Part shown: one piece after another, positions 1 through 64,000 of the stretch | How the letters are laid out: every line of letters begins with the position of its first letter | How positions within the stretch are numbered: position 1 is the first letter of the stretch | Assembly (NCBI GenBank): GCA_016214855.1 | Contig: JACRMT010000004.1 | Span: 558,001-622,000, forward strand | Direction: 5' to 3' | DNA from: Nitrospirota bacterium | Lineage (GTDB): Bacteria > Nitrospirota > Thermodesulfovibrionia > Thermodesulfovibrionales > UBA6898 | DNA: 64,000 nucleotides | The notes under the pieces: model-generated | The model's database searches: none | Told to the model about the DNA's origin: nothing | Seen by the model: the letters and a program-made list of their open reading frames with translations, nothing else | Made by a program: the position numbers and the translations under genes

Positions 1-733
1 CTCCCGCAACTGATGCGTCCATATATTTAAGCATCATTGCGCTCTTCGGCACGATGATACCGGCAAGGATTGCGGTCCGCTCATGAAGACCAAGGTTCCT
101 CGCCTTTTCCATCTGGGATTTGAAGGTCTCCATATCATAAATACCCTGTGTCTGAATAAAGTCAGCGCCAGCATCAACCTTCTTCTTAAGATTATACGGA
201 CGGAAGTCCATCGGGTCGCCCATTGGCGTCCATGAGGCGCCGATAAAAAACTTCGGCGCAACTTCGAGTTTGTCCCCGCCCTGCTGCAGCCCTTCGTCGC
301 GCATCTTCTTCATAATGCCGACAAGCTGGCAGGTGTCCACGTCATAGACATTCTTTGCTCCCGGATGGCCCTTAAGCCTTCCGGCCGCGCTGAATTTCTG
401 GTGGTCACCAGCAATGCAGAGGCAATTCTTCAGCCCCAGTGCAGCGGCGCCCAACAGATCTGCCTGCATGGCGATCCTGTTCCGGTCACGACAGGTCATC
501 TGCATCACCGGTTCGAGCCCCTGCTGCTGCGCGATATAGGCAGCGGCAATGCTCGATATACGGACCACTGCTGTCTGGCAGTCAGTGATATTTGCTGCAT
601 CGCAGAAGCCCTTCAATATGCCTGCTTTCTTGATTACTTCATGCGGGTCTGCGCTCATCGGTGGGCCAAGCTCTGCCGTGACTGCAGGCTTGCCGCTGGC
701 AATTACTTTTTCGAGATTACTTCCGCTCTTCAT
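1..733 (-). CDS. metF: Methylenetetrahydrofolate reductase MetF (partial, C-terminus off the left edge)
   Basis: This gene encodes the catalytic flavoprotein that reduces 5,10-methylene-THF to 5-methyl-THF in the methyl branch of the Wood-Ljungdahl pathway. About 244 residues are visible, starting MKSGSNLEKV. They include the family's early AELGPP motif, a CDAANITD segment and the CIAGDH stretch of the TIM barrel. The ATG lies directly after the metV stop codon (TAG then ATG), so the two genes are translationally coupled. The reading frame is open to base 1, so the C-terminal part of the usual 290-300 residues lies outside the window. The metV, mvhD and hdrABC neighbours argue for a role in the MetFV-Hdr complex rather than in methionine synthesis alone. 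Confidence 0.93.
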   Translation of the reverse strand, partial: MKSGSNLEKVIASGKPAVTAELGPPMSADPHEVIKKAGILKGFCDAANITDCQTAVVRISSIAAAYIAQQQGLEPVMQMTCRDRNRIAMQADLLGAAALGLKNCLCIAGDHQKFSAAGRLKGHPGAKNVYDVDTCQLVGIMKKMRDEGLQQGGDKLEVAPKFFIGASWTPMGDPMDFRPYNLKKKVDAGADFIQTQGIYDMETFKSQMEKARNLGLHERTAILAGIIVPKSAMMLKYMDASVAG

Positions 734-1456
734 CTATTTGCCCTCCCCCGTTAATGCCGCTTTCTTTTCTTCCTCAGCCTCATAGGCCCGAATGTGCTCA
801 AGCGACACCCTGCGCGGACCGCCATGCGTACCGGTCGACCAGTCACGCGGCGGCTGGATCTCGAACAGCTTTTCGAGAGTGCCGAGCTTCTTCATCCTCT
901 CTACAATAAGATACCAGGCGCAGTCAGTCTCGCTGCTCACCTCGCACTTTCCTTTGTCCGTTCCGCCACAGGGGCCGTTCATAAGCGACTTGGAACAGCG
1001 CACAACAGGGCAGATGCCGCCAGTAAGGTGCAGGATGCAGTTTCCGCATCCGCCGCAAAGTTCCACAAAGAACCCTGCCTCCGGAACCCCGCCATAAAAG
1101 CTCGTATTGATCCCCGGGTAAACAGGGATGGTCCCGGCAAGACGATCTGCCAGAAAGTTGACGCCAACCCCGCAGGCGGTCGAGAGGACAAGATCATAGC
1201 CTTTGACCTTTTCATCAAGGGGTTCGAAAAACTCAGGCTCGCAATGGCGTTCTATGGCGGCATGGTCAACCGTCATGTCGTCCAGGCCTTCCTGCGTAGC
1301 CTTCATGCGGAGCATGCTCGTCAGAATCTCTGCCTCCTTGCCGCCGCCGGCATGACAAATCGCCACGCACGTATTACATCCATATACAAGGATCTTCTTG
1401 AAACCCTTGACCATCTCCCAGATCTCATCAAATGGCTTTTGCTGGCCTACTATCAT
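734..1456 (-). CDS. metV: MetV, zinc/iron-sulfur partner of methylene-THF reductase
   Basis: This 240-residue protein belongs to the methylene-THF reductase C-terminal family that accompanies short MetF proteins in acetogens. In that known complex MetV links MetF to an electron donor through a cysteine-bound cluster. The cysteines are visible: CNTCVAICH near residue 28, then CGGCGNC near 134, CPVVRC near 149 and NGPCGG near 160. The ATG at 1456 is preceded by an AGGAG ribosome-binding site about ten bases upstream, and the stop codon abuts the metF start. The gene lies downstream of hdrCBA and mvhD in the same direction, which supports a combined MetFV-HdrABC-MvhD enzyme. Confidence 0.9.
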   Translation of the reverse strand: MIVGQQKPFDEIWEMVKGFKKILVYGCNTCVAICHAGGGKEAEILTSMLRMKATQEGLDDMTVDHAAIERHCEPEFFEPLDEKVKGYDLVLSTACGVGVNFLADRLAGTIPVYPGINTSFYGGVPEAGFFVELCGGCGNCILHLTGGICPVVRCSKSLMNGPCGGTDKGKCEVSSETDCAWYLIVERMKKLGTLEKLFEIQPPRDWSTGTHGGPRRVSLEHIRAYEAEEEKKAALTGEGK

Positions 1457-1510
1457 TTTTCATTCACTCCTTTTTAACGGCTTTGTACTCGTATGCAGAT
1501 AATATTCATT

Positions 1511-1584
1511 AAATCCCTCCTAACCTCCCTTTACCAAAGGGAGGAATTTACCCCTCTTTGACAAAGAGGGGCAAGGGGAGATTT
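1511..1584. repeat. Dispersed two-hairpin palindromic repeat, copy 1
   Basis: This element of about 74 nt contains two adjacent perfect or near-perfect hairpins, cctcccttt-n-aaagggagg and cccctcttt-n-aaagagggg. They are bracketed by outer arms aaatccctcc and ggggagattt that also pair. It is inverted relative to the three other copies. It fills most of the mvhD-metV gap, inside a cluster read on one strand. Confidence 0.85.
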
Positions 1585-1619
1585 TTCAGTAATGTGATAT
1601 CAATATAATGGGACTGTAA

Positions 1620-2111
1620 TTATTTCCCTTTATATTTTGCCAGCCAGATGGGAGACGGCCCCATCTGCCGTATCTTCTCTGTAAAGTTTGTGCATATCTC
1701 AGCCCATCTTGGTCCCTGGGCTGCCGACAGATTGTACATCTCGATCCTGGCCGGGTCTATGCCGACCTTTGCCAGAAGCTTCTTCGCGTACTCTATCCTT
1801 CTTGCTGCGAACTTATTACCTTCCAGGTAATGGCATTGTCCGACCAGTCAACCGGCCACAAAGACACCGTCTACGCCGCGCTCAAAAGCACGAAGGATAT
1901 GAATATGATCGAGCTTCCCGGTGCAGGGCAGCCGGATGATCTTCACGTTTGGCGGATAGGAAAGCCTCATGACGCCTGCAAGGTCAGCTGCGGCAAAGGC
2001 GCAGTAGTGGCAGGCAAAGGCAAGCACATTCGGCTCCCATGAAGCAGGTATATCGTGTGGCTTTTCTATGGTCGAAACCATTGTCTGCTCTGCTTCTGCA
2101 ACATCAGCCAT
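1620..2111 (-). CDS. mvhD: MvhD, Hdr-associated [2Fe-2S] subunit, selenoprotein with in-frame UGA at codon 88
   Basis: The methyl-viologen-reducing hydrogenase delta subunit family passes electrons to HdrA. Reading through a TGA at 1848-1850 gives one 163-residue protein ending ...LAKYKGK. The residues before and after the TGA are both MvhD sequence in the same frame. They include FACHYC (Cys34, Cys37), LPCTG (Cys63), then VAG-U88-LVGQ-C93-HYLEGN. The UGA falls exactly where relatives carry the first Cys of the GCxxxxCHYxxGN motif. A hairpin begins 16 nt after the UGA. Sec-containing relatives of this subunit are known (VhuD of methanogens and bacterial MvhD). The start at 2111 has a GGAG site. 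A standard ORF caller would truncate the protein at 87 residues. A pseudogene is the alternative, made unlikely by the intact frame on both sides. Confidence 0.88.
1815..1831 (-). promoter_or_regulatory. Putative bacterial SECIS hairpin in mvhD mRNA
   Basis: On the mRNA strand AUUACC pairs with GGUAAU around a UGGAA loop. The hairpin starts 16 nt after the in-frame UGA. Bacterial SECIS elements sit directly downstream of the Sec codon and usually have a G among the first two loop bases, as here. Function is inferred. Confidence 0.6.
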
Positions 2112-2158
2112 CTATTGTCTCCTCTCTGTTCAACATATACGATAATAGCATTCTTAAT

Positions 2159-2231
2159 AAATCTCCCCTCCCCCTCTTTACTAAAGAGGGGATTTATCCT
2201 CCCTTTAGCAAAGGGAGGCATGGAGGGATTA
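2159..2231. repeat. Dispersed two-hairpin palindromic repeat, copy 2
   Basis: This has the same architecture as the element at 1511-1584 in the opposite orientation: aaatctcccc outer arm, ccctcttt-n-aaagaggg hairpin, cctcccttt-n-aaagggagg hairpin, ggagggatt outer arm. It lies in the hdrA-mvhD gap. Confidence 0.85.
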
Positions 2232-2257
2232 TATTAAAAATAATATTCTGCTCCCTG

Positions 2258-5200
2258 TCAGTTCACCACCCCGGCCTCTGACTCGACTGCGGCATCGATC
2301 ATGGCAAGGATCTGGTCATCCCGGAAGTTATTCACCTGAAACGCCTTTGCAGGACATATGCCTGCACAGATGCCGCAGCCCATGCATTTGACCTCATTGT
2401 GCGATATCTTGCCGTCTTCGTCGATGTAGGGAGAACCGAACGGGCAGACCCTCATGCAGCTCAGACAGGACATGCAGAGCTCGCGCTTATGCTTTGCGAT
2501 GATGCCTGAAACAGCAAGCCGCTCGTGAGAAAGCACAACGCCAGCACGGCCAGACGCAGCAAGCGCCTGTGTGACTGTTTCATCGATATTCTTCGGCGCA
2601 TGGCCGAGCCCGGCAACGAAAAGACCTTCGCTCGGGAAGTCAACAGGACGGAGCTTCACATGCGCCTCAAGGAAATAGCCGTCAGGATTACGCGTAACTT
2701 TGTACATCGCACCAACCTGATCAGTAGTCGGATGAGGTCTCAGGCCGGTCGATAGCACCAGCCGATCTGCATCAAACGAGATATCCTTATTGAGCATGAA
2801 GTCCCAGGTCTTCACATTGATCCTGTTTCCTGCCTGCTCCACCTGCGGTTTTTTATCAACATCATAACGGACAAAGATAACACCCAGGTCACGCGCCTTT
2901 TTGTAGTAATCCTCGCGCAGACCATAGGTCCTCATGTCACGATAGATGATCACGACCTCTGCCTCAGCGTTCCGCTCCTTGATCGCGATCGCATTCCTGA
3001 TCGCATCCTGGCAGCAAACACGCGAGCAGTACTGATTAGGCTCTTCGCGTGATCCGACGCACTGGACCATCACATAACGCTCACCCGCTGCCGGATTCAG
3101 GCCGTCGGCAATCGTCTTTTCGAGCTGTCGCTGTGTGATCACATTCGGACTCTGTCCATACAGATATTCTGTTGGCTGGTATTCGACGCCGCCGGTTGCA
3201 AGAATGACAGCGCCGTGGTCCACCGTGCTTCCATCGGTCAGCACAGTGTTGAAATTACCGACAAACCCATCGGTCTTCTTCACCTCAACGCCTGTATGCA
3301 CCGTGATCTTGGGATGCTCCTTGACCGCCTCGATCCGGTCCTTCAGGAATTCCTGAACATCAAGCCCTTCAAGTGTCCGGTACACATGTTTTACAAGACC
3401 GCCGAGTTCATTGTCCTTCTCGATAATATGCACCGGGAAACCCTGATCAGCAAGCGAGAGAGCAGCAGTCATTCCGGCAATGCCGCCGCCGATGATAAGA
3501 CAGGCTGGTGTTACGCCCACAGTCTCGCTATGGAGCGGTTCCTGAAGACGCGACTTTGCTACGGACATCTTCACGATGCCAATCGCCTTCTTTGTTGCAA
3601 CTTCATTCTGGCCCTTATGGCACCAGGAACACTGCTCGCGAATGTCTGCGAGGTCAAAGAGATACTTGTTCAGACCTGCCTCACGGATCGTCTCCTGAAA
3701 AAGCTTCTCATGGGTCCGCGGCGTGCAGGACGCAATAACAACCCTGTTGAGGTTCTGGTCCTTGATCGTCTGCTTGATCATGTCCTGATTGTCCTGGGCG
3801 CAGGCATAAATCGTATTGGTGACGTAGGTAACGCCGGGCTGGTCTTTCACCGCATTGACCACCTCATCGATGTTTACGGTTGATGAAATGTTCGTGCCGC
3901 AATGACAGACAAAAACGCCTATCCGCGGAGCTTCACCTGATACGTCCTTCTCCGGCGGCAGTTCTTTCTCAACCGTCTCTGTTCCCCTCGCCTCGGCAAG
4001 CAGGGCCATGACACTACCGGCAACGCTGCTGCCCTGTAGGACCGTCTCAGGGATATCCTTCGGTCCCTGATAAATGCCGGCAACAAAAATACCGTCGCGA
4101 GACGTCCTGACCGGCGCAAAGGGAGATGTCTTTGGAAAGAGATACTGATTCGTATCAATACCAAAGGTCTGTGCAAAGGCCTCTGCGTCGCAATGCGGCT
4201 GGAATCCTACGGAGAGGACCACCATATCAAAGTTCTCTGTGGCAAGCTTGCCATCCTCAGCAGCATACTTGAGGAGCAGGTTCCCGGTGCCGGGCTCTTC
4301 ACGAACGGCCGAGACCATGGCACGCTGGTATCTGACCCCGTATTCGTTCTTTGCCCTCTCAACGTATTTGTCAAAATCCTTGCCGAAGGCCCGCAGATCC
4401 ATATAGAAGATGGTCGGTTCTATATTCTTGTCATGTTCCTTTGCGATGATCGACTGCTTTGTGGCGTACATGCAGCAGACCGACGAGCACCAGGGGTTTG
4501 CATTACGGTTGTCTCTTGATCCGACACACTGTATCCAGGCCACCTTCTTCGGATGCTTCTGGTCAGAAGGTCTCTGCACAACGCCTTTGTACGGGCCGGA
4601 AGCAGAAAGGATGCGTTCGAACTGTATGGATGAGACCACGTTCGGCCAGCGGCCGAGGCCGAGTTCCTGCCTTACCCGTGCATCGTATCTCTCAAGGCCA
4701 GGGCTCAGAATGACGGCGCCGACATTGAGTTCTATCTCTTTGCCCTTGTCCTCGTAATTGATCGCGCCTGCCTTACATGCCTTTTCGCAGAGACGGCAGC
4801 GTTTCTTGTCAGGATCGTTCAGGCAGAGGCAGTTGCCCGCATCAATAGCCCTTGTATTGGGAACCGCCTGGGGAAAAAGCGAATACACCGCTTTTCTCTG
4901 GCCAAGGTTCTGGTCAAACTCGCTTACCACCTTCTTCGGGCATTTGACCTCGCAGTCGCCGCAGCCTGTGCATTTGTCAGCATCAACGTACCGGGGGGCG
5001 AGCTTCACCTTCACCTTAAAGTCACCCGCCTCGCCCTCGACAGAGGTAACCTCTGCAAGGGTATGGACATCAATATTGAGATGACGGCCGGCCTCGACCA
5101 TCTTCGGCGATATCATGCACATGGCACAGTCGCCGGTCGGGAAGGTCTTATCCAGCATTACCATGGTGCCGCCGATGGACGGATCGCGCTGGACAATATG

Positions 5201-5308
5201 CACCTTGAACCCGCTGTCAGCAAGATCAAGAGCTGCCTGCATGCCGCCGATGCCGCCGCCGACGATAAGGACTGAACCGCGTTTTGTTGAATTGGAAAGC
5301 AGGCTCAT
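2258..5308 (-). CDS. hdrA: HdrA-like FAD/iron-sulfur subunit, double-length
   Basis: This 1016-residue heterodisulfide reductase A-type subunit is the flavin and ferredoxin hub of Hdr complexes, where flavin-based electron bifurcation can occur. It contains two HdrA-like flavoprotein modules in tandem. The first has an FAD-binding GGGIGG near residue 17, a GDCAMCMISPKM segment near 60 and a CTGCGDCEVKCP cluster site near 114. The second has GGGIAG near 609. The C-terminus carries two [4Fe-4S] ferredoxin motifs, CMSCLSCMRVCP and CMGCGICAGICP. The single-module HdrA of methanogens is about 650 residues, so this is the long form also seen with MetFV in acetogens. Its start overlaps the hdrB stop by four bases (ATGA). 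Confidence 0.92.
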   Translation of the reverse strand: MSLLSNSTKRGSVLIVGGGIGGMQAALDLADSGFKVHIVQRDPSIGGTMVMLDKTFPTGDCAMCMISPKMVEAGRHLNIDVHTLAEVTSVEGEAGDFKVKVKLAPRYVDADKCTGCGDCEVKCPKKVVSEFDQNLGQRKAVYSLFPQAVPNTRAIDAGNCLCLNDPDKKRCRLCEKACKAGAINYEDKGKEIELNVGAVILSPGLERYDARVRQELGLGRWPNVVSSIQFERILSASGPYKGVVQRPSDQKHPKKVAWIQCVGSRDNRNANPWCSSVCCMYATKQSIIAKEHDKNIEPTIFYMDLRAFGKDFDKYVERAKNEYGVRYQRAMVSAVREEPGTGNLLLKYAAEDGKLATENFDMVVLSVGFQPHCDAEAFAQTFGIDTNQYLFPKTSPFAPVRTSRDGIFVAGIYQGPKDIPETVLQGSSVAGSVMALLAEARGTETVEKELPPEKDVSGEAPRIGVFVCHCGTNISSTVNIDEVVNAVKDQPGVTYVTNTIYACAQDNQDMIKQTIKDQNLNRVVIASCTPRTHEKLFQETIREAGLNKYLFDLADIREQCSWCHKGQNEVATKKAIGIVKMSVAKSRLQEPLHSETVGVTPACLIIGGGIAGMTAALSLADQGFPVHIIEKDNELGGLVKHVYRTLEGLDVQEFLKDRIEAVKEHPKITVHTGVEVKKTDGFVGNFNTVLTDGSTVDHGAVILATGGVEYQPTEYLYGQSPNVITQRQLEKTIADGLNPAAGERYVMVQCVGSREEPNQYCSRVCCQDAIRNAIAIKERNAEAEVVIIYRDMRTYGLREDYYKKARDLGVIFVRYDVDKKPQVEQAGNRINVKTWDFMLNKDISFDADRLVLSTGLRPHPTTDQVGAMYKVTRNPDGYFLEAHVKLRPVDFPSEGLFVAGLGHAPKNIDETVTQALAASGRAGVVLSHERLAVSGIIAKHKRELCMSCLSCMRVCPFGSPYIDEDGKISHNEVKCMGCGICAGICPAKAFQVNNFRDDQILAMIDAAVESEAGVVN

Positions 5309-6186
5309 ATCAGTTTCAACTCCTTTAACAGAGGCATGGCATCGGTCAGATGCCGGTCAACCTGCATCTCAATGGGATCGAATCCCATAGAAAGGCCTAT
5401 AAGCTCTGTGATGAAATAGACCGGCAGTCTCTCCTGTATGCCGTATTTTCTGCCCACCTCATCCTGGTACGCATCCAGATTGAACTGGCAGAGCGGACAG
5501 GTCGAAATAAAACAGTTCGCGCCGCGGGCAACAGCATCCTTAAAAATCCGGGACATAAGAAGCTGGGACTCTTCCGCATCATTTACTGATGCAGAAGCGC
5601 CGCAGCAGTCTGTCTTATAGCTCCAGTCTACGGTCTCTGCACCAAGGCTCTTGCAGACGATTTCCATGCCCTGGGGATTTTCAACATCATCGGTCAGATC
5701 GACATCACACGGGAAACGGGTGAGCAGACAGCCGTAATAGCATGCAGCCTTGAGCCCCTCGAGCTTCTTCTCTGCCTTTTCCGCTATCTCGCCTGAAGCG
5801 ACCTTCGTTCTGAGCACCTCAAGGATGTTCGATACCTTTATCGTTCCTTTTATCTTCTGACCAAGTTCAGCGTTGATCGAATCTTTCAGCGCAGGATCAC
5901 AGGAGAGCCTCTTCTGGGACACCAGCGTCCTGCTGTAGCAGGAAGAGCAGGGTATCACGATCTCGGAAAGCCCTGTAGCAGCGGCAATGCCGAGGTTTCG
6001 CGCAGGCAGCGCTATCGCAAGGAAGTCATCGGTCTTGGCCGCTGCAGTTGCCCCGCAGCAGTTCCAGTCCTCGATCTCTTTCAACTCGATCCCGAGGTTT
6101 TTGAAGACCATCTTGCACTGTATGTCGTACAGCTGAGAAGATGCATGCAGAGAACATCCCGGATAATAGGCCATTTCCATGGTCAT
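5305..6186 (-). CDS. hdrB: HdrB, CCG-domain heterodisulfide reductase subunit
   Basis: This 293-residue protein has two CCG domains. Each supplies the cysteines of the noncubane iron-sulfur clusters that, in HdrB, reduce disulfides. The visible residues are YYPGCSLH at the N-terminus, NCCGA near 42 and CSSCY near 80 for the first domain, then CYYGC near 150, DCCGA near 195 and CPLC near 233 for the second. A CoM-S-S-CoB substrate is not expected in a bacterium. Here the subunit most likely relays electrons or acts on another thiol/disulfide couple. It overlaps hdrC and hdrA by four bases at its two ends, which indicates tight translational coupling. Confidence 0.92.
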   Translation of the reverse strand: MTMEMAYYPGCSLHASSQLYDIQCKMVFKNLGIELKEIEDWNCCGATAAAKTDDFLAIALPARNLGIAAATGLSEIVIPCSSCYSRTLVSQKRLSCDPALKDSINAELGQKIKGTIKVSNILEVLRTKVASGEIAEKAEKKLEGLKAACYYGCLLTRFPCDVDLTDDVENPQGMEIVCKSLGAETVDWSYKTDCCGASASVNDAEESQLLMSRIFKDAVARGANCFISTCPLCQFNLDAYQDEVGRKYGIQERLPVYFITELIGLSMGFDPIEMQVDRHLTDAMPLLKELKLI

Positions 6187-6794
6187 GCCCCCTTCCCCTG
6201 TTTGGCCTTGCGGTACAGGGCTTTTACCTCGGCCACGTTCTTCACCTTGTCCACCTTGAAATGCATCCTTTTTTTCTTCATCATCTTTATACCCAGCTTT
6301 GCCTGACCCATCATTTCATCAATTACCGCCTGCAGATCGCCCTTCTTCAGCTCCTTGATCGCAGTCTTTGTTTCGTAGATGCCCATGCCCTCGATCTCAT
6401 TGAAACGGCCGACATGTTCGGCTGCCTTCATAAATGAGCTGTGAAAATCCGCAACACGCGGCTTGAGAGGGTCAAGATGGGCTTCTTTAGACATCTGTTT
6501 GAGCGTCTCGGTGATCCGTGCGGTCTGAATGTTGTTCGGGCAGCGCGTTCCGCAGGTGTAGCACGCAACGCACTGCCAGACGAGCAGATTATTGAGCGCC
6601 TCTTCCCTGTCGCCGAGGAGGACCATCCTGATGAGGCGGTCAGGTGTAACGCCGGTTTCCTCGCCTACCGGGCAGCCCGCTGCACATCTGCGGCACTGAT
6701 AACACGCAGACAGGTTCTGGGATGATCTTTCCGAGACCTCCCGGAGAAGCGATCTAGCGTTGGTCGTATCATATTTCAACGTCTTCGTTGACAT
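6183..6794 (-). CDS. hdrC: HdrC, [4Fe-4S] ferredoxin-like subunit
   Basis: This 203-residue electron-transfer subunit connects HdrA to HdrB. It has two four-cysteine motifs, CYQCRRCAAGCPVG near residues 31-44 and CVACYTCGTRCPN near 75-87, the normal pattern for HdrC. It is the first gene of the hdrC-hdrB-hdrA run, and its ATG is preceded by a strong AGGAGC site. The ATGA overlap with hdrB is conserved in style with the hdrB-hdrA junction. Confidence 0.92.
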   Translation of the reverse strand: MSTKTLKYDTTNARSLLREVSERSSQNLSACYQCRRCAAGCPVGEETGVTPDRLIRMVLLGDREEALNNLLVWQCVACYTCGTRCPNNIQTARITETLKQMSKEAHLDPLKPRVADFHSSFMKAAEHVGRFNEIEGMGIYETKTAIKELKKGDLQAVIDEMMGQAKLGIKMMKKKRMHFKVDKVKNVAEVKALYRKAKQGKGA

Positions 6795-6848
6795 AACCTG
6801 CTCCTTATTCCTTCAGTCAATAATGCAATTGAATAGCCATAAATCAAT

Positions 6849-6922
6849 AAATCTCCCCTCACCCTCTTTATCAAAGAGGGGCAGAATTCCTCCCTTTGAC
6901 AAAGAGAGGTTAGGAGGGATTA
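6849..6922. repeat. Dispersed two-hairpin palindromic repeat, copy 3
   Basis: This has the same architecture and orientation as the copy at 2159-2231, with one mismatch in the second hairpin (aaagagagg). It lies between hdrC and folD, upstream of the hdr genes. The rest of this 227-nt gap is AT-rich and may hold the hdr promoter, but no convincing -35/-10 pair was chosen. Confidence 0.83.
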
Positions 6923-7021
6923 TACAAATTAATTCCAGCCTTATTTACTGTTATAATTATAATCGTTGAATATTCTTTTTTCCATTTAAGATTATTTCAT
7001 GAATGCCTGCAACTGGTTAAC

Positions 7022-7927
7022 CTACAGCCCTGCTGCCGATTTCGCAGACTTAACGGTATTCTTCATCAGCATCGTAATCGTCATCGGTCCTACGCCGCCC
7101 GGCACAGGAGTGATCGCTCCTGCAATCTCCTTTGCAGCATCGAAATCAACATCGCCCTTGAGGATCGGGATCATCTTGCCGGTCTTCTCGCTCATCTTCT
7201 CGCCAACGCGGTTCACACCGACATCGATCACGCATGCACCGGGCTTGATCCACTCGGGCTTTACAAGGCCGGGTACACCAGCAGCCACAATAAGGATGTC
7301 AGCACGTTTGCAGTGCAGATCAAGATTCTTGGTGCCGGTATGAACGATCGTGACCGTAGAGTTTGCGCCCCTTCCCTTCTGGAGCATGATGTTGGCGATC
7401 GGCTTGCCGACGATGTTCGAGCGGCCGACAACAACAACCTCAGCGCCTGAGGTCTCAAAGCCTGAGCGGACGATCAGTTCCTGTATGCCTGCAGGTGTGC
7501 AGGGCAGGAACTTCACCTCGCTGCCGCCGATCATAAGGCGGCCCACATTGACCGGGTGGAAGGCATCAACATCCTTGTCAGGGTTGATCGCATTGAGCAC
7601 CTTCTTCTCGTCCACATGTTTCGGCAGAGGAAGCTGAACGAGAATGCCATGGATCTTGGGGTCGTCATTATATTTTGCGATCAGCTTCAGAAGGTCGGCC
7701 TCAGAGATGTCCTCAGGCTGGCTGTCCTGGATCGAATGAAACCCTATCTCGTGCGCTGCCTTCTGCTTTGCCGTGACATAACTGACAGACGCAGGATTAT
7801 GACCGACCAGTATCGTGACCAGCCCCGGTACCACTCCAGACTTCGACTGCATCTCTGCAACTTCCTTCTTCAGCTCTTCCCGTATCTGTGCGGCGACTTC
7901 AGTGCCGCTGATGATCTTTGCACTCAT
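7022..7927 (-). CDS. folD: FolD, methylene-THF dehydrogenase/methenyl-THF cyclohydrolase
   Basis: This 301-residue bifunctional enzyme interconverts methylene-, methenyl- and formyl-THF, the step before MetF in the methyl branch. Family motifs are clear: YVTAKQKAA with the catalytic Lys near residue 54, QLPLPKH near 98, DVDAFHP near 121, the Rossmann GRSNIVGKP near 168 and TPVPGGVGP near 268. The ATG at 7927 has an AGGAGG site seven bases upstream. Its place upstream of hdrCBA-mvhD-metVF suggests co-expression for one-carbon metabolism. Confidence 0.95.
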   Translation of the reverse strand: MSAKIISGTEVAAQIREELKKEVAEMQSKSGVVPGLVTILVGHNPASVSYVTAKQKAAHEIGFHSIQDSQPEDISEADLLKLIAKYNDDPKIHGILVQLPLPKHVDEKKVLNAINPDKDVDAFHPVNVGRLMIGGSEVKFLPCTPAGIQELIVRSGFETSGAEVVVVGRSNIVGKPIANIMLQKGRGANSTVTIVHTGTKNLDLHCKRADILIVAAGVPGLVKPEWIKPGACVIDVGVNRVGEKMSEKTGKMIPILKGDVDFDAAKEIAGAITPVPGGVGPMTITMLMKNTVKSAKSAAGL

Positions 7928-7943
7928 TTCAATTCCTCCTAAG

Positions 7944-7977
7944 TAGTTATTAGTGATTCGTTATTCGTGATTAGTTT
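7944..7977. repeat. Degenerate 7-nt period repeat (GTnATTN type)
   Basis: The folE-folD gap contains gttatta gtgattc gttattc gtgatta in succession, four heptads with the GT start in register. Related tracts occur at 15355-15462 and 29267-29402. Confidence 0.6.
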
Positions 7978-8021
7978 CTTTATAAGACTTCTGATCTCTT
8001 CTCTATGACTTGCCCCAGCCC

Positions 8022-8585
8022 CTAATCCCGTTTCTTAATAAGTTCAAGCAGTTCCTGACGCGTGGATTCCTTTGATCTGAAAATACCTCTCACTGCTGAA
8101 GTGACCGTTCGCGCCCCGGATTTCTTCAGTCCGCGCATAGAAAGGCAGAGATGTTCTGCATCGATAATGACCATTGCGCCCTTGGGCTTAAGCTTTTCCA
8201 TCAGCATGTCAGCGAGCTGCGCAGTAAGCCGCTCCTGCACCGTGGGTCTCTTTGCAAACACTTCAAGGGCTTTGGCAAGCTCACCGATCCCGGCAATTCT
8301 TCCGGCGCCGGGGATATAGGCAATATGCGCCTTGCCGATAAAGGGGAGGAGATGGTGTTCGCAGACTGAATAAAAGGGGATATCCTTGAGGAGAACGAGC
8401 TCTTCGTGGCTCTCACCCTCAATATGCTGAAGGATCTCGTCAGTAGGTGTGGAGAGTCCGGAAAAGATCTCTTCATACATTTTGGCAACTCTTGTTGGCG
8501 TGCCTTTCATGCCCGGGCGGTCAGGGTCTTCGCCGATGCCTTCGATAATAAGTCTGACGCCTTTTTCTATTTTTTTGATGTCCAT
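8022..8585 (-). CDS. folE: GTP cyclohydrolase I
   Basis: This 187-residue enzyme converts GTP to dihydroneopterin triphosphate, the first step of folate synthesis. The zinc and active-site motifs are visible: [10 protein letters not shown] near residue 73, [19 protein letters not shown] near 87 and EHLCLSMRG near 145. The position next to folD supports service to the folate-dependent pathway. The start at 8585 has an AGAGGTG-type site about eight bases upstream. Confidence 0.95.
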
Positions 8586-8718
8586 TGAACCACACCTCTG
8601 TATATCTGAACCTGAAGGCAGATGATTTTATCATTTGACAGAAAAAGAAGTCAAAAGGTTTTCTTATAAGATTATTTTATTATCTTATAGAGAGCTGCTT
8701 GTTCCCAAAGACCGGACA

Positions 8719-9525
8719 ATGATATCTTATTGCATGAAAGCTTCCTTTTTCCAGTTCAATCCGGCATTCGGAAAAAAATCAGACAACCTCCTCCGGGTCA
8801 GCGATGTCGTGAGCGATATTACCGCTGACCTCCTTGTTCTGCCGGAGTTTTTTGCGACCGGGTACCAGTTCGCATCAGCGGATGAGGTCGTTGATCTTGC
8901 CGAGTCTGTTCCGGAAGGAGAAACAACAAAGTTCCTGACATACCTTTCAAAAGAGAAAGGTATGTATATTGTTGCAGGACTGCCTGAAAGAGACGGGGGC
9001 AAATTCTATAATTCAGCGGTCTTTACCGGGCCCAAAGGATTCATCGGCAGGTACCGTAAAACCCATCTCTTTTATGAAGAGAACATTTTTTTTACCCCGG
9101 GAGATACCGGCTTTCAGGTCTGGGAAACTCCCATAGGAAAGATCGGCATCATGATCTGCTTTGACTGGTTCTTCCCTGAATCTGCACGGACCCTTGCACT
9201 CAAAGGCGCAGAGGTGATAGCGCATCCGTCAAACCTTGTTCTGCCCTTTTGCCCTCAGGCAATGCCAATCAGGTGTCTTGAGAACAGGATCTATGCAGTC
9301 ACAGCCAACCGCATCGGCACTGAGCAGAGAAAGGAAGGCGAAGCGCTCACGTTCATCGGCCAGAGTCAGATAACGTCACCCAAGGCGGAGATACTGGTGC
9401 GGGCAGGCAGCGATGAGGAAATCCTGATGACTGCGGATATTGACCTGTCACTGGCCAGAGACAAGAAGTTGAATCAGTACAACGATCTTTTCAAAGACAG
9501 AAGACCGGAGTTCTATCAGGAATAA
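8719..9525 (+). CDS. Carbon-nitrogen hydrolase (nitrilase superfamily, omega-amidase-like)
   Basis: This amidohydrolase of about 268 residues has the Glu-Lys-Cys triad of the nitrilase superfamily: Glu in LPEFFATGY, Lys in YRKTHLF and Cys in MICFDWFFPE. The fold, length and NRIGTE segment fit the branch that hydrolyses small amides, including omega-amidases. The substrate cannot be named from sequence. The start is uncertain: homology favours MKASFFQFNP at 8734, the ATG at 8719 lies 15 bases upstream, and a longer TTG-initiated reading from 8635 adds residues unlike the family. It is divergent from folE. Confidence 0.85.
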   Translation: MISYCMKASFFQFNPAFGKKSDNLLRVSDVVSDITADLLVLPEFFATGYQFASADEVVDLAESVPEGETTKFLTYLSKEKGMYIVAGLPERDGGKFYNSAVFTGPKGFIGRYRKTHLFYEENIFFTPGDTGFQVWETPIGKIGIMICFDWFFPESARTLALKGAEVIAHPSNLVLPFCPQAMPIRCLENRIYAVTANRIGTEQRKEGEALTFIGQSQITSPKAEILVRAGSDEEILMTADIDLSLARDKKLNQYNDLFKDRRPEFYQE

Positions 9526-9634
9526 TCCTGCAGGCAGTTCCCGGCAAAAAACCTTATCAGACAACAAGCGAGAGCTAATCGGCCAGCAGCGTGAGCGATT
9601 CCGTTTGGACTGACATGATGACCAGCTGTGATCA

Positions 9635-9838
9635 TTACAACCCCTTCTTTCTTCTGTGCGTTACCTGCTCACCAGCAATACCCCAATTATCGGTTTCAAC
9701 CTCATCAATAATGACGACAGTGGTTGCAGGATTCTTGCCTAAGACCTTCTGCAAGAGCTCTGTAACGCCGGATATAAGCGCAGCTTTTTGCTCGGCTGTC
9801 GCACCATCTTTAGTGATTTTAATATTAACGTATGGCAT
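9635..9838 (-). CDS. 4-oxalocrotonate tautomerase family protein
   Basis: This 67-residue protein begins Met-Pro-Tyr. After Met removal Pro1 is the catalytic base of the tautomerase superfamily. VNIKITKDG and the helix AEQKAALISGVTELLQKVLG match the beta-alpha-beta subunit that assembles into hexamers. It is slightly longer than the 62-residue archetype. The start has an AAGGAG site. The physiological substrate is unknown, and no degradation pathway genes lie nearby. Confidence 0.87.
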   Translation of the reverse strand: MPYVNIKITKDGATAEQKAALISGVTELLQKVLGKNPATTVVIIDEVETDNWGIAGEQVTHRRKKGL

Positions 9839-9861
9839 AAATTCTCCTTCTAACTGCTAAC

Positions 9862-11128
9862 GCCGTGTTGAGCCCCGCGCTGTCAGGCGCGGGACTCGAA
9901 CGACTTGTGTACGCCCGGCATGGGCGTGAACTTATGGGGTGCAAGTCCCCTGTACGAGAACCGAAAGGTATTCATGATTAAGAATACTATCAAAAGTACG
10001 AGCCGAAGGCAATGGCGGAAGGGCGACCGACCGTAAGAAGCCAACAGTAGGGGCTTTAAGCCGAAGCCTATGGCAAGCGTGCGAGACGACGAACAGAAAC
10101 CGCATAGAAGGCTTAGCTCTTGGGTGAGTTGGCACAGCACAACGAAACCCGCAGGTTCATGGGGCAGGGTAAATGCGGCGTTTGTGCACGGAACGTTTTT
10201 AAACCTTCTCCGGTCAAGAGAGTCGAGATTCCCAAAGACAGTGGCGGAACCCGTCCCTTGGGTATCCCTGTTGTCATGGATCGCGTGATTCAGCAAGCGG
10301 TCTGTCAGGTTCTCAGTCCTGTCTTTGATCCCCATTTCTCCGAATCCAGCTTCGGGTTCAGACCAAACCGCTCTGCGCATCAGGCGGTCAAAAAGGTGTT
10401 GAAGGATATTCAGAGAGGATACGCCTATGCCGTGGATATCGACCTTGAGAAATTCTTTGATACGGTTGACCACGACACTCTGATGAATCGGGTATCCCGC
10501 AGAGTCAGAGACAAAGACATTCTCAAACTTATCGGGAAATATCTACGGGCCGTGTTGTCGTAGACGGCAGGCTGAACCAAACATCCAAAGGAGTGCCGCA
10601 GGGCGGGCCATTATCGCCATTTCTGAGCAATATCCTTCTGGATGATCTTGATAAGGAGTTAGAGAAAAGGGGGCATCGGTTCGCACGGTATACTGATGAC
10701 TTTACCATCCTTGTGAAGTCGGAACGTGCCGCCTATCGAGTAATGGAGAGTATCAGCCGTTTCCTTGAGAAAGTCCTTAAGGTGAAGGTCAACAGGGACA
10801 AAAGCCGGGTGGTGAAAGCAGAGGAAAGTTGTTTCCTCGGATTCACCTTTACCCGTAAAAGGCTTACGGTCTCTGAGAAATCCATTAGACGATTCAAGTC
10901 CGAACTGCGACGTCTTACCGGCCGCAGTTGGGGCGTCTCCATGGGCCGCAGGTATGGAGAACTCCGTATGTATCTTTTTGGATGGATGAACTACTTCGGC
11001 ATCGCCATGAAGTATAACGATGCCGTTGAGATGGATCACTGGCTTCGTAGGCGTATTCGCATGTGCTACATGAAGCAGTGGAACAGAGCGAGAAAGCGCA
11101 TTGGCGAACTGATAAAGCTGAGTGCGCC
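9862..11128 (+). mobile_element. Degenerate group II intron, 3' end lost
   Basis: About 330 nt of structured sequence, including a gcccgc/gcgggc-rich stem and a GGGGTGCAAGTCCCC stretch typical of domain I, precede a broken intron reverse transcriptase. No domain V or VI hairpin follows the reverse transcriptase. The intron reading stops near 11128 and sequence of an unrelated nitroreductase begins at once, so a deletion removed the 3' end. The 5' boundary at 9862 is approximate. Confidence 0.7.
10198..11128 (+). pseudogene. Group II intron reverse transcriptase/maturase, frameshifted and truncated
   Basis: The reading begins at FKPSPVKRVEIPK, where the N-terminal 80-100 residues (RT0 and early RT1) should precede but are absent. 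It continues through SSFGFRPNRSAH and VDIDLEKFFDTVDHD. A one-base deletion near 10551, in gggccgtgttg, shifts the frame and gives a premature TAG. Restoring one G would give RAGVVVDG leading into VPQGGPLSPFLSNILL. The polymerase motif is YTDD instead of the usual YADD. The maturase part breaks off after RKRIGELIKLSA. The protein cannot be functional. Confidence 0.85.
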
Positions 11129-11133
11129 GAGGC

Positions 11134-11481
11134 CAATATCTGGGCATGGCACTCAAGGGCTGGCAGGAGGAAGGTAAGGACATCATCTTCCGTGGCGCTC
11201 CCCATCTGCTGCTGACAAGCGCCCCCAGAAACTCACCCTGCCCGGTCCAGGATACCCATATCGCCCTGACCACCTTCCAGCTTATGGCCCACGCTCGTGG
11301 GGTTGAAACAGTCTGGGACGGCTTGTTTATGATGGTCCTTTCGCTGCTGCCACACCTGTCCGGGCGGCTCGATATTCCCGACGATCATATGCTTGGATAC
11401 GCCATGGCCTTCGGCGAGCCTGCGGTAGATTATCATCGCACTGTCCAGCGAGGTCCAGTCCAGGTAAATGTGGTCAAATAA
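11134..11481 (+). pseudogene. Nitroreductase family protein, C-terminal remnant
   Basis: The frame read from 11134 gives GMALKGWQEEGKDIIFRGAP then HLLLTSAPRNSPCPVQDTHI and a LGYAMAFGEPAV segment near the end. This is the C-terminal half of the iron-sulfur/nitroreductase-type flavoprotein family, including the FRGAP motif and the GYAMxFGxPAV ending. No N-terminal flavin-binding part or credible start exists, because the sequence begins at the truncated intron. The remnant may mark the gene into which the intron originally inserted. Confidence 0.7.
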
Positions 11482-11528
11482 AGGCAGGGCGCTTAAACAT
11501 ATTTATCATATTTTTTTAAGGAGGAAAC

Positions 11529-12398
11529 TTATAACTTATCTGCTCTATTTTCGTAGATATAACTCAGGAGCGTGTAGATCAGCTTGGCAGCGAGGAAATC
11601 AGGGGCCTTGGCCTTAGAGGGACAGAGCTCAACAATATCGAACCCCACGATCCGTTTTGACTTTGCTACAGCAGAGAGAAGCCGCATAACCTGATACCAG
11701 CCTAAGCCGCCCGGTTCAGGAGTCCCTGTTGACGGCATGATACCCGGATCAAAGACATCAACGTCTATAGTGATATAAACACTGCCGGTCAGCTGGCGGA
11801 CCGCATTATCGATCCATTTGTCTGAATCGTGTATATCATGGGCAAAGAACATCTTCTTCCTGTTTATGCCCGGCAGCTCAGAGGCATCCATGCTGCGTAT
11901 TCCGGCAGATACTATATTTTTGGTATATTCCCTGGCCCGTGCGATTACGCAGGCATGATTGTAACGGCTCCCCTCATATGAATCGCGCGAATCGCCATGG
12001 GCATCAAGATGCAGAATGCTCAGATCCTTAAAGTGTCTGGCATAGGCCTTGATCACGCCAATCGAAACTGAGTGGTCGCCCCCAAGAGTCACGACAAGCT
12101 TATTATCTTTGAGATACCGTGAGACTGCCGCATCAGCTTTTTTTATCAATGAAGAGGAGGAAGCAGCATTAATCGGCCGGGCAGTAAAAATACCTTTTTT
12201 GTAAACCTCACTGTTGGTCTCAATATCGTAGAGCTCAAGATATCGTGACGCCGCGATGATCGCGGCAGGGCCTTTATCAGCACCTTTCTGCCATGTACTG
12301 GTCTTGTCAAAGGGGATCGGCTGTATGACAGAAGCAGCCTGCTCGTAATCAGCATAGCGGCCGGGCAGACCGCAGAAACCGGGGAACTTTTTTGACAT
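11529..12398 (-). CDS. speB: Agmatinase (ureohydrolase family)
   Basis: This 289-residue binuclear manganese hydrolase splits agmatine into putrescine and urea. Metal ligands are visible in LGGDHSV, LDAHGDSRD and TIDVDVFDP, the three ureohydrolase signatures in order. It starts one base after the stop of the arginine decarboxylase gene, so the pair forms an arginine-to-putrescine route. Assignment to agmatinase rather than arginase rests mainly on that pairing. Confidence 0.9.
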   Translation of the reverse strand: MSKKFPGFCGLPGRYADYEQAASVIQPIPFDKTSTWQKGADKGPAAIIAASRYLELYDIETNSEVYKKGIFTARPINAASSSSLIKKADAAVSRYLKDNKLVVTLGGDHSVSIGVIKAYARHFKDLSILHLDAHGDSRDSYEGSRYNHACVIARAREYTKNIVSAGIRSMDASELPGINRKKMFFAHDIHDSDKWIDNAVRQLTGSVYITIDVDVFDPGIMPSTGTPEPGGLGWYQVMRLLSAVAKSKRIVGFDIVELCPSKAKAPDFLAAKLIYTLLSYIYENRADKL

Positions 12399-12399
12399 C

Positions 12400-12945
12400 T
12401 TAGTCGATAATGAAGACTGCTGACGCTAACACCGTGGTCCAGAGACCATCCTTATTTCCCTCTGCAGACTGGCAATAATGCTTTGTCTTGAAGATATGAC
12501 CGCTTGCACGGTAAAACTGCTTGCGCTCGTCCCATGCCTGGTTCGGATCAAAGGGGATGTCGAGTGTTGTTGCAAGCATGGTAGCTGCGAGATCTTCTGC
12601 ATACTCACCGGAGACGATCGCCTTTTCACCGCAGGCATGATGCTCAGAGAGATACCCATAGTTGGCAAAATCCGTCGGCATGGCAAAACCGATCGCTGCA
12701 GAGATAAGACGGTTCGGCTCATTGGTCTCATTACGGGACATCACACAATACGTGATCTGGCCGGGATCGAGCTGCTTGAGACCTGCAGACTTTGTCAGGA
12801 TCTTGCATGCAGGCGGGAAGATGCTTGATACATACACAAGATTACACTTCTCAATACCCGCATTCCTTAGGGCTACCTCGAAGGATGATAGTTTATCTTT
12901 ATGTACGCCCACCCCTTTCGTAAAGAAAACTTTTTTTGGGGTCAT
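12400..12945 (-). CDS. pdaD: Pyruvoyl-dependent arginine decarboxylase
   Basis: This 181-residue proenzyme self-cleaves at a Ser-Ser pair to create the pyruvoyl cofactor and decarboxylates arginine to agmatine. The cleavage region VYVSSIFPP near residue 41 and the later [14 protein letters not shown] segment match the family. The ATG at 12945 has an AGGAGG site. It is the promoter-proximal gene of the pdaD-speB pair. This enzyme type is common in archaea and in some anaerobic bacterial groups. Confidence 0.92.
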
Positions 12946-13062
12946 CCTTGCATCCTCCTTTTGCAGTAATATTGTATGCGTCTTGTCATGATCAATTGCA
13001 TATCTTGAATCATAAAATGCATCCTATAACAATGTCAATGTCAGGCTTCAGATGGGGGGTTA

Positions 13063-14649
13063 TTGGATCTCATAATCAGTAATTTGCGGATAGCAGTTGA
13101 AAAAGACGGGACAGCTGAATATGTCAATGCTGCCTCGCAAAGGCTGAATATTCCGGCAGATGGGATGCAGTTCATCAGGATGCTCAGCAAGTCTCTTGAT
13201 ACAGGCGACAAAGACCAGTTCTACTACGTCGTTACCCTAGTGGTGACTGTTCCGGCCGGCTTTGACAACAACACAGACATCCCGGTATACACAAAACCGA
13301 TAACCGCAGAGAGAAGATCAAAGAACATGCTGGAGAGACCCATCATCATAGGGTTCGGTCCTGCAGGCATGTTCGCTGCCCTTGAGCTTATTGAGTATGG
13401 TATCATGCCTCTCATATTTGAACGCGGCAAAAAAATAGAAGAGCGCTCCCTTGATGTTCAAAGATTCAACAAAGAAAGAATCCTGAATCCTGAATCAAAC
13501 ATCCAATTTGGCGAAGGCGGTGCCGGTTCATACTCTGACGGAAAGCTGTTTGCAAGGATAAAGAATTCGTATTATGCAGACAAGGTGCTGGATACCTTCA
13601 TTAAATTCGGCGCACCTGAAGAGATACGCTATGTCAGCAAGCCCCACCTGGGAACAGATATGCTCTGCAAAATAGTTCGTAACATAAGAAACTTCATCCT
13701 CGAAAGAGGCGGTGAGATATATTATGGCGCTAAAATGACCGACATTCTTATATCTGACGGCAAAGCTATAGGCGTCATAATAAACGGAAATGCCGAATAT
13801 CGTTCTTCGGTCATCTATCTTGCGTTGGGAAATTCAGCGCGCGACACCTTCGGTATGCTGTTCAATAAAGGCATAGCTCTCGAACAGAAGCCCATTTCTG
13901 TCGGCGTACGAATAGAGCATCCGGCGGAGATCATTAATCTGGTGCGATATGGCGAAAAATATAAGGACTGCTCTGCCCTGGGGAATGCCACGTATTCCTT
14001 TACGTACACTGACCGAAAAATAAAGCGCGGGGTATACACCTTCTGCATGTGCCCCGGCGGCGAGGTCATTAATGCTTCCTCTGAATATGGCCTGATGGTT
14101 CTCAATGGCATGAGCTACTCTCAGCGGTCATCGCCATTCTCAAATTCAGCGCTTGTGGTGACCTGTCACACGGATGATTACGGAGCAACACATCCGTTGG
14201 CCGGGATCGAATTTCAACGAGATATTGAACGAAAGGCCTTTGAGGCCGGAGGAGGACAATGGGAAGTTCCTGCCCAGAACCTGGTCGATTTTATGGGCAA
14301 CAGGGTTTCCGGAATCTTGAATAACCATTCGTATAAGATGGGAGCAGTTGCTGCTGATATGCGTGCAATTCTTCCGCAATTTGCAAGCGAGACACTTTTG
14401 GCTGCATGCAATACATGGAAAAAAGAATATCCCCTGTTCGTTTCAGATCAGGCGATACTGCTAGGTGCAGAGACAAGAACCTCCGCGCCCGTTACGATAA
14501 CACGCGGTGGGAATTATGAATCAGTGGCGATTAAGAACCTGTATCCGATAGGTGAAGGTTCAGGCTATGCAGGCGGCATCACAAGTTCAGCAGTAGATGC
14601 CATAAAGGCAGTGGAGGCCAGCCTGTCGAGTTTTGAGGATATCAATTAG
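13063..14649 (+). CDS. FAD-dependent dehydrogenase (uncharacterised, COG2509-like)
   Basis: This 528-residue flavoprotein has an N-terminal domain of about 95 residues before the FAD-binding IGFGPAGMFAALEL near residue 98. It continues with NIQFGEGGAGSYSDGKL and ends with the second nucleotide-binding signature GEGSGYAGGITSSAVDA. This is the arrangement of the widely conserved but biochemically undefined FAD-dependent dehydrogenase family. The chosen start is TTG at 13063, preceded by a GGGGGG site. The gene stands alone, divergent from pdaD. Confidence 0.88.
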   Translation: MDLIISNLRIAVEKDGTAEYVNAASQRLNIPADGMQFIRMLSKSLDTGDKDQFYYVVTLVVTVPAGFDNNTDIPVYTKPITAERRSKNMLERPIIIGFGPAGMFAALELIEYGIMPLIFERGKKIEERSLDVQRFNKERILNPESNIQFGEGGAGSYSDGKLFARIKNSYYADKVLDTFIKFGAPEEIRYVSKPHLGTDMLCKIVRNIRNFILERGGEIYYGAKMTDILISDGKAIGVIINGNAEYRSSVIYLALGNSARDTFGMLFNKGIALEQKPISVGVRIEHPAEIINLVRYGEKYKDCSALGNATYSFTYTDRKIKRGVYTFCMCPGGEVINASSEYGLMVLNGMSYSQRSSPFSNSALVVTCHTDDYGATHPLAGIEFQRDIERKAFEAGGGQWEVPAQNLVDFMGNRVSGILNNHSYKMGAVAADMRAILPQFASETLLAACNTWKKEYPLFVSDQAILLGAETRTSAPVTITRGGNYESVAIKNLYPIGEGSGYAGGITSSAVDAIKAVEASLSSFEDIN

Positions 14650-14707
14650 AGATAACTCATCTGGAGGCCGTTTGATTGAGGATTGCGTGGGAACAGACGA
14701 CTGCTCA

Positions 14708-15436
14708 TTAGATCTTCAGATCAGCCTTGACGATCAGGGCGGGGTAACCTTCCTGCCCTAACTGTTCGGCCATATCCATGGCCTGGCTGAACTGGTCAAA
14801 GTTCCCGACCCTCACGCGGTAATAGGTTATGCCCCTGACCTCTGTTTCCTGGATGTAGGCATTAACCTCTTTGAGCCTGAGGCCTACCTTGAGCCGGACG
14901 GCATTAATACTGTCCGTAAATGATCCAATCTGTACGGCAAAGGGACTGCCCTTCCTGTCGGACGACTGCACCCGCACCGGCTTAATATATGATGCGTCCC
15001 TGCCCTGTATTTCGATCAGCACCGGCGCCGTGCCCGGGCCGATAAGGTTGATCTCCTTAGCTGAAGCATAGGAAAGATCAATATCCCTGCCCTCGATAAA
15101 GGGTCCGCGGTCATTGACAATACATTCGACCGATCTATTGTTTGATTTAAGCGTGACCTTGAGCCTGGTGCCAAAGGGGTACTGCTTGTGAGCGCAGGTA
15201 TGAAGATACATATCGAATATCTGACCGGAAGATGTCGGTCTGCCGTGAAAGTCAGAGCCGTACCAGGAAGCAACAGCCTCTACGGAACCGACAGGCAAGT
15301 CCTGCTGGACAGGTTTTTGCCGCACTGCCTGACGGGAAGATGAGCAGGAAACGAGGATAGTAATGAGTAATGTGTAAAGAGTAATGTGTAGAAACATAAG
15401 ACGAAGATCACTACTGCTCCTGCCTCTACTCATCAC
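14708..15436 (-). CDS. rlpA: RlpA-like septal lytic transglycosylase lipoprotein with SPOR domain
   Basis: This protein of about 242 residues cleaves peptidoglycan glycan strands lacking stem peptides and localises to division septa. A signal peptide with lipobox LVSC (Cys near residue 31) is followed by the double-psi barrel core, ASWYGSDFHGRPTSSG to VNDRGPF with the catalytic Asp, and a C-terminal SPOR domain (FAVQIGSF... YYRVRVGNF). The hydrophobic core of the signal peptide is encoded by a degenerate heptad repeat. ATG codons at 15433 and 15397 are alternative starts. Confidence 0.9.
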   Translation of the reverse strand: MMSRGRSSSDLRLMFLHITLYTLLITILVSCSSSRQAVRQKPVQQDLPVGSVEAVASWYGSDFHGRPTSSGQIFDMYLHTCAHKQYPFGTRLKVTLKSNNRSVECIVNDRGPFIEGRDIDLSYASAKEINLIGPGTAPVLIEIQGRDASYIKPVRVQSSDRKGSPFAVQIGSFTDSINAVRLKVGLRLKEVNAYIQETEVRGITYYRVRVGNFDQFSQAMDMAEQLGQEGYPALIVKADLKI

Positions 15437-15462
15437 TGATCACCCTTCACTCATTACTGCCT
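15355..15462. repeat. Two blocks of 7-nt period repeat (GTAATGA type)
   Basis: Block one (about 15357-15391) reads gtaatga gtaatgt gtaaaga gtaatgt on the plus strand. Block two (about 15423-15458) reads gtaatga gtgaagg gtgatca gtgatga on the minus strand. The two blocks therefore face each other. Block one is inside rlpA and encodes LHITLYTLLIT of its signal peptide. Confidence 0.65.
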
Positions 15463-16801
15463 ATAGTATATACCGGCTCAAGTCCTCATCCTTCACGATA
15501 TCGCCGAGTTTTTCCTTCACATATGCCCTGTTGATCAGGACAGCTGAACCCTTCTTCTCCGGCGCATCAAAAGAGATATCCTCAAGGAGCTTCTCAAGTA
15601 TCGTATGGAGGCGTCGTGCCCCGATGTTCTCTGTCTTGTCGTTCACCAGAGCTGCGATCTCAGCTATCTCTTCGATCGAGTCCTCTGCGAAGTCGATCGT
15701 CACATCCTCAGTTGCAAGGAGAGCGACATACTGCTTCACCAGGGCGTTGTTCGGTTCAGTAAGTATGCGCACAAAATCGCCCTTGCCGAGGGCCTCAAGC
15801 TCAACGCGTATAGGGAACCTTCCCTGCAGTTCGGGGATCAGGTCAGAAGGTTTTGCAATATGAAATGCACCTGCGGCGACAAAAAGGATATGCTCTGTCC
15901 TTACCGGCCCGTATTTTGTCGTGACCGTAGATCCTTCAACAATCGGCAGCAGGTCCCGCTGCACACCCTCACGGGATACATCAGGCCCGTGGCCGCTGCC
16001 CTTGCTTGCGATCTTATCGATCTCATCGACAAAAACAATGCCGGACTGTTCAACACGCTCCACAGCCTCCTGGGTGATCTTGTCCATATCGATCAGTCTG
16101 TTGGACTCTTCCTGTTCAAGCAGCACAAATGCCTCCGGCACCTTCACCTTCTTCCGCTTGGCCTTTTCAGGCATGAGGTTGCCTAACATGGACTTGAGGT
16201 TCATCTCAAGATCTTCGAGTCCGACATTCGAGATAACGCCAAAAGGCAGGGACCTTTCTTTTACTTCGACATCAACCGACCGGGAATCGAGCTTGCCGCT
16301 CCTAAGCTGCTCCCTGAGACGCTCCCGCGTCTCTTTCTGATGTTCCCTGTCCTCCTCTTCCTGTTCAGGCAGGCGAAGAGAGCGCGGGGCCGGAAGCAGC
16401 AGATCAAGGAGCCTTTCCTCAGCGAACTGCCGTGCTTTTTCACGTATCTTCTCAAGGTGTTCGTTCTTAACCATGCTCACGGATATCTCTGTCAGGTCTC
16501 TGATCATCGACTCAACATCCCGGCCCACATACCCGACCTCGGTGAACTTGGATGCCTCGACCTTGATGAAAGGGGCAGCAGCCAAGCGCGATATGCGGCG
16601 GGCTATCTCTGTTTTTCCGACTCCGGTCGGGCCGATCATCAGGATGTTCTTCGGAAGCACCTCATCCTTGAGTTCAGGCGACAGTCGCTGCCGCCTCCAC
16701 CGGTTCCTGAGCGCAATGGCAACAGCCTTCTTTGCCTTATTCTGGCCTATGATATATTTGTCGAGCTCTGAAACAATATTCTTTGGTGTAAGACTGTCCA
16801 T
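15461..16801 (-). CDS. hslU: HslU, ATPase subunit of the HslUV protease
   Basis: This 446-residue AAA+ unfoldase feeds substrates to HslV. Walker [10 protein letters not shown] is near residue 57, Walker [10 protein letters not shown] near 254, and the pore-region start [20 protein letters not shown] matches the family. The ATG at 16801 is chosen over an upstream TTG at 16810 because AGGAG lies ten bases before it. The start overlaps the end of hslV, and the order trmFO-xerC-hslV-hslU is a classic conserved string. Confidence 0.96.
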
Positions 16802-16802
16802 A

Positions 16803-17333
16803 TCAGGCAAGCTCCTCTATCGTTATATTATCGTTCGTGTAGATACAGATGCCTGAAGCGATCTTCATCGCCTTTTGAATGATCTCTTCCGCACTCAGTT
16901 CTGTATTGTCGTACAATGCCCGTGCTGCTGCCTGGGCAAAGGCACCCCCGGAGCCTATGGCTGCGATACCGTCTTCAGGCTCGATAACGTCTCCGGTGCC
17001 GGATATGATAAAGGTATGTTCCCTGTCGGCGATCACCAGCAGGGCCTCAAGCCTTCTCAGCATCCTGTCTGTTCTCCAGTCCTTGGCCAGCTCGACAGCA
17101 GCCCGCGTGATATTGCCGCGATAGGACTCAAGTTTTCCCTCAAACTTCTCGAAGAGCGTGAAGGCATCTGCCGTAGCGCCTGCAAAACCTGCGACCACGC
17201 TGTCGTTGTACATCCTCCGTATTTTTTTCGCATTCTGCTTCATCACCGTGTTGCCGAGCGTTACCTGGCCGTCGCCGCCTATGGCAACTTTTCCGTTCTT
17301 CCTCACACAGAGTATGGTCGTTGCGTGGAACAT
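16803..17333 (-). CDS. hslV: HslV, proteolytic subunit of HslUV
   Basis: This 176-residue threonine peptidase is the proteasome-like partner of HslU. The N-terminus [10 protein letters not shown] contains the catalytic Thr-Thr after a four-residue propeptide, followed by [13 protein letters not shown]. The ATG at 17333 has AAGGAG five bases upstream, which makes it preferable to a GTG two codons earlier. The gene is directly followed by hslU. Confidence 0.96.
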
Positions 17334-17405
17334 GATCACTCCTTAATGTTTCGTTATGGTATCGAGAGAATTCCTATAAGTGCATAGACTGGCGGACCTA
17401 TTCTT

Positions 17406-17482
17406 AAATCTCCCCTCAACCCCTCTTTTCCAAAGAGGGGAATATTGCCTCCCTTTAGCAAAGGGAGGACAGGAGGGATTTA
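17406..17482. repeat. Dispersed two-hairpin palindromic repeat, copy 4
   Basis: This has the same layout as the copies at 2159 and 6849: aaatctcccc, cccctctttt/aaagagggg hairpin, cctcccttt/aaagggagg hairpin and ggagggattt. It lies between xerC and hslV. The remainder of this 211-nt gap shows nothing clear. Confidence 0.85.
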
Positions 17483-17544
17483 ATAATTGAATGTTTTCAT
17501 GCATATGAGCTTGTTAGTAGTATATAACAAAACTCCTCCGGACT

Positions 17545-18426
17545 TTAGGATTTATCTACTGCTGAGAGCGGATGCGCCTTGTCATAGATGTCCATGAGAT
17601 GGGCAATATCGATATGCGTATATTTCTGTGTTGTTGACAGGGACGCATGGCCGAGCAGCTCCTGAATGACCCTGAGATCAGCGCCTGCCTGAAGCAGATG
17701 CGATGCAAACGTATGACGCATGGTATGCGGCCCGACCTGCCCTTTAACACCGATGAGACGGGCATACTTAACAACGATACGCCGAATTCCACGATCTGAT
17801 AGCGGGGTGCCGCTCTTGTTCAGGAACAGAGCCTTGTTCTTCTTCTTCAGCAATATCTTCTCTACCATATAGGTCTTGATCGCCTCCACAGCCTTGGAAC
17901 CGAGAGGGATAATGCGCTCCTTCTTCCCCTTGCCTCTCACTTTTATCAGCCCCTCTTTGGTATTCACATCTTCCAGGTTCAGGCCGGCAGCCTCCGCAAC
18001 ACGAAGCCCGCTCGAATAGAGAAGCTCAAGGATCGCCCTGTCGCGGGCATTGATAAAACCGACCGTATCCGGCTTTTCAATGAGAGCAAAGACATCATCA
18101 ACAGAAAGGAACCTGGGCAGATGATGCTCTGCCTTCGGCGTTGTGACAAGCTTGGCAGGATTGGACTTCAGATATCCTTCCCTCGTCAGGAACTTGAGGA
18201 ACGACCGGACAGCAGCAAGTCTCCTGCCGGCAGTTGTCTTTGAAAGTCCGTTACGGATCTGAAGAGCGACATACCCTCTGACATCGATCATCTCAATATC
18301 AGCAACCTCTTTATTAGCATACACCTGAAATTCTCCGAGATCTTTTTTATATGCCCTGAGTGTATGCTGCGATGCTCCCCTCTCAAGCTCAAGATGGCGA
18401 AGAAACTGTTCGATCAGCTTCTTCAT
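17545..18426 (-). CDS. xerC: Tyrosine recombinase XerC
   Basis: This 293-residue site-specific recombinase resolves chromosome dimers. It has an N-terminal SAM-like DNA-binding domain and a C-terminal catalytic domain with Arg in SSGLRVAEAAGL, Lys in VRGKGKKER, HTMRHTFASHLL, LLGHASLSTT and the nucleophile Tyr in TQKYTHID. The ATG at 18426 overlaps the trmFO stop as ATGA, and a longer in-frame reading to 18459 is not needed. The neighbours trmFO and hslV support orthology with XerC/CodV. Confidence 0.94.
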   Translation of the reverse strand: MKKLIEQFLRHLELERGASQHTLRAYKKDLGEFQVYANKEVADIEMIDVRGYVALQIRNGLSKTTAGRRLAAVRSFLKFLTREGYLKSNPAKLVTTPKAEHHLPRFLSVDDVFALIEKPDTVGFINARDRAILELLYSSGLRVAEAAGLNLEDVNTKEGLIKVRGKGKKERIIPLGSKAVEAIKTYMVEKILLKKKNKALFLNKSGTPLSDRGIRRIVVKYARLIGVKGQVGPHTMRHTFASHLLQAGADLRVIQELLGHASLSTTQKYTHIDIAHLMDIYDKAHPLSAVDKS

Positions 18427-19742
18427 GCCGCATGCACCTGCAGAAGATAATTCCCCCATGCCTCCAGTGCCTGTTCAGCAATTCTTGCCTTCTTGAGCTT
18501 CTTGTCTCTCATTCGCTGCAGACCTTCCGATGCAGGGAAAAGGCCGAAATTGATATTGCTCGGCTGAAAATGTTTACTCTCTGATTCCGTAATATGCCTG
18601 ATCAAGGCTCCATGCGCAGAGTATGGCGGCACCTCCGGAATTATTTTCCCCTGCAATCTGAGCGCAGCATTGACTCCGGCAATAAGACCCATGGCGGTTG
18701 ATTCGATGTATCCCTCAACCCCGGTGATCTGGCCGGCAAGAAAAAGATCGGAGCGCTGCCTGAACGAGAGGTCTTTATTGAGAAGTACGGGTGCATTGAT
18801 GAACGTATTCCTGTGAATGCTGCCGTATCTCAGAAAATCAGCAGCTTCAAGCCCGGGAATCATGCTGAAGACCCTCTTCTGCTCAGGCCATGTAAGACGT
18901 GTCTGGAATCCGACCATATTATAGGCCGTCATCTCCCTGTTCTCGGTTCTCAGTTGAACAACCGCATAGGGATCTTTTTCGGTCCTGGGGTCAGGCAGGC
19001 CAACCGGCTTCATCGGCCCATACCGCATAGTATCAACGCCCCGCGATGCCATCACTTCAATCGGCATGCAGCCTTCGAAAACGCTCTTCTCTTCAAAACC
19101 TTTCGGATTTACCTTCTCCGCAGCCAGGATCTCCTGATAGAACTGCTCATACTCCTCTCTGCTCATAGGGCAGTTAAGATAATCATCGCCGCCTTTTCCA
19201 TAACGCGACATGGCATAGACCTTTGTTCGGTCTATGGAGTCAGCATCAATAATCGGAGCAATAGCGTCATAAAAGTAGAGATATCCTGCCCCTGTCAGTC
19301 CGGTTAAGGCCTCCGTCATTGCAGGGGAAGTCAGCGGGCCGGTTGCAAGAACTGCGGTCGATCCAGGGAGTGTTCTGACCTCCTCCCTGATGATCGTGAT
19401 ATTCAAATTGTCTGAAAGTTTTTTTGTGATGTATTCCCCAAAAAGGGTTCTGTCAACCGCCAGCGCTGAACCTGCAGGAACCGCTGTTGCCTCGGCCGCC
19501 TCCATGATAAGCGACCCTGCAAGAGAAAGCTCTTTTTTCAGAAGGCCAGGTCCGCTGTGGGGATCATTTGATCTCAGGGAATTGGAGCAGACGAGCTCTC
19601 CGAGGCTCGATGTGGCATGCGCCTCGGTCATCTTTTCAGGCCGCATCTCATAAAGGCGCACCTTCACGCCCCTCTTCGCAGCCTGCCACGCAGCCTCTGC
19701 GCCTGCGAGCCCCCCGCCGATCACGATTAGATGATCAGACAT
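18423..19742 (-). CDS. trmFO: TrmFO, folate-dependent tRNA (uracil-54-C5)-methyltransferase
   Basis: This 439-residue FAD enzyme uses methylene-THF to form T54 in tRNA. It begins MSDHLIVIGGGLAGAEAAW, the GIDA-like FAD-binding fold. It also shows CSNSLRSNDP near residue 52, NCPMSREEYEQF near 200, FEGCMPIEVMASRG near 225 and GQITGVEGYIES near 340. The start at 19742 aligns best with the family; an upstream ATG at 19766 adds eight residues. Its dependence on methylene-THF ties it to the folate genes at the window's left. Confidence 0.93.
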   Translation of the reverse strand: MSDHLIVIGGGLAGAEAAWQAAKRGVKVRLYEMRPEKMTEAHATSSLGELVCSNSLRSNDPHSGPGLLKKELSLAGSLIMEAAEATAVPAGSALAVDRTLFGEYITKKLSDNLNITIIREEVRTLPGSTAVLATGPLTSPAMTEALTGLTGAGYLYFYDAIAPIIDADSIDRTKVYAMSRYGKGGDDYLNCPMSREEYEQFYQEILAAEKVNPKGFEEKSVFEGCMPIEVMASRGVDTMRYGPMKPVGLPDPRTEKDPYAVVQLRTENREMTAYNMVGFQTRLTWPEQKRVFSMIPGLEAADFLRYGSIHRNTFINAPVLLNKDLSFRQRSDLFLAGQITGVEGYIESTAMGLIAGVNAALRLQGKIIPEVPPYSAHGALIRHITESESKHFQPSNINFGLFPASEGLQRMRDKKLKKARIAEQALEAWGNYLLQVHAA

Positions 19743-19798
19743 TTCCATATCCCTATTCAGGAGCATCCATCATAAGAAAAGCAGAGAAATGTCACGTC

Positions 19799-20218
19799 TT
19801 ATTGTTTCATATACGACAGAAGCGCGTTCTTGTAAAGTCCAAAGTCTCCGAGATGTTTTCTCATTATGATTACAACAATTTCTGCATCAACCTTTTCATA
19901 CTGGTGAACAAGCACATTTCTGAATTTGGCCATTTTTTCCATTGTGCCGTATAATTCTTCGCTGATAATATTATTTTCCTGGAGGACCTTGAATGTGTCT
20001 GCATAACTTGACGGAGACCGAAAGCCTTTGTCAGCGACGATGTGATTTGCAATATCAGCACAGGTCTCTATCATCATCTGGAGTGTTCTTTCGATAACAC
20101 GCTGTGCTTTCCACTCCCCGCGATACCGCTCAGGGGTAATATCCGAATATTCATTGATTTGTTCAATGTAGGTCTCCAGTTCGGAGATCTTTCTAAGAAT
20201 CAACGACTTGTCAACCAA
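19799..20218 (-). CDS. hepT: HepT-like toxin (DUF86 family)
   Basis: This 139-residue helical protein of the HEPN superfamily is the RNase toxin partner of MntA-type antitoxins. The catalytic and modification motif Rx4HxY is present as RNVLVHQY near residue 105. In characterised pairs the antitoxin polyadenylates or AMPylates the tyrosine. The start overlaps the end of the nucleotidyltransferase gene by eight bases, which is typical of co-translated toxin-antitoxin modules. Confidence 0.88.
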   Translation of the reverse strand: MVDKSLILRKISELETYIEQINEYSDITPERYRGEWKAQRVIERTLQMMIETCADIANHIVADKGFRSPSSYADTFKVLQENNIISEELYGTMEKMAKFRNVLVHQYEKVDAEIVVIIMRKHLGDFGLYKNALLSYMKQ

Positions 20219-20633
20219 TGCCGTATCTCCTTTTAAAAAATATGTCTTCCTTTATTCTGAAATCAAAAAATTCCCGCAGTGTCACTGATTCGTAAACATG
20301 GCGCCGGAAGGGCTCCTTGTCGCTAAGGACTACTCTTTTCTGCAGAATCCGTCCCGCAAGGCTGACAGGCGCTGTGTTCAGGATCACCAAGTCAAGCTCG
20401 CCTGTTCCAAGAGCGTCGGTAAGTTTATCGAAAAGCTGCATTTTAAACTCCGCGAGGTCATTTATTTCTTTGATATATACGGCGAGATCCACATCCGAAA
20501 GGGGTTTTATCACTTTGTCGGCAAGCCCGCCGAAAAGATACGCAAAAATAACATCACTATCTTGTTCAAGCACCCTTGCAGCATCAGGGAGCTTCGTCAA
20601 AATATCAGGCGGCAACTTTTCGATCTTTATCAT
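20211..20633 (-). CDS. mntA: MntA-like nucleotidyltransferase antitoxin
   Basis: This 140-residue minimal nucleotidyltransferase is the antitoxin of the HepT/MntA system, which silences HepT by adding AMP to its tyrosine. The canonical GSx10DxD motif appears as GGLADKVIKPLSDVDLAVY: spacing and both aspartates are kept, but Ser is replaced by Gly. It lies directly upstream of hepT and overlaps it. Whether the Gly variant retains activity is open. Confidence 0.87.
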   Translation of the reverse strand: MIKIEKLPPDILTKLPDAARVLEQDSDVIFAYLFGGLADKVIKPLSDVDLAVYIKEINDLAEFKMQLFDKLTDALGTGELDLVILNTAPVSLAGRILQKRVVLSDKEPFRRHVYESVTLREFFDFRIKEDIFFKRRYGIG

Positions 20634-20775
20634 GGCCTCAATATCCTCATCCTCCGAATCACTGCCCTATTATAGGCCTTTTGCCGGTTTTTCTGAAGAA
20701 AAAAGAAGATAAAATGCATGGCAAGGCCGATTTATTAAGACACCTTTTCAAGCCGCTCCGCCTGAACATCGGAAC

Positions 20776-21117
20776 TCAGGCAAGCGAAATGACTATCATT
20801 TTATTTTTTGCATCCCATTCCGCAGTGTAATTGACCTTTTTTGAGAAGTCGATGCCGTAATAGTTGAGAAACGCTACTGCTGCGATAAATCCTGCTGATT
20901 TCTTTAGCTGCAGTTTGTAAGAACCCTCTTCCTTATCGCTGGTCAGCTTAATGCCTATCTTTTTGTCAGCTTTGTCATAATAAAATACGGCAAATTTATA
21001 CTTTTCAAGCTCGAACATTGTAATGGCACCACTGGTAAAACCTATAGTCCCATTTTTTCGGATTGATACTTTTGCCGCTGAAGCTGTTCCTTTTTTTATA
21101 AATTTTTCAAAAGCCAT
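20776..21117 (-). CDS. Hypothetical protein, 113 residues
   Basis: I do not recognise this family. The product starts MAFEKFIKKGTASAAKVSIR, has no signal peptide or membrane segment, is lysine-rich and alternates predicted beta strands (SIRKNGTIGFTSGA, FAVFYYDKADKKIGIKL) with a short helix near residue 75. An AAGGAG site lies ten bases before the ATG, and codon use fits the bacterial host. It may be a small DNA- or RNA-binding protein, but nothing in the sequence proves it. Confidence 0.6.
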   Translation of the reverse strand: MAFEKFIKKGTASAAKVSIRKNGTIGFTSGAITMFELEKYKFAVFYYDKADKKIGIKLTSDKEEGSYKLQLKKSAGFIAAVAFLNYYGIDFSKKVNYTAEWDAKNKMIVISLA

Positions 21118-21237
21118 AGAAATGGGTCTCCTTCAGTGTGTTTTTCTCTATATTACATGAGGCTTTCTTTGCAAGCAAACAGTAATTAACATCCTATGGC
21201 CTAAACGCAGCCTATCTATGAATATAGAGGAGCTTTA

Positions 21238-23004
21238 ATGATTACAGCAGGATGCGAAATACAAAGCTGGACAGTAGACGCTGTATGCGCAACAGAAAGA
21301 GAACTTAGAGAAAACAAAGGTGCTGTATGCAAGAGTGCAGAGTCATGCCCCTGTCTTCGATTAACAACACCAGCACCCTCAAGAACTTTAAAATCAGGCG
21401 GAAGAATCGCAGCAACCTCAGTAGCAGAACCAGCATATGCAGAAGTATTTGACAATTCAGCAAACATATATGATCACATCAGAGTCACACTAAACTGGGA
21501 CAGAAACAAATTCAAAAGCTGCATGCCAACAGGATACGAATCAGGAATATTCTACTATCCAATGGCCGACACAACATCACTGATAAGCGTCGGATGTTCA
21601 ATAAACCCAACAGCAGGAACAGTATCCTGCGTAAACGGCCTAGCAAAAGAACTAGGATTTGGAAACTTACAGATATCAAATATAATAAGTGATGATACAG
21701 CATATCTTGACGAAACATACAACGCTCAGGCGGTCATTACTAAATCAGGTCCTGAAAAGATGTGCCTCCAATATTTTGTTTACAAAGGAACTCCTGAACA
21801 AGGAATACTAAAGATAGGACCTAAGAATTTAGAAGTCGTACAAACATACTCAAGTCAAGAACTCCTAATACCCATTGGACAAATGACAGCAGACTTCCTT
21901 GGTGCAGGAACGCCATATACAAAATCAGTATTAAATAATAATGATGTAACAACACCTTTTACAGTTGTTGATTCAGTTGACACAGGATCACAGAGCGGAG
22001 GAACATTAGCAATAACCTTCCTAGATGATGGTGATAAAAATATTAATTGTGTTGATGGAAAAGACAAAGTTAAATTTGGAACAAATACTGAATTTGTACA
22101 ATTTACTTGTACAAATAATAAATTCACAGATGGACTTAGAACAGTAGCAATACAAAGTATAAAAATGCCTGATACTTTTAAACAGAGCGAGTTTACCTTA
22201 AGTTATAATTTTGGATCAGCAGCAACCGATACTAGAAATGAACAGCAGATGACAATAGTTGTAAAAGCAGGACTTCCAAATAAACTAACCCAATCATGCG
22301 ACGTTCCTCAACTAATACCCGAAACAAGTGCGGGCGCAAAAGCAATCAAACAATTTATGTTATACAGAAACAAACCATCAACACCATGTCCCGAAACAGA
22401 AATAGGTGACGAAACTAATAAGAAACTAATCACACAAGACTGTGCATGCTCAAACATAGCATGCAAAAAAGGACAATCCTGCTACAGACAAACAGCAGGA
22501 GCAGCACCAATATGCGTGGGAGCAGCGACAACACCATTTGGAAGTTGTGTACAAAATGGGATGAGCTGTGAAACGCAAATAGATGCGATTAATAAATGTG
22601 ATACTTCAACAATAACTCCTTTAGGTTCAAATGGGTGTGCTGCTGACAAAGTTTGCTGCAGTATCGTTCCATCATGTAATAACGCAATAACTTGGGGAGG
22701 ATGTTATAACACATGTCAAACAGGTACGATAGAGATAACAGGCATAAATCCTACACTAGCAGGGCATGTAGGATGTTCATCAGGAAAAACATGTTGCACA
22801 AAACTAACAACAGGAACACAACCTGTATCTCCGGTAGCACAATTAAACGGAAAATGTGGAGCATCATCAACACCAGATATAGGAACTTGTAAAACTGAAT
22901 GTGCATCTGGCGAGTATGATATATCTTCGTCCATTGATTCTAAGGGTAAGAAATGTGTTTCAGGATATTGCTGTTATAAATTATTATTTAGAATACAATC
23001 TTAA
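21238..23004 (+). CDS. Cysteine-rich secreted-type protein, archaeal-like, probably 5'-truncated
   Basis: This 588-residue product has no recognisable enzyme domain. The first 380 residues look like beta-rich extracellular domains with scattered cysteines. From about residue 400 come tandem cysteine-rich modules with a recurring shape: C...C...(S/D/V)G-x-x-CC, ending in ADKVCC, SGKTCC and SGYCCY. Such repeats are common in large surface proteins of DPANN archaea. No signal peptide is present, and the frame extends a few codons upstream of the ATG to a TAA, so the N-terminus was probably lost at the island boundary. An AGGAG sits upstream of the ATG. Codon use differs sharply from the flanking genes. 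Confidence 0.65.
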   Translation: MITAGCEIQSWTVDAVCATERELRENKGAVCKSAESCPCLRLTTPAPSRTLKSGGRIAATSVAEPAYAEVFDNSANIYDHIRVTLNWDRNKFKSCMPTGYESGIFYYPMADTTSLISVGCSINPTAGTVSCVNGLAKELGFGNLQISNIISDDTAYLDETYNAQAVITKSGPEKMCLQYFVYKGTPEQGILKIGPKNLEVVQTYSSQELLIPIGQMTADFLGAGTPYTKSVLNNNDVTTPFTVVDSVDTGSQSGGTLAITFLDDGDKNINCVDGKDKVKFGTNTEFVQFTCTNNKFTDGLRTVAIQSIKMPDTFKQSEFTLSYNFGSAATDTRNEQQMTIVVKAGLPNKLTQSCDVPQLIPETSAGAKAIKQFMLYRNKPSTPCPETEIGDETNKKLITQDCACSNIACKKGQSCYRQTAGAAPICVGAATTPFGSCVQNGMSCETQIDAINKCDTSTITPLGSNGCAADKVCCSIVPSCNNAITWGGCYNTCQTGTIEITGINPTLAGHVGCSSGKTCCTKLTTGTQPVSPVAQLNGKCGASSTPDIGTCKTECASGEYDISSSIDSKGKKCVSGYCCYKLLFRIQS

Positions 23005-23667
23005 CAAAGTAGCATATTTTTCTTTAGGAAATTCTTTATTTAATTCTTTTAATAAAGGTAACCCTTTATCTTTTTGTCCAGAATTAATATATGTACTTGC
23101 TAATTGATTTAACGCTTTTTCTTTTTCTTGAGGTTTGACTTTTATCCTATTTTCTCTAATTAGATTAATCAAATATTCCGAAGTTCTTATAGACTCTTGT
23201 TTATCAAAATTATATTGTAACTCAGCTTTATGAAAATATAAATTAAAATTAGAAGGGTCAAGCTTAATCAACGAATCATATTCTTTTATTTTTTGTTGGT
23301 ATTCGTTTTCTTTTGTTAATCCTGCTCCTACATAGTTGTTTATTGTGTGATCTCTATTTGCTTGGTCTATTCCGTTGATGTGTCCTTGGTATCCATTTTG
23401 ATTTACTATCGTGTTTCCCGATACATTATATGTCTCGCCAGTTCTTGGGTTGTGTACTGTTTGCATTCCGTTTTGGTTTTGAAGTATCATGCTTTCAGTT
23501 CTCCCATTATTTTGTATTTGAACGGCTCTTGTGTCAACTGCGTTTGCGTTTGTATGTATTCCAAGTGCCATGACTACTCCTGCTGCCATTACTCCAATTT
23601 TTCTCATTAGTCCTGGCTTTTTCTCGACTTTTTTATACTCTTTTATTGTGTCGTCTTCTATTCCCAT
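22984..23667 (-). CDS. Small exported TPR protein in the AT-rich island
   Basis: The product has 227 residues if started at MGIEDDTIKEYKK. A signal-like segment (MRKIGVMAAGVVMALGIHTNANA) precedes an Asn/Gln-rich stretch (QIQNNGRTES, NTIVNQNGYQG) and about three TPR-like helical pairs from residue 110. The reading frame continues another 161 codons upstream into differently composed, Ser/Leu-rich sequence that does not look like one protein with it. The internal start is therefore preferred, although no clear ribosome-binding site precedes it. It overlaps the end of the converging cysteine-rich gene by 21 bases. No close function can be named. Confidence 0.55.
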   Translation of the reverse strand: MGIEDDTIKEYKKVEKKPGLMRKIGVMAAGVVMALGIHTNANAVDTRAVQIQNNGRTESMILQNQNGMQTVHNPRTGETYNVSGNTIVNQNGYQGHINGIDQANRDHTINNYVGAGLTKENEYQQKIKEYDSLIKLDPSNFNLYFHKAELQYNFDKQESIRTSEYLINLIRENRIKVKPQEKEKALNQLASTYINSGQKDKGLPLLKELNKEFPKEKYATLLRLYSK

Positions 23668-24193
23668 TTTCTGGGAACAAGCAATAGTGTCCACATCTGT
23701 TAATGCGGAAGATTGATGGGATAGTGGAAAGAAAGACAGCAAAAAAGGCGGGGCTCGGCCAGAGTCACTGCCTGAGCAGTGCATCCCGCCGCCTCCAGGT
23801 GCTGACAGGGCCTGCAGGCTACCATAGAAGCCCGGAATTCTTATGACCCTGTCAAGATATTTCAGGATGTATTTCAAAAAGGAAATGAACGCTGCTGAGT
23901 GTGCTGACATTGAAAGGTACAGGCGCAACCTTGCCCTGATCTTTTCTTTTTTTTCTGTTGAGGCCAGGGTCATTAAATGGAATCTTCTGGAAAGGCTTGC
24001 AAGATGAAGAGAATACTTGTCAGGCTTGGAGGATTTGCTGCAGTAATTCTTCATTGCTGCAGAACTTTGAATTGCCCTTGGATCCCTCTCAGCCATTAGC
24101 CCTCCTTGTATCGGAAACCTGTTAAAATTATATGCAATCCTCCGCCACAAATCAACAGCAGCTTTGTCAGTTCCTTTGGGTCGTATATCAGCC
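23668..24193. other. Spacer of about 525 bases with no gene I can support
   Basis: Composition returns toward the bacterial host. A minus-strand frame is open through the whole stretch, including ATG 24096 with a strong AGGAGG site (MAERDPRAIQSS...). A plus-strand 54-residue frame starts near 23850 (MTLSRYFRMYFKK...). Neither resembles a family I know, and both cannot be real along their full length. A CACTGC-ctga-GCAGTG hairpin lies near 23765. Decayed coding sequence at the island edge is the simplest view. Confidence 0.4.
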
Positions 24194-25859
<1,666 letters not shown>

Positions 25860-25875
<16 letters not shown>

Positions 25876-26015
25876 ACGTTGTGTTCACGATGGGTATCAA
25901 TCAATATTCTTGTCCCAGCGTTCTCACGCAATCTCCCAACGGGGCTCTTTCTACGTGCTGTAAGCTGCCTCAAGTCTTCAAAATGCCTTTTTGCTTTCTT
26001 AAGGTCAGGTTTCAT
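25860..26015 (-). CDS. Possible small basic protein, 51 residues
   Basis: The frame starts MKPDLKKAKRHFEDLRQLTA and stays open to a TAA that overlaps the DUF4160 start region. It is strongly basic (many Lys and Arg) and helical at the N-terminus. No clear ribosome-binding site precedes the ATG and no family is recognised. The overlap with the next gene is the main argument that it is real. It may also be a remnant of a longer gene. Confidence 0.35.
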
Positions 26016-26076
26016 GGCTTAAATATATCACAAACAGAGGAGAGGAGCAAACAAGACCATCTACAACCTGACAATC

Positions 26077-29000
26077 CTATTTACTGACAACAGATGAGCT
26101 TTTTTTGAACTTTCTTCCTTTCCAGATCAGATAGATGGCAGGATAGATCGTAAGCTCAAGGATCTCAGAAGTAACAACCCCGCCGACCATAGGCGCGGCA
26201 ATGCGCTTCATGATGTCAGAGCCTGCGCCGTGGCTGAACAGGATAGGAACAAGGCCGGCAAGAATGACGCCGACTGTCATAAGCTTGGGTCTGATCCTCT
26301 TGACCGCGCCGAACATGATGGCATCTCTGAGATCCTGCTCGGTGTTCAGTTTTCCATCTTTTTTCCATTTTTCATAGGCAAGGTCAAGGTACAGGAGCAT
26401 CACAACGCCGGTCTCAGCATCAAGGCCTGCCAGGGCGATCATGCCGACCCAGACAGCAATGCTCATGTTATATCCCAGAAAATAGAGCAGCCAGAAAGAC
26501 CCGACAAGGGAGAACGGCACTGCGAGCAGAATAATCGTGGTCTTTACTGTTGACTTCGTATTCAGATAGATAAGCACAAAGATGATAAAGAGCGTGAGCG
26601 GGATTACGGTCTTCAGCCGCTCCTGCGTCTTGAGCATATATTCATATTCTCCGCTCCACTGAAGACTGTAACCTGCAGGAAGCTTCACCTGCTTTTCGAC
26701 GCTCTGTTTTGCCTCTTCCACATAGCCGCCGACATCGCGGCCGGAAAAGTCGATATACACATAGTTGGCGAGCTGGCCCTCTTCGCTCTTGATCGATGTC
26801 GGTCCCTGCACAATTGCGATATCCGCAATCTCACCAAGGGGTATATGGGCAATCCCTGACTTCTGCGATGCCTCTGCATTCATGCCTGAAGAACCGGCAA
26901 GAGATACCGGTACAAAAATGCGTTTGAGCTTCTCAATATCGTTCTGCAGTTCCCTGGCATAGCGCACATGCACAGGATATCGTTCCCTGCCTTCAACCGT
27001 AACAGTCAGGTTCATGCCGCCTAACGCAGCTGCAATGACTGTTTGCACATCGTCTATGGACAGTCCATACCGTGCAATTTCTTCCCTTTTCGGTTTAATG
27101 TCAAGGAAATAGCCGGTCATAACCCGTTCCGCGTACGCGCTGCGAGTACCGGGGACGCCCTTGACAGCGTTCTCAATATCGATAGAGATCTTTTCGATCG
27201 TTGCCAGATCCGGCCCAAGAACCTTTACGCCCACAGGCGTCCTGATTCCTGTTGCAAGCATGTCAAGCCTCGCCTTTATAGGCATGGTGAAAGAATTCGC
27301 AACACCCGGAATCTGGACCGCGTCATTCAGTTCATTCTTCAGTTTTTCAGTGGTCATTCCGGGCCGCCACTCTGATTCAGGCTTCAGATTTATGACCGTC
27401 TCGAACATCTCAAGAGGTGCAGGATCAGTTGCGGTCTCAGCCCTGCCTGCCTTTCCAAAGACCTGCGACACCTCCGGTATCTTTATCAGCAGGCGGTCCT
27501 GGAGCCTGAGAATCTTTGATACCTCAGAGACCGAAGCACCCGGCACTGTTGTCGGCATATAAAAAAGCGTGCCCTCATCAAGGGGCGGCATAAATTCCTT
27601 GCCGAGTTTCATCAGCGGATACACGGTCGCTGCAACGAGCAGCAGCGCAAAAACTATAACAAGCTTAGGGTGTTTCAAAGAAAACATAACGCGCGGCTTG
27701 TACAGTTTTTCGAGAAACCGGATTATCACATTATCGTGCTCAGGCTTTATCTTCCCCCTGATGAACATGGTCATAAGCACCGGGGTCAGGGTGACTGCAA
27801 GAAATGCAGAAAAGAGCATGGCAAAGGTTTTGGTGTAGGCAAGAGGTTTGAAAAGTCGTCCGGCCTGGGCCTCAAGAGTGAAGACCGGAAAAAAGCCGAC
27901 CGTAATTACCAACAGAGAGAAAAACAGCGACGGGCCAACCTCTTTGGAAGCCTCTATGATCACGTCAACCCTGCTGCCTGGTCTGCCCTCGTTCTCCCAC
28001 TCCTCCAGCTTCTTATGCGCATTCTCCACCATGATAATCGAGGCGTCTACCATGGCGCCAACAGCGATCGCAATGCCGCTGAGGCTCATGATGTTCGACG
28101 TAACGCCGAGGTAATACATGCAGATAAAAGAGATGATAATCGCAACAGGAAGAGTCAGGATCACAACAAGCGCGCTCGGCAGATGGAAGAGAAAAACGAT
28201 GCAAACTGCGCTCACGGCAACAGAAAGCTTGATGATCTCCTCTTTCAGGGTATGTATGGATCTGATGATAAGATCAGAACGGTCATAGGTCGTGACAAGC
28301 TTAACACCCTTAGGCAGGGATGGTTTAATATCCTTCTCGATCTTCTCTTTTACACGGTCGATGACCGTGAGCACATTTTCACCGAACCTGACAACCACAA
28401 TGCCGCCTGCGACTTCGCCTTTGCCGTCAAGATCAGCAATGCCCCGTCTCATCTCCGGTCCCAGCTGAACAGAAGCAATATCACGCAGATAGACAGGCGT
28501 TCCCGCGGGCCCCACGCCGACTGAAATCAGTTCAAGGTCCTGAAGGCCTTTCACGTAACCCCTGCCCCGGATCATATATTCAACACCCGACATTTCAAGG
28601 ACCCTTCCCTCAACGTCACGGTTGCTCTTCCTCACCGCTTCCATCACATTCATGATCGATAGGTTATAGGCAGAAAGACGGTTAGGGTCAATATGCACCT
28701 GGTACTGCTTTACAAAACCTCCGATACTGGCAACCTGCGATACGCCGGGAACACTCTCTATCGCCAGCTTGATGTTCCAATCCTGGAGCGACCGCAGTTG
28801 GGAAGGATCATGGTTTCCTGTCTCATCAATCAGAGCATAGGAAAAACCCCACCCAAGGCTTGTGGCATCAGGCCCCAGCACAGGATTCACATCAGCAGGA
28901 AGTTTGGAGCGCACGGACTGAAGATATTCAAGGATACGGCTTCTCGCCCAGTAGATGTCAGTCCCTTCTTCGAAGATCACATAAATGAAAGAACTGCCGA

Positions 29001-29262
29001 GATAGGAAAAGCCGCGGACAGCCTGCACTTTCGGAGCAGCAAGAAGTGTAGAGGTGATCGGATAAGTAACCTGGTCCTCAACAAGATCAGGACTCCTGCC
29101 TGCCCACTCAGTAAAAATGATCACCTGCGTGTCGCTCAGATCAGGTATGGCGTCAAGCGGAGTCCTCTCAAGAGACCAGTATCCCCAGAGACAGAGAAAC
29201 CCGACAAGAAGCAGAACAATGAACTTGTTTCTGCCGCTGAATTCTATGATTTTAGCTATCAT
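26077..29262 (-). CDS. cusA: CusA-like heavy-metal RND efflux pump
   Basis: This 1061-residue inner-membrane proton-driven transporter exports Cu(I)/Ag(I) across the envelope with CusB and CusC. It begins with the family's MIAKIIEFSGRNKFIVLLL first helix and ERTPLDAIPDLSDTQVIIFTEW. The conserved AVGAMVDASIIMVENAHK lies in the proton-relay helices near residue 405, and DAETGVVMLLYLD marks the CusA/SilA branch of the HME family. Twelve membrane segments in two halves flank large periplasmic loops. It is the last gene of a cusC-cusB-cusA run, separated from cusB by 143 bases of heptad repeats. Copper over divalent metals is inferred from neighbours. Confidence 0.92.
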   Translation of the reverse strand: MIAKIIEFSGRNKFIVLLLVGFLCLWGYWSLERTPLDAIPDLSDTQVIIFTEWAGRSPDLVEDQVTYPITSTLLAAPKVQAVRGFSYLGSSFIYVIFEEGTDIYWARSRILEYLQSVRSKLPADVNPVLGPDATSLGWGFSYALIDETGNHDPSQLRSLQDWNIKLAIESVPGVSQVASIGGFVKQYQVHIDPNRLSAYNLSIMNVMEAVRKSNRDVEGRVLEMSGVEYMIRGRGYVKGLQDLELISVGVGPAGTPVYLRDIASVQLGPEMRRGIADLDGKGEVAGGIVVVRFGENVLTVIDRVKEKIEKDIKPSLPKGVKLVTTYDRSDLIIRSIHTLKEEIIKLSVAVSAVCIVFLFHLPSALVVILTLPVAIIISFICMYYLGVTSNIMSLSGIAIAVGAMVDASIIMVENAHKKLEEWENEGRPGSRVDVIIEASKEVGPSLFFSLLVITVGFFPVFTLEAQAGRLFKPLAYTKTFAMLFSAFLAVTLTPVLMTMFIRGKIKPEHDNVIIRFLEKLYKPRVMFSLKHPKLVIVFALLLVAATVYPLMKLGKEFMPPLDEGTLFYMPTTVPGASVSEVSKILRLQDRLLIKIPEVSQVFGKAGRAETATDPAPLEMFETVINLKPESEWRPGMTTEKLKNELNDAVQIPGVANSFTMPIKARLDMLATGIRTPVGVKVLGPDLATIEKISIDIENAVKGVPGTRSAYAERVMTGYFLDIKPKREEIARYGLSIDDVQTVIAAALGGMNLTVTVEGRERYPVHVRYARELQNDIEKLKRIFVPVSLAGSSGMNAEASQKSGIAHIPLGEIADIAIVQGPTSIKSEEGQLANYVYIDFSGRDVGGYVEEAKQSVEKQVKLPAGYSLQWSGEYEYMLKTQERLKTVIPLTLFIIFVLIYLNTKSTVKTTIILLAVPFSLVGSFWLLYFLGYNMSIAVWVGMIALAGLDAETGVVMLLYLDLAYEKWKKDGKLNTEQDLRDAIMFGAVKRIRPKLMTVGVILAGLVPILFSHGAGSDIMKRIAAPMVGGVVTSEILELTIYPAIYLIWKGRKFKKSSSVVSK

Positions 29263-29266
29263 TTGT

Positions 29267-29402
29267 TCGTGATGCGTGATGAGTACTGCGTGATGAGTTT
29301 AAATACAATCAACTCCATTGACGTCGTCCTATTCATAATTCTTCACCCTTCATTAGGTTTATTATTTTTGCTCATCACCCTTTACCCATCACTGATCACG
29401 GT
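29267..29402. repeat. Two blocks of 7-nt period repeat (GTGATGA type) in the cusB-cusA gap
   Basis: On the plus strand 29270-29298 reads gtgatgc gtgatga gtactgc gtgatga. On the minus strand 29402-29370 reads gtgatca gtgatgg gtaaagg gtgatga. Again two facing blocks, as at 15355-15462, with unrelated AT-rich sequence between. Confidence 0.65.
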
Positions 29403-29405
29403 CTC

Positions 29406-30623
29406 TTAATGTTTATGTCCGCCGCCGAGAGGTTTAACGCCCTTCAGCTGGGCCTCGGAATCGAGAAGAAAGATGGCCGATGATGCGATTTTATCGCCCT
29501 GCTTCAGCCCTGACAAGATCTCGATCAGGCCGTCAACCTTCAGCCCGGTCTTCACTTCCCTCGGTTCAAAATAGCCGTCGCCCTTGTCAACATATACGAC
29601 CTGCCGTGTGCCCGTGTCGAGTACTCCCTCCGTGGGTACGGCAAGTTTCTTCCCAAGCGGAATAGCGATCTCTACATTCGAAAACATCTGCGGCTTCAGC
29701 AGATTGCCGGGATTAGGCAGCGTAAACCTTACCTTTGCCGTTCTTGTTTCTGCTGAGAGCGCCGGATAGACATAATCTATTACAGCGTTCATCTCCCTGC
29801 CCGGAAGGTAGCTCAGGCTTATTCTTGCATGCTGACCCTGCTTTACGAGTGCCAGTTCGTTCTCATAGATCTCAGCCACGATCCAGACCGTGCTCAGGTC
29901 CGCAATATCAAACAGCTTCTCGCCAGGCATGACCCTCATTCCCCGGAAGGCCATTTTCTGCACCACAAAGCCGCTCGACGGACTGTACAGGGTCAGGGTC
30001 CTCAGCGGTTTACCGGTCTCTTCTATCGTCTTAATCTGATCATCCGATATGTCCCAGAACCGGAGACGCTGACGGGCAGCATCGACCAGTGAAGAAGCAT
30101 CCTTTGACAGCATAGCCTTCATATCGCTGCTTTTTTCGCCCGCCGTATTTTGACGCATCCATTTCAGGGCATTGATGAATTCCTGCTGGGTCGCAACAAG
30201 CTCGGGACTATAGATCTCTGCAAGAGGTTCACCTTTTTTGACAAAACGTCCACTGAAATCGACATGGAGCTTTTCGATCCACCCCTCAAACTTCGCATTG
30301 ATCGTCGAGATCTTCTTCTCGTCATACTCGATCCTGCCGGCTGTCCTGATTAGCTTCTGAAGCTGATGCACGGAGGCCTCCACCGTCTTCAGGCCGATCA
30401 TCTGCTGTTTATCAGCCGGTATCTCGACCGAAGGGGCTTCCTGCGCAGGCTCCTGCTGCCGGGGCTCTTCTGGCGTCTGCGGCTTCGCTGCATCATGTCC
30501 CTGGTGCTCTGCTGCTGGCTTTGGTTCCCCCTTCTTCGAACTGTTTCCGTTCCTGGCAGCATATACTACGGCAACGAGTGCCAGCACCGCGACAACAAGA
30601 CCGATCAGATATTGTTTCCTCAT
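29406..30623 (-). CDS. cusB: CusB-like periplasmic adaptor (membrane fusion protein)
   Basis: This 405-residue adaptor bridges CusA and CusC. It has an N-terminal membrane anchor (LIGLVVAVLALVAVVYA), a Lys/Pro/Gln-rich linker, a beta-barrel and lipoyl-type pair (INAKFEGWIEKLHVDFSGRFVKKGEPLAEIYSPELV, GFVVQKMAFRGMRVMPGEKLF) and a helical hairpin between them. The C-terminus HKH and the HQGHD in the linker add metal-binding residues. The start overlaps the cusC stop as ATGA. Confidence 0.9.
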   Translation of the reverse strand: MRKQYLIGLVVAVLALVAVVYAARNGNSSKKGEPKPAAEHQGHDAAKPQTPEEPRQQEPAQEAPSVEIPADKQQMIGLKTVEASVHQLQKLIRTAGRIEYDEKKISTINAKFEGWIEKLHVDFSGRFVKKGEPLAEIYSPELVATQQEFINALKWMRQNTAGEKSSDMKAMLSKDASSLVDAARQRLRFWDISDDQIKTIEETGKPLRTLTLYSPSSGFVVQKMAFRGMRVMPGEKLFDIADLSTVWIVAEIYENELALVKQGQHARISLSYLPGREMNAVIDYVYPALSAETRTAKVRFTLPNPGNLLKPQMFSNVEIAIPLGKKLAVPTEGVLDTGTRQVVYVDKGDGYFEPREVKTGLKVDGLIEILSGLKQGDKIASSAIFLLDSEAQLKGVKPLGGGHKH

Positions 30624-31885
30624 TGAACTATCCCCCCTGTTTCAACCATTCCGATCATCGCCTCGAATCTCGCTGAAGCCTTCTCATGTTCCGTGACCTG
30701 GACCCAATACAGTGTTTCGAAATCGATCAGCGCCTTCAGCCTGTTTATGACCGTAATCGCCTCTGTCTTCCCCGTGCTGTAGCCCGCAAGCGCTGCTTCA
30801 AAGTCCTGATAGGTCTTCGGAATAAGACCGCTCTTATAAAGATCCATCAGCCGTTCAGAGGTCGCAGACATGGAATACGTATCCCTGATGGAAGAAGCGG
30901 TCATGAGACGCGCTGCCTCAAGTTCTCTCTTTGCCTCCGCAAGCATGGCCTCTGCCTCAAGCACTGCCTGCTTCTGTTTAGTCCTGTAATAGAGCGGTAT
31001 ATTTACCGTAGTCGTCAGGCTCCACATATCCATGAACTGACCGCCTCCCCTGGTGAAATAGCTGCCCGCAACCGTAAAGTCAGGATAGTATTCTTTCTCC
31101 GCCATTTTTACTCTCGCCTCGGCAGCGGCCACCATCCGCTGTTTGACCCGTATCTCGGGAGAATGGTCATAGGCCTTATTAAGCAGTTCGTCAAGACTCC
31201 TGACCGGAAGTGATAACGTCTGTTCTGCAGGCCTGCCAAGAGGCCTGTTCACATCCCTTCCAACCGTGGTATTGAGCATCGCCTCCAGAGATTGGACCTT
31301 CTGCTTCTGCATCTCTTCTTTTTCGAGAAGCATGTATTTCTCGGTCTGCGCCATAAGGACTTCCTGCTGCATACCCATGCCGGAGGAATAGCGGGCCAGC
31401 GCGGCATCCTCAATGCGGGAAAAAAGAACGGTCCGCTCCCTGATGAGATCGATAGTTTTATGGGCAAGGAAGAGTTCGAAATAGAGTTCCCTGATCCGTG
31501 CGATGGTCTTCAGCCTTACTGCTTCATGAACTATCGATACCCCCTGCGCATCCTGCCTCGCCATCTCCTCTTTCAGAGACCGCTTGCCGGGAAAGGGAAA
31601 CATCTGGGACGCAGAGAACATCCACTGGGCATCCGGCTCCTTGCCAAATGTATACCGCTCCCATCCTTCATTCTGATACCCGAACATAACCATGGGATCA
31701 GGAAGACTCCCTGCCTGGGGTATGCGATACCGGGCTGCCTGAGCGCGTGCGTCAGACGCAAGGATCTCAGGACTATTCTTCAAGGCTTCCTGGATAAGGT
31801 CCTGAAGCTTCAGATCCTCAGCGAATGAAACGGAAGCGGCAACAAAAAGAATAAAAAGAGCGAGGAGAGACCGGACCCCCTTCAT
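30620..31885 (-). CDS. cusC: CusC/TolC-type outer membrane channel
   Basis: This 421-residue outer membrane efflux protein has two OEP repeats of long helices (for example IREVRARIRELYFELFLAHK-type heptads around residue 120, and AKRELEAARLMTASSIRDTY near 300). The start MKGVRSLLALFILFVAASVSFA at 31885 gives a clean signal peptide, while the frame extends to 31960 without need. No lipobox Cys is evident, unlike E. coli CusC. It is the first gene of the cus run and follows the UGA-containing PCYCGC gene in the same direction. Confidence 0.88.
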   Translation of the reverse strand: MKGVRSLLALFILFVAASVSFAEDLKLQDLIQEALKNSPEILASDARAQAARYRIPQAGSLPDPMVMFGYQNEGWERYTFGKEPDAQWMFSASQMFPFPGKRSLKEEMARQDAQGVSIVHEAVRLKTIARIRELYFELFLAHKTIDLIRERTVLFSRIEDAALARYSSGMGMQQEVLMAQTEKYMLLEKEEMQKQKVQSLEAMLNTTVGRDVNRPLGRPAEQTLSLPVRSLDELLNKAYDHSPEIRVKQRMVAAAEARVKMAEKEYYPDFTVAGSYFTRGGGQFMDMWSLTTTVNIPLYYRTKQKQAVLEAEAMLAEAKRELEAARLMTASSIRDTYSMSATSERLMDLYKSGLIPKTYQDFEAALAGYSTGKTEAITVINRLKALIDFETLYWVQVTEHEKASARFEAMIGMVETGGIVQ

Positions 31886-32000
31886 GCGATGTTTCGGGTT
31901 AGCATATCTGTCTGACACGCACGTTATCTCCCATCTATTAATTACCTTGCATCCACGCAACTATAATAGCTGCTGCTATCAATTTCTTCATGGTTGACAC

Positions 32001-32408
32001 CTATCGTTTAAATTGTTTCTCAACTGCTGCCTTGATTTCTTTTATTGTCATCCCTTTTTGATACAGCTCGAAGGCCATCAAGGCCTCCCCTAAACAAATA
32101 TCTCACACCGCGGCATGATTGTCAACGTAGCAGCTGAGCAGGCTCTTATGCCTGAATGTCGGAGACTCCTTGCACATGCAAAAACAATAGATACTGTCCA
32201 GGACCCACGGGATCTCTTTTGCAACCCTATACGCCTCTTTCACGCGAGCGTCTTTAAATTGTCCGGGATCGAGTGTTGCCCTGGTCTCACCTTTGCGCAG
32301 GGATTCATCCTTTGGAACCACCCCCTGCTTTTGCGCGGCCTCAGCGCCGGCAGAAACAATTAAAAGCAGCAACGGCAAAACGAGAAGTTTCAGTCCTGCT
32401 ATTTTCAT
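32001..32408 (-). CDS. PCYCGC-type exported protein, selenoprotein candidate with UGA at codon 102
   Basis: Reading a TGA at 32103-32105 as selenocysteine gives a 135-residue exported protein. It has a signal peptide (LLVLPLLLLIVSAGAEA), a YCFCMC triad (Cys75, 77, 79), HKSLLSCY (Cys93), then HAAV-U102-DIC105-LGEA and a helical end KGMTIKEIKAAVE. The layout matches the PCYCGC-motif family, whose C-terminal HAAxCxxC motif has Cys where UGA stands here. So the element is a UxxC, a typical Sec-for-Cys site. A hairpin starts 14 nt after the UGA. A strong AGGAGG site precedes the ATG. It lies among copper genes, so copper binding or thiol chemistry in the envelope is likely but inferred. A nonsense mutation is the alternative. 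Confidence 0.8.
32070..32088 (-). promoter_or_regulatory. Putative bacterial SECIS hairpin in the PCYCGC gene
   Basis: On the mRNA strand GGAGGCC pairs with GGCCUUC (one G-U) around a UUGAU loop, starting 14 nt after the in-frame UGA. Position and size are like the hairpin after the mvhD UGA at 1815-1831. Confidence 0.55.
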
Positions 32409-32519
32409 ATTTACTCACCTCCTTAATTATGGCAGTTGAATCATAAATAATAAAGTTGAAGTAATTATGAACGTCATGTCTAAGTCAAAGTTTTGCCCGC
32501 AGCTAAAGGCTAAGGCTGT

Positions 32520-33323
32520 TCACTTCGCTTGGAATGTAAACTCATCATCGAGTTTGACCTTATTCCCGCTTTCAATAATGATGTTCGTCCTGATCATATA
32601 CGTCCCTTTAAGCTTCAGACTTATATCAGCGCCATAACCACCATACATGCCCATGGTCATTGTCCTGAAATCCTTTCCATCGGGACCTGTCAACTGGAAC
32701 GCAACCTCGCCGGGCACAATCTTTCCATCAGGTTTCTGGATGTAGACCATGAGATGATTTGTCTGCTCAGGGACCTTTTTCATGCCCATGACCGAATGAC
32801 CCTCCATCTTCCTCATCATTTCGTTTCGTTCAGACAAATCCAGAAGGTGATACATCAGGGTGTACCCCTTGAGGTCTGCCTGGCGAATATGTTTGCCGGG
32901 CCGCGCCGGTAATTGCCCTGTTCCTGCTGTTACTTTAAGACTCTTGACATAATTAACAAGATGCCACCGTATGTCGCTTGTCAGTTCCTTTCCAAATCCC
33001 TTCATCAGCGTACCTTTGGCACCATCCGTTATCACATGAAATATCTCCCCGTCTGTATCCCCATGAATGACTATATCGTCCGTAAGGTTCAGGTTTCCCT
33101 CTCCCTTGCCTCCCTCTCCATGGCAGCCGACGCAATGCTTTTCATAAAATTCAGCCCCCTTCTTAATCGACTGCTCAGTCACAGGCACAGGATTTTTTAC
33201 TTTTGCATACTGCTTGTGTTTATGCGGATGCGGCTGGTGCGTATGTTCGGATGCAAGAACATATTCTACGAAAAAAACCAGCCCAAACAGTGAGAATAAG
33301 AATACGACTAATATCTTCATCAT
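32520..33323 (-). CDS. Cytochrome c with C-terminal metal-binding-like beta domain
   Basis: This 267-residue exported protein has a signal peptide, a His cluster directly after it (HTHQPHPHKHK), then one heme site CVGCH near residue 64 within a class I cytochrome c domain. The axial Met candidates are in GTLMKGFGKEL. The last 120 residues form a separate beta-rich domain containing a Met/His stretch (MMRKMEGHSVMGMKK) and a YtkA/FixH-like ending. The ATG at 33323 follows a GGAGG site seven bases upstream. It sits in the copper locus and may oxidise or sense copper; the function is inferred. Confidence 0.78.
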   Translation of the reverse strand: MMKILVVFLFSLFGLVFFVEYVLASEHTHQPHPHKHKQYAKVKNPVPVTEQSIKKGAEFYEKHCVGCHGEGGKGEGNLNLTDDIVIHGDTDGEIFHVITDGAKGTLMKGFGKELTSDIRWHLVNYVKSLKVTAGTGQLPARPGKHIRQADLKGYTLMYHLLDLSERNEMMRKMEGHSVMGMKKVPEQTNHLMVYIQKPDGKIVPGEVAFQLTGPDGKDFRTMTMGMYGGYGADISLKLKGTYMIRTNIIIESGNKVKLDDEFTFQAK

Positions 33324-33345
33324 GGTCTTGCCTCCAGTCAATACA

Positions 33346-33370
33346 GGGAGCAGCCTTCAAAGCTGCTCCC
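33346..33370 (-). terminator. Strong hairpin after the lipoprotein gene, weak terminator candidate
   Basis: GGGAGCAGC and GCTGCTCCC pair perfectly around a seven-base loop downstream of the lipoprotein gene. No U-run follows on the minus strand, so it may be a stability or partial terminator element. Confidence 0.45.
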
Positions 33371-33396
33371 GCTCAGGCTTGCACAATGCGAATTAT

Positions 33397-34329
33397 TTAC
33401 TGAATTCTGCCGTTTGAGTTCCTTAGTTTATCCATGAGAGCCTGCATGTCCTGGACTGTCAGACCAGAATGGTTCTGACCGGACTGCATAAAGGCCTGCA
33501 TGCTATCCGCCAATTCTGAACTGCCTGCATTAGACTGCATCATATTGCCTGCCATCATGCCTCCTCCCATCGGAATCTGTGTTCCGCCCATTATCCCGTT
33601 CATACGTCCATCGGATGCATCGTTCATCATGACAGTGACCATCCCTGAGGAATTGGGCATACCAATAGCCTTTGCATACTGCGACATGGCGGCTATGCTC
33701 ATTCCGTAGTTCCTTTGGTCTTGCGTGGAAACAGGCCCCGAGCCATTTGTCAGCGGATCCATAGGACGTGTATGAAGGATATCGCTCACCCCGAAGTATT
33801 GTCCCATTAAATTGTTAGCCTGAGCAATGTTGGCCTGGGTCATCCCTCCCGTCATATTCTGTGCCATCAGTTGAGCCATTGAAGTAAGAGGAGTCATATG
33901 AATATTTGTCACGCTCTCTCCGGCTGCCATGGAAGGCACCACGGTTGTCATCATATCGCCGGCACCCATCATGGTTGTAATTCCGGTTGCCTCATCAATG
34001 TAGCTCCCGCCGGCCATCTGCAGCATAAACGAGCCCGAATGGTTGCCGACAGTCATCGAAAAATTACCCTGCGTGTCCGTCATGGCAGTGCCTATCTGTC
34101 CGCCTTTTGTTCCGTCGGAATTTATGCTAAAAGCCATAACTGCTGCGCCCGACACAGGCCCCTTGATCGCGGTCCCGCTGACAGTTCCGGTCTCCGGCGT
34201 GGCAGTCACGGAAGTTCCTCCGCCTCCGCCGCCGCATCCAACCAACATCGTGAGAGCTATCGTCAAAAGAATCAGTGTCAAATACCCTGCTGTAATTCTG
34301 TGTTTTTTCATTCTAAACCTCTTTTTCAT
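33397..34329 (-). CDS. Methionine-rich lipoprotein
   Basis: This protein of about 310 residues has a signal peptide with lipobox LVGC near residue 31, followed by a poly-Gly linker. The N-terminal part (GTVSGTAIKGPVSGAAVMAF...) looks like a carboxypeptidase-regulatory/beta-sandwich domain. The rest is unusually Met-rich, with MTGGMTQ, MNGIMGGTQ and MGGGMMAGNMMQ clusters that could bind Cu(I) by thioether sulfur. ATG codons at 34329 and 34311 both have usable ribosome-binding sites. No enzyme motif is seen. The copper locus suggests metal buffering at the outer membrane. Confidence 0.7.
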   Translation of the reverse strand: MKKRFRMKKHRITAGYLTLILLTIALTMLVGCGGGGGGTSVTATPETGTVSGTAIKGPVSGAAVMAFSINSDGTKGGQIGTAMTDTQGNFSMTVGNHSGSFMLQMAGGSYIDEATGITTMMGAGDMMTTVVPSMAAGESVTNIHMTPLTSMAQLMAQNMTGGMTQANIAQANNLMGQYFGVSDILHTRPMDPLTNGSGPVSTQDQRNYGMSIAAMSQYAKAIGMPNSSGMVTVMMNDASDGRMNGIMGGTQIPMGGGMMAGNMMQSNAGSSELADSMQAFMQSGQNHSGLTVQDMQALMDKLRNSNGRIQ

Positions 34330-34393
34330 CTTTTCTTGTCTCCTTCATATTGAAGATAGTTTTAGGCTGTCTCGCGTTTTTCATATAGCCCTC

Positions 34394-34762
34394 CTAATGT
34401 TTATTCGGCTCTGCTTTTTTGGGCTCTTTGCCCTCAACTTCTTTCGACTGTGTCCCGCTCATGTCAGAACCCGTTCCCGTAATACAGCCATATGCTTTTT
34501 TCATCTGATCCATCATCTCCATTTGGGATGCCTCTGTTGCCGTCTTGGGATCTTTCATGTGTACTTCATGAAGGTCTATCGCTTTTTTGAGCCACTGCTC
34601 AGCACAGGCAAGTTTGGCCTGCGGATCGCCATTACCCGTCATCATACCCATGCCCATCTTTCCTTTCTGCTCTCCCATCATGCTCTCCATTATCGCAAAA
34701 CTGCTTGAAACAAATAGCATAACCAGAAACAAACTACAGAGACCTACGCCTGTTCTTTTCAT
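34394..34762 (-). CDS. Small Met-rich exported protein
   Basis: The product has 122 residues from the ATG at 34762, which has a perfect AGGAGG site. A signal peptide (VGLCSLFLVMLFVSSSFA) is followed by MESMMGEQKGKMGMGMMTG, a Met/Gly cluster, then a helical region with a Cys at each end (LACAEQW ... AYGCITG), which may form a disulfide. The C-terminus is Lys/Glu-rich. The family is unrecognised; a periplasmic copper chaperone is a reasonable guess from composition and neighbours only. Confidence 0.68.
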   Translation of the reverse strand: MKRTGVGLCSLFLVMLFVSSSFAIMESMMGEQKGKMGMGMMTGNGDPQAKLACAEQWLKKAIDLHEVHMKDPKTATEASQMEMMDQMKKAYGCITGTGSDMSGTQSKEVEGKEPKKAEPNKH

Positions 34763-34816
34763 GTTAATCCTCCTTTTTTTATGGCAGCCCACCACGATGG
34801 CCGCTTATTTCTGGCA

Positions 34817-35656
34817 TCAATAATCCGCCGGCCTGAGATTTTCTATTGAGCCCGGATCATTTTTCGGCTCTGCCAGGACGTTCAGAACAAATTCAACCTT
34901 TCTGACAACGCCCTTATGCCGGAACTCTGCGAATACGGAATGGAGTCCGGGCCGCATAAATACGATGCTCACCGGCACTTCAGGTCCGCCGAGGTTCTGC
35001 TTTGGCGTTATATACAGGAATTCTTTGAGGTCTTCATCCCACGCTGCAACGTGCATATCGAAACCGTCCACTTTTTCAATACTGGTTACCGGCGCTCCCT
35101 TATAGCTTATGTCATACAGAAGTGTCACAACATGCTCGGCATAAGCCTTCCTGGGGACAAGTCTGACTTTTATCTGATAATCTTCATCTCCGGGAATCGT
35201 TACGCGCCCGGAACCCTTCCCGTCTCCGGAAATCTTGATATCTTTTCTGAGATCAACCCACCCTTTTGAAGACTGAAAAACAATCTCAATGCGATATCTG
35301 CCCGCCTTAGGCGCCTGATATGAAAAAAGATAGTTACCATCAGCTTTTTCAGGAATGATATGCGCATATTCATGAAGATCGTGATCCGTGATAAATACAT
35401 GAGGACTGATTATCTCCTCTCTCTCTTTCGATGCAAGGGAAAACCTGAACTCATTTCCCTTACACGCGGTCGCGCTGCTCGTCTCCAGCATGAAATCATA
35501 TCCCCGCGGATTTATCTTTACGGGCCAGATATAGGGTTTTTCATTATGCGTATCGGGCACGATAAGCACTTCCTTGTCGAGATCAAGCTCTGCATAGGCA
35601 CAGGGTACCAGCATGAAAAATAACAGTCCCATCACAAAAAATCTTCTCGTTCTCAT
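34817..35656 (-). CDS. Exported beta-sandwich protein of the copper locus, function unknown
   Basis: This 279-residue protein has a signal peptide (FFVMGLLFFMLVPCAYA) and two similar beta-rich halves. The first includes FITDHDLHEYAHIIPE with three His and Asp residues, the second FDMHVAAWDEDLKEFLYITPK. Both recall cupredoxin-like or FixH/YtkA-like domains where such residues bind metal. It is the third gene of a run coupled by four-base overlaps with the two genes upstream, so the three products probably act together. Confidence 0.7.
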   Translation of the reverse strand: MRTRRFFVMGLLFFMLVPCAYAELDLDKEVLIVPDTHNEKPYIWPVKINPRGYDFMLETSSATACKGNEFRFSLASKEREEIISPHVFITDHDLHEYAHIIPEKADGNYLFSYQAPKAGRYRIEIVFQSSKGWVDLRKDIKISGDGKGSGRVTIPGDEDYQIKVRLVPRKAYAEHVVTLLYDISYKGAPVTSIEKVDGFDMHVAAWDEDLKEFLYITPKQNLGGPEVPVSIVFMRPGLHSVFAEFRHKGVVRKVEFVLNVLAEPKNDPGSIENLRPADY

Positions 35657-36333
35657 GAATTACCGAGAAAATTGAGTTTATGCCCGGTCTCAAGTTTCAG
35701 AAGGCTTCGTTGACGGATGATCCATACCGCGGTCAGGCCGCTCAGCACGATAACGGCGAAAACGAATATCATGCTGTAGAACCTGGCCTTTGATGCGGCT
35801 ATGTATGAGAGGGTTCCTCCATACACGAGGGGTTCAGCATAGCGTTTCCCTGCAAGCGAAGAGACGGCAATCGTAAAAAAAAAATCACCGGGAACGGTAA
35901 GAGGATATTCAACAGCGTATACACCAGCCTTCTGCCGGGGCTTAAGCTTTTTGAAGGTGCTTAAGTCAAGAGAGTCGCCCATCTGGACCGGTTCTCCGAA
36001 ATCGAGTCCGCCTCCTTCACTGCCACTTTCTGGTGTGGCACTGGGCATCACGTGCCCTGCATGGGCCGATGCCGGACCGTCTTTGTCGATCCTCACATAT
36101 ATTTCAGCGTCAAGAACCGGGCTGTTGCTCACGAAATCGCTCAGTGTTATGACTGCCTGTGGGGTCTTGTTTTTTGCATAGTTCACGGGTTCCAGGGCAA
36201 ACTGCACCTTGAGAGTCCCAAGACGGAATTCAGGTGTAGAAACGGATTCACCATGGCCTTCACCGGCGTTCGATATTCCGCTGAAAATCAGGAGAATCGC
36301 TAAAACGGCAAATATATGGATATTTCTTTTCAT
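35653..36333 (-). CDS. FixH/YtkA-like exported protein with C-terminal membrane helix
   Basis: This 226-residue protein has a signal peptide (IFAVLAILLIFSGISNA), a central beta-sandwich (VQFALEPVNYAKNKTPQAVI ... PGDFFFTIAVSS) and a C-terminal membrane segment (FYSMIFVFAVIVLSGLTAVWII). A His/Met/Gly insertion (SAHAGHVMPSATPES) lies between strands. Its start and stop overlap the neighbours by four bases on both sides. It could anchor the preceding and following periplasmic proteins to the inner membrane; this is inference. Confidence 0.68.
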   Translation of the reverse strand: MKRNIHIFAVLAILLIFSGISNAGEGHGESVSTPEFRLGTLKVQFALEPVNYAKNKTPQAVITLSDFVSNSPVLDAEIYVRIDKDGPASAHAGHVMPSATPESGSEGGGLDFGEPVQMGDSLDLSTFKKLKPRQKAGVYAVEYPLTVPGDFFFTIAVSSLAGKRYAEPLVYGGTLSYIAASKARFYSMIFVFAVIVLSGLTAVWIIRQRSLLKLETGHKLNFLGNS

Positions 36334-36908
36334 TTTTTCCTGAACATCTCATTGATAATGAAAAGCCCTCTCCTCGCGCCGCTGGCTATCGCCTGTGCTG
36401 CTTTATCCGTGCCTTCAGGCGCTTTAATATCACTGCCGGTTTTGAACAGGTCAGACGCTTTTTTCCCCTCGAACTGCTTAAGGAATGTGGGATCAGTGAC
36501 TTTTGATGATTCTTTATTCTCAAAAATCAGAACCTTTGCAAGATCGCCCTTGCCACTAACCACCACACCCATCTCAATCTTTCCACCGTCGCCCTGGGCA
36601 TCAACGAACATAATGGCCCCTGCCTTGCGAACAGCAGCATCAGGCGTATTTCGCACAACCGCGAGATAGATCGAGGGTTTCAGATCCTCGTCAGGGAGCT
36701 TCACCCCCAAAGCCTTCTCAATATTCGCCCGCTGCTCATCAGACACATACAGATTTTTCTGTTCAAAAGAGACTGCCTGAGGAAAAAGGACTTTCAATTT
36801 ATCACCGGGCCATACAAGATCATGGGAATACGAACTGCCCGCAATAAGGCCTGTAAAAACCAATAAACTAACCGCAGCTGTAATTGTTCTCATTAGGGTC
36901 ATGGACAT
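36330..36908 (-). CDS. FMN-binding-domain-like exported protein
   Basis: The product has 192 residues with a signal peptide (ITAAVSLLVFTGLIAGSSYS). The rest resembles FMN-binding domains of the NqrC/RnfG type: LKVLFPQAVSFEQKN, AGAIMFVDAQGDGGKIEMGVVVSG and a final AQAIASGARRGL segment. The covalent flavin Thr/Ser of the SGAT motif is not clearly kept (SGAR here), so flavin attachment is doubtful. An alternative ATG is at 36893. It is first in the three-gene overlapping run. Confidence 0.68.
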   Translation of the reverse strand: MSMTLMRTITAAVSLLVFTGLIAGSSYSHDLVWPGDKLKVLFPQAVSFEQKNLYVSDEQRANIEKALGVKLPDEDLKPSIYLAVVRNTPDAAVRKAGAIMFVDAQGDGGKIEMGVVVSGKGDLAKVLIFENKESSKVTDPTFLKQFEGKKASDLFKTGSDIKAPEGTDKAAQAIASGARRGLFIINEMFRKK

Positions 36909-37010
36909 TATCCTCTTGCTGTTTTCTTGACTTTTATCTTACAACCGAACAGTGAAGATTCTTTGAAGGATTTTTGAAGAGATCGTGAACGAAAACGCTC
37001 TGCCTGCGCT

Positions 37011-37187
37011 CTAACTGAGACGGGCAGCGCCAAAAATGCTCTGACTGCTCCCTTTCTGGAGCGCATACCAGTCGCTGCCACGCTTCAGCGTTCGCAATAC
37101 CTCGTAAGGCTCCTCGTCTGTCCAGTCTGACAAAAGCAATACGTAATCGTGTGCAGTGGATTGTGAATCTTCAACAGGTTCGATCAT
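37011..37187 (-). pseudogene. Multicopper oxidase fragment
   Basis: The 58-codon frame MIEPVEDSQSTAHDYVLLLS then SDWTDEEPYEVLRTLKRGSD and SSQSIFGAARLS matches the SDWTDEDPHEVMRTLKRGSD region of the multicopper oxidase at 39882. It lacks all copper-ligand regions before and after. It sits in the 412-base gap between the FMN-binding-like gene and the P-type ATPase, so a second oxidase was probably lost here. Nothing else was seen in that gap. Confidence 0.78.
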
Positions 37188-37320
37188 GGTTTATTCGAAA
37201 GTTGCGGCCATCCCTGACTCAGGAACAACGACAATGAGGAAAATATACATAGTGCAAAAAGAAGCTCGACACCAGGAACAGTGTTCGGCCACTTTATTTT
37301 GTTGTCGCAATAGATTATTT

Positions 37321-39735
37321 TCATAATCTTGCCCTTCTCAGTCGAAGTGCATTGCCGATAACCGAAACAGAGCTGAAGCTCATGGCAGCGGCGGCAAATA
37401 TGGGGCTGAGGAGGATGCCGAAGAAGGGATAGAGAACGCCGGCAGCAATGGGTACCCCGAGGGCATTATACACAAAGGCAAAGAAGAGGTTCTGCTTGAT
37501 ATTCCTCATCGTAGCCCTGCTGAGCAGTCTTGCACGCACGATTCCGCGCAGATCGCCCTTCACCAGGGTCACGCCTGCGCTTTGCATCGCCACATCCGTT
37601 CCGGTCCCCATCGCAACGCCGACATGCGCCTGTGCAAGGGCCGGGGCATCGTTGATGCCATCTCCTGCCATTGCCACTATCTTTCCCTCAGACTGGAACT
37701 TTTTGACGATCTCAGCCTTCTGGTCAGGCGGGATCTCGGCTATCACCTCATCAATGCCGAGCTTTTTCCCGACAGCCTCCGCAGTCGTCTTACTGTCGCC
37801 GGTAAGCATGACAACACGGATCCCTTCCTCGTGAAGCTTCGCTATCGCCTCGGCAGTAGTTACCTTGATCGGATCAGCAACGCCAAGAATTCCTGCAGCC
37901 TTTCCGTGTACAGCAACAAACATGACAATCTGTCCCTCTCTGCGCATGGCCTCAGCCTTGTCCTGGAGCTCTCCAGGAGCGATACCGAGATCGTCGAGCA
38001 GCTTGCGATTACCAAGGGCAATCTTCTTCCCGTCAAGAAAACCTGTTACCCCACGGCCAGTGAGCGACTCAAAAGACTCAACCTTCAAATGCGAGATATC
38101 CTTTTCCTTTGCAGCTGCGATTATCGCTGCAGCCAGGGGATGCTCACTCCCCATCTCGATGCCTGCTGCAAGATGAAGCAGTGTCTTCTCATCAAATCCT
38201 TCAGCGGTCACCACGCTCACCAGTTTCGGCTTTCCCTCTGTGAGAGTGCCGGTCTTGTCCGTAACAAGGGTATCAACGGTCTTCATCACCTCGATAGCCT
38301 CTGCGTTTTTAAAGAGCACTCCGCCTGTTGCCCCCTTGCCCATCGCCACCATAATTGACATCGGTGTTGCGAGACCAAGTGCACAGGGGCAGGCGATGAT
38401 CAGCACCGCAACTGCGTTGACAAGGGCGTAGGCAATGCGAGGATCAGGTCCGATCCATGACCAGACCACGAAGGTAAGGACCGCAATACCGACCACAATC
38501 TGCACAAAATAACCGGCGACAATGTCCGCTAATTTCTGGATAGGAGCACGACTCCGCTGGGCCTCGGCCACCATATGGACGATCTGTGCCAGAAGTGTCT
38601 CGGCCCCGACCTTCTCTGCCTTCATAACGAATGTGCCGGTGCCATTCACTGTTGCGCCGATCACCCTGTCGCCTGACTGCTTCATCACCGGGATCGGTTC
38701 ACCAGAGATCATGGATTCATCCACGCTGCTTGATCCTTCGGTGACCGTGCCGTCGACAGGGATCCTTTCACCGGGTCTCACACGAAGGTTATCTCCCGGC
38801 TTAATTTCATCAAGAAGGACATCCTCTTCATTTCCGTCCTGAATGCGGCGGGCCGTTTTCGGCGCCAGACCGAGGAGGGCCTTGATTGCTGCACCGGTCC
38901 GCGTCCTCGCTCTCAATTCCATTACCTGTCCGAGCAGCACGAGAGTGACGATAACTGCTGCAGCCTCGAAATACATGCCTACTTGACCGCTTTCACCACG
39001 AAACGACTTGGGAAAAAGACCAGGGAATAGAACAGCCACAATGCTATAGAGATAGGCAACGCCGACGCCGAGTCCGATAAGGGTAAACATATTCGGGTTC
39101 CGGGTAATGACCGACTGCCAGCCTCTGACGAAGAACGGCCAGGCCCCCCAAAGCACAACAGGCGTGGCAAGGACCAGCTCTAACCACTTGCGTATTGCAT
39201 GGGGCACCGTGTCAAGAATCAGGGAAAGACCTGGGATCATGCCGCCCATGACAAGTGTGACAAGCGGCATGGTAAGCACCGCACTGACCTTGAACCTCCG
39301 CGTCATGTCGAGCAGTTCAGGACTTTCCTCTTCGTCTGCCGTGATCGTTTTCGGTTCAAGGGCCATACCGCACTTTGGGCAGTTCCCAGGCGCGTCGCGG
39401 ACTATCTCCGGATGCATCGGGCATGTCCACTCAGCTTTGATCACCCCGGCATTTGGCTCGGCAGGCTCAAGAGCCATTCCGCATTTAGGACAGGAACCGG
39501 GGCCTTCCCGCCGGATGTCGGTATGCATAGGGCAGGTAAAAATGACGCCATCTTCGAAAGTCTTTTTTTCTTCACCCGATGACGGTTTTTTATCAAGAAA
39601 GACTGCAGGATTTGCGGTAAATTTATCTTTGCATAAGTCCGAGCAGAAATAATATGTGCTGCCTTTATACACATATGCAGCAGCGGCCTTTTTATCCTTC
39701 ATGGTCATACTGCAAACCGGGTCCATTACTTGCAT
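37321..39735 (-). CDS. copA: Copper-translocating P1B-type ATPase with YHS and two metal-binding modules
   Basis: This 804-residue inner-membrane pump moves Cu(I) to the periplasm. The N-terminus has a YHS domain ([10 protein letters not shown] ... [12 protein letters not shown], residues 4-48) and two short Cys modules (CPMHTDI...[10 protein letters not shown] and CPMHPEI...[10 protein letters not shown], residues 70-130). Eight membrane segments follow, with the ion-binding CPC in [13 protein letters not shown] near 450, the phosphorylation DKTGTLTEG near 490 and [10 protein letters not shown] near 690. No classic CxxC ferredoxin-like domain is present. A GAGAGG site precedes the ATG. It follows the multicopper oxidase in the same direction. 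Confidence 0.93.
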
Positions 39736-39881
39736 TTCTTCCTCTCCACCTATTAAACATTATTCAAAATGTCTATATCCGAGCTTCTCGCGGTATTAGA
39801 CCAAAGCGTTCACAACAGACATCGATAACGTTATATTTGTCGGCATTGCCCGATATACCTCTGCGCATTACCTAAAAAGAT

Positions 39882-41945
39882 TCAGAACCGTATGATAATT
39901 CCAGCCCCTGTCCCGTAATCAGAATGATGCCGGGCTGTAAGCGATAGCCATTTATTGATCGTCCATTCACCACCGGCGGCCCATTCTGATTTTGTGCCGG
40001 TATCATATGTAAGATGACCGAATACGCTGAACCTGTCCGTAATCTGAATTTTTTTCTCAAGAGATATTCTGAGCTCTTTTTCGGTGTCAACCCATGCCCT
40101 GCTTTCGATATTAAGAGGCAGAAGATACCTGATTCCGAGCACTCCTCTGGAATCTTCGTCTGTTATATTGGCCCCGGCGAGTACGCTGACAAAACGGCTT
40201 ATGTACCTGCCATAAAGAATTTCAATGTCATAGGCTCCGTTCCGAGAAGCTTCCTTATTAATGGAAAAAGTATTTCTGGAATTCGAGGCATTCAGAAAGA
40301 TATCGCCCATCTGCGTTAAGAGTGATAGTCTGCCCCAGAAAAACCACATGTCTTTTTTCAGGCTGTTTGCCGGGTCCTTTCTCGCATCTGCAATCTCAGG
40401 GTCAATCTCCGCGCCTTCATAGGTAAGCACGGTAAACATGCCTGCCTCCATGTGATAGAGGATATGGCAGTGAAGGGGCCAGTCCTTGTCCTCTCCTGCA
40501 TAAAATTCAATTATCTGTTTTCCCATGGGCGGGATATCGACCGTATGTTTAAGAGGAGAGTATTCGCCCTGTTTGTTTATAACTCTGAAAAAGTGGCCAT
40601 GAAGATGCATTGGATGATGCATCATGGATTTATTTTCAAAAACAATGCGGACCTTCTCTCCTTTTCTGATGATTATCGGTTCTGCTTCAGAAAGGATCTT
40701 GCCGTTTATTGTCCAGACAAAGCGCTCCATATCTCCGTCGAGGGCAAGGGTGATAGTTCTCCCAGGATTGGATTCCGGCAGAACCGTCCGCTTTACTGCA
40801 CGGAGATGTTCATAGGGAGGCATAGGCCTCGCATCTGCCTTTTGCCCCATATCATGCATCATCTGCATATCATGTTTTTCCGCAGCCATACCCATATCCA
40901 TTCCCGTCTCATGCCCTCCATGCATTCTGTATAAATCCGGCTTTGACATATCGGGAGCAGACACACGTTTTCCTTCCCCGATGAAGGCAGAGACACTTCC
41001 GCTTCCATCCTGAGCGGTTGCCCTGAATTCAAAGGAGCCGTTATCGGAAACGACAACAGTCACATCATATGTCTCGGCTATCGCAATCAGAATGCGGTTT
41101 ATGTCAAAGGGCTCTACATCCTGGCCGTCGGCTGAAACCACCGTCATGGAGCCATCTGCATACTGCAAATAAAAATATGTCCCTGCCGAGGCATTTATAA
41201 TACGGAGCAGAAGGGTCTCGCCGGGTTTTGCCGGAAGATGCAATTCCTTTTCTCCGTTGACAAGAAACATATCATAGCCGACATCGGAAATATCCATTGG
41301 AGGCATGCGGTCTAACGAGCGCTTCAGAACATCGGGCAGGGCCCTGTTTTTCATGGCCCCGTAAATGCTCTGCATGGTCCCCCTTTTCAGCATATAGTAA
41401 TCGCTTCCTCGCTTAAGGGTCCTCATCACCTCATGCGGGTCTTCATCAGTCCAGTCGGAAAGAACAAGCACATATTCCCTGTCCGGCTGTTCCTTCTTTT
41501 CCTTCGGATATATCACGATCGACCCGTAAACACCTTTTTGCTCCTGCAGCTCGGTATGGGAGTGATACCAGTAGGTTCCAGCTTGTTTAACCGGGAAGAT
41601 GAATTCGCGGAATGCTCCGGCCTTTATCGGAGGGGTTGTAAGATACGGGACGCCGTCTTCTTTATTCGGCAGGAGGATTCCGTGCCAGTGAATGGAAGTC
41701 TCTTCCTCGAGCCTGTTGTAAACGCGAATTTTGGCAATATCCCCTTCTGTCCAGTAAAGAGTCGGTCCCGGAATGCTCTTGTTTATAGAGATTGCCATCA
41801 CCTCTTTGCCCGTGAAATTTACGGTTTTATATTCAATAAAAAGGTCATACTCAACCGTTTTGCCGCAGGCCGGCGTATCAGTAAAAACTACAAAGAACGC
41901 CGCCGGTAGTATGAAAAAAATAAAGTTCCTCAGCAGAGTAATCAT
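39882..41945 (-). CDS. CopA-type multicopper oxidase fused to a CopB-like beta-barrel tail
   Basis: This protein of 687 residues from the ATG at 41945 has a signal peptide (FIFFILPAAFFVVFTDTPA). It has the four copper-ligand motifs of multicopper oxidases: HWHGILLPN, YWYHSHTELQEQ, HHPMHLHGHFF and HCHILYHMEAGMF. A Met/His insert (MHGGHETGMDMGMAAEKHDM) resembles the Met-rich loop of PcoA/CopA cuprous oxidases. After the oxidase domain, about 165 extra residues alternate amphipathic strands (GVLGIRYLLPLNIESRAWVD, LEKKIQITDRFSVFGHLTYD) and end in Phe. These resemble CopB-type outer membrane copper proteins, normally a separate gene. Cu(I) oxidation is the likely activity; the fusion would tether it to the outer membrane. 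Confidence 0.85.
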   Translation of the reverse strand: MITLLRNFIFFILPAAFFVVFTDTPACGKTVEYDLFIEYKTVNFTGKEVMAISINKSIPGPTLYWTEGDIAKIRVYNRLEEETSIHWHGILLPNKEDGVPYLTTPPIKAGAFREFIFPVKQAGTYWYHSHTELQEQKGVYGSIVIYPKEKKEQPDREYVLVLSDWTDEDPHEVMRTLKRGSDYYMLKRGTMQSIYGAMKNRALPDVLKRSLDRMPPMDISDVGYDMFLVNGEKELHLPAKPGETLLLRIINASAGTYFYLQYADGSMTVVSADGQDVEPFDINRILIAIAETYDVTVVVSDNGSFEFRATAQDGSGSVSAFIGEGKRVSAPDMSKPDLYRMHGGHETGMDMGMAAEKHDMQMMHDMGQKADARPMPPYEHLRAVKRTVLPESNPGRTITLALDGDMERFVWTINGKILSEAEPIIIRKGEKVRIVFENKSMMHHPMHLHGHFFRVINKQGEYSPLKHTVDIPPMGKQIIEFYAGEDKDWPLHCHILYHMEAGMFTVLTYEGAEIDPEIADARKDPANSLKKDMWFFWGRLSLLTQMGDIFLNASNSRNTFSINKEASRNGAYDIEILYGRYISRFVSVLAGANITDEDSRGVLGIRYLLPLNIESRAWVDTEKELRISLEKKIQITDRFSVFGHLTYDTGTKSEWAAGGEWTINKWLSLTARHHSDYGTGAGIIIRF

Positions 41946-42011
41946 TTCCGGATCCCTCAATCATCTCACCTTAGGCAACCTATGAACCTGTTTCATGAAA
42001 AACCCCTGCTG

Positions 42012-42485
42012 CTATTTCATCTTCGGGGCCTCCTCGGAATTTACATAATGAATGCCCCATGGGCCCGTGCCATGGAGCTGGATAACCGTCTCTTTTTTTG
42101 TAAATGCAAACATCTTGGTTCCGGCAGGCATTATGGCCACACTCCCTGCTCCGAGCCCCTTTGCGTTTTTCGGCTCAGTCTTCTCGCCTATCCCGAGATA
42201 AAGGGTGCCTGAGATAACTGTCACGCGTTCAACAGCAGGATGCGTATGGAGCGGAAGCTTTGTGCCTGCAGGGAGCTTAAGCCGTAAGGTAAAGGGAGCA
42301 GCCTCTTTCAGAACGCCTTCGATAATGACCATCTTTGCACCTGAAGCCACGGATGGAGCATCTGTCCACTTAAGGTCGGATGTAGTGACCATAATATGCT
42401 CCGTCTTCCCTTCTTCTGCCCTCATAAAAGACGCGAAAAGCAAAGACACTGCTATAACCATTAAAGCAATTTTTAAGGATTTCAT
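42012..42485 (-). CDS. Exported cupin-domain protein
   Basis: This 157-residue protein has a signal peptide (IALMVIAVSLLFASFMRA) and one cupin barrel: LPLHTHPAVERVTVISGTLYLG (two His and Glu as likely metal ligands), then a second motif with GTKMFAFTKKETVIQLHGTG. The ATG has an AGGAGG site. The ligand is unknown. Its place upstream of the multicopper oxidase in the same direction suggests a part in copper handling, but cupins are diverse. Confidence 0.78.
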   Translation of the reverse strand: MKSLKIALMVIAVSLLFASFMRAEEGKTEHIMVTTSDLKWTDAPSVASGAKMVIIEGVLKEAAPFTLRLKLPAGTKLPLHTHPAVERVTVISGTLYLGIGEKTEPKNAKGLGAGSVAIMPAGTKMFAFTKKETVIQLHGTGPWGIHYVNSEEAPKMK

Positions 42486-42990
42486 GACGCCTCCTTTTTT
42501 TGAATTCTGACTTTTATACGATATTCCCCTGCCTCCTATGCCCTCTCAATACTTGCTGCTCACCTCCTTTCAGTACCTATTATTGTTCCAGCATATCCGG
42601 GTTTCTCCGCATATCTCCTGCCCTCATCTCGGAATAGTTCCATTTTCTCACATTCTTCCCCCTTAAACAAGCGGCGACATACAATAATCGACATGGGGGT
42701 ACGCAGGACGATGAGCTTGGGCGTCGGATATTACCGATAAAGTGAGTTCTTCAGAACCGATCATATCCGGCATGGTATGCCGGAGGGCATAAGCTGGAAG
42801 GGCGACTGTTGGGTTAGCGCAGTTGCAGAAAGCTTTTTCCTTACACCTTTAACGAGGTGTATGTCCTGAAGTTGAATTAGGAGGCAGGGCAGTTATCTTC
42901 GTGCCTGCAAAATCACGGCAAGGCCGCTCTTATCAGGTGCCGTATCGATGATCATTTCATTCAGAAAAAGGAGCGAAAAAAACAGCATAT
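42486..42990. other. 505-base spacer with three hairpins, possible structured RNA or regulatory leader
   Basis: No protein gene is supported here. Between about 42740 and 42870 lie ttct/agaa, TCCGGCAT/ATGCCGGA (8 bp, 3-base loop) and ACACCT/AGGTGT hairpins separated by short single strands. It lies between the YtkA-like gene and the cupin gene, both minus, so it could be the leader of the cupin-oxidase genes. A 31-codon minus frame near 42880-42985 is too short to support. It matches no riboswitch class I can name. Confidence 0.35.
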
Positions 42991-43027
42991 AAACCGGGTA
43001 ATGCAATCCCTCTGCACTACCCGGTTT
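42991..43027 (-). terminator. Terminator-like hairpin after the YtkA-like gene
   Basis: AAACCGGGTA-TGCA and TGCA-TACCCGGTTT pair with one bulge on each side around a short loop, 30 bases after the stop codon of the gene at 43057-43446. A TTTATAT tail follows on the minus strand. Confidence 0.7.
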
Positions 43028-43056
43028 GTCGCGCATATATCGACTCTCAGACCTGT

Positions 43057-43446
43057 CTATTTCGCATCTACGGTAAATTTTGCAGTAGATGTCTTGCCTG
43101 CCTTAGTGATCTTGACCGCAATATTCCAGGGGCCGGACATGGATAAGTTCATCACAGCCTTGTACACTTTTCCCTTGAGTTCCGCGTCTGTCTTGTAATT
43201 CATGGCTGGCATTCCCGGCATGGCCGGCATGGAATAATCAACAATCACCTTTACGTCTGAGACGTCCTTTCCAGAGGCGTCTTTTATCTCAATAGCAATA
43301 TTATTGTCACCCACAACAGGCGGGTTCTTATCGATCCTCACCTCAACATCAAAATCTCCGGCCTTCTTTTTCACTTCATAGTCTTTTGCGATCGCGACAC
43401 CAAATGCCAGAACCACCATAAGAACAACAAATACCATCTTTTTCAT
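43057..43446 (-). CDS. YtkA-like exported protein
   Basis: This 129-residue protein has a signal peptide (MVFVVLMVVLAFGVAIA) and one YtkA/FixH-like beta-sandwich: VEVRIDKNPPVVGDNNIAIE, then DYSMPAMPGMPAMNY, a Met-Pro repeat well suited to bind Cu(I), then GPWNIAVKITK. Strong AGGAGG site. The Met-rich loop and position beside the copper genes argue for copper binding. Its own terminator lies just downstream. Confidence 0.82.
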   Translation of the reverse strand: MKKMVFVVLMVVLAFGVAIAKDYEVKKKAGDFDVEVRIDKNPPVVGDNNIAIEIKDASGKDVSDVKVIVDYSMPAMPGMPAMNYKTDAELKGKVYKAVMNLSMSGPWNIAVKITKAGKTSTAKFTVDAK

Positions 43447-43528
43447 TACATCCTCCTTTATCGTGCACTGTCATGTGCTTTATTTGATCTGATTTTACCA
43501 TGAGATTTTGAAGATAAAATGAATATTA

Positions 43529-43558
43529 TTGAATATTATTTTCGCATTCACCTATAAT
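43529..43558 (+). promoter_or_regulatory. Sigma-70-type promoter of the PilZ gene, leaderless
   Basis: TTGAAT at 43529 and a perfect TATAAT at 43553 are separated by 18 bases. The PilZ ATG begins six bases after the -10 box, so transcription would start at or beside the start codon. No ribosome-binding site is present. Confidence 0.6.
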
Positions 43559-43563
43559 AGACA

Positions 43564-44103
43564 ATGTCTGATGATTTTGAAACATTTGCGCGGCAGGTCG
43601 GCACCGGCAGCACCGATAAGGCCTATGCCAGGAAGATGCCTCAATGCCCCCAGTGTAAAGAATTTCTCAGCGAAACCTATCTTGAGCAGAACCCTTTTCC
43701 CGAGGTCCCCTGTTCTTCCTGTGGATCGCTGATAACCGTCAGGTCCCGTCGCGACGATGATCTTACCACTATGGATAAGAGGACTGAAAAACGTTGTCCT
43801 GTTTCATTAAGGGTTTCCTACATGACTTTTAATGAGTTCATTGACGAATACACCAAGAACGTGAGCAGGCGGGGCATGTTCATTAAAACAAAGCGGCATC
43901 ATGAGCTTGGCGAAGTTGCAGAGCTTCAGCTCCACGTACCTGAACTCCCCCATCCGGTCAGGATAAAGGGAGAGATCGTCCATGTAGAACTCAATGCTCC
44001 TCGTGAAGAGGACTGTGGTGTCGGCGTCAAATTCATTGATATTGATGACCAGAGCAGAGAAGCTCTTATCTCGTTCATCAAGGCCCGAGAAAACTGCGAA
44101 TAA
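43564..44103 (+). CDS. PilZ domain protein with N-terminal zinc-ribbon
   Basis: The 179-residue protein has a CPQCKEFL ... CSSCGSL four-cysteine ribbon (residues 28-60) followed by a PilZ-type barrel: KRTEKRCPVSLRVSY, EYTKNVSRRGMFIKT and GEVAELQLHVPE ... CGVGVKFIDI. PilZ domains bind cyclic-di-GMP through RxxxR and (D/N)xSxxG. Here KR...R and NVSRRG partly fit. It is probably a cytoplasmic regulator of motility or surface traits. Translation likely starts on a leaderless mRNA. Confidence 0.82.
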   Translation: MSDDFETFARQVGTGSTDKAYARKMPQCPQCKEFLSETYLEQNPFPEVPCSSCGSLITVRSRRDDDLTTMDKRTEKRCPVSLRVSYMTFNEFIDEYTKNVSRRGMFIKTKRHHELGEVAELQLHVPELPHPVRIKGEIVHVELNAPREEDCGVGVKFIDIDDQSREALISFIKARENCE

Positions 44104-44212
44104 CCGGTATGGTCTTCTGAGCAATTTTCCATTTTCCATCTTCTTCTCTCAACTGTCTTGACGCAACAGAAAATGTTCTGTTAGTCTAATGAAAATAATT
44201 ACGGGAGCAATT

Positions 44213-44770
44213 ATGCCAACGAAAAAAAGCAGCAATAAGACTGTGGCCAAAACAAAACCGCAGTCCTCACATACCACAAAAAAAGCTGCGCCGGCAAAAA
44301 AAGTAACGACAGCAAAAAAACCGGCAAAAAAAGCCGAACAGCCGGCCAGAGCGATGTCGAGGTCGCTGCAGGCAGGCAAAGTCGCGGCAAATAAATTGCC
44401 ACCGAAAAAATCGAGCAGTTCAAAGTTTCAAAAAATAAGAAACATCCTTATTCAGCAGAAAGCTGCACTTCTCACTGAAGCTGAGGTGGCACTTAATGAG
44501 CTTCCAGGACAGACCACGTTTCCTGATATGGGAGACCAGGCATCTGCAGAGACAGACACGAATTTCATGCTGCGCCTGCGCGGCAGAGAGCAACGCCTCC
44601 TGAAAAAAATCGAAGAAGCTCTTGAACGGATCGACAGCAACACCTTCGGCATATGCGATGATTGCGGACTTGAGATCGATGTGAAGAGGCTTGAGGCAAG
44701 ACCGGTAACAACAATGTGCATCGAATGCAAGATGCATCAGGAAGAAGACGAAAAACGCAGGGAAGTCTGA
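44213..44770 (+). CDS. dksA: DksA/TraR-type RNA polymerase-binding protein with Lys/Ala-rich N-terminal tail
   Basis: The 185-residue product starts at ATG 44213, behind a GGGAG site. The C-terminal half is DksA-like: a coiled coil (RNILIQQKAALLTEAEVALN, MLRLRGREQRLLKKIEEALE) and a four-Cys zinc finger, CDDCG ... CIEC. DksA acts in the RNA polymerase secondary channel with ppGpp. The coiled-coil tip has DMGDQASAETD, close to the functional DxxDxA. The first 75 residues are a low-complexity, highly basic tail of Lys, Ala, Thr and Pro, like histone H1 tails, and are not part of classical DksA. Confidence 0.88.
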   Translation: MPTKKSSNKTVAKTKPQSSHTTKKAAPAKKVTTAKKPAKKAEQPARAMSRSLQAGKVAANKLPPKKSSSSKFQKIRNILIQQKAALLTEAEVALNELPGQTTFPDMGDQASAETDTNFMLRLRGREQRLLKKIEEALERIDSNTFGICDDCGLEIDVKRLEARPVTTMCIECKMHQEEDEKRREV

Positions 44771-44894
44771 TTCCAGGTCGCATTCAAACGCTAACGGCGT
44801 TGGCTTCGTCGTCAGCTCCTCAACATACCAAACAGTATGCCTGCGTCACTTCCTCACTTGCCGTCTTGTTATCATTTTGAATGCAACCTGGAAT
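44770..44894. repeat. Inverted-repeat element between convergent genes
   Basis: Two 19-base arms (attccaggtcgcattcaaa and its complement with one mismatch) enclose about 87 bases. The centre contains a CATAC/GTATG pair. It occupies the whole gap between the dksA-like and recO stop codons, so it may be a MITE-like element, a bidirectional terminator, or both. Confidence 0.7.
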
Positions 44895-44896
44895 AA

Positions 44897-45628
44897 CTAA
44901 GCTCGCCTGAATTCCCGTGATCTGAGGTTCCTTTCCGTAACATATCTGCTGTGTTCGTCAATGAGCAGCGCCAGTTCCTTCAGTATGCGTTCGTCAGGCT
45001 TTAGCCGATCCAGTTTGGATATCTCCCACCGCATCAGACTCGAATAAAATGCCGTAACCCCCGGGGAAAGCCTGCTGCTGACATCTTCATCTTCCGAGCA
45101 TTTCACGCATAAGACGGTCCCGTGAGACAGATGAAAGGCATTGCTTCTGTCACCGCATCGGCCGCAGATATGAAACCCGGGCAGGAAGCCGGCAATATCG
45201 AGAAGTTTAAGCTTGTAAAAGAGGGCAATGAGGGGATTCTGACAGTCAGTTTCCATGATCGCAAGCGTTCTCATGAACAGGGGAAAGACATTCCAGTTCG
45301 TATCCCGTTCGGGCACAAGATGAATGGTCTGTTCAATAAGTTCCGATACGCGGAGAAAACACTGCAGAGATTCCCGCAAGGTGATGAATGAATGGACAAT
45401 GTCAGCCTGCGTCAATCGGGGCAGGGCAGCGTCCTCTTTTCCCCAGAACGCAATGCGCGAGAAGGTCAGGGGTTCAAGACTGCTGCCGAACCTGCTTTTT
45501 GTCTTTCGCGGGCTCTTTGCGAACACCTTGATGATGCCGAGGTCTTTGGTGAGGTATGTGGCAATGAGGTCTGCTTCACCATACGGGATGGTCCTGAGTA
45601 CGATGCCCTCGGTCCTCTGAAGCATCAC
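44897..45628 (-). CDS. recO: DNA repair protein RecO
   Basis: The 243-residue protein loads RecA with RecR at SSB-coated gaps. It has an N-terminal OB fold (EGIVLRTIPYGEADLIATYLT, then FGSSLEPLTFSRI) and a helical domain with the zinc-binding CGRCGD ... LCVKC motif near residues 158-182. The start overlaps the DUF151 gene by four bases. The neighbour era is a classical partner. Confidence 0.93.
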   Translation of the reverse strand: MMLQRTEGIVLRTIPYGEADLIATYLTKDLGIIKVFAKSPRKTKSRFGSSLEPLTFSRIAFWGKEDAALPRLTQADIVHSFITLRESLQCFLRVSELIEQTIHLVPERDTNWNVFPLFMRTLAIMETDCQNPLIALFYKLKLLDIAGFLPGFHICGRCGDRSNAFHLSHGTVLCVKCSEDEDVSSRLSPGVTAFYSSLMRWEISKLDRLKPDERILKELALLIDEHSRYVTERNLRSREFRRA

Positions 45629-46077
45629 ATGATATTGCCGAAGTCTTCAGGCTTAAGGTTCTTCAGCCATTCATCAAGTTCATCAGCGGTCTTTGTACCG
45701 AGGATAGACTCCTCCACAAAGATCGGCACATTCACCCGCAGTGCGATCGCCACCGCGTCACTCGGCCGTGAATCGATCAGCGCCTCTCTCTGACCATCAG
45801 CGATATGGATAAGCGCATAAAACGTATTATCGATGATCTCGGTGATAACGACCTTGGTAGCCTTGGCGTTGAGGCCGTCGATCACATTCTTGATGAGGTC
45901 ATGCGTAAGAGGTCTGGGCGTGGCGACCTTGCCGAGGGCAAGCGCTATCGAATCCGCCTCTGGTTTGCCGATCCAGATCGGAAGGGTCCCTGTGCCATCA
46001 GTCTGTTTGAGCAGCAGTATGTACATATTGCTCCGCGGATCGAAGAGAAGACCTTCAACCTTCATTTCAACGAACAT
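45625..46077 (-). CDS. Bifunctional nuclease family protein (DUF151)
   Basis: This 150-residue protein shows LLKQTDGTGTLPIWIGKPEADSIALAL and DSRPSDAVAIALRVNVPIFV, the two signatures of the BFN/DUF151 family. Plant and bacterial members were reported to have DNase and RNase activity. It overlaps era by one base and recO by four, so the three form one translational unit. Confidence 0.88.
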   Translation of the reverse strand: MFVEMKVEGLLFDPRSNMYILLLKQTDGTGTLPIWIGKPEADSIALALGKVATPRPLTHDLIKNVIDGLNAKATKVVITEIIDNTFYALIHIADGQREALIDSRPSDAVAIALRVNVPIFVEESILGTKTADELDEWLKNLKPEDFGNIM

Positions 46078-46961
46078 CAGCGATACCCCAGCGTCTGCAG
46101 CATTTTTTTATCATCACGCCAGCCCTTCTTCACTTTAACCCAGAGTTCAAGGAACACCTTTGAATCGATCAGTTTCTCGATATCCCTGCGCGCCTGGCTG
46201 CCGATCGTCTTGAGCATGTCACCCTTCTTTCCGATGATAATGCCCTTCTGGCCTTCCCGTTCAACGTAAATTGCGGCACTGATACCGACAAGGCCCTTCT
46301 TCTTTTCTTTCCATTCCCTGATCTCAACAGCAACCGCATGGGGAACTTCCTCTGATGTGTTCTTGATGACCTTCTCCCTGATGATCTCGGCAGCCATGAA
46401 CCTCTCATACTGGTCGGTGACCGTATCATCGTCATAGTACTTCGGCCCCTCGGGGAGGAGACCCTTTATTTTTTCGAGCAAAAACTCTATGCCTTTTACC
46501 TTGAGCGCAGATATCGAGAGAAATGCATTGAAGGTAAAAAGATCGCCATACGCATGGATAATGTCAGAGATCTCAGAAGGACTTTTGCTGTCAGCCTTGT
46601 TCAGCACGAACAGGACGGGTGTTTTCAGGCTCCGGAACAGGGCCATAACAGCGCGGTCTTCTTCAGGTTTGTTTCCATCGGTCACAAATGCAACAACATC
46701 AATATCCTGCATGGCCTCTTCTGCGGTCCTTACCATGGACTCTCCCAGAGCATGCCGGGGACTGTGGATGCCGGGTGTGTCGACAAATATCATCTGACTG
46801 TCCTCAAAGGTCCTTATGCCCAGGATCTTGTTCCGGGTGGTCTGCTGCCGGTCCGCCACGATCGCGATCTTTTGGTCGAGGACCGCGTTCAAAAGGGTCG
46901 ACTTCCCGACATTCGGCCTGCCGATAAGCGCTATGAAGCCTGACCTGAACGTATCTGTCAT
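46077..46961 (-). CDS. era: GTPase Era
   Basis: The 294-residue essential GTPase assists 16S rRNA maturation and 30S assembly. G motifs: GRPNVGKSTL near residue 15, DTPGIH near 60, NKAD near 121 and SALKV near 150. A C-terminal KH domain follows, with VIIGKKGDMLKTIGSQARRDIE and the ending WVKVKKGWRDDKKML. It is translated just downstream of the aminotransferase gene. Confidence 0.96.
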   Translation of the reverse strand: MTDTFRSGFIALIGRPNVGKSTLLNAVLDQKIAIVADRQQTTRNKILGIRTFEDSQMIFVDTPGIHSPRHALGESMVRTAEEAMQDIDVVAFVTDGNKPEEDRAVMALFRSLKTPVLFVLNKADSKSPSEISDIIHAYGDLFTFNAFLSISALKVKGIEFLLEKIKGLLPEGPKYYDDDTVTDQYERFMAAEIIREKVIKNTSEEVPHAVAVEIREWKEKKKGLVGISAAIYVEREGQKGIIIGKKGDMLKTIGSQARRDIEKLIDSKVFLELWVKVKKGWRDDKKMLQTLGYR

Positions 46962-46964
46962 CTC

Positions 46965-48161
46965 CTACCTGGTCTCAAGGTTCTGCAACGCCTTCCTGAT
47001 CCTTTCAAGTCCCTTCCTGATATCGTCCATGGACGTTGCATAGGAGATCCTCACATAGTTATCGTCACCAAAGGCTTCGCCATGGACCAGTGCGACCTGT
47101 GCCTCTTCAAGGAAATAGAGTGCGAGGTCTGTCGATGAATTGATCGCCTTGTCTTTGAACCGTGCCCCGTAGATCTTAGCCGTGTTCGGGAACGCGTAGA
47201 AAGCGCCGTTCGGCATGATACAACTCATGCCGGGAATCGTGTTCAGTTCAGCCACAACGAATCTTCTCCGTCTGTCAAACTCTGCGCGCATGATCGCGAT
47301 AAAGTCCTGCGGGCCCTTCAGCGCTTCCACTGCAGCCTTCTGTGTCATGGAGTTAGGATTGGATGTTGACTGACTCTGGATATTCGTCATTGCCTTGATT
47401 ACCTCAGCAGGCCCTGCTGCGTAACCGAGCCTCCAGCCCGTCATGGCATGAGACTTCGACAGGCCGTTCACCACAATGGTCTTTGCCTTGATCTCAGGGC
47501 TGAGCGAGGCTATGCTGACATGCACAAAGTCGTCATACACCAGTTTTTCATAGATCTCATCGGATATAACATAAAAATTATGTTTGACCGCAAGCTCTGC
47601 GATCCTCTCAAGAGCCTTTTTATCGTAGAGCATGCCCGTCGGATTTGACGGCGAGTTCAGGATCAATGCCTTCGTATTCTTCGTAATACATGCTTCGAGC
47701 GCCTCGGACCTCAGCACAAAAGAATCCGACTCAAGCGTTTTCACGAAGACAGGCTTTGCATCGTTCAGGAGCACCTGGTCGGGATAGGAGACCCAGTACG
47801 GTGAGGGGATGATCACCTCATCGCCGGGACCATAAAGAGCCTGCGCAATATTATACAGACTGTGCTTAGCGCCGCACGACACCAGGATCTCTTCCCGTTT
47901 ATAGGCAAGGCCATTGTCCTTTTGGAACTTCTCGATGACCGCATCCTTGAGCGGGTCAATGCCGCCCACGGCAGTATATTTCGTAAAGCCGTCCCTGAGT
48001 GCCTTGCAGGCAGCCTCTTTTATGTTGTCAGGCGTGTCAAAGTCAGGTTCGCCGACACCGAAATTGATGACGTCAACGCCTGAAGCCTTCATGGCCTTTG
48101 CCCTCGAATCAATAGCGAGGGTCGGTGATGGTTTTATCTTCTGTGCTCGTGGAGAAAGCAT
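46965..48161 (-). CDS. aspC: Aspartate aminotransferase (class I/II, PLP)
   Basis: The 398-residue enzyme transfers amino groups between aspartate and 2-oxoglutarate. It begins MLSPRAQKIKPSPTLAID, typical of the prokaryotic Iγ-type aspartate transaminases. PLP Lys lies in SKSHAMTGWRLGY near residue 236, the substrate Arg in NYVRISYATS near 375, and NSPSNPTG near 172. The ATG at 48161 has AAAGGA upstream; a longer frame to 48272 is not needed. Some relatives also accept prephenate. Confidence 0.92.
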   Translation of the reverse strand: MLSPRAQKIKPSPTLAIDSRAKAMKASGVDVINFGVGEPDFDTPDNIKEAACKALRDGFTKYTAVGGIDPLKDAVIEKFQKDNGLAYKREEILVSCGAKHSLYNIAQALYGPGDEVIIPSPYWVSYPDQVLLNDAKPVFVKTLESDSFVLRSEALEACITKNTKALILNSPSNPTGMLYDKKALERIAELAVKHNFYVISDEIYEKLVYDDFVHVSIASLSPEIKAKTIVVNGLSKSHAMTGWRLGYAAGPAEVIKAMTNIQSQSTSNPNSMTQKAAVEALKGPQDFIAIMRAEFDRRRRFVVAELNTIPGMSCIMPNGAFYAFPNTAKIYGARFKDKAINSSTDLALYFLEEAQVALVHGEAFGDDNYVRISYATSMDDIRKGLERIRKALQNLETR

Positions 48162-48311
48162 GCCGTATCCTTTCTGCTGCTTGGTTTTGTTTAGTATTCT
48201 AAAACATTTGCCGATGGTATGAAAAGCCTTTGCCTGATTTTTTGCGCTTCTCCATTTGTCAAAAAATATCACTTGATAAAATTCCTGTAATACGCGATTA
48301 TAAATGACATC

Positions 48312-49418
48312 ATGACCAGCACGCTTTCGTCATTAACGATAAAGGGGAAGACCATACCGGTGCCTATCATTCAGGGCGGTATGGGCGTCGGCGTGTCCCT
48401 CTTTCCTCTTGCAGCTGCTGTTGCAAAAGAAGGCGGCGTAGGCATCGTTTCGAGCGCCTGCCTTGACCGTCTCGTATCAGAGCGGACCGGCAAGAAACTC
48501 AATTCGTATGAGGCTGCTTATGAGGAAGTTTCCCGGGCAAAAGCGAATGGCGGTTTTGCCGGCATCAACATCATGTGCGCCCTTTCCCGTGACTACAATG
48601 ATTCGGTCAAAGGAGCCCTCGATGCCGGTGCTGATGTGATCATTTCAGGCGCCGGCCTTCCTGTCTCTCTCCCCGCCATACAGAATCCGAAAGATACAGC
48701 ACTGATACCGATCGTCTCATCAACACGGGCGCTCGAGATCATCTGCAAAAAATGGGAAAAACTGGGGTACCGCCCTGATGCAGTTGTGCTGGAAGGTCCG
48801 CTTGCAGGCGGTCATCTTGGTTTCAAGATGGACCAGATCGATATTGAATCGAACAAACTGGAGAACTTGTTGCCGCCGGTCAAGGACGCTGCAAAAAAAT
48901 ATGGAGACTTCCCTATCATAGTTGCGGGCGGCATCTATACCTATGAAGATATTGCCCGGTATATGAAAGCGGGAGCTGATGGAGTCCAGATGGGAACCCG
49001 TTTCCTCGCTACCGAAGAGAGCAGTGCGTCTCCTGACTATAAGAGCTCTGTTGTTGCTGCTCAGGACGAAGACATCATCGTTGCCTTTGATCCGGGCTCA
49101 CCCTGCGGCCTTCCGTTCAGGATCATCAAGCAGTCTCCCATGTATGTCTCTGCCCTTTCAAAATTGCGCAAGCCGAAATGCGATAAGGGATATGTATTGC
49201 AAAAGGACAGTGAAGGCAAATACAGCATCTGTCCTGCAAAAGCAAGCAATGAGCACCATTTCTGCATCTGCAACGGACTGCTCAGTTCAGCCAACTATAA
49301 CGCCGATAAGGAAGAACCTCTCTATACTGTTGGTACCAATGCATCGCGCGTGGATAAGATCGTCAGCGTCCAGAGCCTGATGCGGGAACTGACCGGCAAG
49401 GTTTGCGCTACAGCCTAA
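48312..49418 (+). CDS. NAD(P)H-dependent flavin oxidoreductase (nitronate monooxygenase-like)
   Basis: The 368-residue FMN-binding TIM-barrel shows the family features PVPIIQGGMGVGVSLFPLA, NIMCALSRDY, the catalytic His region AGGHLGFKMD and VAGGIYTYEDIARYMKAGADGVQMGTRF. It resembles the class of nitronate monooxygenase/enoyl reductase FabK-type oxidoreductases. A C-terminal segment with CPAKASNEHHFCICNG contains extra cysteines not typical of FabK. A TTGATA/TATAAA pair lies upstream, though with a 20-base gap. Confidence 0.85.
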   Translation: MTSTLSSLTIKGKTIPVPIIQGGMGVGVSLFPLAAAVAKEGGVGIVSSACLDRLVSERTGKKLNSYEAAYEEVSRAKANGGFAGINIMCALSRDYNDSVKGALDAGADVIISGAGLPVSLPAIQNPKDTALIPIVSSTRALEIICKKWEKLGYRPDAVVLEGPLAGGHLGFKMDQIDIESNKLENLLPPVKDAAKKYGDFPIIVAGGIYTYEDIARYMKAGADGVQMGTRFLATEESSASPDYKSSVVAAQDEDIIVAFDPGSPCGLPFRIIKQSPMYVSALSKLRKPKCDKGYVLQKDSEGKYSICPAKASNEHHFCICNGLLSSANYNADKEEPLYTVGTNASRVDKIVSVQSLMRELTGKVCATA

Positions 49419-50659
49419 TCTTTTTTTGGGTCTTCTCGTCTCGCGATATTCGGGCCGCCACCCTTAACCGTTCTCAAAAGAAAAAAACCCCCCACAAAAA
49501 AAACCGAAACAGCGAGGATCGCTGGCCGCTGGCTGCCGAAGGTTGAAGAGATAGAGCCGAATAGGAGAGGACCAAACACTGCAGAGGATTTCCCTACAAG
49601 AGAGTAGGTCCCGAAATACTCGCTTTCCCTGCCGGGAGGTATGAACTGGGTGAAGAATGCCCTGCTTGCTGCCTGGACCGTGCCGAGTCCCAGACCCGCA
49701 ACAGACGCAAGAACGAAAAAATACGTCTTTGCTTCAATGAAATAGGCAGCAACAGCAACTGCAGACCAGAGCATGAGGGAAAGGGTCACGACCTTCTTCG
49801 GCCCCCAGACGTCGATAGGCCTTGCCATGACAAATGCTCCGGAAAGTGCCGTGACCTGGACAATGAGATAAAGGCTTATCAGTTCCAGCGAAGAAAAACC
49901 GAGCGTTGTTGCTGCAAAGATGCTTGAAAAGACAATGACCGTGTTCACGCCATCCTCATATACCAGATAGGAAAGCATGAATTTTCGAACTTCACGTCTG
50001 CTAAATATCTCGCGCATAACCGACAGGAAATAGGTCCATCCTTTTGCCGCTGATCCGGCAACTGACAGTCCTGTTCTTTTATCTTCAGGGAGATACATAA
50101 AAGCCGGCAGGGAAAAAAGAGCAAAGAAGAGCGCAACCATGATCCATGTCTCTCCGAACCTGCCTGCCTTTACAAGGGGCAGAGCGATAAGCAGGGAAAG
50201 GATCGAACCGCTGTACCCGACACCAAAACCCCAGGCAGATACACGGCCCTGGTATTCCCTGTCTGCGATCTCCGGCAGAAAGGAGTTGTAAAAGACCAAT
50301 CCCCCTTCCATGCCGATATTGGCGATGAGTACGAGAACAAAACCTTCAAGCACCATCCCTTTTTTGAGAATTGGGAAGAACGATATGGCAATGACAGATG
50401 CTGCCGTGTACAGAAAAAGAAGGCGCTTCCGCCTTCCGCTGTAATCGGCAATGCCGCCGAGCAGTGGAGAAGTGAGGGCAACAAATGCCATGCTGAGCGA
50501 TATCGCCCTTCCCCACCAGACATCTCCCTGGCCTGAGGCATTACCGACAATGGCAGATACATAGAATACCGGAAATATAACGGCAGCGATGACAGCAGAA
50601 TAGCTCGAATTCGCAAAATCAAAAAGACACCAGCTGATGATCTGCCTGCGGTTACGCAT
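49415..50659 (-). CDS. MFS transporter, UMF1/Atg22-like family
   Basis: The 414-residue membrane protein starts MRNRRQIISWCLFDFANSSY, the signature of the UMF1 family, and has about twelve membrane segments. Conserved loops include GGIADYSGRRKRLL after helix 2 and RPIDVWGPKKVV in the second half. Transported compounds are unknown for bacterial members. Its stop overlaps the convergent flavin oxidoreductase gene by four bases. Confidence 0.88.
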   Translation of the reverse strand: MRNRRQIISWCLFDFANSSYSAVIAAVIFPVFYVSAIVGNASGQGDVWWGRAISLSMAFVALTSPLLGGIADYSGRRKRLLFLYTAASVIAISFFPILKKGMVLEGFVLVLIANIGMEGGLVFYNSFLPEIADREYQGRVSAWGFGVGYSGSILSLLIALPLVKAGRFGETWIMVALFFALFSLPAFMYLPEDKRTGLSVAGSAAKGWTYFLSVMREIFSRREVRKFMLSYLVYEDGVNTVIVFSSIFAATTLGFSSLELISLYLIVQVTALSGAFVMARPIDVWGPKKVVTLSLMLWSAVAVAAYFIEAKTYFFVLASVAGLGLGTVQAASRAFFTQFIPPGRESEYFGTYSLVGKSSAVFGPLLFGSISSTFGSQRPAILAVSVFFVGGFFLLRTVKGGGPNIARREDPKKD

Positions 50660-50688
50660 TGCCAGGAAATAGCGGGAATGCGATCAGA

Positions 50689-51228
50689 TCATTCCTTATC
50701 AAGATAGATCCTGATGTATGACTTTTTCCTGAGATCATTCAGACTCTCTTTCAGGCGCTCATTGAGGAGTTTTTCCGTAAGAAACATATCGATCTCATCT
50801 CGCACATCTTCATAGCCCTTGCCCTGGAAATTCAGGAGATTTGCGTTATAGAATTTTTCTATATCAGCGTCATTCACCCTGATGAAGGCGCGGATCTTGA
50901 GGTCTATATATTCCTTCAGCACCTCGTCGATCGTCGGAGCCTCAATGCGGTATTTTTTTGCCTCTTTCAACAGGATCACCCTGTTGATCATGGTATTAAG
51001 GACTTCTTCGTGCGTTACGATGCGGGACAGGGCATTGGCAGCCTTATAACTCTCTTCAAGTTCGCTCAGGGTGATGGCATGATCATCAACAAAGGCAATG
51101 ACACGGTCCTGAATAGCGGCATCTGATATACCGGTAAGCAGTATGCCGTAAGCAGCAAGCCCGATAATAATAAAGAAAGCTCCTCTCGTAATGCCTCTGC
51201 CTGTCGCTGCTGTTGTCCTTCGAGTCAT
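50689..51228 (-). CDS. SurA N-terminal-like periplasmic protein
   Basis: The 179-residue protein has one N-terminal membrane/signal segment (AFFIIIGLAAYGILLTGI) and then IQDRVIAFVDDHAITLSELEE, the usual start of SurA and parvulin-type chaperones, followed only by helices. The isomerase domain is absent, so it is a chaperone-like core at most. It lies just downstream of the Omp85/TamB genes, which suits a role in outer membrane protein delivery. Confidence 0.78.
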   Translation of the reverse strand: MTRRTTAATGRGITRGAFFIIIGLAAYGILLTGISDAAIQDRVIAFVDDHAITLSELEESYKAANALSRIVTHEEVLNTMINRVILLKEAKKYRIEAPTIDEVLKEYIDLKIRAFIRVNDADIEKFYNANLLNFQGKGYEDVRDEIDMFLTEKLLNERLKESLNDLRKKSYIRIYLDKE

Positions 51229-51257
51229 CCAGTGTCTACCCCCATTCCTAATTCTTC

Positions 51258-51290
51258 TGTGCCTACTGCCTACAGCTTACTGCCTTCACG
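51258..51290. repeat. Short 7-nt period repeat (GTAGGCA type)
   Basis: On the minus strand the gap reads gcagtaa gctgtag gcagtag gcacaga, four degenerate heptads. It occupies the gap between the SurA-like and Omp85 genes. Confidence 0.5.
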
Positions 51291-51294
51291 GTCT

Positions 51295-54093
51295 TTAAAA
51301 CGCATGGCCGATGCTGAAATGGATCACTCCCCGGCTTTCAGGAGAGCACTGCGGCGTCAGCGGAGCCGTCCTGTCCAGACAGATCTCATCCCGCTTCAGC
51401 TTATATCCGTAGTCAACCCTTAACGGTCCGACAGGAGTCGCATATCGCAGCCCAACGCCCACGGTATATTTAATATCAGTCGGAGAAAAGTCATTGGTAT
51501 TGATCCAGACATTGCCGAAGTCAAAGAATGGCACGATGCTGATGTTCCTGCCGATGTCAGTTCTCAGCTCTACGCTTCCCATGACGAAGGAATTCCCTCC
51601 GGTAGGGTTTCCATCGCTTCCCTTCGGGCCGAGCGTATCCTGGTCATATCCCCGCACAGATGACCTGCCGCCAAGAAAATACCGCTCAACAATAGGAAGC
51701 TCCGTCGTTTTGCCGAATCCATAGGCAATGCCTCCCCGGGCCGAAAGACCGAGTACCACCCTCTTATGCAGTTCCTGAAACAGGTTCGCAAACGCGGTCA
51801 CCTTGATAAAATGCGTCTCTGAGAAAAGCACCGGAGATGCAATCTTGACCGTTATTCCGGTAAGCAGGCCTTTTTTCGGTTCAAAGGGATTGTCACGCGT
51901 ATCAAAGTAGAGTGAAGACCGTACGGAACTGATCGCAAGGGTCCCGACATCCTCCCTGCTCAGGATTACGTCCGGCTGTACATCCGTTGTTTTTACCAGC
52001 GAGAACTCGTAATAGAGCTCGCCCTTAAGAGAATCAGCCAGCTTTTTTTCGATGCCGACATTGACCGTGTCGCGCCGAAGCTGATATCGGACCACCCTGT
52101 CAGGGATCGTGAGTTCTTTTTTGTTCTCATGCAGCAATAAGACCCTGAGCGGCAGGGAGGTACCCAGAAACCAGGGTTCGCTGTACTGAAGGATAAACCT
52201 TCGGTCAAGTGAACTGAGCTCAGTTCTGAACAGGCCCTGCCGGTTGAGGCCAAAAAGATTTCTGTATCCAATTTCGAAAAAGCTCCTGAAATGTTCATAC
52301 TCGGCATACCCGAGTCCGAATTCAAAAGTGCCGGCATTGCCTTCCTTAACGCGGACAAGGAGATCCTTCTGGTCTCCGTCGGCATCAGACGCCTCTATCT
52401 CCACGTCGGTAAACAGGCCGAGCTTGTAGAGCTTCTGCCGCTTCTGGGCAAGTATGCTGAAGCTGTAGGGGGTGTCCTCAGCATGGGCTATCTCTCTCCT
52501 GATCACGCCATACCGTGTCTGCCTGTTGCCTGCCACAACGGTCTTGCCGATCGTCTTTCTCCTGCCCTCGGCAATAGTAAAGAGAACCTGGGCACGGTGG
52601 TTCTCGATCGTACGCTGCACCATAACATCGATATTGGCATATCCCTCCCGGGCGTAGCTGTCGATGATACGAAAGCGGGCATCGGATATCTCAACCTCAT
52701 TGTACGGCTGCCCCTGCCTGAGCGCGATGAGGGCAAGGATCTTTTCCTTTCCCGCCTGCTCAACCCCCTTGATATCAAGCATCCCAATGGTTGTGAGCAT
52801 GCCTTCGTCTATGGGGACGATCAGGGTTATCTCGCCGGAGGCCTCGTCAGTCCGCAGTTCTATCTCCCCGACCGAGGCTTCAAGATACCCCAGTGCAGCG
52901 TAGTATTCCCTGAGCGTATCCCTGTCACGCTGTCTCAGGTCGGGGTTGTAAGGTCCGCCCTCTTTCAGTTCAAGCACACTTTGCAGTATGCCCGGAGGAA
53001 GCGAAGCCCCCCTGAACTGGATGGTTCTCACTGTTGTCCGAATACCTTCGAACACAAAAAAGGTCACCTCACTCTGCCGCTGATCCGACCGCACCACGGG
53101 CGCTATCTGGGCAAAGGAATAACCCTCATTATGATAGAGAGAAAGCATCCTGTTGACAGCCTCATCAATCGCCTCGTCATTGAAGACCTCTCCTTCAAAA
53201 AAGGGCATCTCTTTTTCGAGACGACCGGTCGATATCACCCTATTGCCGTCAATAACGGTCCGGAGTTTCTTTCCCGGATCGATCGATAGGGTAAGGATGC
53301 CGCTTTGAAAATCATACGGGCCGACGACCGGCTTTAGATAACCGTCCTTTTTCAAACGCTCCTTCAATGCCTGCAACTCTTTTCTGATCCTGACCTGGTC
53401 GTAGATATCGCCGGCAGATACCCTGATGTCATTCGGAGAAACCAGATCCATGCCGGTGACCCTCACCTCTCTTATAACAAGAGGGGGACCTGCGTCGATC
53501 GTAACGGTAAGTATCACTTCATGGTCATAGGTGCCTTCCCCGGATGCGCTGACATTGATCTTCGCTTCAGGAAATCCGAGGAGGGCAAAGTGCGCCTTGA
53601 GCTCAGCCGCAGCCTGTTCAAGAAGGTCGTGGCGCATCACCTCGCCCTCCTTCATTGAAAGCAGCTCCCTTATCTTTCCGGTGGAAAGAGAATTGTTCCC
53701 CTGCACCTCAACCTTCCGGATCCGATCTTTCTCTCTCACCCGCACGGTCACAAGGGATGGATCACCATCAGCGGCATGAATGGAGATGTCATCAAAGGCT
53801 CCCTTTCGAAAAGCCCGTTTAATGGCATTCCTGACGATCACGGCATCAAGGGGAACCCCTTCTCTCAAACCGAGCATATCGAGCATCTCTTCTCTTTCGA
53901 TAGAGTGGAGTCCATAGATCTCGATCTTGCCGGCCGTAGCCGCATGGGACAGAAAAAAAGAGGACAGGCCAAGGTTAAGGCTGAGACTGAAACAAAAAAT
54001 AAAAAGAAGTCGAATAAACCCATAGTTATGGCATAACCTCAGCCTTGGCCTTAACCTTTCTCCCTGCCCATCCATTCTTAACCTAAGCCTCAA
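51295..54093 (-). CDS. Omp85-family outer membrane protein with seven POTRA domains (TamA/BamA-like)
   Basis: The 932-residue protein folds or inserts outer membrane proteins. After a signal peptide, seven POTRA domains can be counted by their GN/GL turn motifs (KIEIYGLHSI, KVEVQGNNSL, EVRVTGMDLV, TVIDGNRVIS, TIQFRGASLP, MLDIKGVEQA, KTVVAGNRQT). A beta-barrel of about 380 residues follows, with the VRGYDQD motif of Omp85 loop 6 and a terminal Phe. BamA has five and TamA three POTRAs. The downstream position after a tamB-like gene favours a TamA-type role, but BamA cannot be excluded. Start is TTG at 54093 behind AGGAG; the signal region is encoded by hexad repeats. Confidence 0.87.
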   Translation of the reverse strand: MRLRLRMDGQGERLRPRLRLCHNYGFIRLLFIFCFSLSLNLGLSSFFLSHAATAGKIEIYGLHSIEREEMLDMLGLREGVPLDAVIVRNAIKRAFRKGAFDDISIHAADGDPSLVTVRVREKDRIRKVEVQGNNSLSTGKIRELLSMKEGEVMRHDLLEQAAAELKAHFALLGFPEAKINVSASGEGTYDHEVILTVTIDAGPPLVIREVRVTGMDLVSPNDIRVSAGDIYDQVRIRKELQALKERLKKDGYLKPVVGPYDFQSGILTLSIDPGKKLRTVIDGNRVISTGRLEKEMPFFEGEVFNDEAIDEAVNRMLSLYHNEGYSFAQIAPVVRSDQRQSEVTFFVFEGIRTTVRTIQFRGASLPPGILQSVLELKEGGPYNPDLRQRDRDTLREYYAALGYLEASVGEIELRTDEASGEITLIVPIDEGMLTTIGMLDIKGVEQAGKEKILALIALRQGQPYNEVEISDARFRIIDSYAREGYANIDVMVQRTIENHRAQVLFTIAEGRRKTIGKTVVAGNRQTRYGVIRREIAHAEDTPYSFSILAQKRQKLYKLGLFTDVEIEASDADGDQKDLLVRVKEGNAGTFEFGLGYAEYEHFRSFFEIGYRNLFGLNRQGLFRTELSSLDRRFILQYSEPWFLGTSLPLRVLLLHENKKELTIPDRVVRYQLRRDTVNVGIEKKLADSLKGELYYEFSLVKTTDVQPDVILSREDVGTLAISSVRSSLYFDTRDNPFEPKKGLLTGITVKIASPVLFSETHFIKVTAFANLFQELHKRVVLGLSARGGIAYGFGKTTELPIVERYFLGGRSSVRGYDQDTLGPKGSDGNPTGGNSFVMGSVELRTDIGRNISIVPFFDFGNVWINTNDFSPTDIKYTVGVGLRYATPVGPLRVDYGYKLKRDEICLDRTAPLTPQCSPESRGVIHFSIGHAF

Positions 54094-54096
54094 CCT
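53961..54096. repeat. Three blocks of 6-nt period repeat (AGGYTN type)
   Basis: On the minus strand 54096-54076 reads aggttg aggctt aggtta, and 54057-54036 reads aggtta aggcca aggctg aggtta. On the plus strand 53967-53984 reads aggcca aggtta aggctg. They encode the Arg-Leu-rich start and the LSLNLGL core of the Omp85 signal peptide. Confidence 0.6.
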
Positions 54097-54104
54097 GTCT
54101 TCTC

Positions 54105-57100
54105 CTATTTAAACTCAAATCTGAACCGGACATCTCCGCCTGCAATTCCCCGCTCATCGCGGACGCCGACCAGCGAGATATTGCTGTTCATAAAATATTC
54201 GAGCTTGACGACCTGCTCTTCTTTGCTGCCCAGAGCACTGGTATACGTAACAAATAACTTGTCCCCGAGCATGCGCTTGGATACCGTAACCCTGGGCTCG
54301 ACCGTTCCGGTGGTCTTTGAGACATAAGGATCGATCTGAAAACGGTCAAGGCCGGTTATCGAGCGCACCCTCTCCTCGATCACATCCTGCATCTTGCCCG
54401 TCACAAAAGATGTTGCTTCGCCCGCGCCTATGCCTGCCTCAAAGCCTTTGACGCCGCCCCCTGCCTGTCCGACCGTCAGCAGTGCAAGTACATCCATCTC
54501 CTTGAGCGGCGGATCCGAGACAAGCGCCATGTTGAAATGGTCAAGCTGTCCTTCAAGGTTCATCTTGATCCGGTATCCCTTGACCGTTGTCTCGGCGGCT
54601 ATGGCAATCACCGGATCAAGCCGGTTCGGATCTGAAAAATCGGCGCTGGCATGCAGTATCTTGAACTCATTATTCCTGAAGTAAACTGTCCCATCCTTCG
54701 TCTCCAGCCTTCCAAACAGAACCGGACGATACAGGGTCCCCCGCAAAACCATATCAGAACTGACCATGGCCCGCGCCACATTATTGTCGATCGATATATC
54801 GTCCTTTCCGGCGATCCTGATGTTCAGATTCGCCTTCTCATAACTCGCAATATCCGCCCGGACCTTTTCTGTCCTTTTTTTCTGGAGCAGCCAGCTTTTC
54901 CATTCTACACGCTCCTTGTACCGGGCGCGGTTGATGTCAATGTTGCCGGAAACTATCTGCGAAACAGCGGTCCCCTTGTACAGAAGACTGCCGCCGAAGT
55001 TCACCGAGAACTCCGGTGATATGACGCTCGTAATATTATGCATCTTCGCTTCCACATAGAACCGGGAAAAAACGAATTTCTTCAAATACAGAACGCCGGA
55101 CAGGTCCAGATCGCCGCCTCCCAGTTTGCCGCGCAGGTCCTGGAGCACAACCTTGTCATTATCCAGATACAGATAGCCTTTGAGGTCAGTGATGCGATAG
55201 GCCGGGTAATCCTTCAGGCCGATAGCGCCGTCAGCAAGACTGATACCGCCGTTCACCTTTGGGTTTTCCCAGTCGCCGCTTATACCGATAACGAAGACAG
55301 CATCACCCTTCAGGAGGCCAAGCCTGGTCGAAAAACTCTTAAAGGGAGAAAGCGCAGAACTGCCCTCCACCGCGATATTGTAGCTTCTGCCAAAGGCAAT
55401 ACTTCCGTTGGCGCGGAAAACCGTACTGCCGCTTCTCAGTGCTATTCGGCCAAGGGAAAGCTCCCTGTCCTTCAGATCAAGAGATATCTCCTCCTCGTTC
55501 GTAAAGCTGTACCCGTACATCGAAAGCACAACATGCCTGATCAATGCAGAACCCTCAATATGATTACGTGTGCCGTGGAGGGATACCGACCCGTTCAGGT
55601 TCAGGATAAGATCTTCCGGGATGTCCTTAAGCAGGGACGTTATCAGGAAATCATACCTGCCTGTCTGAAAATCGGCAGAAGCCTCCCAGGGCATGATACC
55701 GTCAGTTCTGCCCCTGGCCGAGATACTGATACGGTCATTGATGAGCTTTGCCGTTGCAATAAATTTCTTATCCTTCAGCGAGGCGGTGATCACACCCCTG
55801 CCGATCTGCTTTCCCTTGAGCGTTCCATCGATCATCCTGGCATCAAGGGTTATGGTCGGGTTATCAAAGTCTCCGTGGCCTTCAGAGGTGAGTGTGGCTA
55901 TCACTTCTCCCTGGAGCGGCCGCTGGATGATATCACTGAGCCTGATCCTTTCGGCCGATGCTTTATAGGTAAATGTCTCGTCCGGATTGATGGTCATGTC
56001 TCCGCGAACAACAGTCTCCCCCTGTCTGACCGTCACTCCGGTGAAATCTATCTTGGACGCTGCATATCTGAAATCAAAGGACGATGCATGAATAGGTACC
56101 TCGAAAACAGTTGCCGATTCAAGGGATACAGCGGCCGTGATTTCGGGCAATTTCCCGAAGCCCTCCAGTCTTGCTGTCGCAGAGAACCGTCCGCTGCCTG
56201 AATACGCAGGATAAAATATCTTTACAAATTTTTCGCTCTCGATATTCTTCAGCTGGGCACGAAGACCCCATGTCGGCCTTGCAATATCAAAGAGCTCCTT
56301 TGCATCTTTAAAGGCTAACGTTCCGGAAACACGGGCATGCCCGGTTCTGTCCCCTGCCGCCAGATCCTTCACCTGAAGCAGATGCTTGCGGTACACCAGG
56401 TCTGCTGTTATGCTCTCGGCCTGATACCCCTCGATGGACGACTTTGTGACAGCAGCCCTGCCGCTGATCATGGGATCGTCAAAGGTCCCTGTCACTCTTC
56501 CTCTGAACTCACCCTCTCCCTTCAAAGGCTCAAAGTATGGAGCGGTTATCTCATGCAGGTCGGCAGTTGTCATCACCACGGGCAGATCAAGTGTTTGATG
56601 TTTGATATCTACCATACCGCCGGCAAGGGCCTCGGACTTCCCGGTCCTCACCGTAAGGTCCCGAAGTGCCAGCAGATCACCTTCGAGGTCATAGCTTCCT
56701 GTCATGGTCCTGACGCGTCCCAGTATGTCGTTACCGGCTTCGACGCTTGCATAGTCAAAGATCCCCTTCGGGCTGAAATTTTCGCCTGCGTGGTGAAGCG
56801 TGCCCTTCACTTTACCGGCAGGCACGCCGGGGTCCCAGCCGATCAGCGTGAAGAGAGGTTTGCTGTCCGCATCAGCAAAATCGATATCAAGAGTAAAATG
56901 ATTGACAACAGGCAATGCTATGGAGGCTGATGCCTTTGCCCTGCCGTTATAAAGCTTGCCGTCACCGTCAAAAAAACTCATCGTGCCCTTCTCATAGAGG
57001 ATCTTGCAGGCAACCCTGTCGATCTCGACCTGATAAAGGTTGCCTCTGGTCATGACAGCGTTGCCCCTGGCCACGATATCCCGAAGCGGCCCCTTCACCT

Positions 57101-58034
57101 CGCCCTTGAATTCAACCAGACCTTCCAGCTTTTCATGGACCTCCAGGAGTTCCATCAAGGTTTCAAGGTGAAAATTTCCTGCAAGTGAAAGGTCAAGGGT
57201 CGTATTATCCTTTGCGTAATGTACTGCCCCGTTCACCTTGATCGTACCCTCGCCGCTCTTCTGCAGCCCGAAGATCTCCTTAACCGATGAAACCAGCACA
57301 GTACCTGCGGTCTTTAAGGAGGCTTCTCCCTGACCGGCAGTACCCTCTGCCGTTACCTGCGAGCCATGGGTAGTGAGAGCAAGCTTTTTGATCGTCAGCG
57401 TATCCCCCTTGACAGTCGCCTGTCCGGAGATGGCGCCCGTGAAAGCCGGCAGTCCCTCCCGGTGGACCGAAACGCTCTTCGCCTCAATGCGGACTCTCTG
57501 ACTTTCGTTCAGAATAACCTCTCCGCCCAGACCGTCGATGGCAAGAGCGGTTTTGAGCCTCCCTGAACTGAGATCTGCTTTGCCCCGCTGCAGTTCCAAA
57601 GCAACGACCTTCACCTTCAGACTATCCTTTCGGGTATTCGCAAGATAGTTGCGGATGTTCATTTCAATAGTCTCAGCCTGCTCCTGCGAAGCCTCAATGA
57701 CCGGATCCCTGATCACGAGCCTCCGGATAGTAAGCGACCTGCTGAAGAGTCCCGAGATATCGAGATAAGCCTTGACCCTTTTGGCAAGGAGGATCTTGGT
57801 TCCTTCGTCATCAAAGACCTTGAGGTCCTTTGCCTCTATGAACAGCGGGAAGATATTGATATAGATCTTCTGGGCGATCACCCTTTTCCCGGTTGCAAGT
57901 TCCAGTTCGGGAAGGATCACCTTTTTGAGCGTATTTGAGACATGGGGTCCCCTGAGCACCAATGCAATGGCAAGGGTGATCAGAAGAACTGCAATAAGCA
58001 GTGAATATTTTTTCAATTTTTCAGTAATAGCCAT
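54105..58034 (-). CDS. tamB: TamB/AsmA-like translocation protein
   Basis: The 1309-residue protein is anchored by an N-terminal membrane segment (LLIAVLLITLAIALVL) and consists of long repetitive beta-strand sequence, as in the bridge-like proteins that span the periplasm. It ends with the TamB (DUF490) domain, including GEATSFVTGKMQDVIEERV and a Phe/Lys terminus. TamB partners with TamA for protein insertion or lipid transport to the outer membrane. Its stop lies 11 bases before the Omp85 start, so the two are co-expressed. Its start overlaps glnD by 22 bases. Confidence 0.9.
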   Translation of the reverse strand: MAITEKLKKYSLLIAVLLITLAIALVLRGPHVSNTLKKVILPELELATGKRVIAQKIYINIFPLFIEAKDLKVFDDEGTKILLAKRVKAYLDISGLFSRSLTIRRLVIRDPVIEASQEQAETIEMNIRNYLANTRKDSLKVKVVALELQRGKADLSSGRLKTALAIDGLGGEVILNESQRVRIEAKSVSVHREGLPAFTGAISGQATVKGDTLTIKKLALTTHGSQVTAEGTAGQGEASLKTAGTVLVSSVKEIFGLQKSGEGTIKVNGAVHYAKDNTTLDLSLAGNFHLETLMELLEVHEKLEGLVEFKGEVKGPLRDIVARGNAVMTRGNLYQVEIDRVACKILYEKGTMSFFDGDGKLYNGRAKASASIALPVVNHFTLDIDFADADSKPLFTLIGWDPGVPAGKVKGTLHHAGENFSPKGIFDYASVEAGNDILGRVRTMTGSYDLEGDLLALRDLTVRTGKSEALAGGMVDIKHQTLDLPVVMTTADLHEITAPYFEPLKGEGEFRGRVTGTFDDPMISGRAAVTKSSIEGYQAESITADLVYRKHLLQVKDLAAGDRTGHARVSGTLAFKDAKELFDIARPTWGLRAQLKNIESEKFVKIFYPAYSGSGRFSATARLEGFGKLPEITAAVSLESATVFEVPIHASSFDFRYAASKIDFTGVTVRQGETVVRGDMTINPDETFTYKASAERIRLSDIIQRPLQGEVIATLTSEGHGDFDNPTITLDARMIDGTLKGKQIGRGVITASLKDKKFIATAKLINDRISISARGRTDGIMPWEASADFQTGRYDFLITSLLKDIPEDLILNLNGSVSLHGTRNHIEGSALIRHVVLSMYGYSFTNEEEISLDLKDRELSLGRIALRSGSTVFRANGSIAFGRSYNIAVEGSSALSPFKSFSTRLGLLKGDAVFVIGISGDWENPKVNGGISLADGAIGLKDYPAYRITDLKGYLYLDNDKVVLQDLRGKLGGGDLDLSGVLYLKKFVFSRFYVEAKMHNITSVISPEFSVNFGGSLLYKGTAVSQIVSGNIDINRARYKERVEWKSWLLQKKRTEKVRADIASYEKANLNIRIAGKDDISIDNNVARAMVSSDMVLRGTLYRPVLFGRLETKDGTVYFRNNEFKILHASADFSDPNRLDPVIAIAAETTVKGYRIKMNLEGQLDHFNMALVSDPPLKEMDVLALLTVGQAGGGVKGFEAGIGAGEATSFVTGKMQDVIEERVRSITGLDRFQIDPYVSKTTGTVEPRVTVSKRMLGDKLFVTYTSALGSKEEQVVKLEYFMNSNISLVGVRDERGIAGGDVRFRFEFK

Positions 58035-60487
58035 AGGTCTCTCAGGATCTCAAGCGAAGTCTCATGATCCAGCTTACCGTTTCCGGAACGAACAGAGAAA
58101 ATGTCCTGCGCAAGGCCTGCCTCTGTATTGATGCGGGCAGACACAACCCCTGCTCCTTTCTGATAAAAGATCCTCGATATATCGTACAGCAACCCTATTC
58201 TGTCCGGTGAAAAAATCTCGATCAGCGTGTACAGATCCGAAGACTCATTGTCGATCTCCACAAAGGCATCGAACAGCCCGTGTGCGTCTCGGGTCTGACC
58301 GGCCAGCAATATCTCCTGCTTCTTCATCACGGCATCTTCAAGACCGGCAACTATGTCGCGCTCAAGCCCGTCCCACCAGACATCTTTCCAGTTCGAGACT
58401 GCAATTTTATCAATAACAATTCCGTTCTTTCCAGTATATATGCGTCCATGAACTATATTTAATCTTCTCATGGAGAGAAATCCTACGATCCGCGAGAAGA
58501 GGCCGGGAGCATCAGACGAGCAGATAACAACCTCGGCAATACCGTCCGGCACGACATCGATACGCACTGCCGCGCCCTGGGCCGCAGCTCTCTGATGGAG
58601 CAGAAAATCCTCTTTCAGCCTTGCCTCGGTCGTTGAAAGGAGATACCGGTCAGGCATACCTGCAACGAATCGGGAAAGCTCCTTCTGCACGGCCGCATTT
58701 CCGGGGAAAAGGGCTGCCGTATCATGCTGTTTTGTCAATGCACCCGAACCTGACAGGTGCCGTAGGGTCCTCTCATACAGGCCCCCTAACAGAGAGGCCT
58801 TCCAGACATTCCAGAACTGCGGATTCACTGCAGACATATCGGCATACGTAATGAGATAGATCGCCTTGAGGTTCTCGCTGTCGCCAACAGCATCGGCAAA
58901 ACCGGCTATCACCTCAGGGTCATCGATCTCCCTGGTCATGGCGATCCGCGACATCAGCACATGGTTTCTGACAAGGAACTCGATCCTGAGCCTTTTGTCT
59001 GACGACATATTCAGACGTTCCATAATGGACTTGAGCCTTTTATAACCCTCTTCTTCATGATGCCTGCCCACTGCTTTGCCGATATCATGAAAAAGGATCG
59101 AAAGAAAAAGCACATCAAGCTGTTCCATGCCGAGGACGATCTCTTTCAATGACTCCAGACTTCTCACGGTCGTTGTCCTGAGCCGCTCCAGATTCCGTAT
59201 CGCCAGAAGGGTATGCTCGTCTACCGTGTACATATGATATGCCTCATGTACTACGAGCGAGCGCAACGCGCCGAATTCAGGAAAGAACCTGCCTAACACA
59301 CCGGTCTCGTGCATCTCCCTGAGCGTTTCATAGACACGCCTGCTTTTCATGATCTCGCGGAAATAATGGACCGCAGCCGCAATGCTTCTTGTTCGCCCGT
59401 TTATCCTGGGCAGGCTCTCCCGGATCTGCTCGCGCAGCCTGTTGCTGAAGGTCTTGTCAATTTTCGAAAAATGAGAGAAAGCCTCCATGATCTTTTCGGA
59501 ATGTCCGGAAAATACGGCTTCATTCCCGGCGATCAGCTTCCCCCCGGACAATAAAAAATCATCGGTGATCTTCCTCTTCGTAAAGTCCCTGAAGATCGGC
59601 GTATACTGCCTGCTGCACCTGACCATAACAGCGTGTGATACATCCCTGATGATCCTGCCCTTCAGGTAGTAGTAACGCATCATCCGCTCGGCGCCGCTGA
59701 ATTTATCTGAATCGCGGAATCCCAGACGGGAGGCCACAGCCCGCTGATATTCGAAAGAAAGAATATCGTTCTGACGCCGGCTCTCAGCATGGAGACAATA
59801 CCGCACCTGTATCATGAAGTCATAGGCATCCAGAAAGCGCTTGTGGTCATGGCCGGTCAGCAGAGCGGATAAGCCCTGGAGATCCGCTATGCGAAACACG
59901 ACCCGCGACAGCCAGAGAACGGCATGAACATCTCTCAGTCCGCCGTCCCCCTCCTTGATATGCGGTTCGAGCAGATAGATCGAATCACCGGTGCTGACAT
60001 GCCTCTTTTCCCGTTCCTTCAGTTTTTCTGCCACAAACTGCTTCTGCTTCCGGTAAGCAAGAGCAGGATAAACCTCTTTTTCAAATTTTGCGTAGAGACT
60101 CCTGCTGCCCGCCAGATACCGTGTTTCAAGAAGCGCGGTCCTGGTCCTGATGTCCCTGAAGGCCTCCTCAACGCACTCGTCAAGCGTTCTGAAGGCATGG
60201 CTGATATCGAGCTTTTCGTCCCAGAGCCGGTAGAGAACTTTCTCCGCTGCACCTGCATTTTTTTTCCCCCCGGCAAGAAACAGGATATCAATATCTGAAA
60301 ACGGTGCAAGTTCTCTTCTGCCATACCCACCGGTGGCAACGAGAAGCAGATCTGAATCATCAGCCAGTTCATTGAATATACCCGCGACCGTATCATCCAC
60401 AAAAGACGTGTATCGCACGGCAAGATCCCTTCCCCAAAGGCCCTGATCCATCCATGCGGCTATCTCTGTAAGTGTCTTGTCATTCAT
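58013..60487 (-). CDS. glnD: GlnD, bifunctional uridylyltransferase/uridylyl-removing enzyme
   Basis: The 824-residue nitrogen sensor modifies PII. The nucleotidyltransferase domain has GGYGRRELAPFSDIDIL near residue 75. A GlnE/GlnD linker and HD domain with FHDIGKAVGRHHEEEG near 480 remove UMP. Two C-terminal ACT domains bind glutamine (VVICSSDAPGLFSRIVGFL, LIEIFSPDRIGLLYDISRIF). The ATG at 60487 is chosen over a longer frame to 60553. It overlaps the ABC permease gene by eight bases and tamB by 22. Confidence 0.94.
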   Translation of the reverse strand: MNDKTLTEIAAWMDQGLWGRDLAVRYTSFVDDTVAGIFNELADDSDLLLVATGGYGRRELAPFSDIDILFLAGGKKNAGAAEKVLYRLWDEKLDISHAFRTLDECVEEAFRDIRTRTALLETRYLAGSRSLYAKFEKEVYPALAYRKQKQFVAEKLKEREKRHVSTGDSIYLLEPHIKEGDGGLRDVHAVLWLSRVVFRIADLQGLSALLTGHDHKRFLDAYDFMIQVRYCLHAESRRQNDILSFEYQRAVASRLGFRDSDKFSGAERMMRYYYLKGRIIRDVSHAVMVRCSRQYTPIFRDFTKRKITDDFLLSGGKLIAGNEAVFSGHSEKIMEAFSHFSKIDKTFSNRLREQIRESLPRINGRTRSIAAAVHYFREIMKSRRVYETLREMHETGVLGRFFPEFGALRSLVVHEAYHMYTVDEHTLLAIRNLERLRTTTVRSLESLKEIVLGMEQLDVLFLSILFHDIGKAVGRHHEEEGYKRLKSIMERLNMSSDKRLRIEFLVRNHVLMSRIAMTREIDDPEVIAGFADAVGDSENLKAIYLITYADMSAVNPQFWNVWKASLLGGLYERTLRHLSGSGALTKQHDTAALFPGNAAVQKELSRFVAGMPDRYLLSTTEARLKEDFLLHQRAAAQGAAVRIDVVPDGIAEVVICSSDAPGLFSRIVGFLSMRRLNIVHGRIYTGKNGIVIDKIAVSNWKDVWWDGLERDIVAGLEDAVMKKQEILLAGQTRDAHGLFDAFVEIDNESSDLYTLIEIFSPDRIGLLYDISRIFYQKGAGVVSARINTEAGLAQDIFSVRSGNGKLDHETSLEILRDLWLLLKN

Positions 60488-61688
60488 ATCTGAGGGCAAC
60501 AATAGGATCGTAAAGTGATGCCTTACGTGCAGGATAGACGCCGAAAAATACACCTACGGATGCAGAGAAGAAAAAGGCGAGCAGGACCGACCACCACGAT
60601 ATCTCCATCGGAAGATACGGTATGAATAACTGAAACCCTATCGATACCATGCCGCCAAAGAGCACGCCGCCAAGTCCGCCGATAAGGCTCAGGGTCACAG
60701 ACTCTGCGAGGAACTGGATAAGGATATCCTTGTTCTTCGCGCCGAGCGCCTTTCTGATACCAATCTCACGCGTCCGCTCACGGACAGAGACCAGCATGAT
60801 ATTCATGATGCCGATGCCGCCCACCAGCAGCGATATGGCTGCTATGCCTGCAAGCACGGCAGTCATGATCCCTAATACCTTGTTCATCACGCCTAACATC
60901 TCATCCTGGCTCATGACCGTAAAGTCCTCTTTGTTTGCGTGCCGCTTCATCAGGATCTGGCGGATCTCTTCCATGGCAGGCTCGATCTCGGCTGAAGACT
61001 TCACCTTGATCGTTATGTTGAAGAGCGTATCCGTATCAAAAAGCTCCTGCGCTGTTGTGGTGGGGATAAAGACGATATCATCAAAATCAATGCCGAGCGT
61101 AACGCCCTTCTTTGCCATGACGCCTATCACACGGTATTTGCCGTCGCCGATGCTCACCACAGCGCCAAGCGCATTCTTGTCGCCAAAAAGGCCCCGCTTC
61201 ACGGTCCTTCCGAGGATGCAGACCTTTCTCTTGGAATCAACGTCGGCATTATTGAGGAATCTCCCTGATTCGACCGAAAGGTTCCTCAGGTCGAAATAGG
61301 TCTCTGTGCAGCCGACCACGTTATTGTCCCTGCTCTGGTTGAGATACTTGATCTTTGAAGAGCCGAGGATCAGTGGCACTGCATCAGCGACATGACGTGC
61401 CCGCTTCTTTATGATAATTGCATCGTCGTACACAAGCTTGCGGACCGTGCTTGCCGTAGGAGGATGAATGCCTCCTTTGGTAGATGTCTTGCCCGGCACA
61501 ACGATAAGGATATTCGTGCCGAGGTTGCCCAATTCACGGTGGATATATGTCTTCGCACCTGCGCCTATGGCAACCAGCATGATCACCGATGCAACGCCGA
61601 TTATCACGCCGAGCATGGTGAGCAGAGATCTCATCTTGTTGCTCATCAATGCATCTTTCGATAGGCTCAGGACCTCACGAGCATCCAC
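60480..61688 (-). CDS. MacB-type ABC transporter permease
   Basis: The 402-residue permease has one N-terminal membrane segment (LLTMLGVIIGVASVIMLVAIG), a large MacB periplasmic domain and three C-terminal segments. FtsX-like motif GIMNIMLVSVRERTREIGIRKALGA is near residue 295. Start is GTG at 61688 with GGAG upstream, inside the end of the ATPase gene. The set of adaptor, ATPase and permease is the MacAB type, which exports peptides, siderophores or antibiotics; the substrate is unknown. Confidence 0.92.
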   Translation of the reverse strand: MDAREVLSLSKDALMSNKMRSLLTMLGVIIGVASVIMLVAIGAGAKTYIHRELGNLGTNILIVVPGKTSTKGGIHPPTASTVRKLVYDDAIIIKKRARHVADAVPLILGSSKIKYLNQSRDNNVVGCTETYFDLRNLSVESGRFLNNADVDSKRKVCILGRTVKRGLFGDKNALGAVVSIGDGKYRVIGVMAKKGVTLGIDFDDIVFIPTTTAQELFDTDTLFNITIKVKSSAEIEPAMEEIRQILMKRHANKEDFTVMSQDEMLGVMNKVLGIMTAVLAGIAAISLLVGGIGIMNIMLVSVRERTREIGIRKALGAKNKDILIQFLAESVTLSLIGGLGGVLFGGMVSIGFQLFIPYLPMEISWWSVLLAFFFSASVGVFFGVYPARKASLYDPIVALRYE

Positions 61689-62346
61689 TGTAGCACACTC
61701 CGTCCCGCATGGTTATTGTCCTTTTTGCATATCCCGCAATCTCCAGCTCATGGGTCACCAGGATGATCGTAACTCCCCCGCGATTCAACTCCGCAAAGAT
61801 CTCCATGATCTCCCTGCCGACCTTGCTGTCCAGGTTACCGGTAGGCTCATCCGCAAGAATAATGACCGGACTGTTGATCAGCGCACGCGCTATCGCAACA
61901 CGCTGCTGCTCACCTCCTGAAAGCTCACTCGGTTTGTGGTCTGAGCGGTCTTCAAGCCCCATGCGGCCGAGCATCTCGACAGCCTTCTGTTTGCGCAAGG
62001 CAGGTTCGACGCCACCATACAGGAGCGGCAGTTCCACATTCTTCCATGCCGGGAAACGCGGCAGGAGGTTAAAGCTCTGGAAGACAAAACCTATTGATCT
62101 GTTTCTGATCTCTGCAAGCTCGTTGTCATTCTTGGTAGACACATCAACATTGTCCAGAAGATAGCGTCCTGAGGTAGGTCTGTCCAGGCAGCCAAGAATA
62201 TTGAGGAGTGTTGATTTGCCGGAGCCTGAGGGTCCCATGATCGCAATGAAATCTCCCTGATCCGCCGCAAGGTTGATCCCCTTCAAAACCTCGACCGTGA
62301 TCTTGGGAAGTTCGTAAGACCGGTGTATATCCTTAAGAACGATCAT
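61675..62346 (-). CDS. MacB/LolD-type ABC transporter ATPase
   Basis: The 223-residue ATPase has Walker A GPSGSGKSTLLNI near residue 39, Q-loop FQSFNLLPRF, signature LSGGEQQRVAIARAL near 140, Walker B VIILADEPTGNLD and the H-loop VTHE. It overlaps the adaptor gene by four bases (ATGA) and the permease gene by 14. It is of the short, single-domain kind, with the permease encoded separately. Confidence 0.95.
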   Translation of the reverse strand: MIVLKDIHRSYELPKITVEVLKGINLAADQGDFIAIMGPSGSGKSTLLNILGCLDRPTSGRYLLDNVDVSTKNDNELAEIRNRSIGFVFQSFNLLPRFPAWKNVELPLLYGGVEPALRKQKAVEMLGRMGLEDRSDHKPSELSGGEQQRVAIARALINSPVIILADEPTGNLDSKVGREIMEIFAELNRGGVTIILVTHELEIAGYAKRTITMRDGVCYSGCS

Positions 62347-63581
62347 TTATCTGTGACAAGGACCTTTATCCGTGTTTTGTCCTTCAGATCAGGAATATCC
62401 GGATTGGTTATAACAATATCCCCCTCCTGCAGCCCTTCAGTCACCTCAGTGAACGTCCAGTTGAACTGCCCTGTTTTTATCTTGTGCAGGACTGCCTTGC
62501 TGTCATTGCCGACATAGACATATTTCGCGTCACCCTTCTCGATGATCGCCTGGGACGGAATGATCAGCACATTATCCTTCTTGCTGACTATCACCTCGAC
62601 ATCTGCCGACATACCCGGCTTTGTTATCACATAGTTATCAAGGAGCCTTACTCTTGCTTCAAATGTGCGTGCCTCCTGCTTGCTGCCCAATACAACCGGA
62701 GAAATCATGTAGACCTCTCCCTTCATCACTTTCTCCGGATATGCGTCCATCGTGACGTTCACCTGCTGCCCGATCGCAACCTTTGCCGCATCAGCCTCGT
62801 CGATAAAGGCCTCGATATAGAGTGAATCCGTTGAGACCACAGCCGCTATGAGAGCCCCGACAGGAACAGTCTCTGCAATCTTCACCGGCCGCGTTGTGAC
62901 GATACCGGCAATAGGCGATCTGATGAACGAGTAGTCGAGCATGATCTTTGCCAGATTGTATTCTCTCTGTGACTGTTCGACCGCAGCTGCCTGGGCGCGT
63001 ATCTCTTCCTCCCGGGCCCGTATCTGCTGCAGGGCAGCGAAGGCAGATACTGAGGAAGCCTTTGCAACGTCATGTTCCCTTTTCACCGCATCAAGGTCGC
63101 TCTGCGAGACAAATCCTTTGTCCTTGAGCTCCTGGAAGCGTCGCAGCCGTGCCTCTGCTTCATCAAGGACCGCTTTTGCCTTACTGATATTTGACTCAAC
63201 ATCAGCCTTGAATGAAGCCAGACCAAGCTTCAGGCTATCGAGCTGAGCGTTCATCCTCTGCATCGAAGCAGAGGCGAGCAAAAGCCTCTGCTGCACCTCT
63301 TCTGCTTCGAGATCTGCAATTCTGCCGCCTGCGGTAACCACCGAACCCTCTTCAACATGAAGTATTGAGATCCTGCCGACCCTCTGGGCAGAGAGCTTCA
63401 CTTCCTTGTCAGCCTTGACTGTTCCGGTTGATGTGCCGGTAACGCTGATCACCAGATCCTTCTTCTTCACCTGATATCCGTTGACCTCAAGGCCGCGCGA
63501 TGTAGCTCTGTAGATGAATACAAGGGGGATAATGACTGCCAGCAGAATAAGGTAAACTGATACCTTTTTATGAATAACCAT
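62343..63581 (-). CDS. MacA-like periplasmic adaptor of an ABC exporter
   Basis: The 412-residue membrane fusion protein has an N-terminal anchor (VYLILLAVIIPLVFIY), lipoyl half-motifs (ILHVEEGSVVTAGGRIADLEAE; DYSFIRSPIAGIVTTRPVKIA) and a coiled-coil hairpin of about 100 residues, then beta-barrel domains. The ATG at 63581 follows AGGAG by five bases. It is the first gene of the exporter operon and pairs with the ATPase by an ATGA overlap. No outer membrane channel gene is adjacent, so a shared TolC is expected. Confidence 0.9.
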   Translation of the reverse strand: MVIHKKVSVYLILLAVIIPLVFIYRATSRGLEVNGYQVKKKDLVISVTGTSTGTVKADKEVKLSAQRVGRISILHVEEGSVVTAGGRIADLEAEEVQQRLLLASASMQRMNAQLDSLKLGLASFKADVESNISKAKAVLDEAEARLRRFQELKDKGFVSQSDLDAVKREHDVAKASSVSAFAALQQIRAREEEIRAQAAAVEQSQREYNLAKIMLDYSFIRSPIAGIVTTRPVKIAETVPVGALIAAVVSTDSLYIEAFIDEADAAKVAIGQQVNVTMDAYPEKVMKGEVYMISPVVLGSKQEARTFEARVRLLDNYVITKPGMSADVEVIVSKKDNVLIIPSQAIIEKGDAKYVYVGNDSKAVLHKIKTGQFNWTFTEVTEGLQEGDIVITNPDIPDLKDKTRIKVLVTDK

Positions 63582-63818
63582 AGGATCTCCTGAACCCAAA
63601 TTTAACAAAAAGTCCTTTTATTCAAGCATGTTACCGTCACAAAATGCTCTTTAGTATCATACCGCATGCCGCTTTTTTTATATAGAAGAATATCTCGGGA
63701 ACACAGCATAGGCCGAACCAAAAAGTATGAGCCCCGGTTCATGCTTCTTCTTGAAGAGGAGTAGTTACGCGGAGAGATATGCCTGATGGTTTCTGGCCCG
63801 AAATGATACGGGACTTTC

Positions 63819-63853
63819 AAAAAAGCAGAGAGGAGCCTTGCGGCTCCCCCTGC
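63819..63853 (-). terminator. Rho-independent terminator of the exported-protein gene at the right edge
   Basis: On the minus strand GCAG-GGGGAGCC and GGCTCCTC-CTGC pair around GCAA, with a following TTTTTT run. It lies about 30 bases after the stop codon at 63882 and separates that gene from the macA-like operon. Confidence 0.85.
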
Positions 63854-63881
63854 TGTCACACAATGATAGACTGTAGATCCG

Positions 63882-64000
63882 CTAAGGTTTCGCCCTTAGT
63901 CCGAGGCATTTCAGGGTTACGGTTGTCGTGGTGTCGAACCAATCCCAATTGTCTACCCAAAACTGCGTTTTCGCTGCTACGACGGTTGACTGCTGGATTA
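63882..64000 (-). CDS. C-terminal end of an unidentified protein (cut by the right edge)
   Basis: The last 38 or so residues are visible, including VVAAKTQFWVDNWDWFDTTT and a final LRAKP. The Trp/Asp/Thr-rich sequence with a beta-strand pattern suits an exported or surface protein. A strong terminator follows, which supports a real gene end. No family can be named. Confidence 0.55.
   Translation of the reverse strand, partial: IQQSTVVAAKTQFWVDNWDWFDTTTTVTLKCLGLRAKP

Follow-up and report, generated by a model that had tools for sequence, protein, structure and literature searches.

Does an AT-rich stretch in the chromosome of a Nitrospirota bacterium, covering two convergent genes, derive from DPANN archaea, and if so, did it come there by gene transfer or by an error of assembly? 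A sequence-only reading of the window (the whole analysed stretch of 64,000 nucleotides, positions 558001-622000 of a 907,574-bp contig) had delimited a DPANN-like island at 21195-23690 with both genes of archaeal type, and had offered a chimeric contig as the more cautious explanation. The genome measures 3.3 Mb in 23 contigs and is reported as 100% complete and 0.25% contaminated. The two genes do converge as described: Y lies on the forward strand (21205..23004), X on the reverse strand (22984..24096), and their 3' ends overlap by 21 bp.

An AT-rich outlier within an accessory insertion

Both genes lie in 6.4 kb of accessory DNA (about 19743-26107) between core genes, which we take from their sequences to be of hslV, xerC and trmFO type on the left and an RND efflux gene on the right. 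Of the seven same-genus genomes, G001, G002, G004 and G007 have only 136, 102, 99 and 110 bp, respectively, between the same flanking genes, and their insertion site is thus empty or near-empty; such a short gap was not seen in the other three (G003, G005 and G006). With 19770-26090 as a DNA query against 27 genomes of the family, we found matches only in the host genome and in G016, the latter confined to the neighbouring TPR and DUF2442 genes, parts of which are 78% and 71% identical.

The rest of the insertion is made of reverse-strand genes. On the left, HepT (19799-20218; 141 bits) and MntA (20211-20633; 71.5 bits) both exceed the NCBIfam cut-off of 60, and a 113-codon ORF without Pfam or NCBIfam match (20776..21117) separates MntA from Y. 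On the right are a TPR gene (24194-25405) and a DUF2442 gene (25392-25658), both identified with Pfam. An Rfam scan over 19500-26300 returned a single match, under its gathering score. We also considered an integron cassette and rejected it, as the simple core pattern of attC-like sites occurs twice in the whole window and nowhere in 19000-27000. Elsewhere in the window, at 1488-1584, 2156-2233, 6844-6924 and 17405-17509, we noticed a family of repeats about 75-100 bp long, scattered in both orientations and 74-88% alike.

Composition was scored with a DPANN model built from 14 of the 18 fetched loci that match Y, the four richest in G+C being left out. On this model, whose loci were chosen among the matches to Y so that a score measures likeness to such genomes and makes no unbiased choice among AT-rich organisms, 21220-23619 scored +171, compared with a mean of -145 (sd 38.7, maximum -73) for 88 background stretches of 2,400 bp. 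When 464 kb of the contig were scored in 2-kb windows (924 in all), the log-likelihood ratio averaged -102.5 (sd 44.0); the top window, 21501-23500, reached +135.1, and the best anywhere else +30.6. Nothing else in these 464 kb stands out as DPANN-like so strongly as the AT-rich stretch. Codon use agrees, since the share of AGA and ATA in the gene at 21238-23004 is 0.76, the highest of 334 scored ORFs (median 0.21). In Y, AGA makes up 0.92 of the Arg codons and ATA 0.70 of the Ile codons, compared with 0.14-0.33 and 0.08-0.16, respectively, in trmFO, xerC and the RND gene. The shift to AGA and ATA codons and the AT-rich composition that had first drawn attention to the stretch are thereby borne out.

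The proposed boundaries fared less well. The DPANN-like stretch is there, but its left junction lies at 21202-21211, position ~23690 ends neither a gene nor an island, and the insertion extends over about 19743-26107. An island of 2.5 kb with two clean edges had to be dropped because the frame of X runs across the right edge, and because a relative of the entire gene exists in G030, a genome of the same order.

Gene Y and its archaeal relatives

At the left junction (21202..21211), host-side DNA meets the archaeal-type gene: an in-frame stop (21202-21204) is followed by the residues TQPIY and then EYRG, where an ORF of the DPANN genome G188 reads KPVY before the same EYRG, and the relatives continue upstream. 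That the larger gene lacks its N-terminus at the left edge, as had been proposed, is confirmed by this stop and by homology to DPANN ORFs that begins right at the junction. Judged from these alignments, Y is cut at ~21204 and lacks the N-terminal two thirds of a giant gene; what is left corresponds to about 600 C-terminal codons of a gene for a DPANN surface protein of ~2,000 residues, in a reading frame intact throughout, with a first ATG at 21238. An AGGAG before this ATG is an accident of the codons of Y.

Two parts of Y can be followed in its relatives. First, the conserved EYR domain (21220..21789) holds 24 of the 26 invariant columns of alignment A1 (12 rows, Y included), nine of the 26 being Cys. 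Second, the tandem Cys modules ending in CC that had been described are present in the Y product (P0001), three in number (22540..22986), and similar C-terminal modules occur in some DPANN relatives and in the G030 piece described below. Y has no Pfam match, and hence neither FN3 nor Ig-like domains were found. Its sequence thus reads as a fragment of a DPANN giant surface protein rather than a whole member, the signal segment and the FN3/Ig-like domains being absent. With no export signal left in Y, any role at the surface would have to be explained in some other way. A search of solved structures with Y gave two matches, which we took as chance (E 0.12 and 0.85), and its structure model was unusable (mean pLDDT 32).

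As a single-protein query against genome contigs, Y had no match. To place Y among archaea, DPANN genomes were located by an archaeal 16S pattern and then searched directly with Y. One of the 11 genomes of a first DPANN set matched. Across the phylum to which a Woesearchaeota MAG belongs, 37 of 371 genomes did; most of the matches fall in ORFs of 1,500-2,300 residues, and most begin at query residues 1-10. The best match by a wide margin was G188, whose 2,071-residue ORF, reaching the end of its contig, aligns with Y over residues 1564-1943. In a tree of 31 rows, built without a bacterial outgroup and midpoint-rooted for drawing only, Y is sister to G188 (support 100/99) within DPANN sequences. 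The homologues in 37 genomes and this grouping uphold a derivation of the larger gene from DPANN archaea. Identity between Y and its DPANN relatives in A1 is only about 20-30%, so the actual donor lies outside the sample. The family of G188 comprises four genomes, of which G188 itself is the one with a Y homologue; another, G066, is the Woesearchaeota MAG DPANNHV_H2.bin.54.

In the giant proteins (P0003 and the G188 ORF), FN3 and Ig-like domains occupy the part towards the N-terminus, and a search of solved structures with the full-length DPANN profile A2 found only FN3/Ig-type stretches, before position ~531. In ten of the DPANN loci (L177-L181, L185 and L188-L191), a membrane-type protein of 265-289 residues is encoded downstream of the giant gene in the same direction, followed by genes that often point back, which makes a conserved locus. 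Separately, four loci labelled as bacterial (L057, L086, L113 and L121) contain the exact archaeal 16S probe sequence, and are perhaps archaeal contigs binned with bacteria.

We then asked how far such sequences extend among bacteria, by searching 395 genomes of the host phylum with a C-terminal profile and with A2. The C-terminal profile matched only the host genome and a scrap of ~20 residues in G008. A2 matched 265 of the 395 genomes, and the matches listed fall mostly within about model positions 23-330 and are FN3-type; among them, the host genome and G030 (model 1410-1563, E 1.8e-49) are the non-FN3 exceptions. As a sign of DPANN DNA elsewhere, the FN3 matches were set aside, those listed being generic FN3-type domains.

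The scrap in G008, a genome of the host's family, is a separate observation. An intergenic stretch of ~20 residues, NCFPKGYEDGVFYFPI, on contig C68 (L199 about 7480-7546) aligns with the block in which the DPANN giant protein is most conserved (E 1.5e-8 for one genome; 60-87% identity over 15-23 residues), and its nearest DPANN rows are not G188. It sits between what we take to be a HigBA-like pair and a selD-like gene. It may be a scrap of another transfer, or a chance match over 395 genomes.

Gene X and the recurrence of the pair

X comprises 370 codons and encodes a leader, a signal-like segment and a TPR domain. Its composition shifts near codon 143, within one open frame. The leader, the first ~143 codons (23668..24096), has host-like codon use (GC3 0.48, ATA/Ile 0.14), and the passenger (22984..23667; product P0002), with the signal-like segment and the TPR domain, has archaeal-like codon use (GC3 0.23, ATA/Ile 0.65), the Ile counts being small (7 and 17, respectively). 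A single-sequence structure model of X was confident only in the TPR part, at about 23017-23316 (pLDDT about 90). Upstream of the ATG at 24096, a ribosome-binding site AAGGAGG (24101..24107) and a promoter-like TTGATT-17-TATAAT (24127..24155; 10/12 in a consensus scan) lie on the same strand; the region holds 15 promoter-like sites and shuffled sequences 14.1, so that there is no excess. The Asn-rich exported TPR protein that had been read here thus exists as an Asn-rich TPR part behind a signal-like segment, but it is the 3' part of X and not a gene of its own.

The claim that both genes are of DPANN type is accordingly supported for Y but, in this form, not for X. A search of 279 DPANN genomes with P0002 gave two weak matches of TPR type, and the leader is host-like and recurs in G030 and G626. 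Against plasmids and phages, P0002 gave nothing beyond a weak match to a Methylobacterium TPR protein (E 0.3). Among 18 DPANN loci, 16 of them with downstream genes, we found no P0002-type gene facing the giant gene, which speaks against the archaeal segment proposed below. By its codon use and its position, the TPR part may be of archaeal origin.

G030 belongs to the same order as the host but to another family. At another locus, on a 131-kb contig, it has a Y-type gene convergent with an X relative whose leader, signal-like segment and TPR domain share one frame of 381 codons. The G030 Y piece also has G188 as its best match by a wide margin (42.8% identity over 180 residues) and is sister to it in a tree of 30 rows (support 100/96). 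By its alignment, it appears as a different truncated piece of the same archaeal gene. The two X proteins are only 31% identical over their length, a poor fit with a recent common cassette, and their passengers taken alone are barely alike (E 3e-4). Codon use is again uneven: for leader, passenger and Y in turn, AGA/Arg is 0.27, 0.75 and 1.00 (the last from only 3 Arg) and GC3 0.52, 0.32 and 0.43.

These data bear directly on an assembly or scaffolding chimera, in which a fragment of a DPANN contig would have been built into a bacterial one. Both genomes may be metagenome assemblies, the composition changes sharply, and the stretch is absent from the same-genus genomes, all of which would suit such an error. 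But the host contig is 907,574 bp long, the frame of X continues through the composition change with a relative of the whole of X in G030, and the same convergent pair stands there on a 131-kb contig. Since an assembly error cannot easily yield the same arrangement of X and Y in two genomes, each time with the fused X opposite part of one and the same archaeal gene, we consider a chimera very unlikely. The placement of the larger gene inside a bacterial chromosome is instead supported by the second pair, and its residence there probably reflects gene transfer.

The leader was matched strongly in three of the 395 genomes (the host, G030 and G626), the leader of the window being 36% identical to that of G030 and 39% to that of G626. 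In G626 (L211 673-1920) it precedes a different passenger, Gly-rich, exported-looking and beta-barrel-looking, with host-like codon use, in a gene adjoining what are presumably HTH and PIN-like genes. In view of these arrangements, the leader could serve as a modular front part of exported proteins. G015, G040 and G558 also gave weak matches to the leader (E 7e-4 to 1e-3), which were set aside; the one in G015 has on its opposite strand a long frame that we take to be DnaX-like.

A viral or plasmid carrier common to archaea and bacteria, rather than an archaeal chromosome, could also have brought in the DPANN-like part. The accessory hot spot with its toxin-antitoxin genes and the recurrence in two bacterial families would fit, but the searches speak against it. 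First, Y as a single-protein query had no match in viral contigs, plasmids or phages. Second, profile A1, P0002 and the leader profile had none in viral contigs, and the leader none in plasmids. Third, X and the Y pieces had no PHROG match below E 0.05. Such a carrier therefore seems highly improbable. Neither X nor Y, in the window or in G030, was matched by a PADLOC model at E 0.01.

Origin and significance of the pair

Taken together, homology up to the junction, the trees, codon use, the empty sites, the pair in G030 and the near-absence from 395 host-phylum genomes support DPANN DNA in bacteria. We consider it likely, on this comparative evidence, that Y is Woesearchaeota-type DPANN DNA of the G188 lineage, resident in a bacterial chromosome and forming with X a recurrent two-gene cassette. 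In this view, a bacterial leader would have come to stand before an archaeal segment made up of the 3' end of a giant gene and, next to it, a gene for an exported TPR protein. Bacterial signals would now express the leader-TPR fusion, exported or membrane-bound, and Y would be a remnant carried along as a passenger, unless translation from its ATG at 21238 gives a Cys-rich fragment staying in the cell. Contact between archaeon and bacterium would be the likeliest source of the DNA.

Did the cassette form once? A single old capture could have built the pair, which then spread in the order as a mobile unit, diverged, and was kept for a function of its own, for example at the surface or in adhesion. 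The same layout and in-frame join of leader and TPR part in both genomes, the same donor lineage in the trees and a toxin-antitoxin pair beside both copies favour it, as do 45-bp direct repeats that enclose the G030 pair (L208 5457-5501 and 7789-7833), are 89% alike, can fold into a hairpin and have no further copies in the 769 kb of G030 sampled. However, flanking repeats were not found around the pair in the window, and the Y pieces of the two genomes correspond to different stretches of the archaeal gene. Moreover, leader and passenger differ in codon use within X in both genomes, which long shared residence should have levelled. Thus, the shared layout favours one capture, and the uneven codon use inside X and the different Y pieces favour two; we regard a single capture as possible, but hold it only tentatively. 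A further-reaching proposal, which we think doubtful, has bacteria of this order living in contact with DPANN archaea of the G188 lineage and receiving from them, more than once, the end of the giant gene, the leader catching and exporting the passenger so that the bacterium would display or store surface pieces of its partner.

The resident Y bears on whether DPANN archaea live on bacteria, on which studies differ: hosts are argued to be archaea only in the available part of PMC8407114, and are described as archaea and bacteria in that of PMC10936187. Archaeal surface-protein DNA in two bacterial families, from one DPANN lineage, would offer an organism pair for testing contact, and one leader stands before different exported-looking passengers in three bacterial families. 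Among the titles and abstract openings searched, we found no description of the X-Y pair or of DPANN surface-protein DNA in bacteria.

Three known systems invite comparison. First, the type VII toxin-antitoxin system HepT/MntA, both of whose family models are passed by the genes adjoining the cassette, consists of genes separate from X and Y and shares only the neighbourhood with them. Second, the giant FN3/Ig-type surface proteins of Woesearchaeota-type DPANN (P0003 in G173 and the G188 ORF in L175) share with Y the EYR domain with its nine invariant Cys and the codon use, and some members also have C-terminal Cys modules ending in CC, whereas Y lacks the signal segment and the FN3/Ig-like domains, about 1,500 residues in all, and sits in a bacterium. 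Third, gene exchange between DPANN and their neighbours has been used to guess hosts, in that transfer is read as a trace of contact, as we do here; in the available part of that study (PMC8407114), the transfer was into the archaeon, and bacterial hosts were excluded, whereas here the archaeal DNA would be found in bacteria.

Follow-up and report, generated by a model that had tools for sequence, protein, structure and literature searches.

A predicted CYCXC family selenoprotein encoded in a copper efflux locus of a Nitrospirota bacterium

Within a 64,000-nucleotide (nt) stretch of a Nitrospirota genome (here, the window), we identified a short gene whose single in-frame TGA very likely specifies selenocysteine (Sec) and which is encoded directly upstream of a cusCBA-type copper efflux system. 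Its product belongs to the CYCXC family, a selenoprotein family that, by the account of a recent review, has been catalogued since 2007 as a hypothetical protein. What our analysis adds is that one branch of this family usually resides inside a copper/silver export cluster in related bacteria. This placement, together with an invariant set of cysteine, histidine, and Sec residues, makes the secreted branch a candidate selenium-based handler of copper or thiols in the cell envelope.

A CYCXC family gene with one in-frame TGA

Translation of the window revealed a minus-strand open reading frame running from 32408 to 32004 and ending at a TAG stop codon, with one TGA inside the frame. As an earlier note on this DNA had proposed, the frame is open on either side of that codon, and the TGA occupies the first cysteine position of a conserved motif (HAAVUDICLGEA), giving UxxC. 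The parts of the gene are as follows.

32001..32408, minus strand: coding sequence of the CYCXC family (OS_HP4, PF13798) selenoprotein, 135 amino acids, Sec at residue 102; stop codon TAG at 32001-32003
32416..32424, minus strand: Shine-Dalgarno-like sequence AAGGAGGTG, upstream of the ATG at 32408
32334..32408, minus strand: probable Sec signal peptide, residues 1 to 25, called by inspection; the structural model has a hydrophobic helix at residues 10 to 22
32172..32186, minus strand: CxCxC motif (C75, C77, and C79), from sequence and alignment
32094..32105, minus strand: UxxC motif (U102-D-I-C105), from sequence and alignment
32103..32105, minus strand: in-frame TGA, very likely read as selenocysteine at the first position of UxxC, from TGA/Cys conservation and the selABCD genes of the genome
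32070..32088, minus strand: SECIS-like hairpin of 7 bp with a 5-nt loop, starting 14 nt 3' of the TGA, from folding; much weaker in Cys homologues

After replacement of Sec by cysteine, the sequence reaches 123.1 bits on the NCBIfam model NF041379, named "CYCXC family (seleno)protein" (cut-off, 90), and 43.5 bits on the Pfam family PF13798, PCYCGC (gathering score, 25); all 46 aligned relatives match both models. The protein also has the CxCxC and C/UxxC motifs of NF041379, and its gene has UGA in place of the Cys codon, selABCD in the same genome, and a SECIS-like hairpin. A review from 2026 includes "CYCXC family protein (hypothetical protein OS_HP4), PF13798, UxxC" in its Table 1 as a high-confidence predicted prokaryotic selenoprotein family and, in its own attribution, traces OS_HP4 to the Olavius algarvensis symbiont study of Zhang and Gladyshev in 2007 (PMC13188914). 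The NF041379 name and this table rule out a novel selenoprotein family. Thus, the earlier reading of a PCYCGC-type selenoprotein in a copper locus stands, and its suggestion that the family had not been described as a selenoprotein does not.

The TGA is conserved and very likely decoded as selenocysteine

The window genome (3.30 Mb, 100% complete) encodes selA, selB, selD, and tRNA-Sec (selC), the full set that the earlier note had asked for. It also carries a second CYCXC copy, likewise with a TGA, at C4:467350. Across the phylum, the family is present in 82 of 396 genomes. The 58 distinct loci compared, which come from Nitrospirota, Nitrospinota, Acidobacteriota, and one Dehalococcoidia bin, divide into 50 with TGA and 8 with Cys, without exception in the same alignment column, so the UGA/Cys alternation that had been sought among homologues is present. 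Where a genome has a TGA copy, SelB scores above the cut-off in 39 of 41 cases; where it has Cys copies only, SelB does so in 6 of 19 (Fisher p 4e-7; tallied by hand). Downstream of the TGA, the codons are under purifying selection (dN 0.23 and dS 1.65 between the window copy and the second copy of the same genome). That 50 distinct relatives share the codon, that the other 8 have Cys, and that the codons beyond it are constrained argue that the TGA is not there by chance.

The hairpin downstream of the TGA (GGAGGCC-UUGAU-GGCCUUC, 32088 to 32070) was borne out by folding at the distance first noted. Mean predicted folding after the codon is -14.1 kcal/mol at TGA loci versus -6.6 kcal/mol at Cys loci. 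The pairing holds in 95% of alignment cells and falls when the partners are slid by 1 to 3 columns; compensatory change is confined to 1 of the 8 pairs. A search of the gene against Rfam, which is weakly informative for bacterial SECIS elements, returned nothing above the gathering scores.

Sec insertion at 32103-32105 is thus very likely, given the conservation of the TGA, the co-occurrence with SelB, the complete Sec system, the folding of the hairpin, and the constraint after the codon. In this organism, its own SelABCD machinery would decode the UGA as selenocysteine, guided by the hairpin just downstream. That the TGA is instead an ordinary stop, created by nonsense mutation or sequencing error and followed by a remnant frame, is extremely improbable: the window copy does change faster after the TGA (dN 0.23 versus 0.03 to 0.09 for the second copy and its relatives), but 50 distinct loci, spread over several phyla, have TGA at the identical codon, and this, with the post-TGA constraint, conserved hairpin, and complete Sec system, led us to reject a pseudogene or an error. 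Reassignment of TGA in the genetic code was also rejected, as 7 of 12 genes flanking in the copper region end at TGA and none of the 12 has an internal one.

Several side observations touch on Sec in this genome and its relatives. Over the 32 post-TGA codons of the window copy (32004-32102, minus strand), there are about 10 amino acid changes relative to every relative, and the relatives differ from the second copy by 2 to 5; the extra change could reflect either relaxed constraint or divergence of the two copies. At two loci of a related genus (L157 near 1014, plus strand, and L158 near 1081, minus strand), CYCXC is reduced to its C-terminal part. A possible 41-residue mini-ORF there, with a GTG start and a GGAGG-like site, keeps the UxxC and helices and lacks CxCxC; it is possibly a remnant or a mini-selenoprotein. 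The selD gene of the window genome (G000:C2:175951-176877, L010) contains a single in-frame TGA, which makes selenophosphate synthetase another likely selenoprotein. The second UGA-containing gene reported for the window, of the mvhD family, was found at 1659-2027 (minus strand): an MvhD/FlpD relative whose one in-frame TGA (VAGULVGQCHY) falls at a Sec position of a known type; the genome's two further FlpD-type copies lack a TGA. The window also contains a match to a group II intron RNA (RF02001, 95 bits) at 10063-10204 (plus strand).

The secreted subtype usually resides in copper efflux clusters in Nitrospirota

Profile matches placed the gene in a copper locus with CusABC and a cytochrome c, as had been noted, and extended that locus to a P-type ATPase and a multicopper oxidase. 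The neighboring features are as follows.

26077..29262, minus strand: cusA-type RND transporter (PF00873)
29406..30623, minus strand: cusB-type periplasmic adaptor (profile matches)
30620..31960, minus strand: cusC-type outer membrane efflux protein (PF02321), directly downstream of CYCXC
32520..33341, minus strand: cytochrome c (PF13442), directly upstream of CYCXC
33397..34795, minus strand: two Met-rich proteins of 310 and 133 amino acids, no family above cut-off
34817..36908, minus strand: three-gene cassette p279-p226-p192, no Pfam family above cut-off
37321..39735, minus strand: copper-type P-type ATPase, CopA (TIGR01511)
39882..41960, minus strand: multicopper oxidase, relative of the copper-resistance CopA type (TIGR01480, 429 bits, below the cut-off of 479)

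The second CYCXC copy of the genome lies between CopA and a p192-p226-p279 cassette, and several genomes have this cassette next to CYCXC and CusCBA.

The phylum has two main subtypes of the family, which we assigned by motif. The window protein is of the secreted subtype (IPWVLDSIYC...ESPxFxHKS), in which the codon is TGA in 31 of 31 distinct loci. In Nitrospirota, copper genes lie within 9 kb in 20 of the 25 secreted-subtype loci with enough downstream sequence versus 1 of 17 loci of the anchored and other forms of Nitrospirota and Nitrospinota (Fisher p 3e-6), and in none of 8 loci of the acidobacterial form; these counts are approximate, since the loci were chosen for long contigs rather than at random, the relatives are not independent, and the subtypes rest on motifs. 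The link to copper does not extend to all of the family: 5 of the 25 secreted loci are without a copper gene nearby, and most anchored and acidobacterial loci lack this context.

Among the 25 secreted loci, cusA is present in 17, cusC in 18, and a YtkA-like gene (PF13115) in 14. The usual order, on one strand, is CYCXC, YtkA-like, cusC, cusB, and cusA; the window locus has no YtkA-like gene, and cusC follows CYCXC directly. Genes for an OmpR-type response regulator, a histidine kinase, and a small CxxC-YGxC protein frequently lie farther upstream. The small protein is conserved (TPYGxxCxxCxxYGxC; L086, L088, L107, and others), has no Pfam family, and is often encoded with CYCXC on one side and a CusRS-like two-component system on the other. 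We found no mention of the copper-operon context of the secreted subtype in the literature searched, which was largely open access and covered the 2007 study through the 2026 review.

Possible roles of the protein

Eight residues are invariant across the 46 sequences: C75, C77, C79, H87, C93, H98, C/U102, and C105. The AlphaFold2 model of the protein is helical and confident over the domain, with 97 residues at a pLDDT of at least 90. Searches by sequence found no relative with a solved structure.

Our preferred reading, to which we give about an even chance, is that CYCXC is a periplasmic Cu(I)- or thiol-handling protein acting in place of CusF. Its link to copper comes from gene context: copper/silver efflux clusters would be the setting of the secreted subtype among these Nitrospirota, and there it would occupy the position of cusF in E. 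coli cusFCBA. The product is probably secreted to the periplasm. There it could bind or redox-process Cu(I) through CxCxC, H87, C93, H98, and UxxC, and then pass the metal to CusCBA or protect periplasmic thiols; interaction with CusCBA is suggested by gene position. No CusF domain was found by Pfam in CYCXC or among the window copper proteins that were profile scanned. The selenium-dependent copper or thiol chemistry imagined at the outset is supported in its copper link, through conserved gene context, and conjectural in the chemistry. A narrower version, in which a Sec-dependent periplasmic copper/silver handler replaces CusF in Nitrospirota CusCBA operons, strikes us as somewhat unlikely; if true, a CusF-like Sec protein would be the first function for the OS_HP4/PCYCGC family. 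The gene may also adjoin cusCBA without its product binding copper and be merely coregulated.

The main rival role, which we hold less likely than not, is that of a CcmH-like thiol/selenol-disulfide oxidoreductase, in which UxxC would reduce disulfides or the CxxC thiols of cytochrome c in the periplasm. Placement in copper clusters would then reflect the damage that copper does to thiols and to cytochrome c assembly, and CxCxC and the histidines would be structural. UxxC is indeed a redox-type motif, and copper targets include cytochrome c biogenesis and periplasmic thiols (PMC7558416). Some Cys-form anchored relatives adjoin a thioredoxin-like protein, ResB, and a CcsA-like cytochrome c biogenesis protein (CcsA by inspection). 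One locus (L095:9599-10513, minus strand), the sole such fusion seen, joins a PCYCGC domain of the Cys form to a cytochrome c and a CcmH domain (42 bits), in support of this role. The top match in a fold search was E. coli CcmH (2KW0), but it is weak (E 1.9), and no match was firm. Profile comparison by hhalign against CcmH (PF03918) gave 70%, with a reversed control at 1%; this match is not specific, because other CxxC families reached 33 and 53% in the same test, and homology to CcmH is suggestive at most. Pfam did not match CcmH in the window protein and did so in 1 of 46 relatives (E 0.02). Moreover, an oxidoreductase role leaves the invariant CxCxC and histidine residues unexplained.

An improbable alternative is a copper-sensing leader or expression-control protein that, like CutF, acts in cis on cusCBA. 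As with many CutF-like genes (PMC9973294), CYCXC lies directly upstream of cusC, and its product is small, probably exported, and rich in Cys. CYCXC, however, has a well-conserved folded domain with purifying selection after the Sec codon and no CutF/DUF2946 Pfam match, and a YtkA-like gene usually separates it from cusC.

Comparison with known systems

Periplasmic copper/thiol handling in place of CusF, as we favor, invites comparison with CusF itself. In E. coli, cusF is the first gene of cusFCBA, a system most important in the absence of oxygen (PMC7558416). CusF is likewise small and exported, and its gene immediately precedes cusCBA. CYCXC, in contrast, has no CusF profile match, and Cys/Sec would take the place of Met/His/Trp ligands; since CusF is a beta-barrel (PMC7558416) and the CYCXC model is helical, the likeness would be one of role only. 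The N-terminal domain of CcmH (PF03918, 2KW0) has a similar CxxC/UxxC redox-type motif followed by helices; CYCXC differs in its additional CxCxC and histidine residues, and its scores against CcmH do not exceed those of the CxxC controls.

The closest likeness is to NF041379/OS_HP4, which has the same domain and the same CYCxC and UxxC motifs as the window protein, with nothing found against membership. The PCYCGC proteins of Bacilli (PF13798) share the Pfam domain and are also envelope proteins, but they are lipoproteins, and the one described contains Cys and is encoded beside an Fe3+ substrate-binding protein (PMC13068155). Finally, SaoB, SaoC, and the SO_0444 family Cu/Zn transporter, although of families different from CYCXC, likewise have Sec in proteins linked to metal resistance (PMC13188914).
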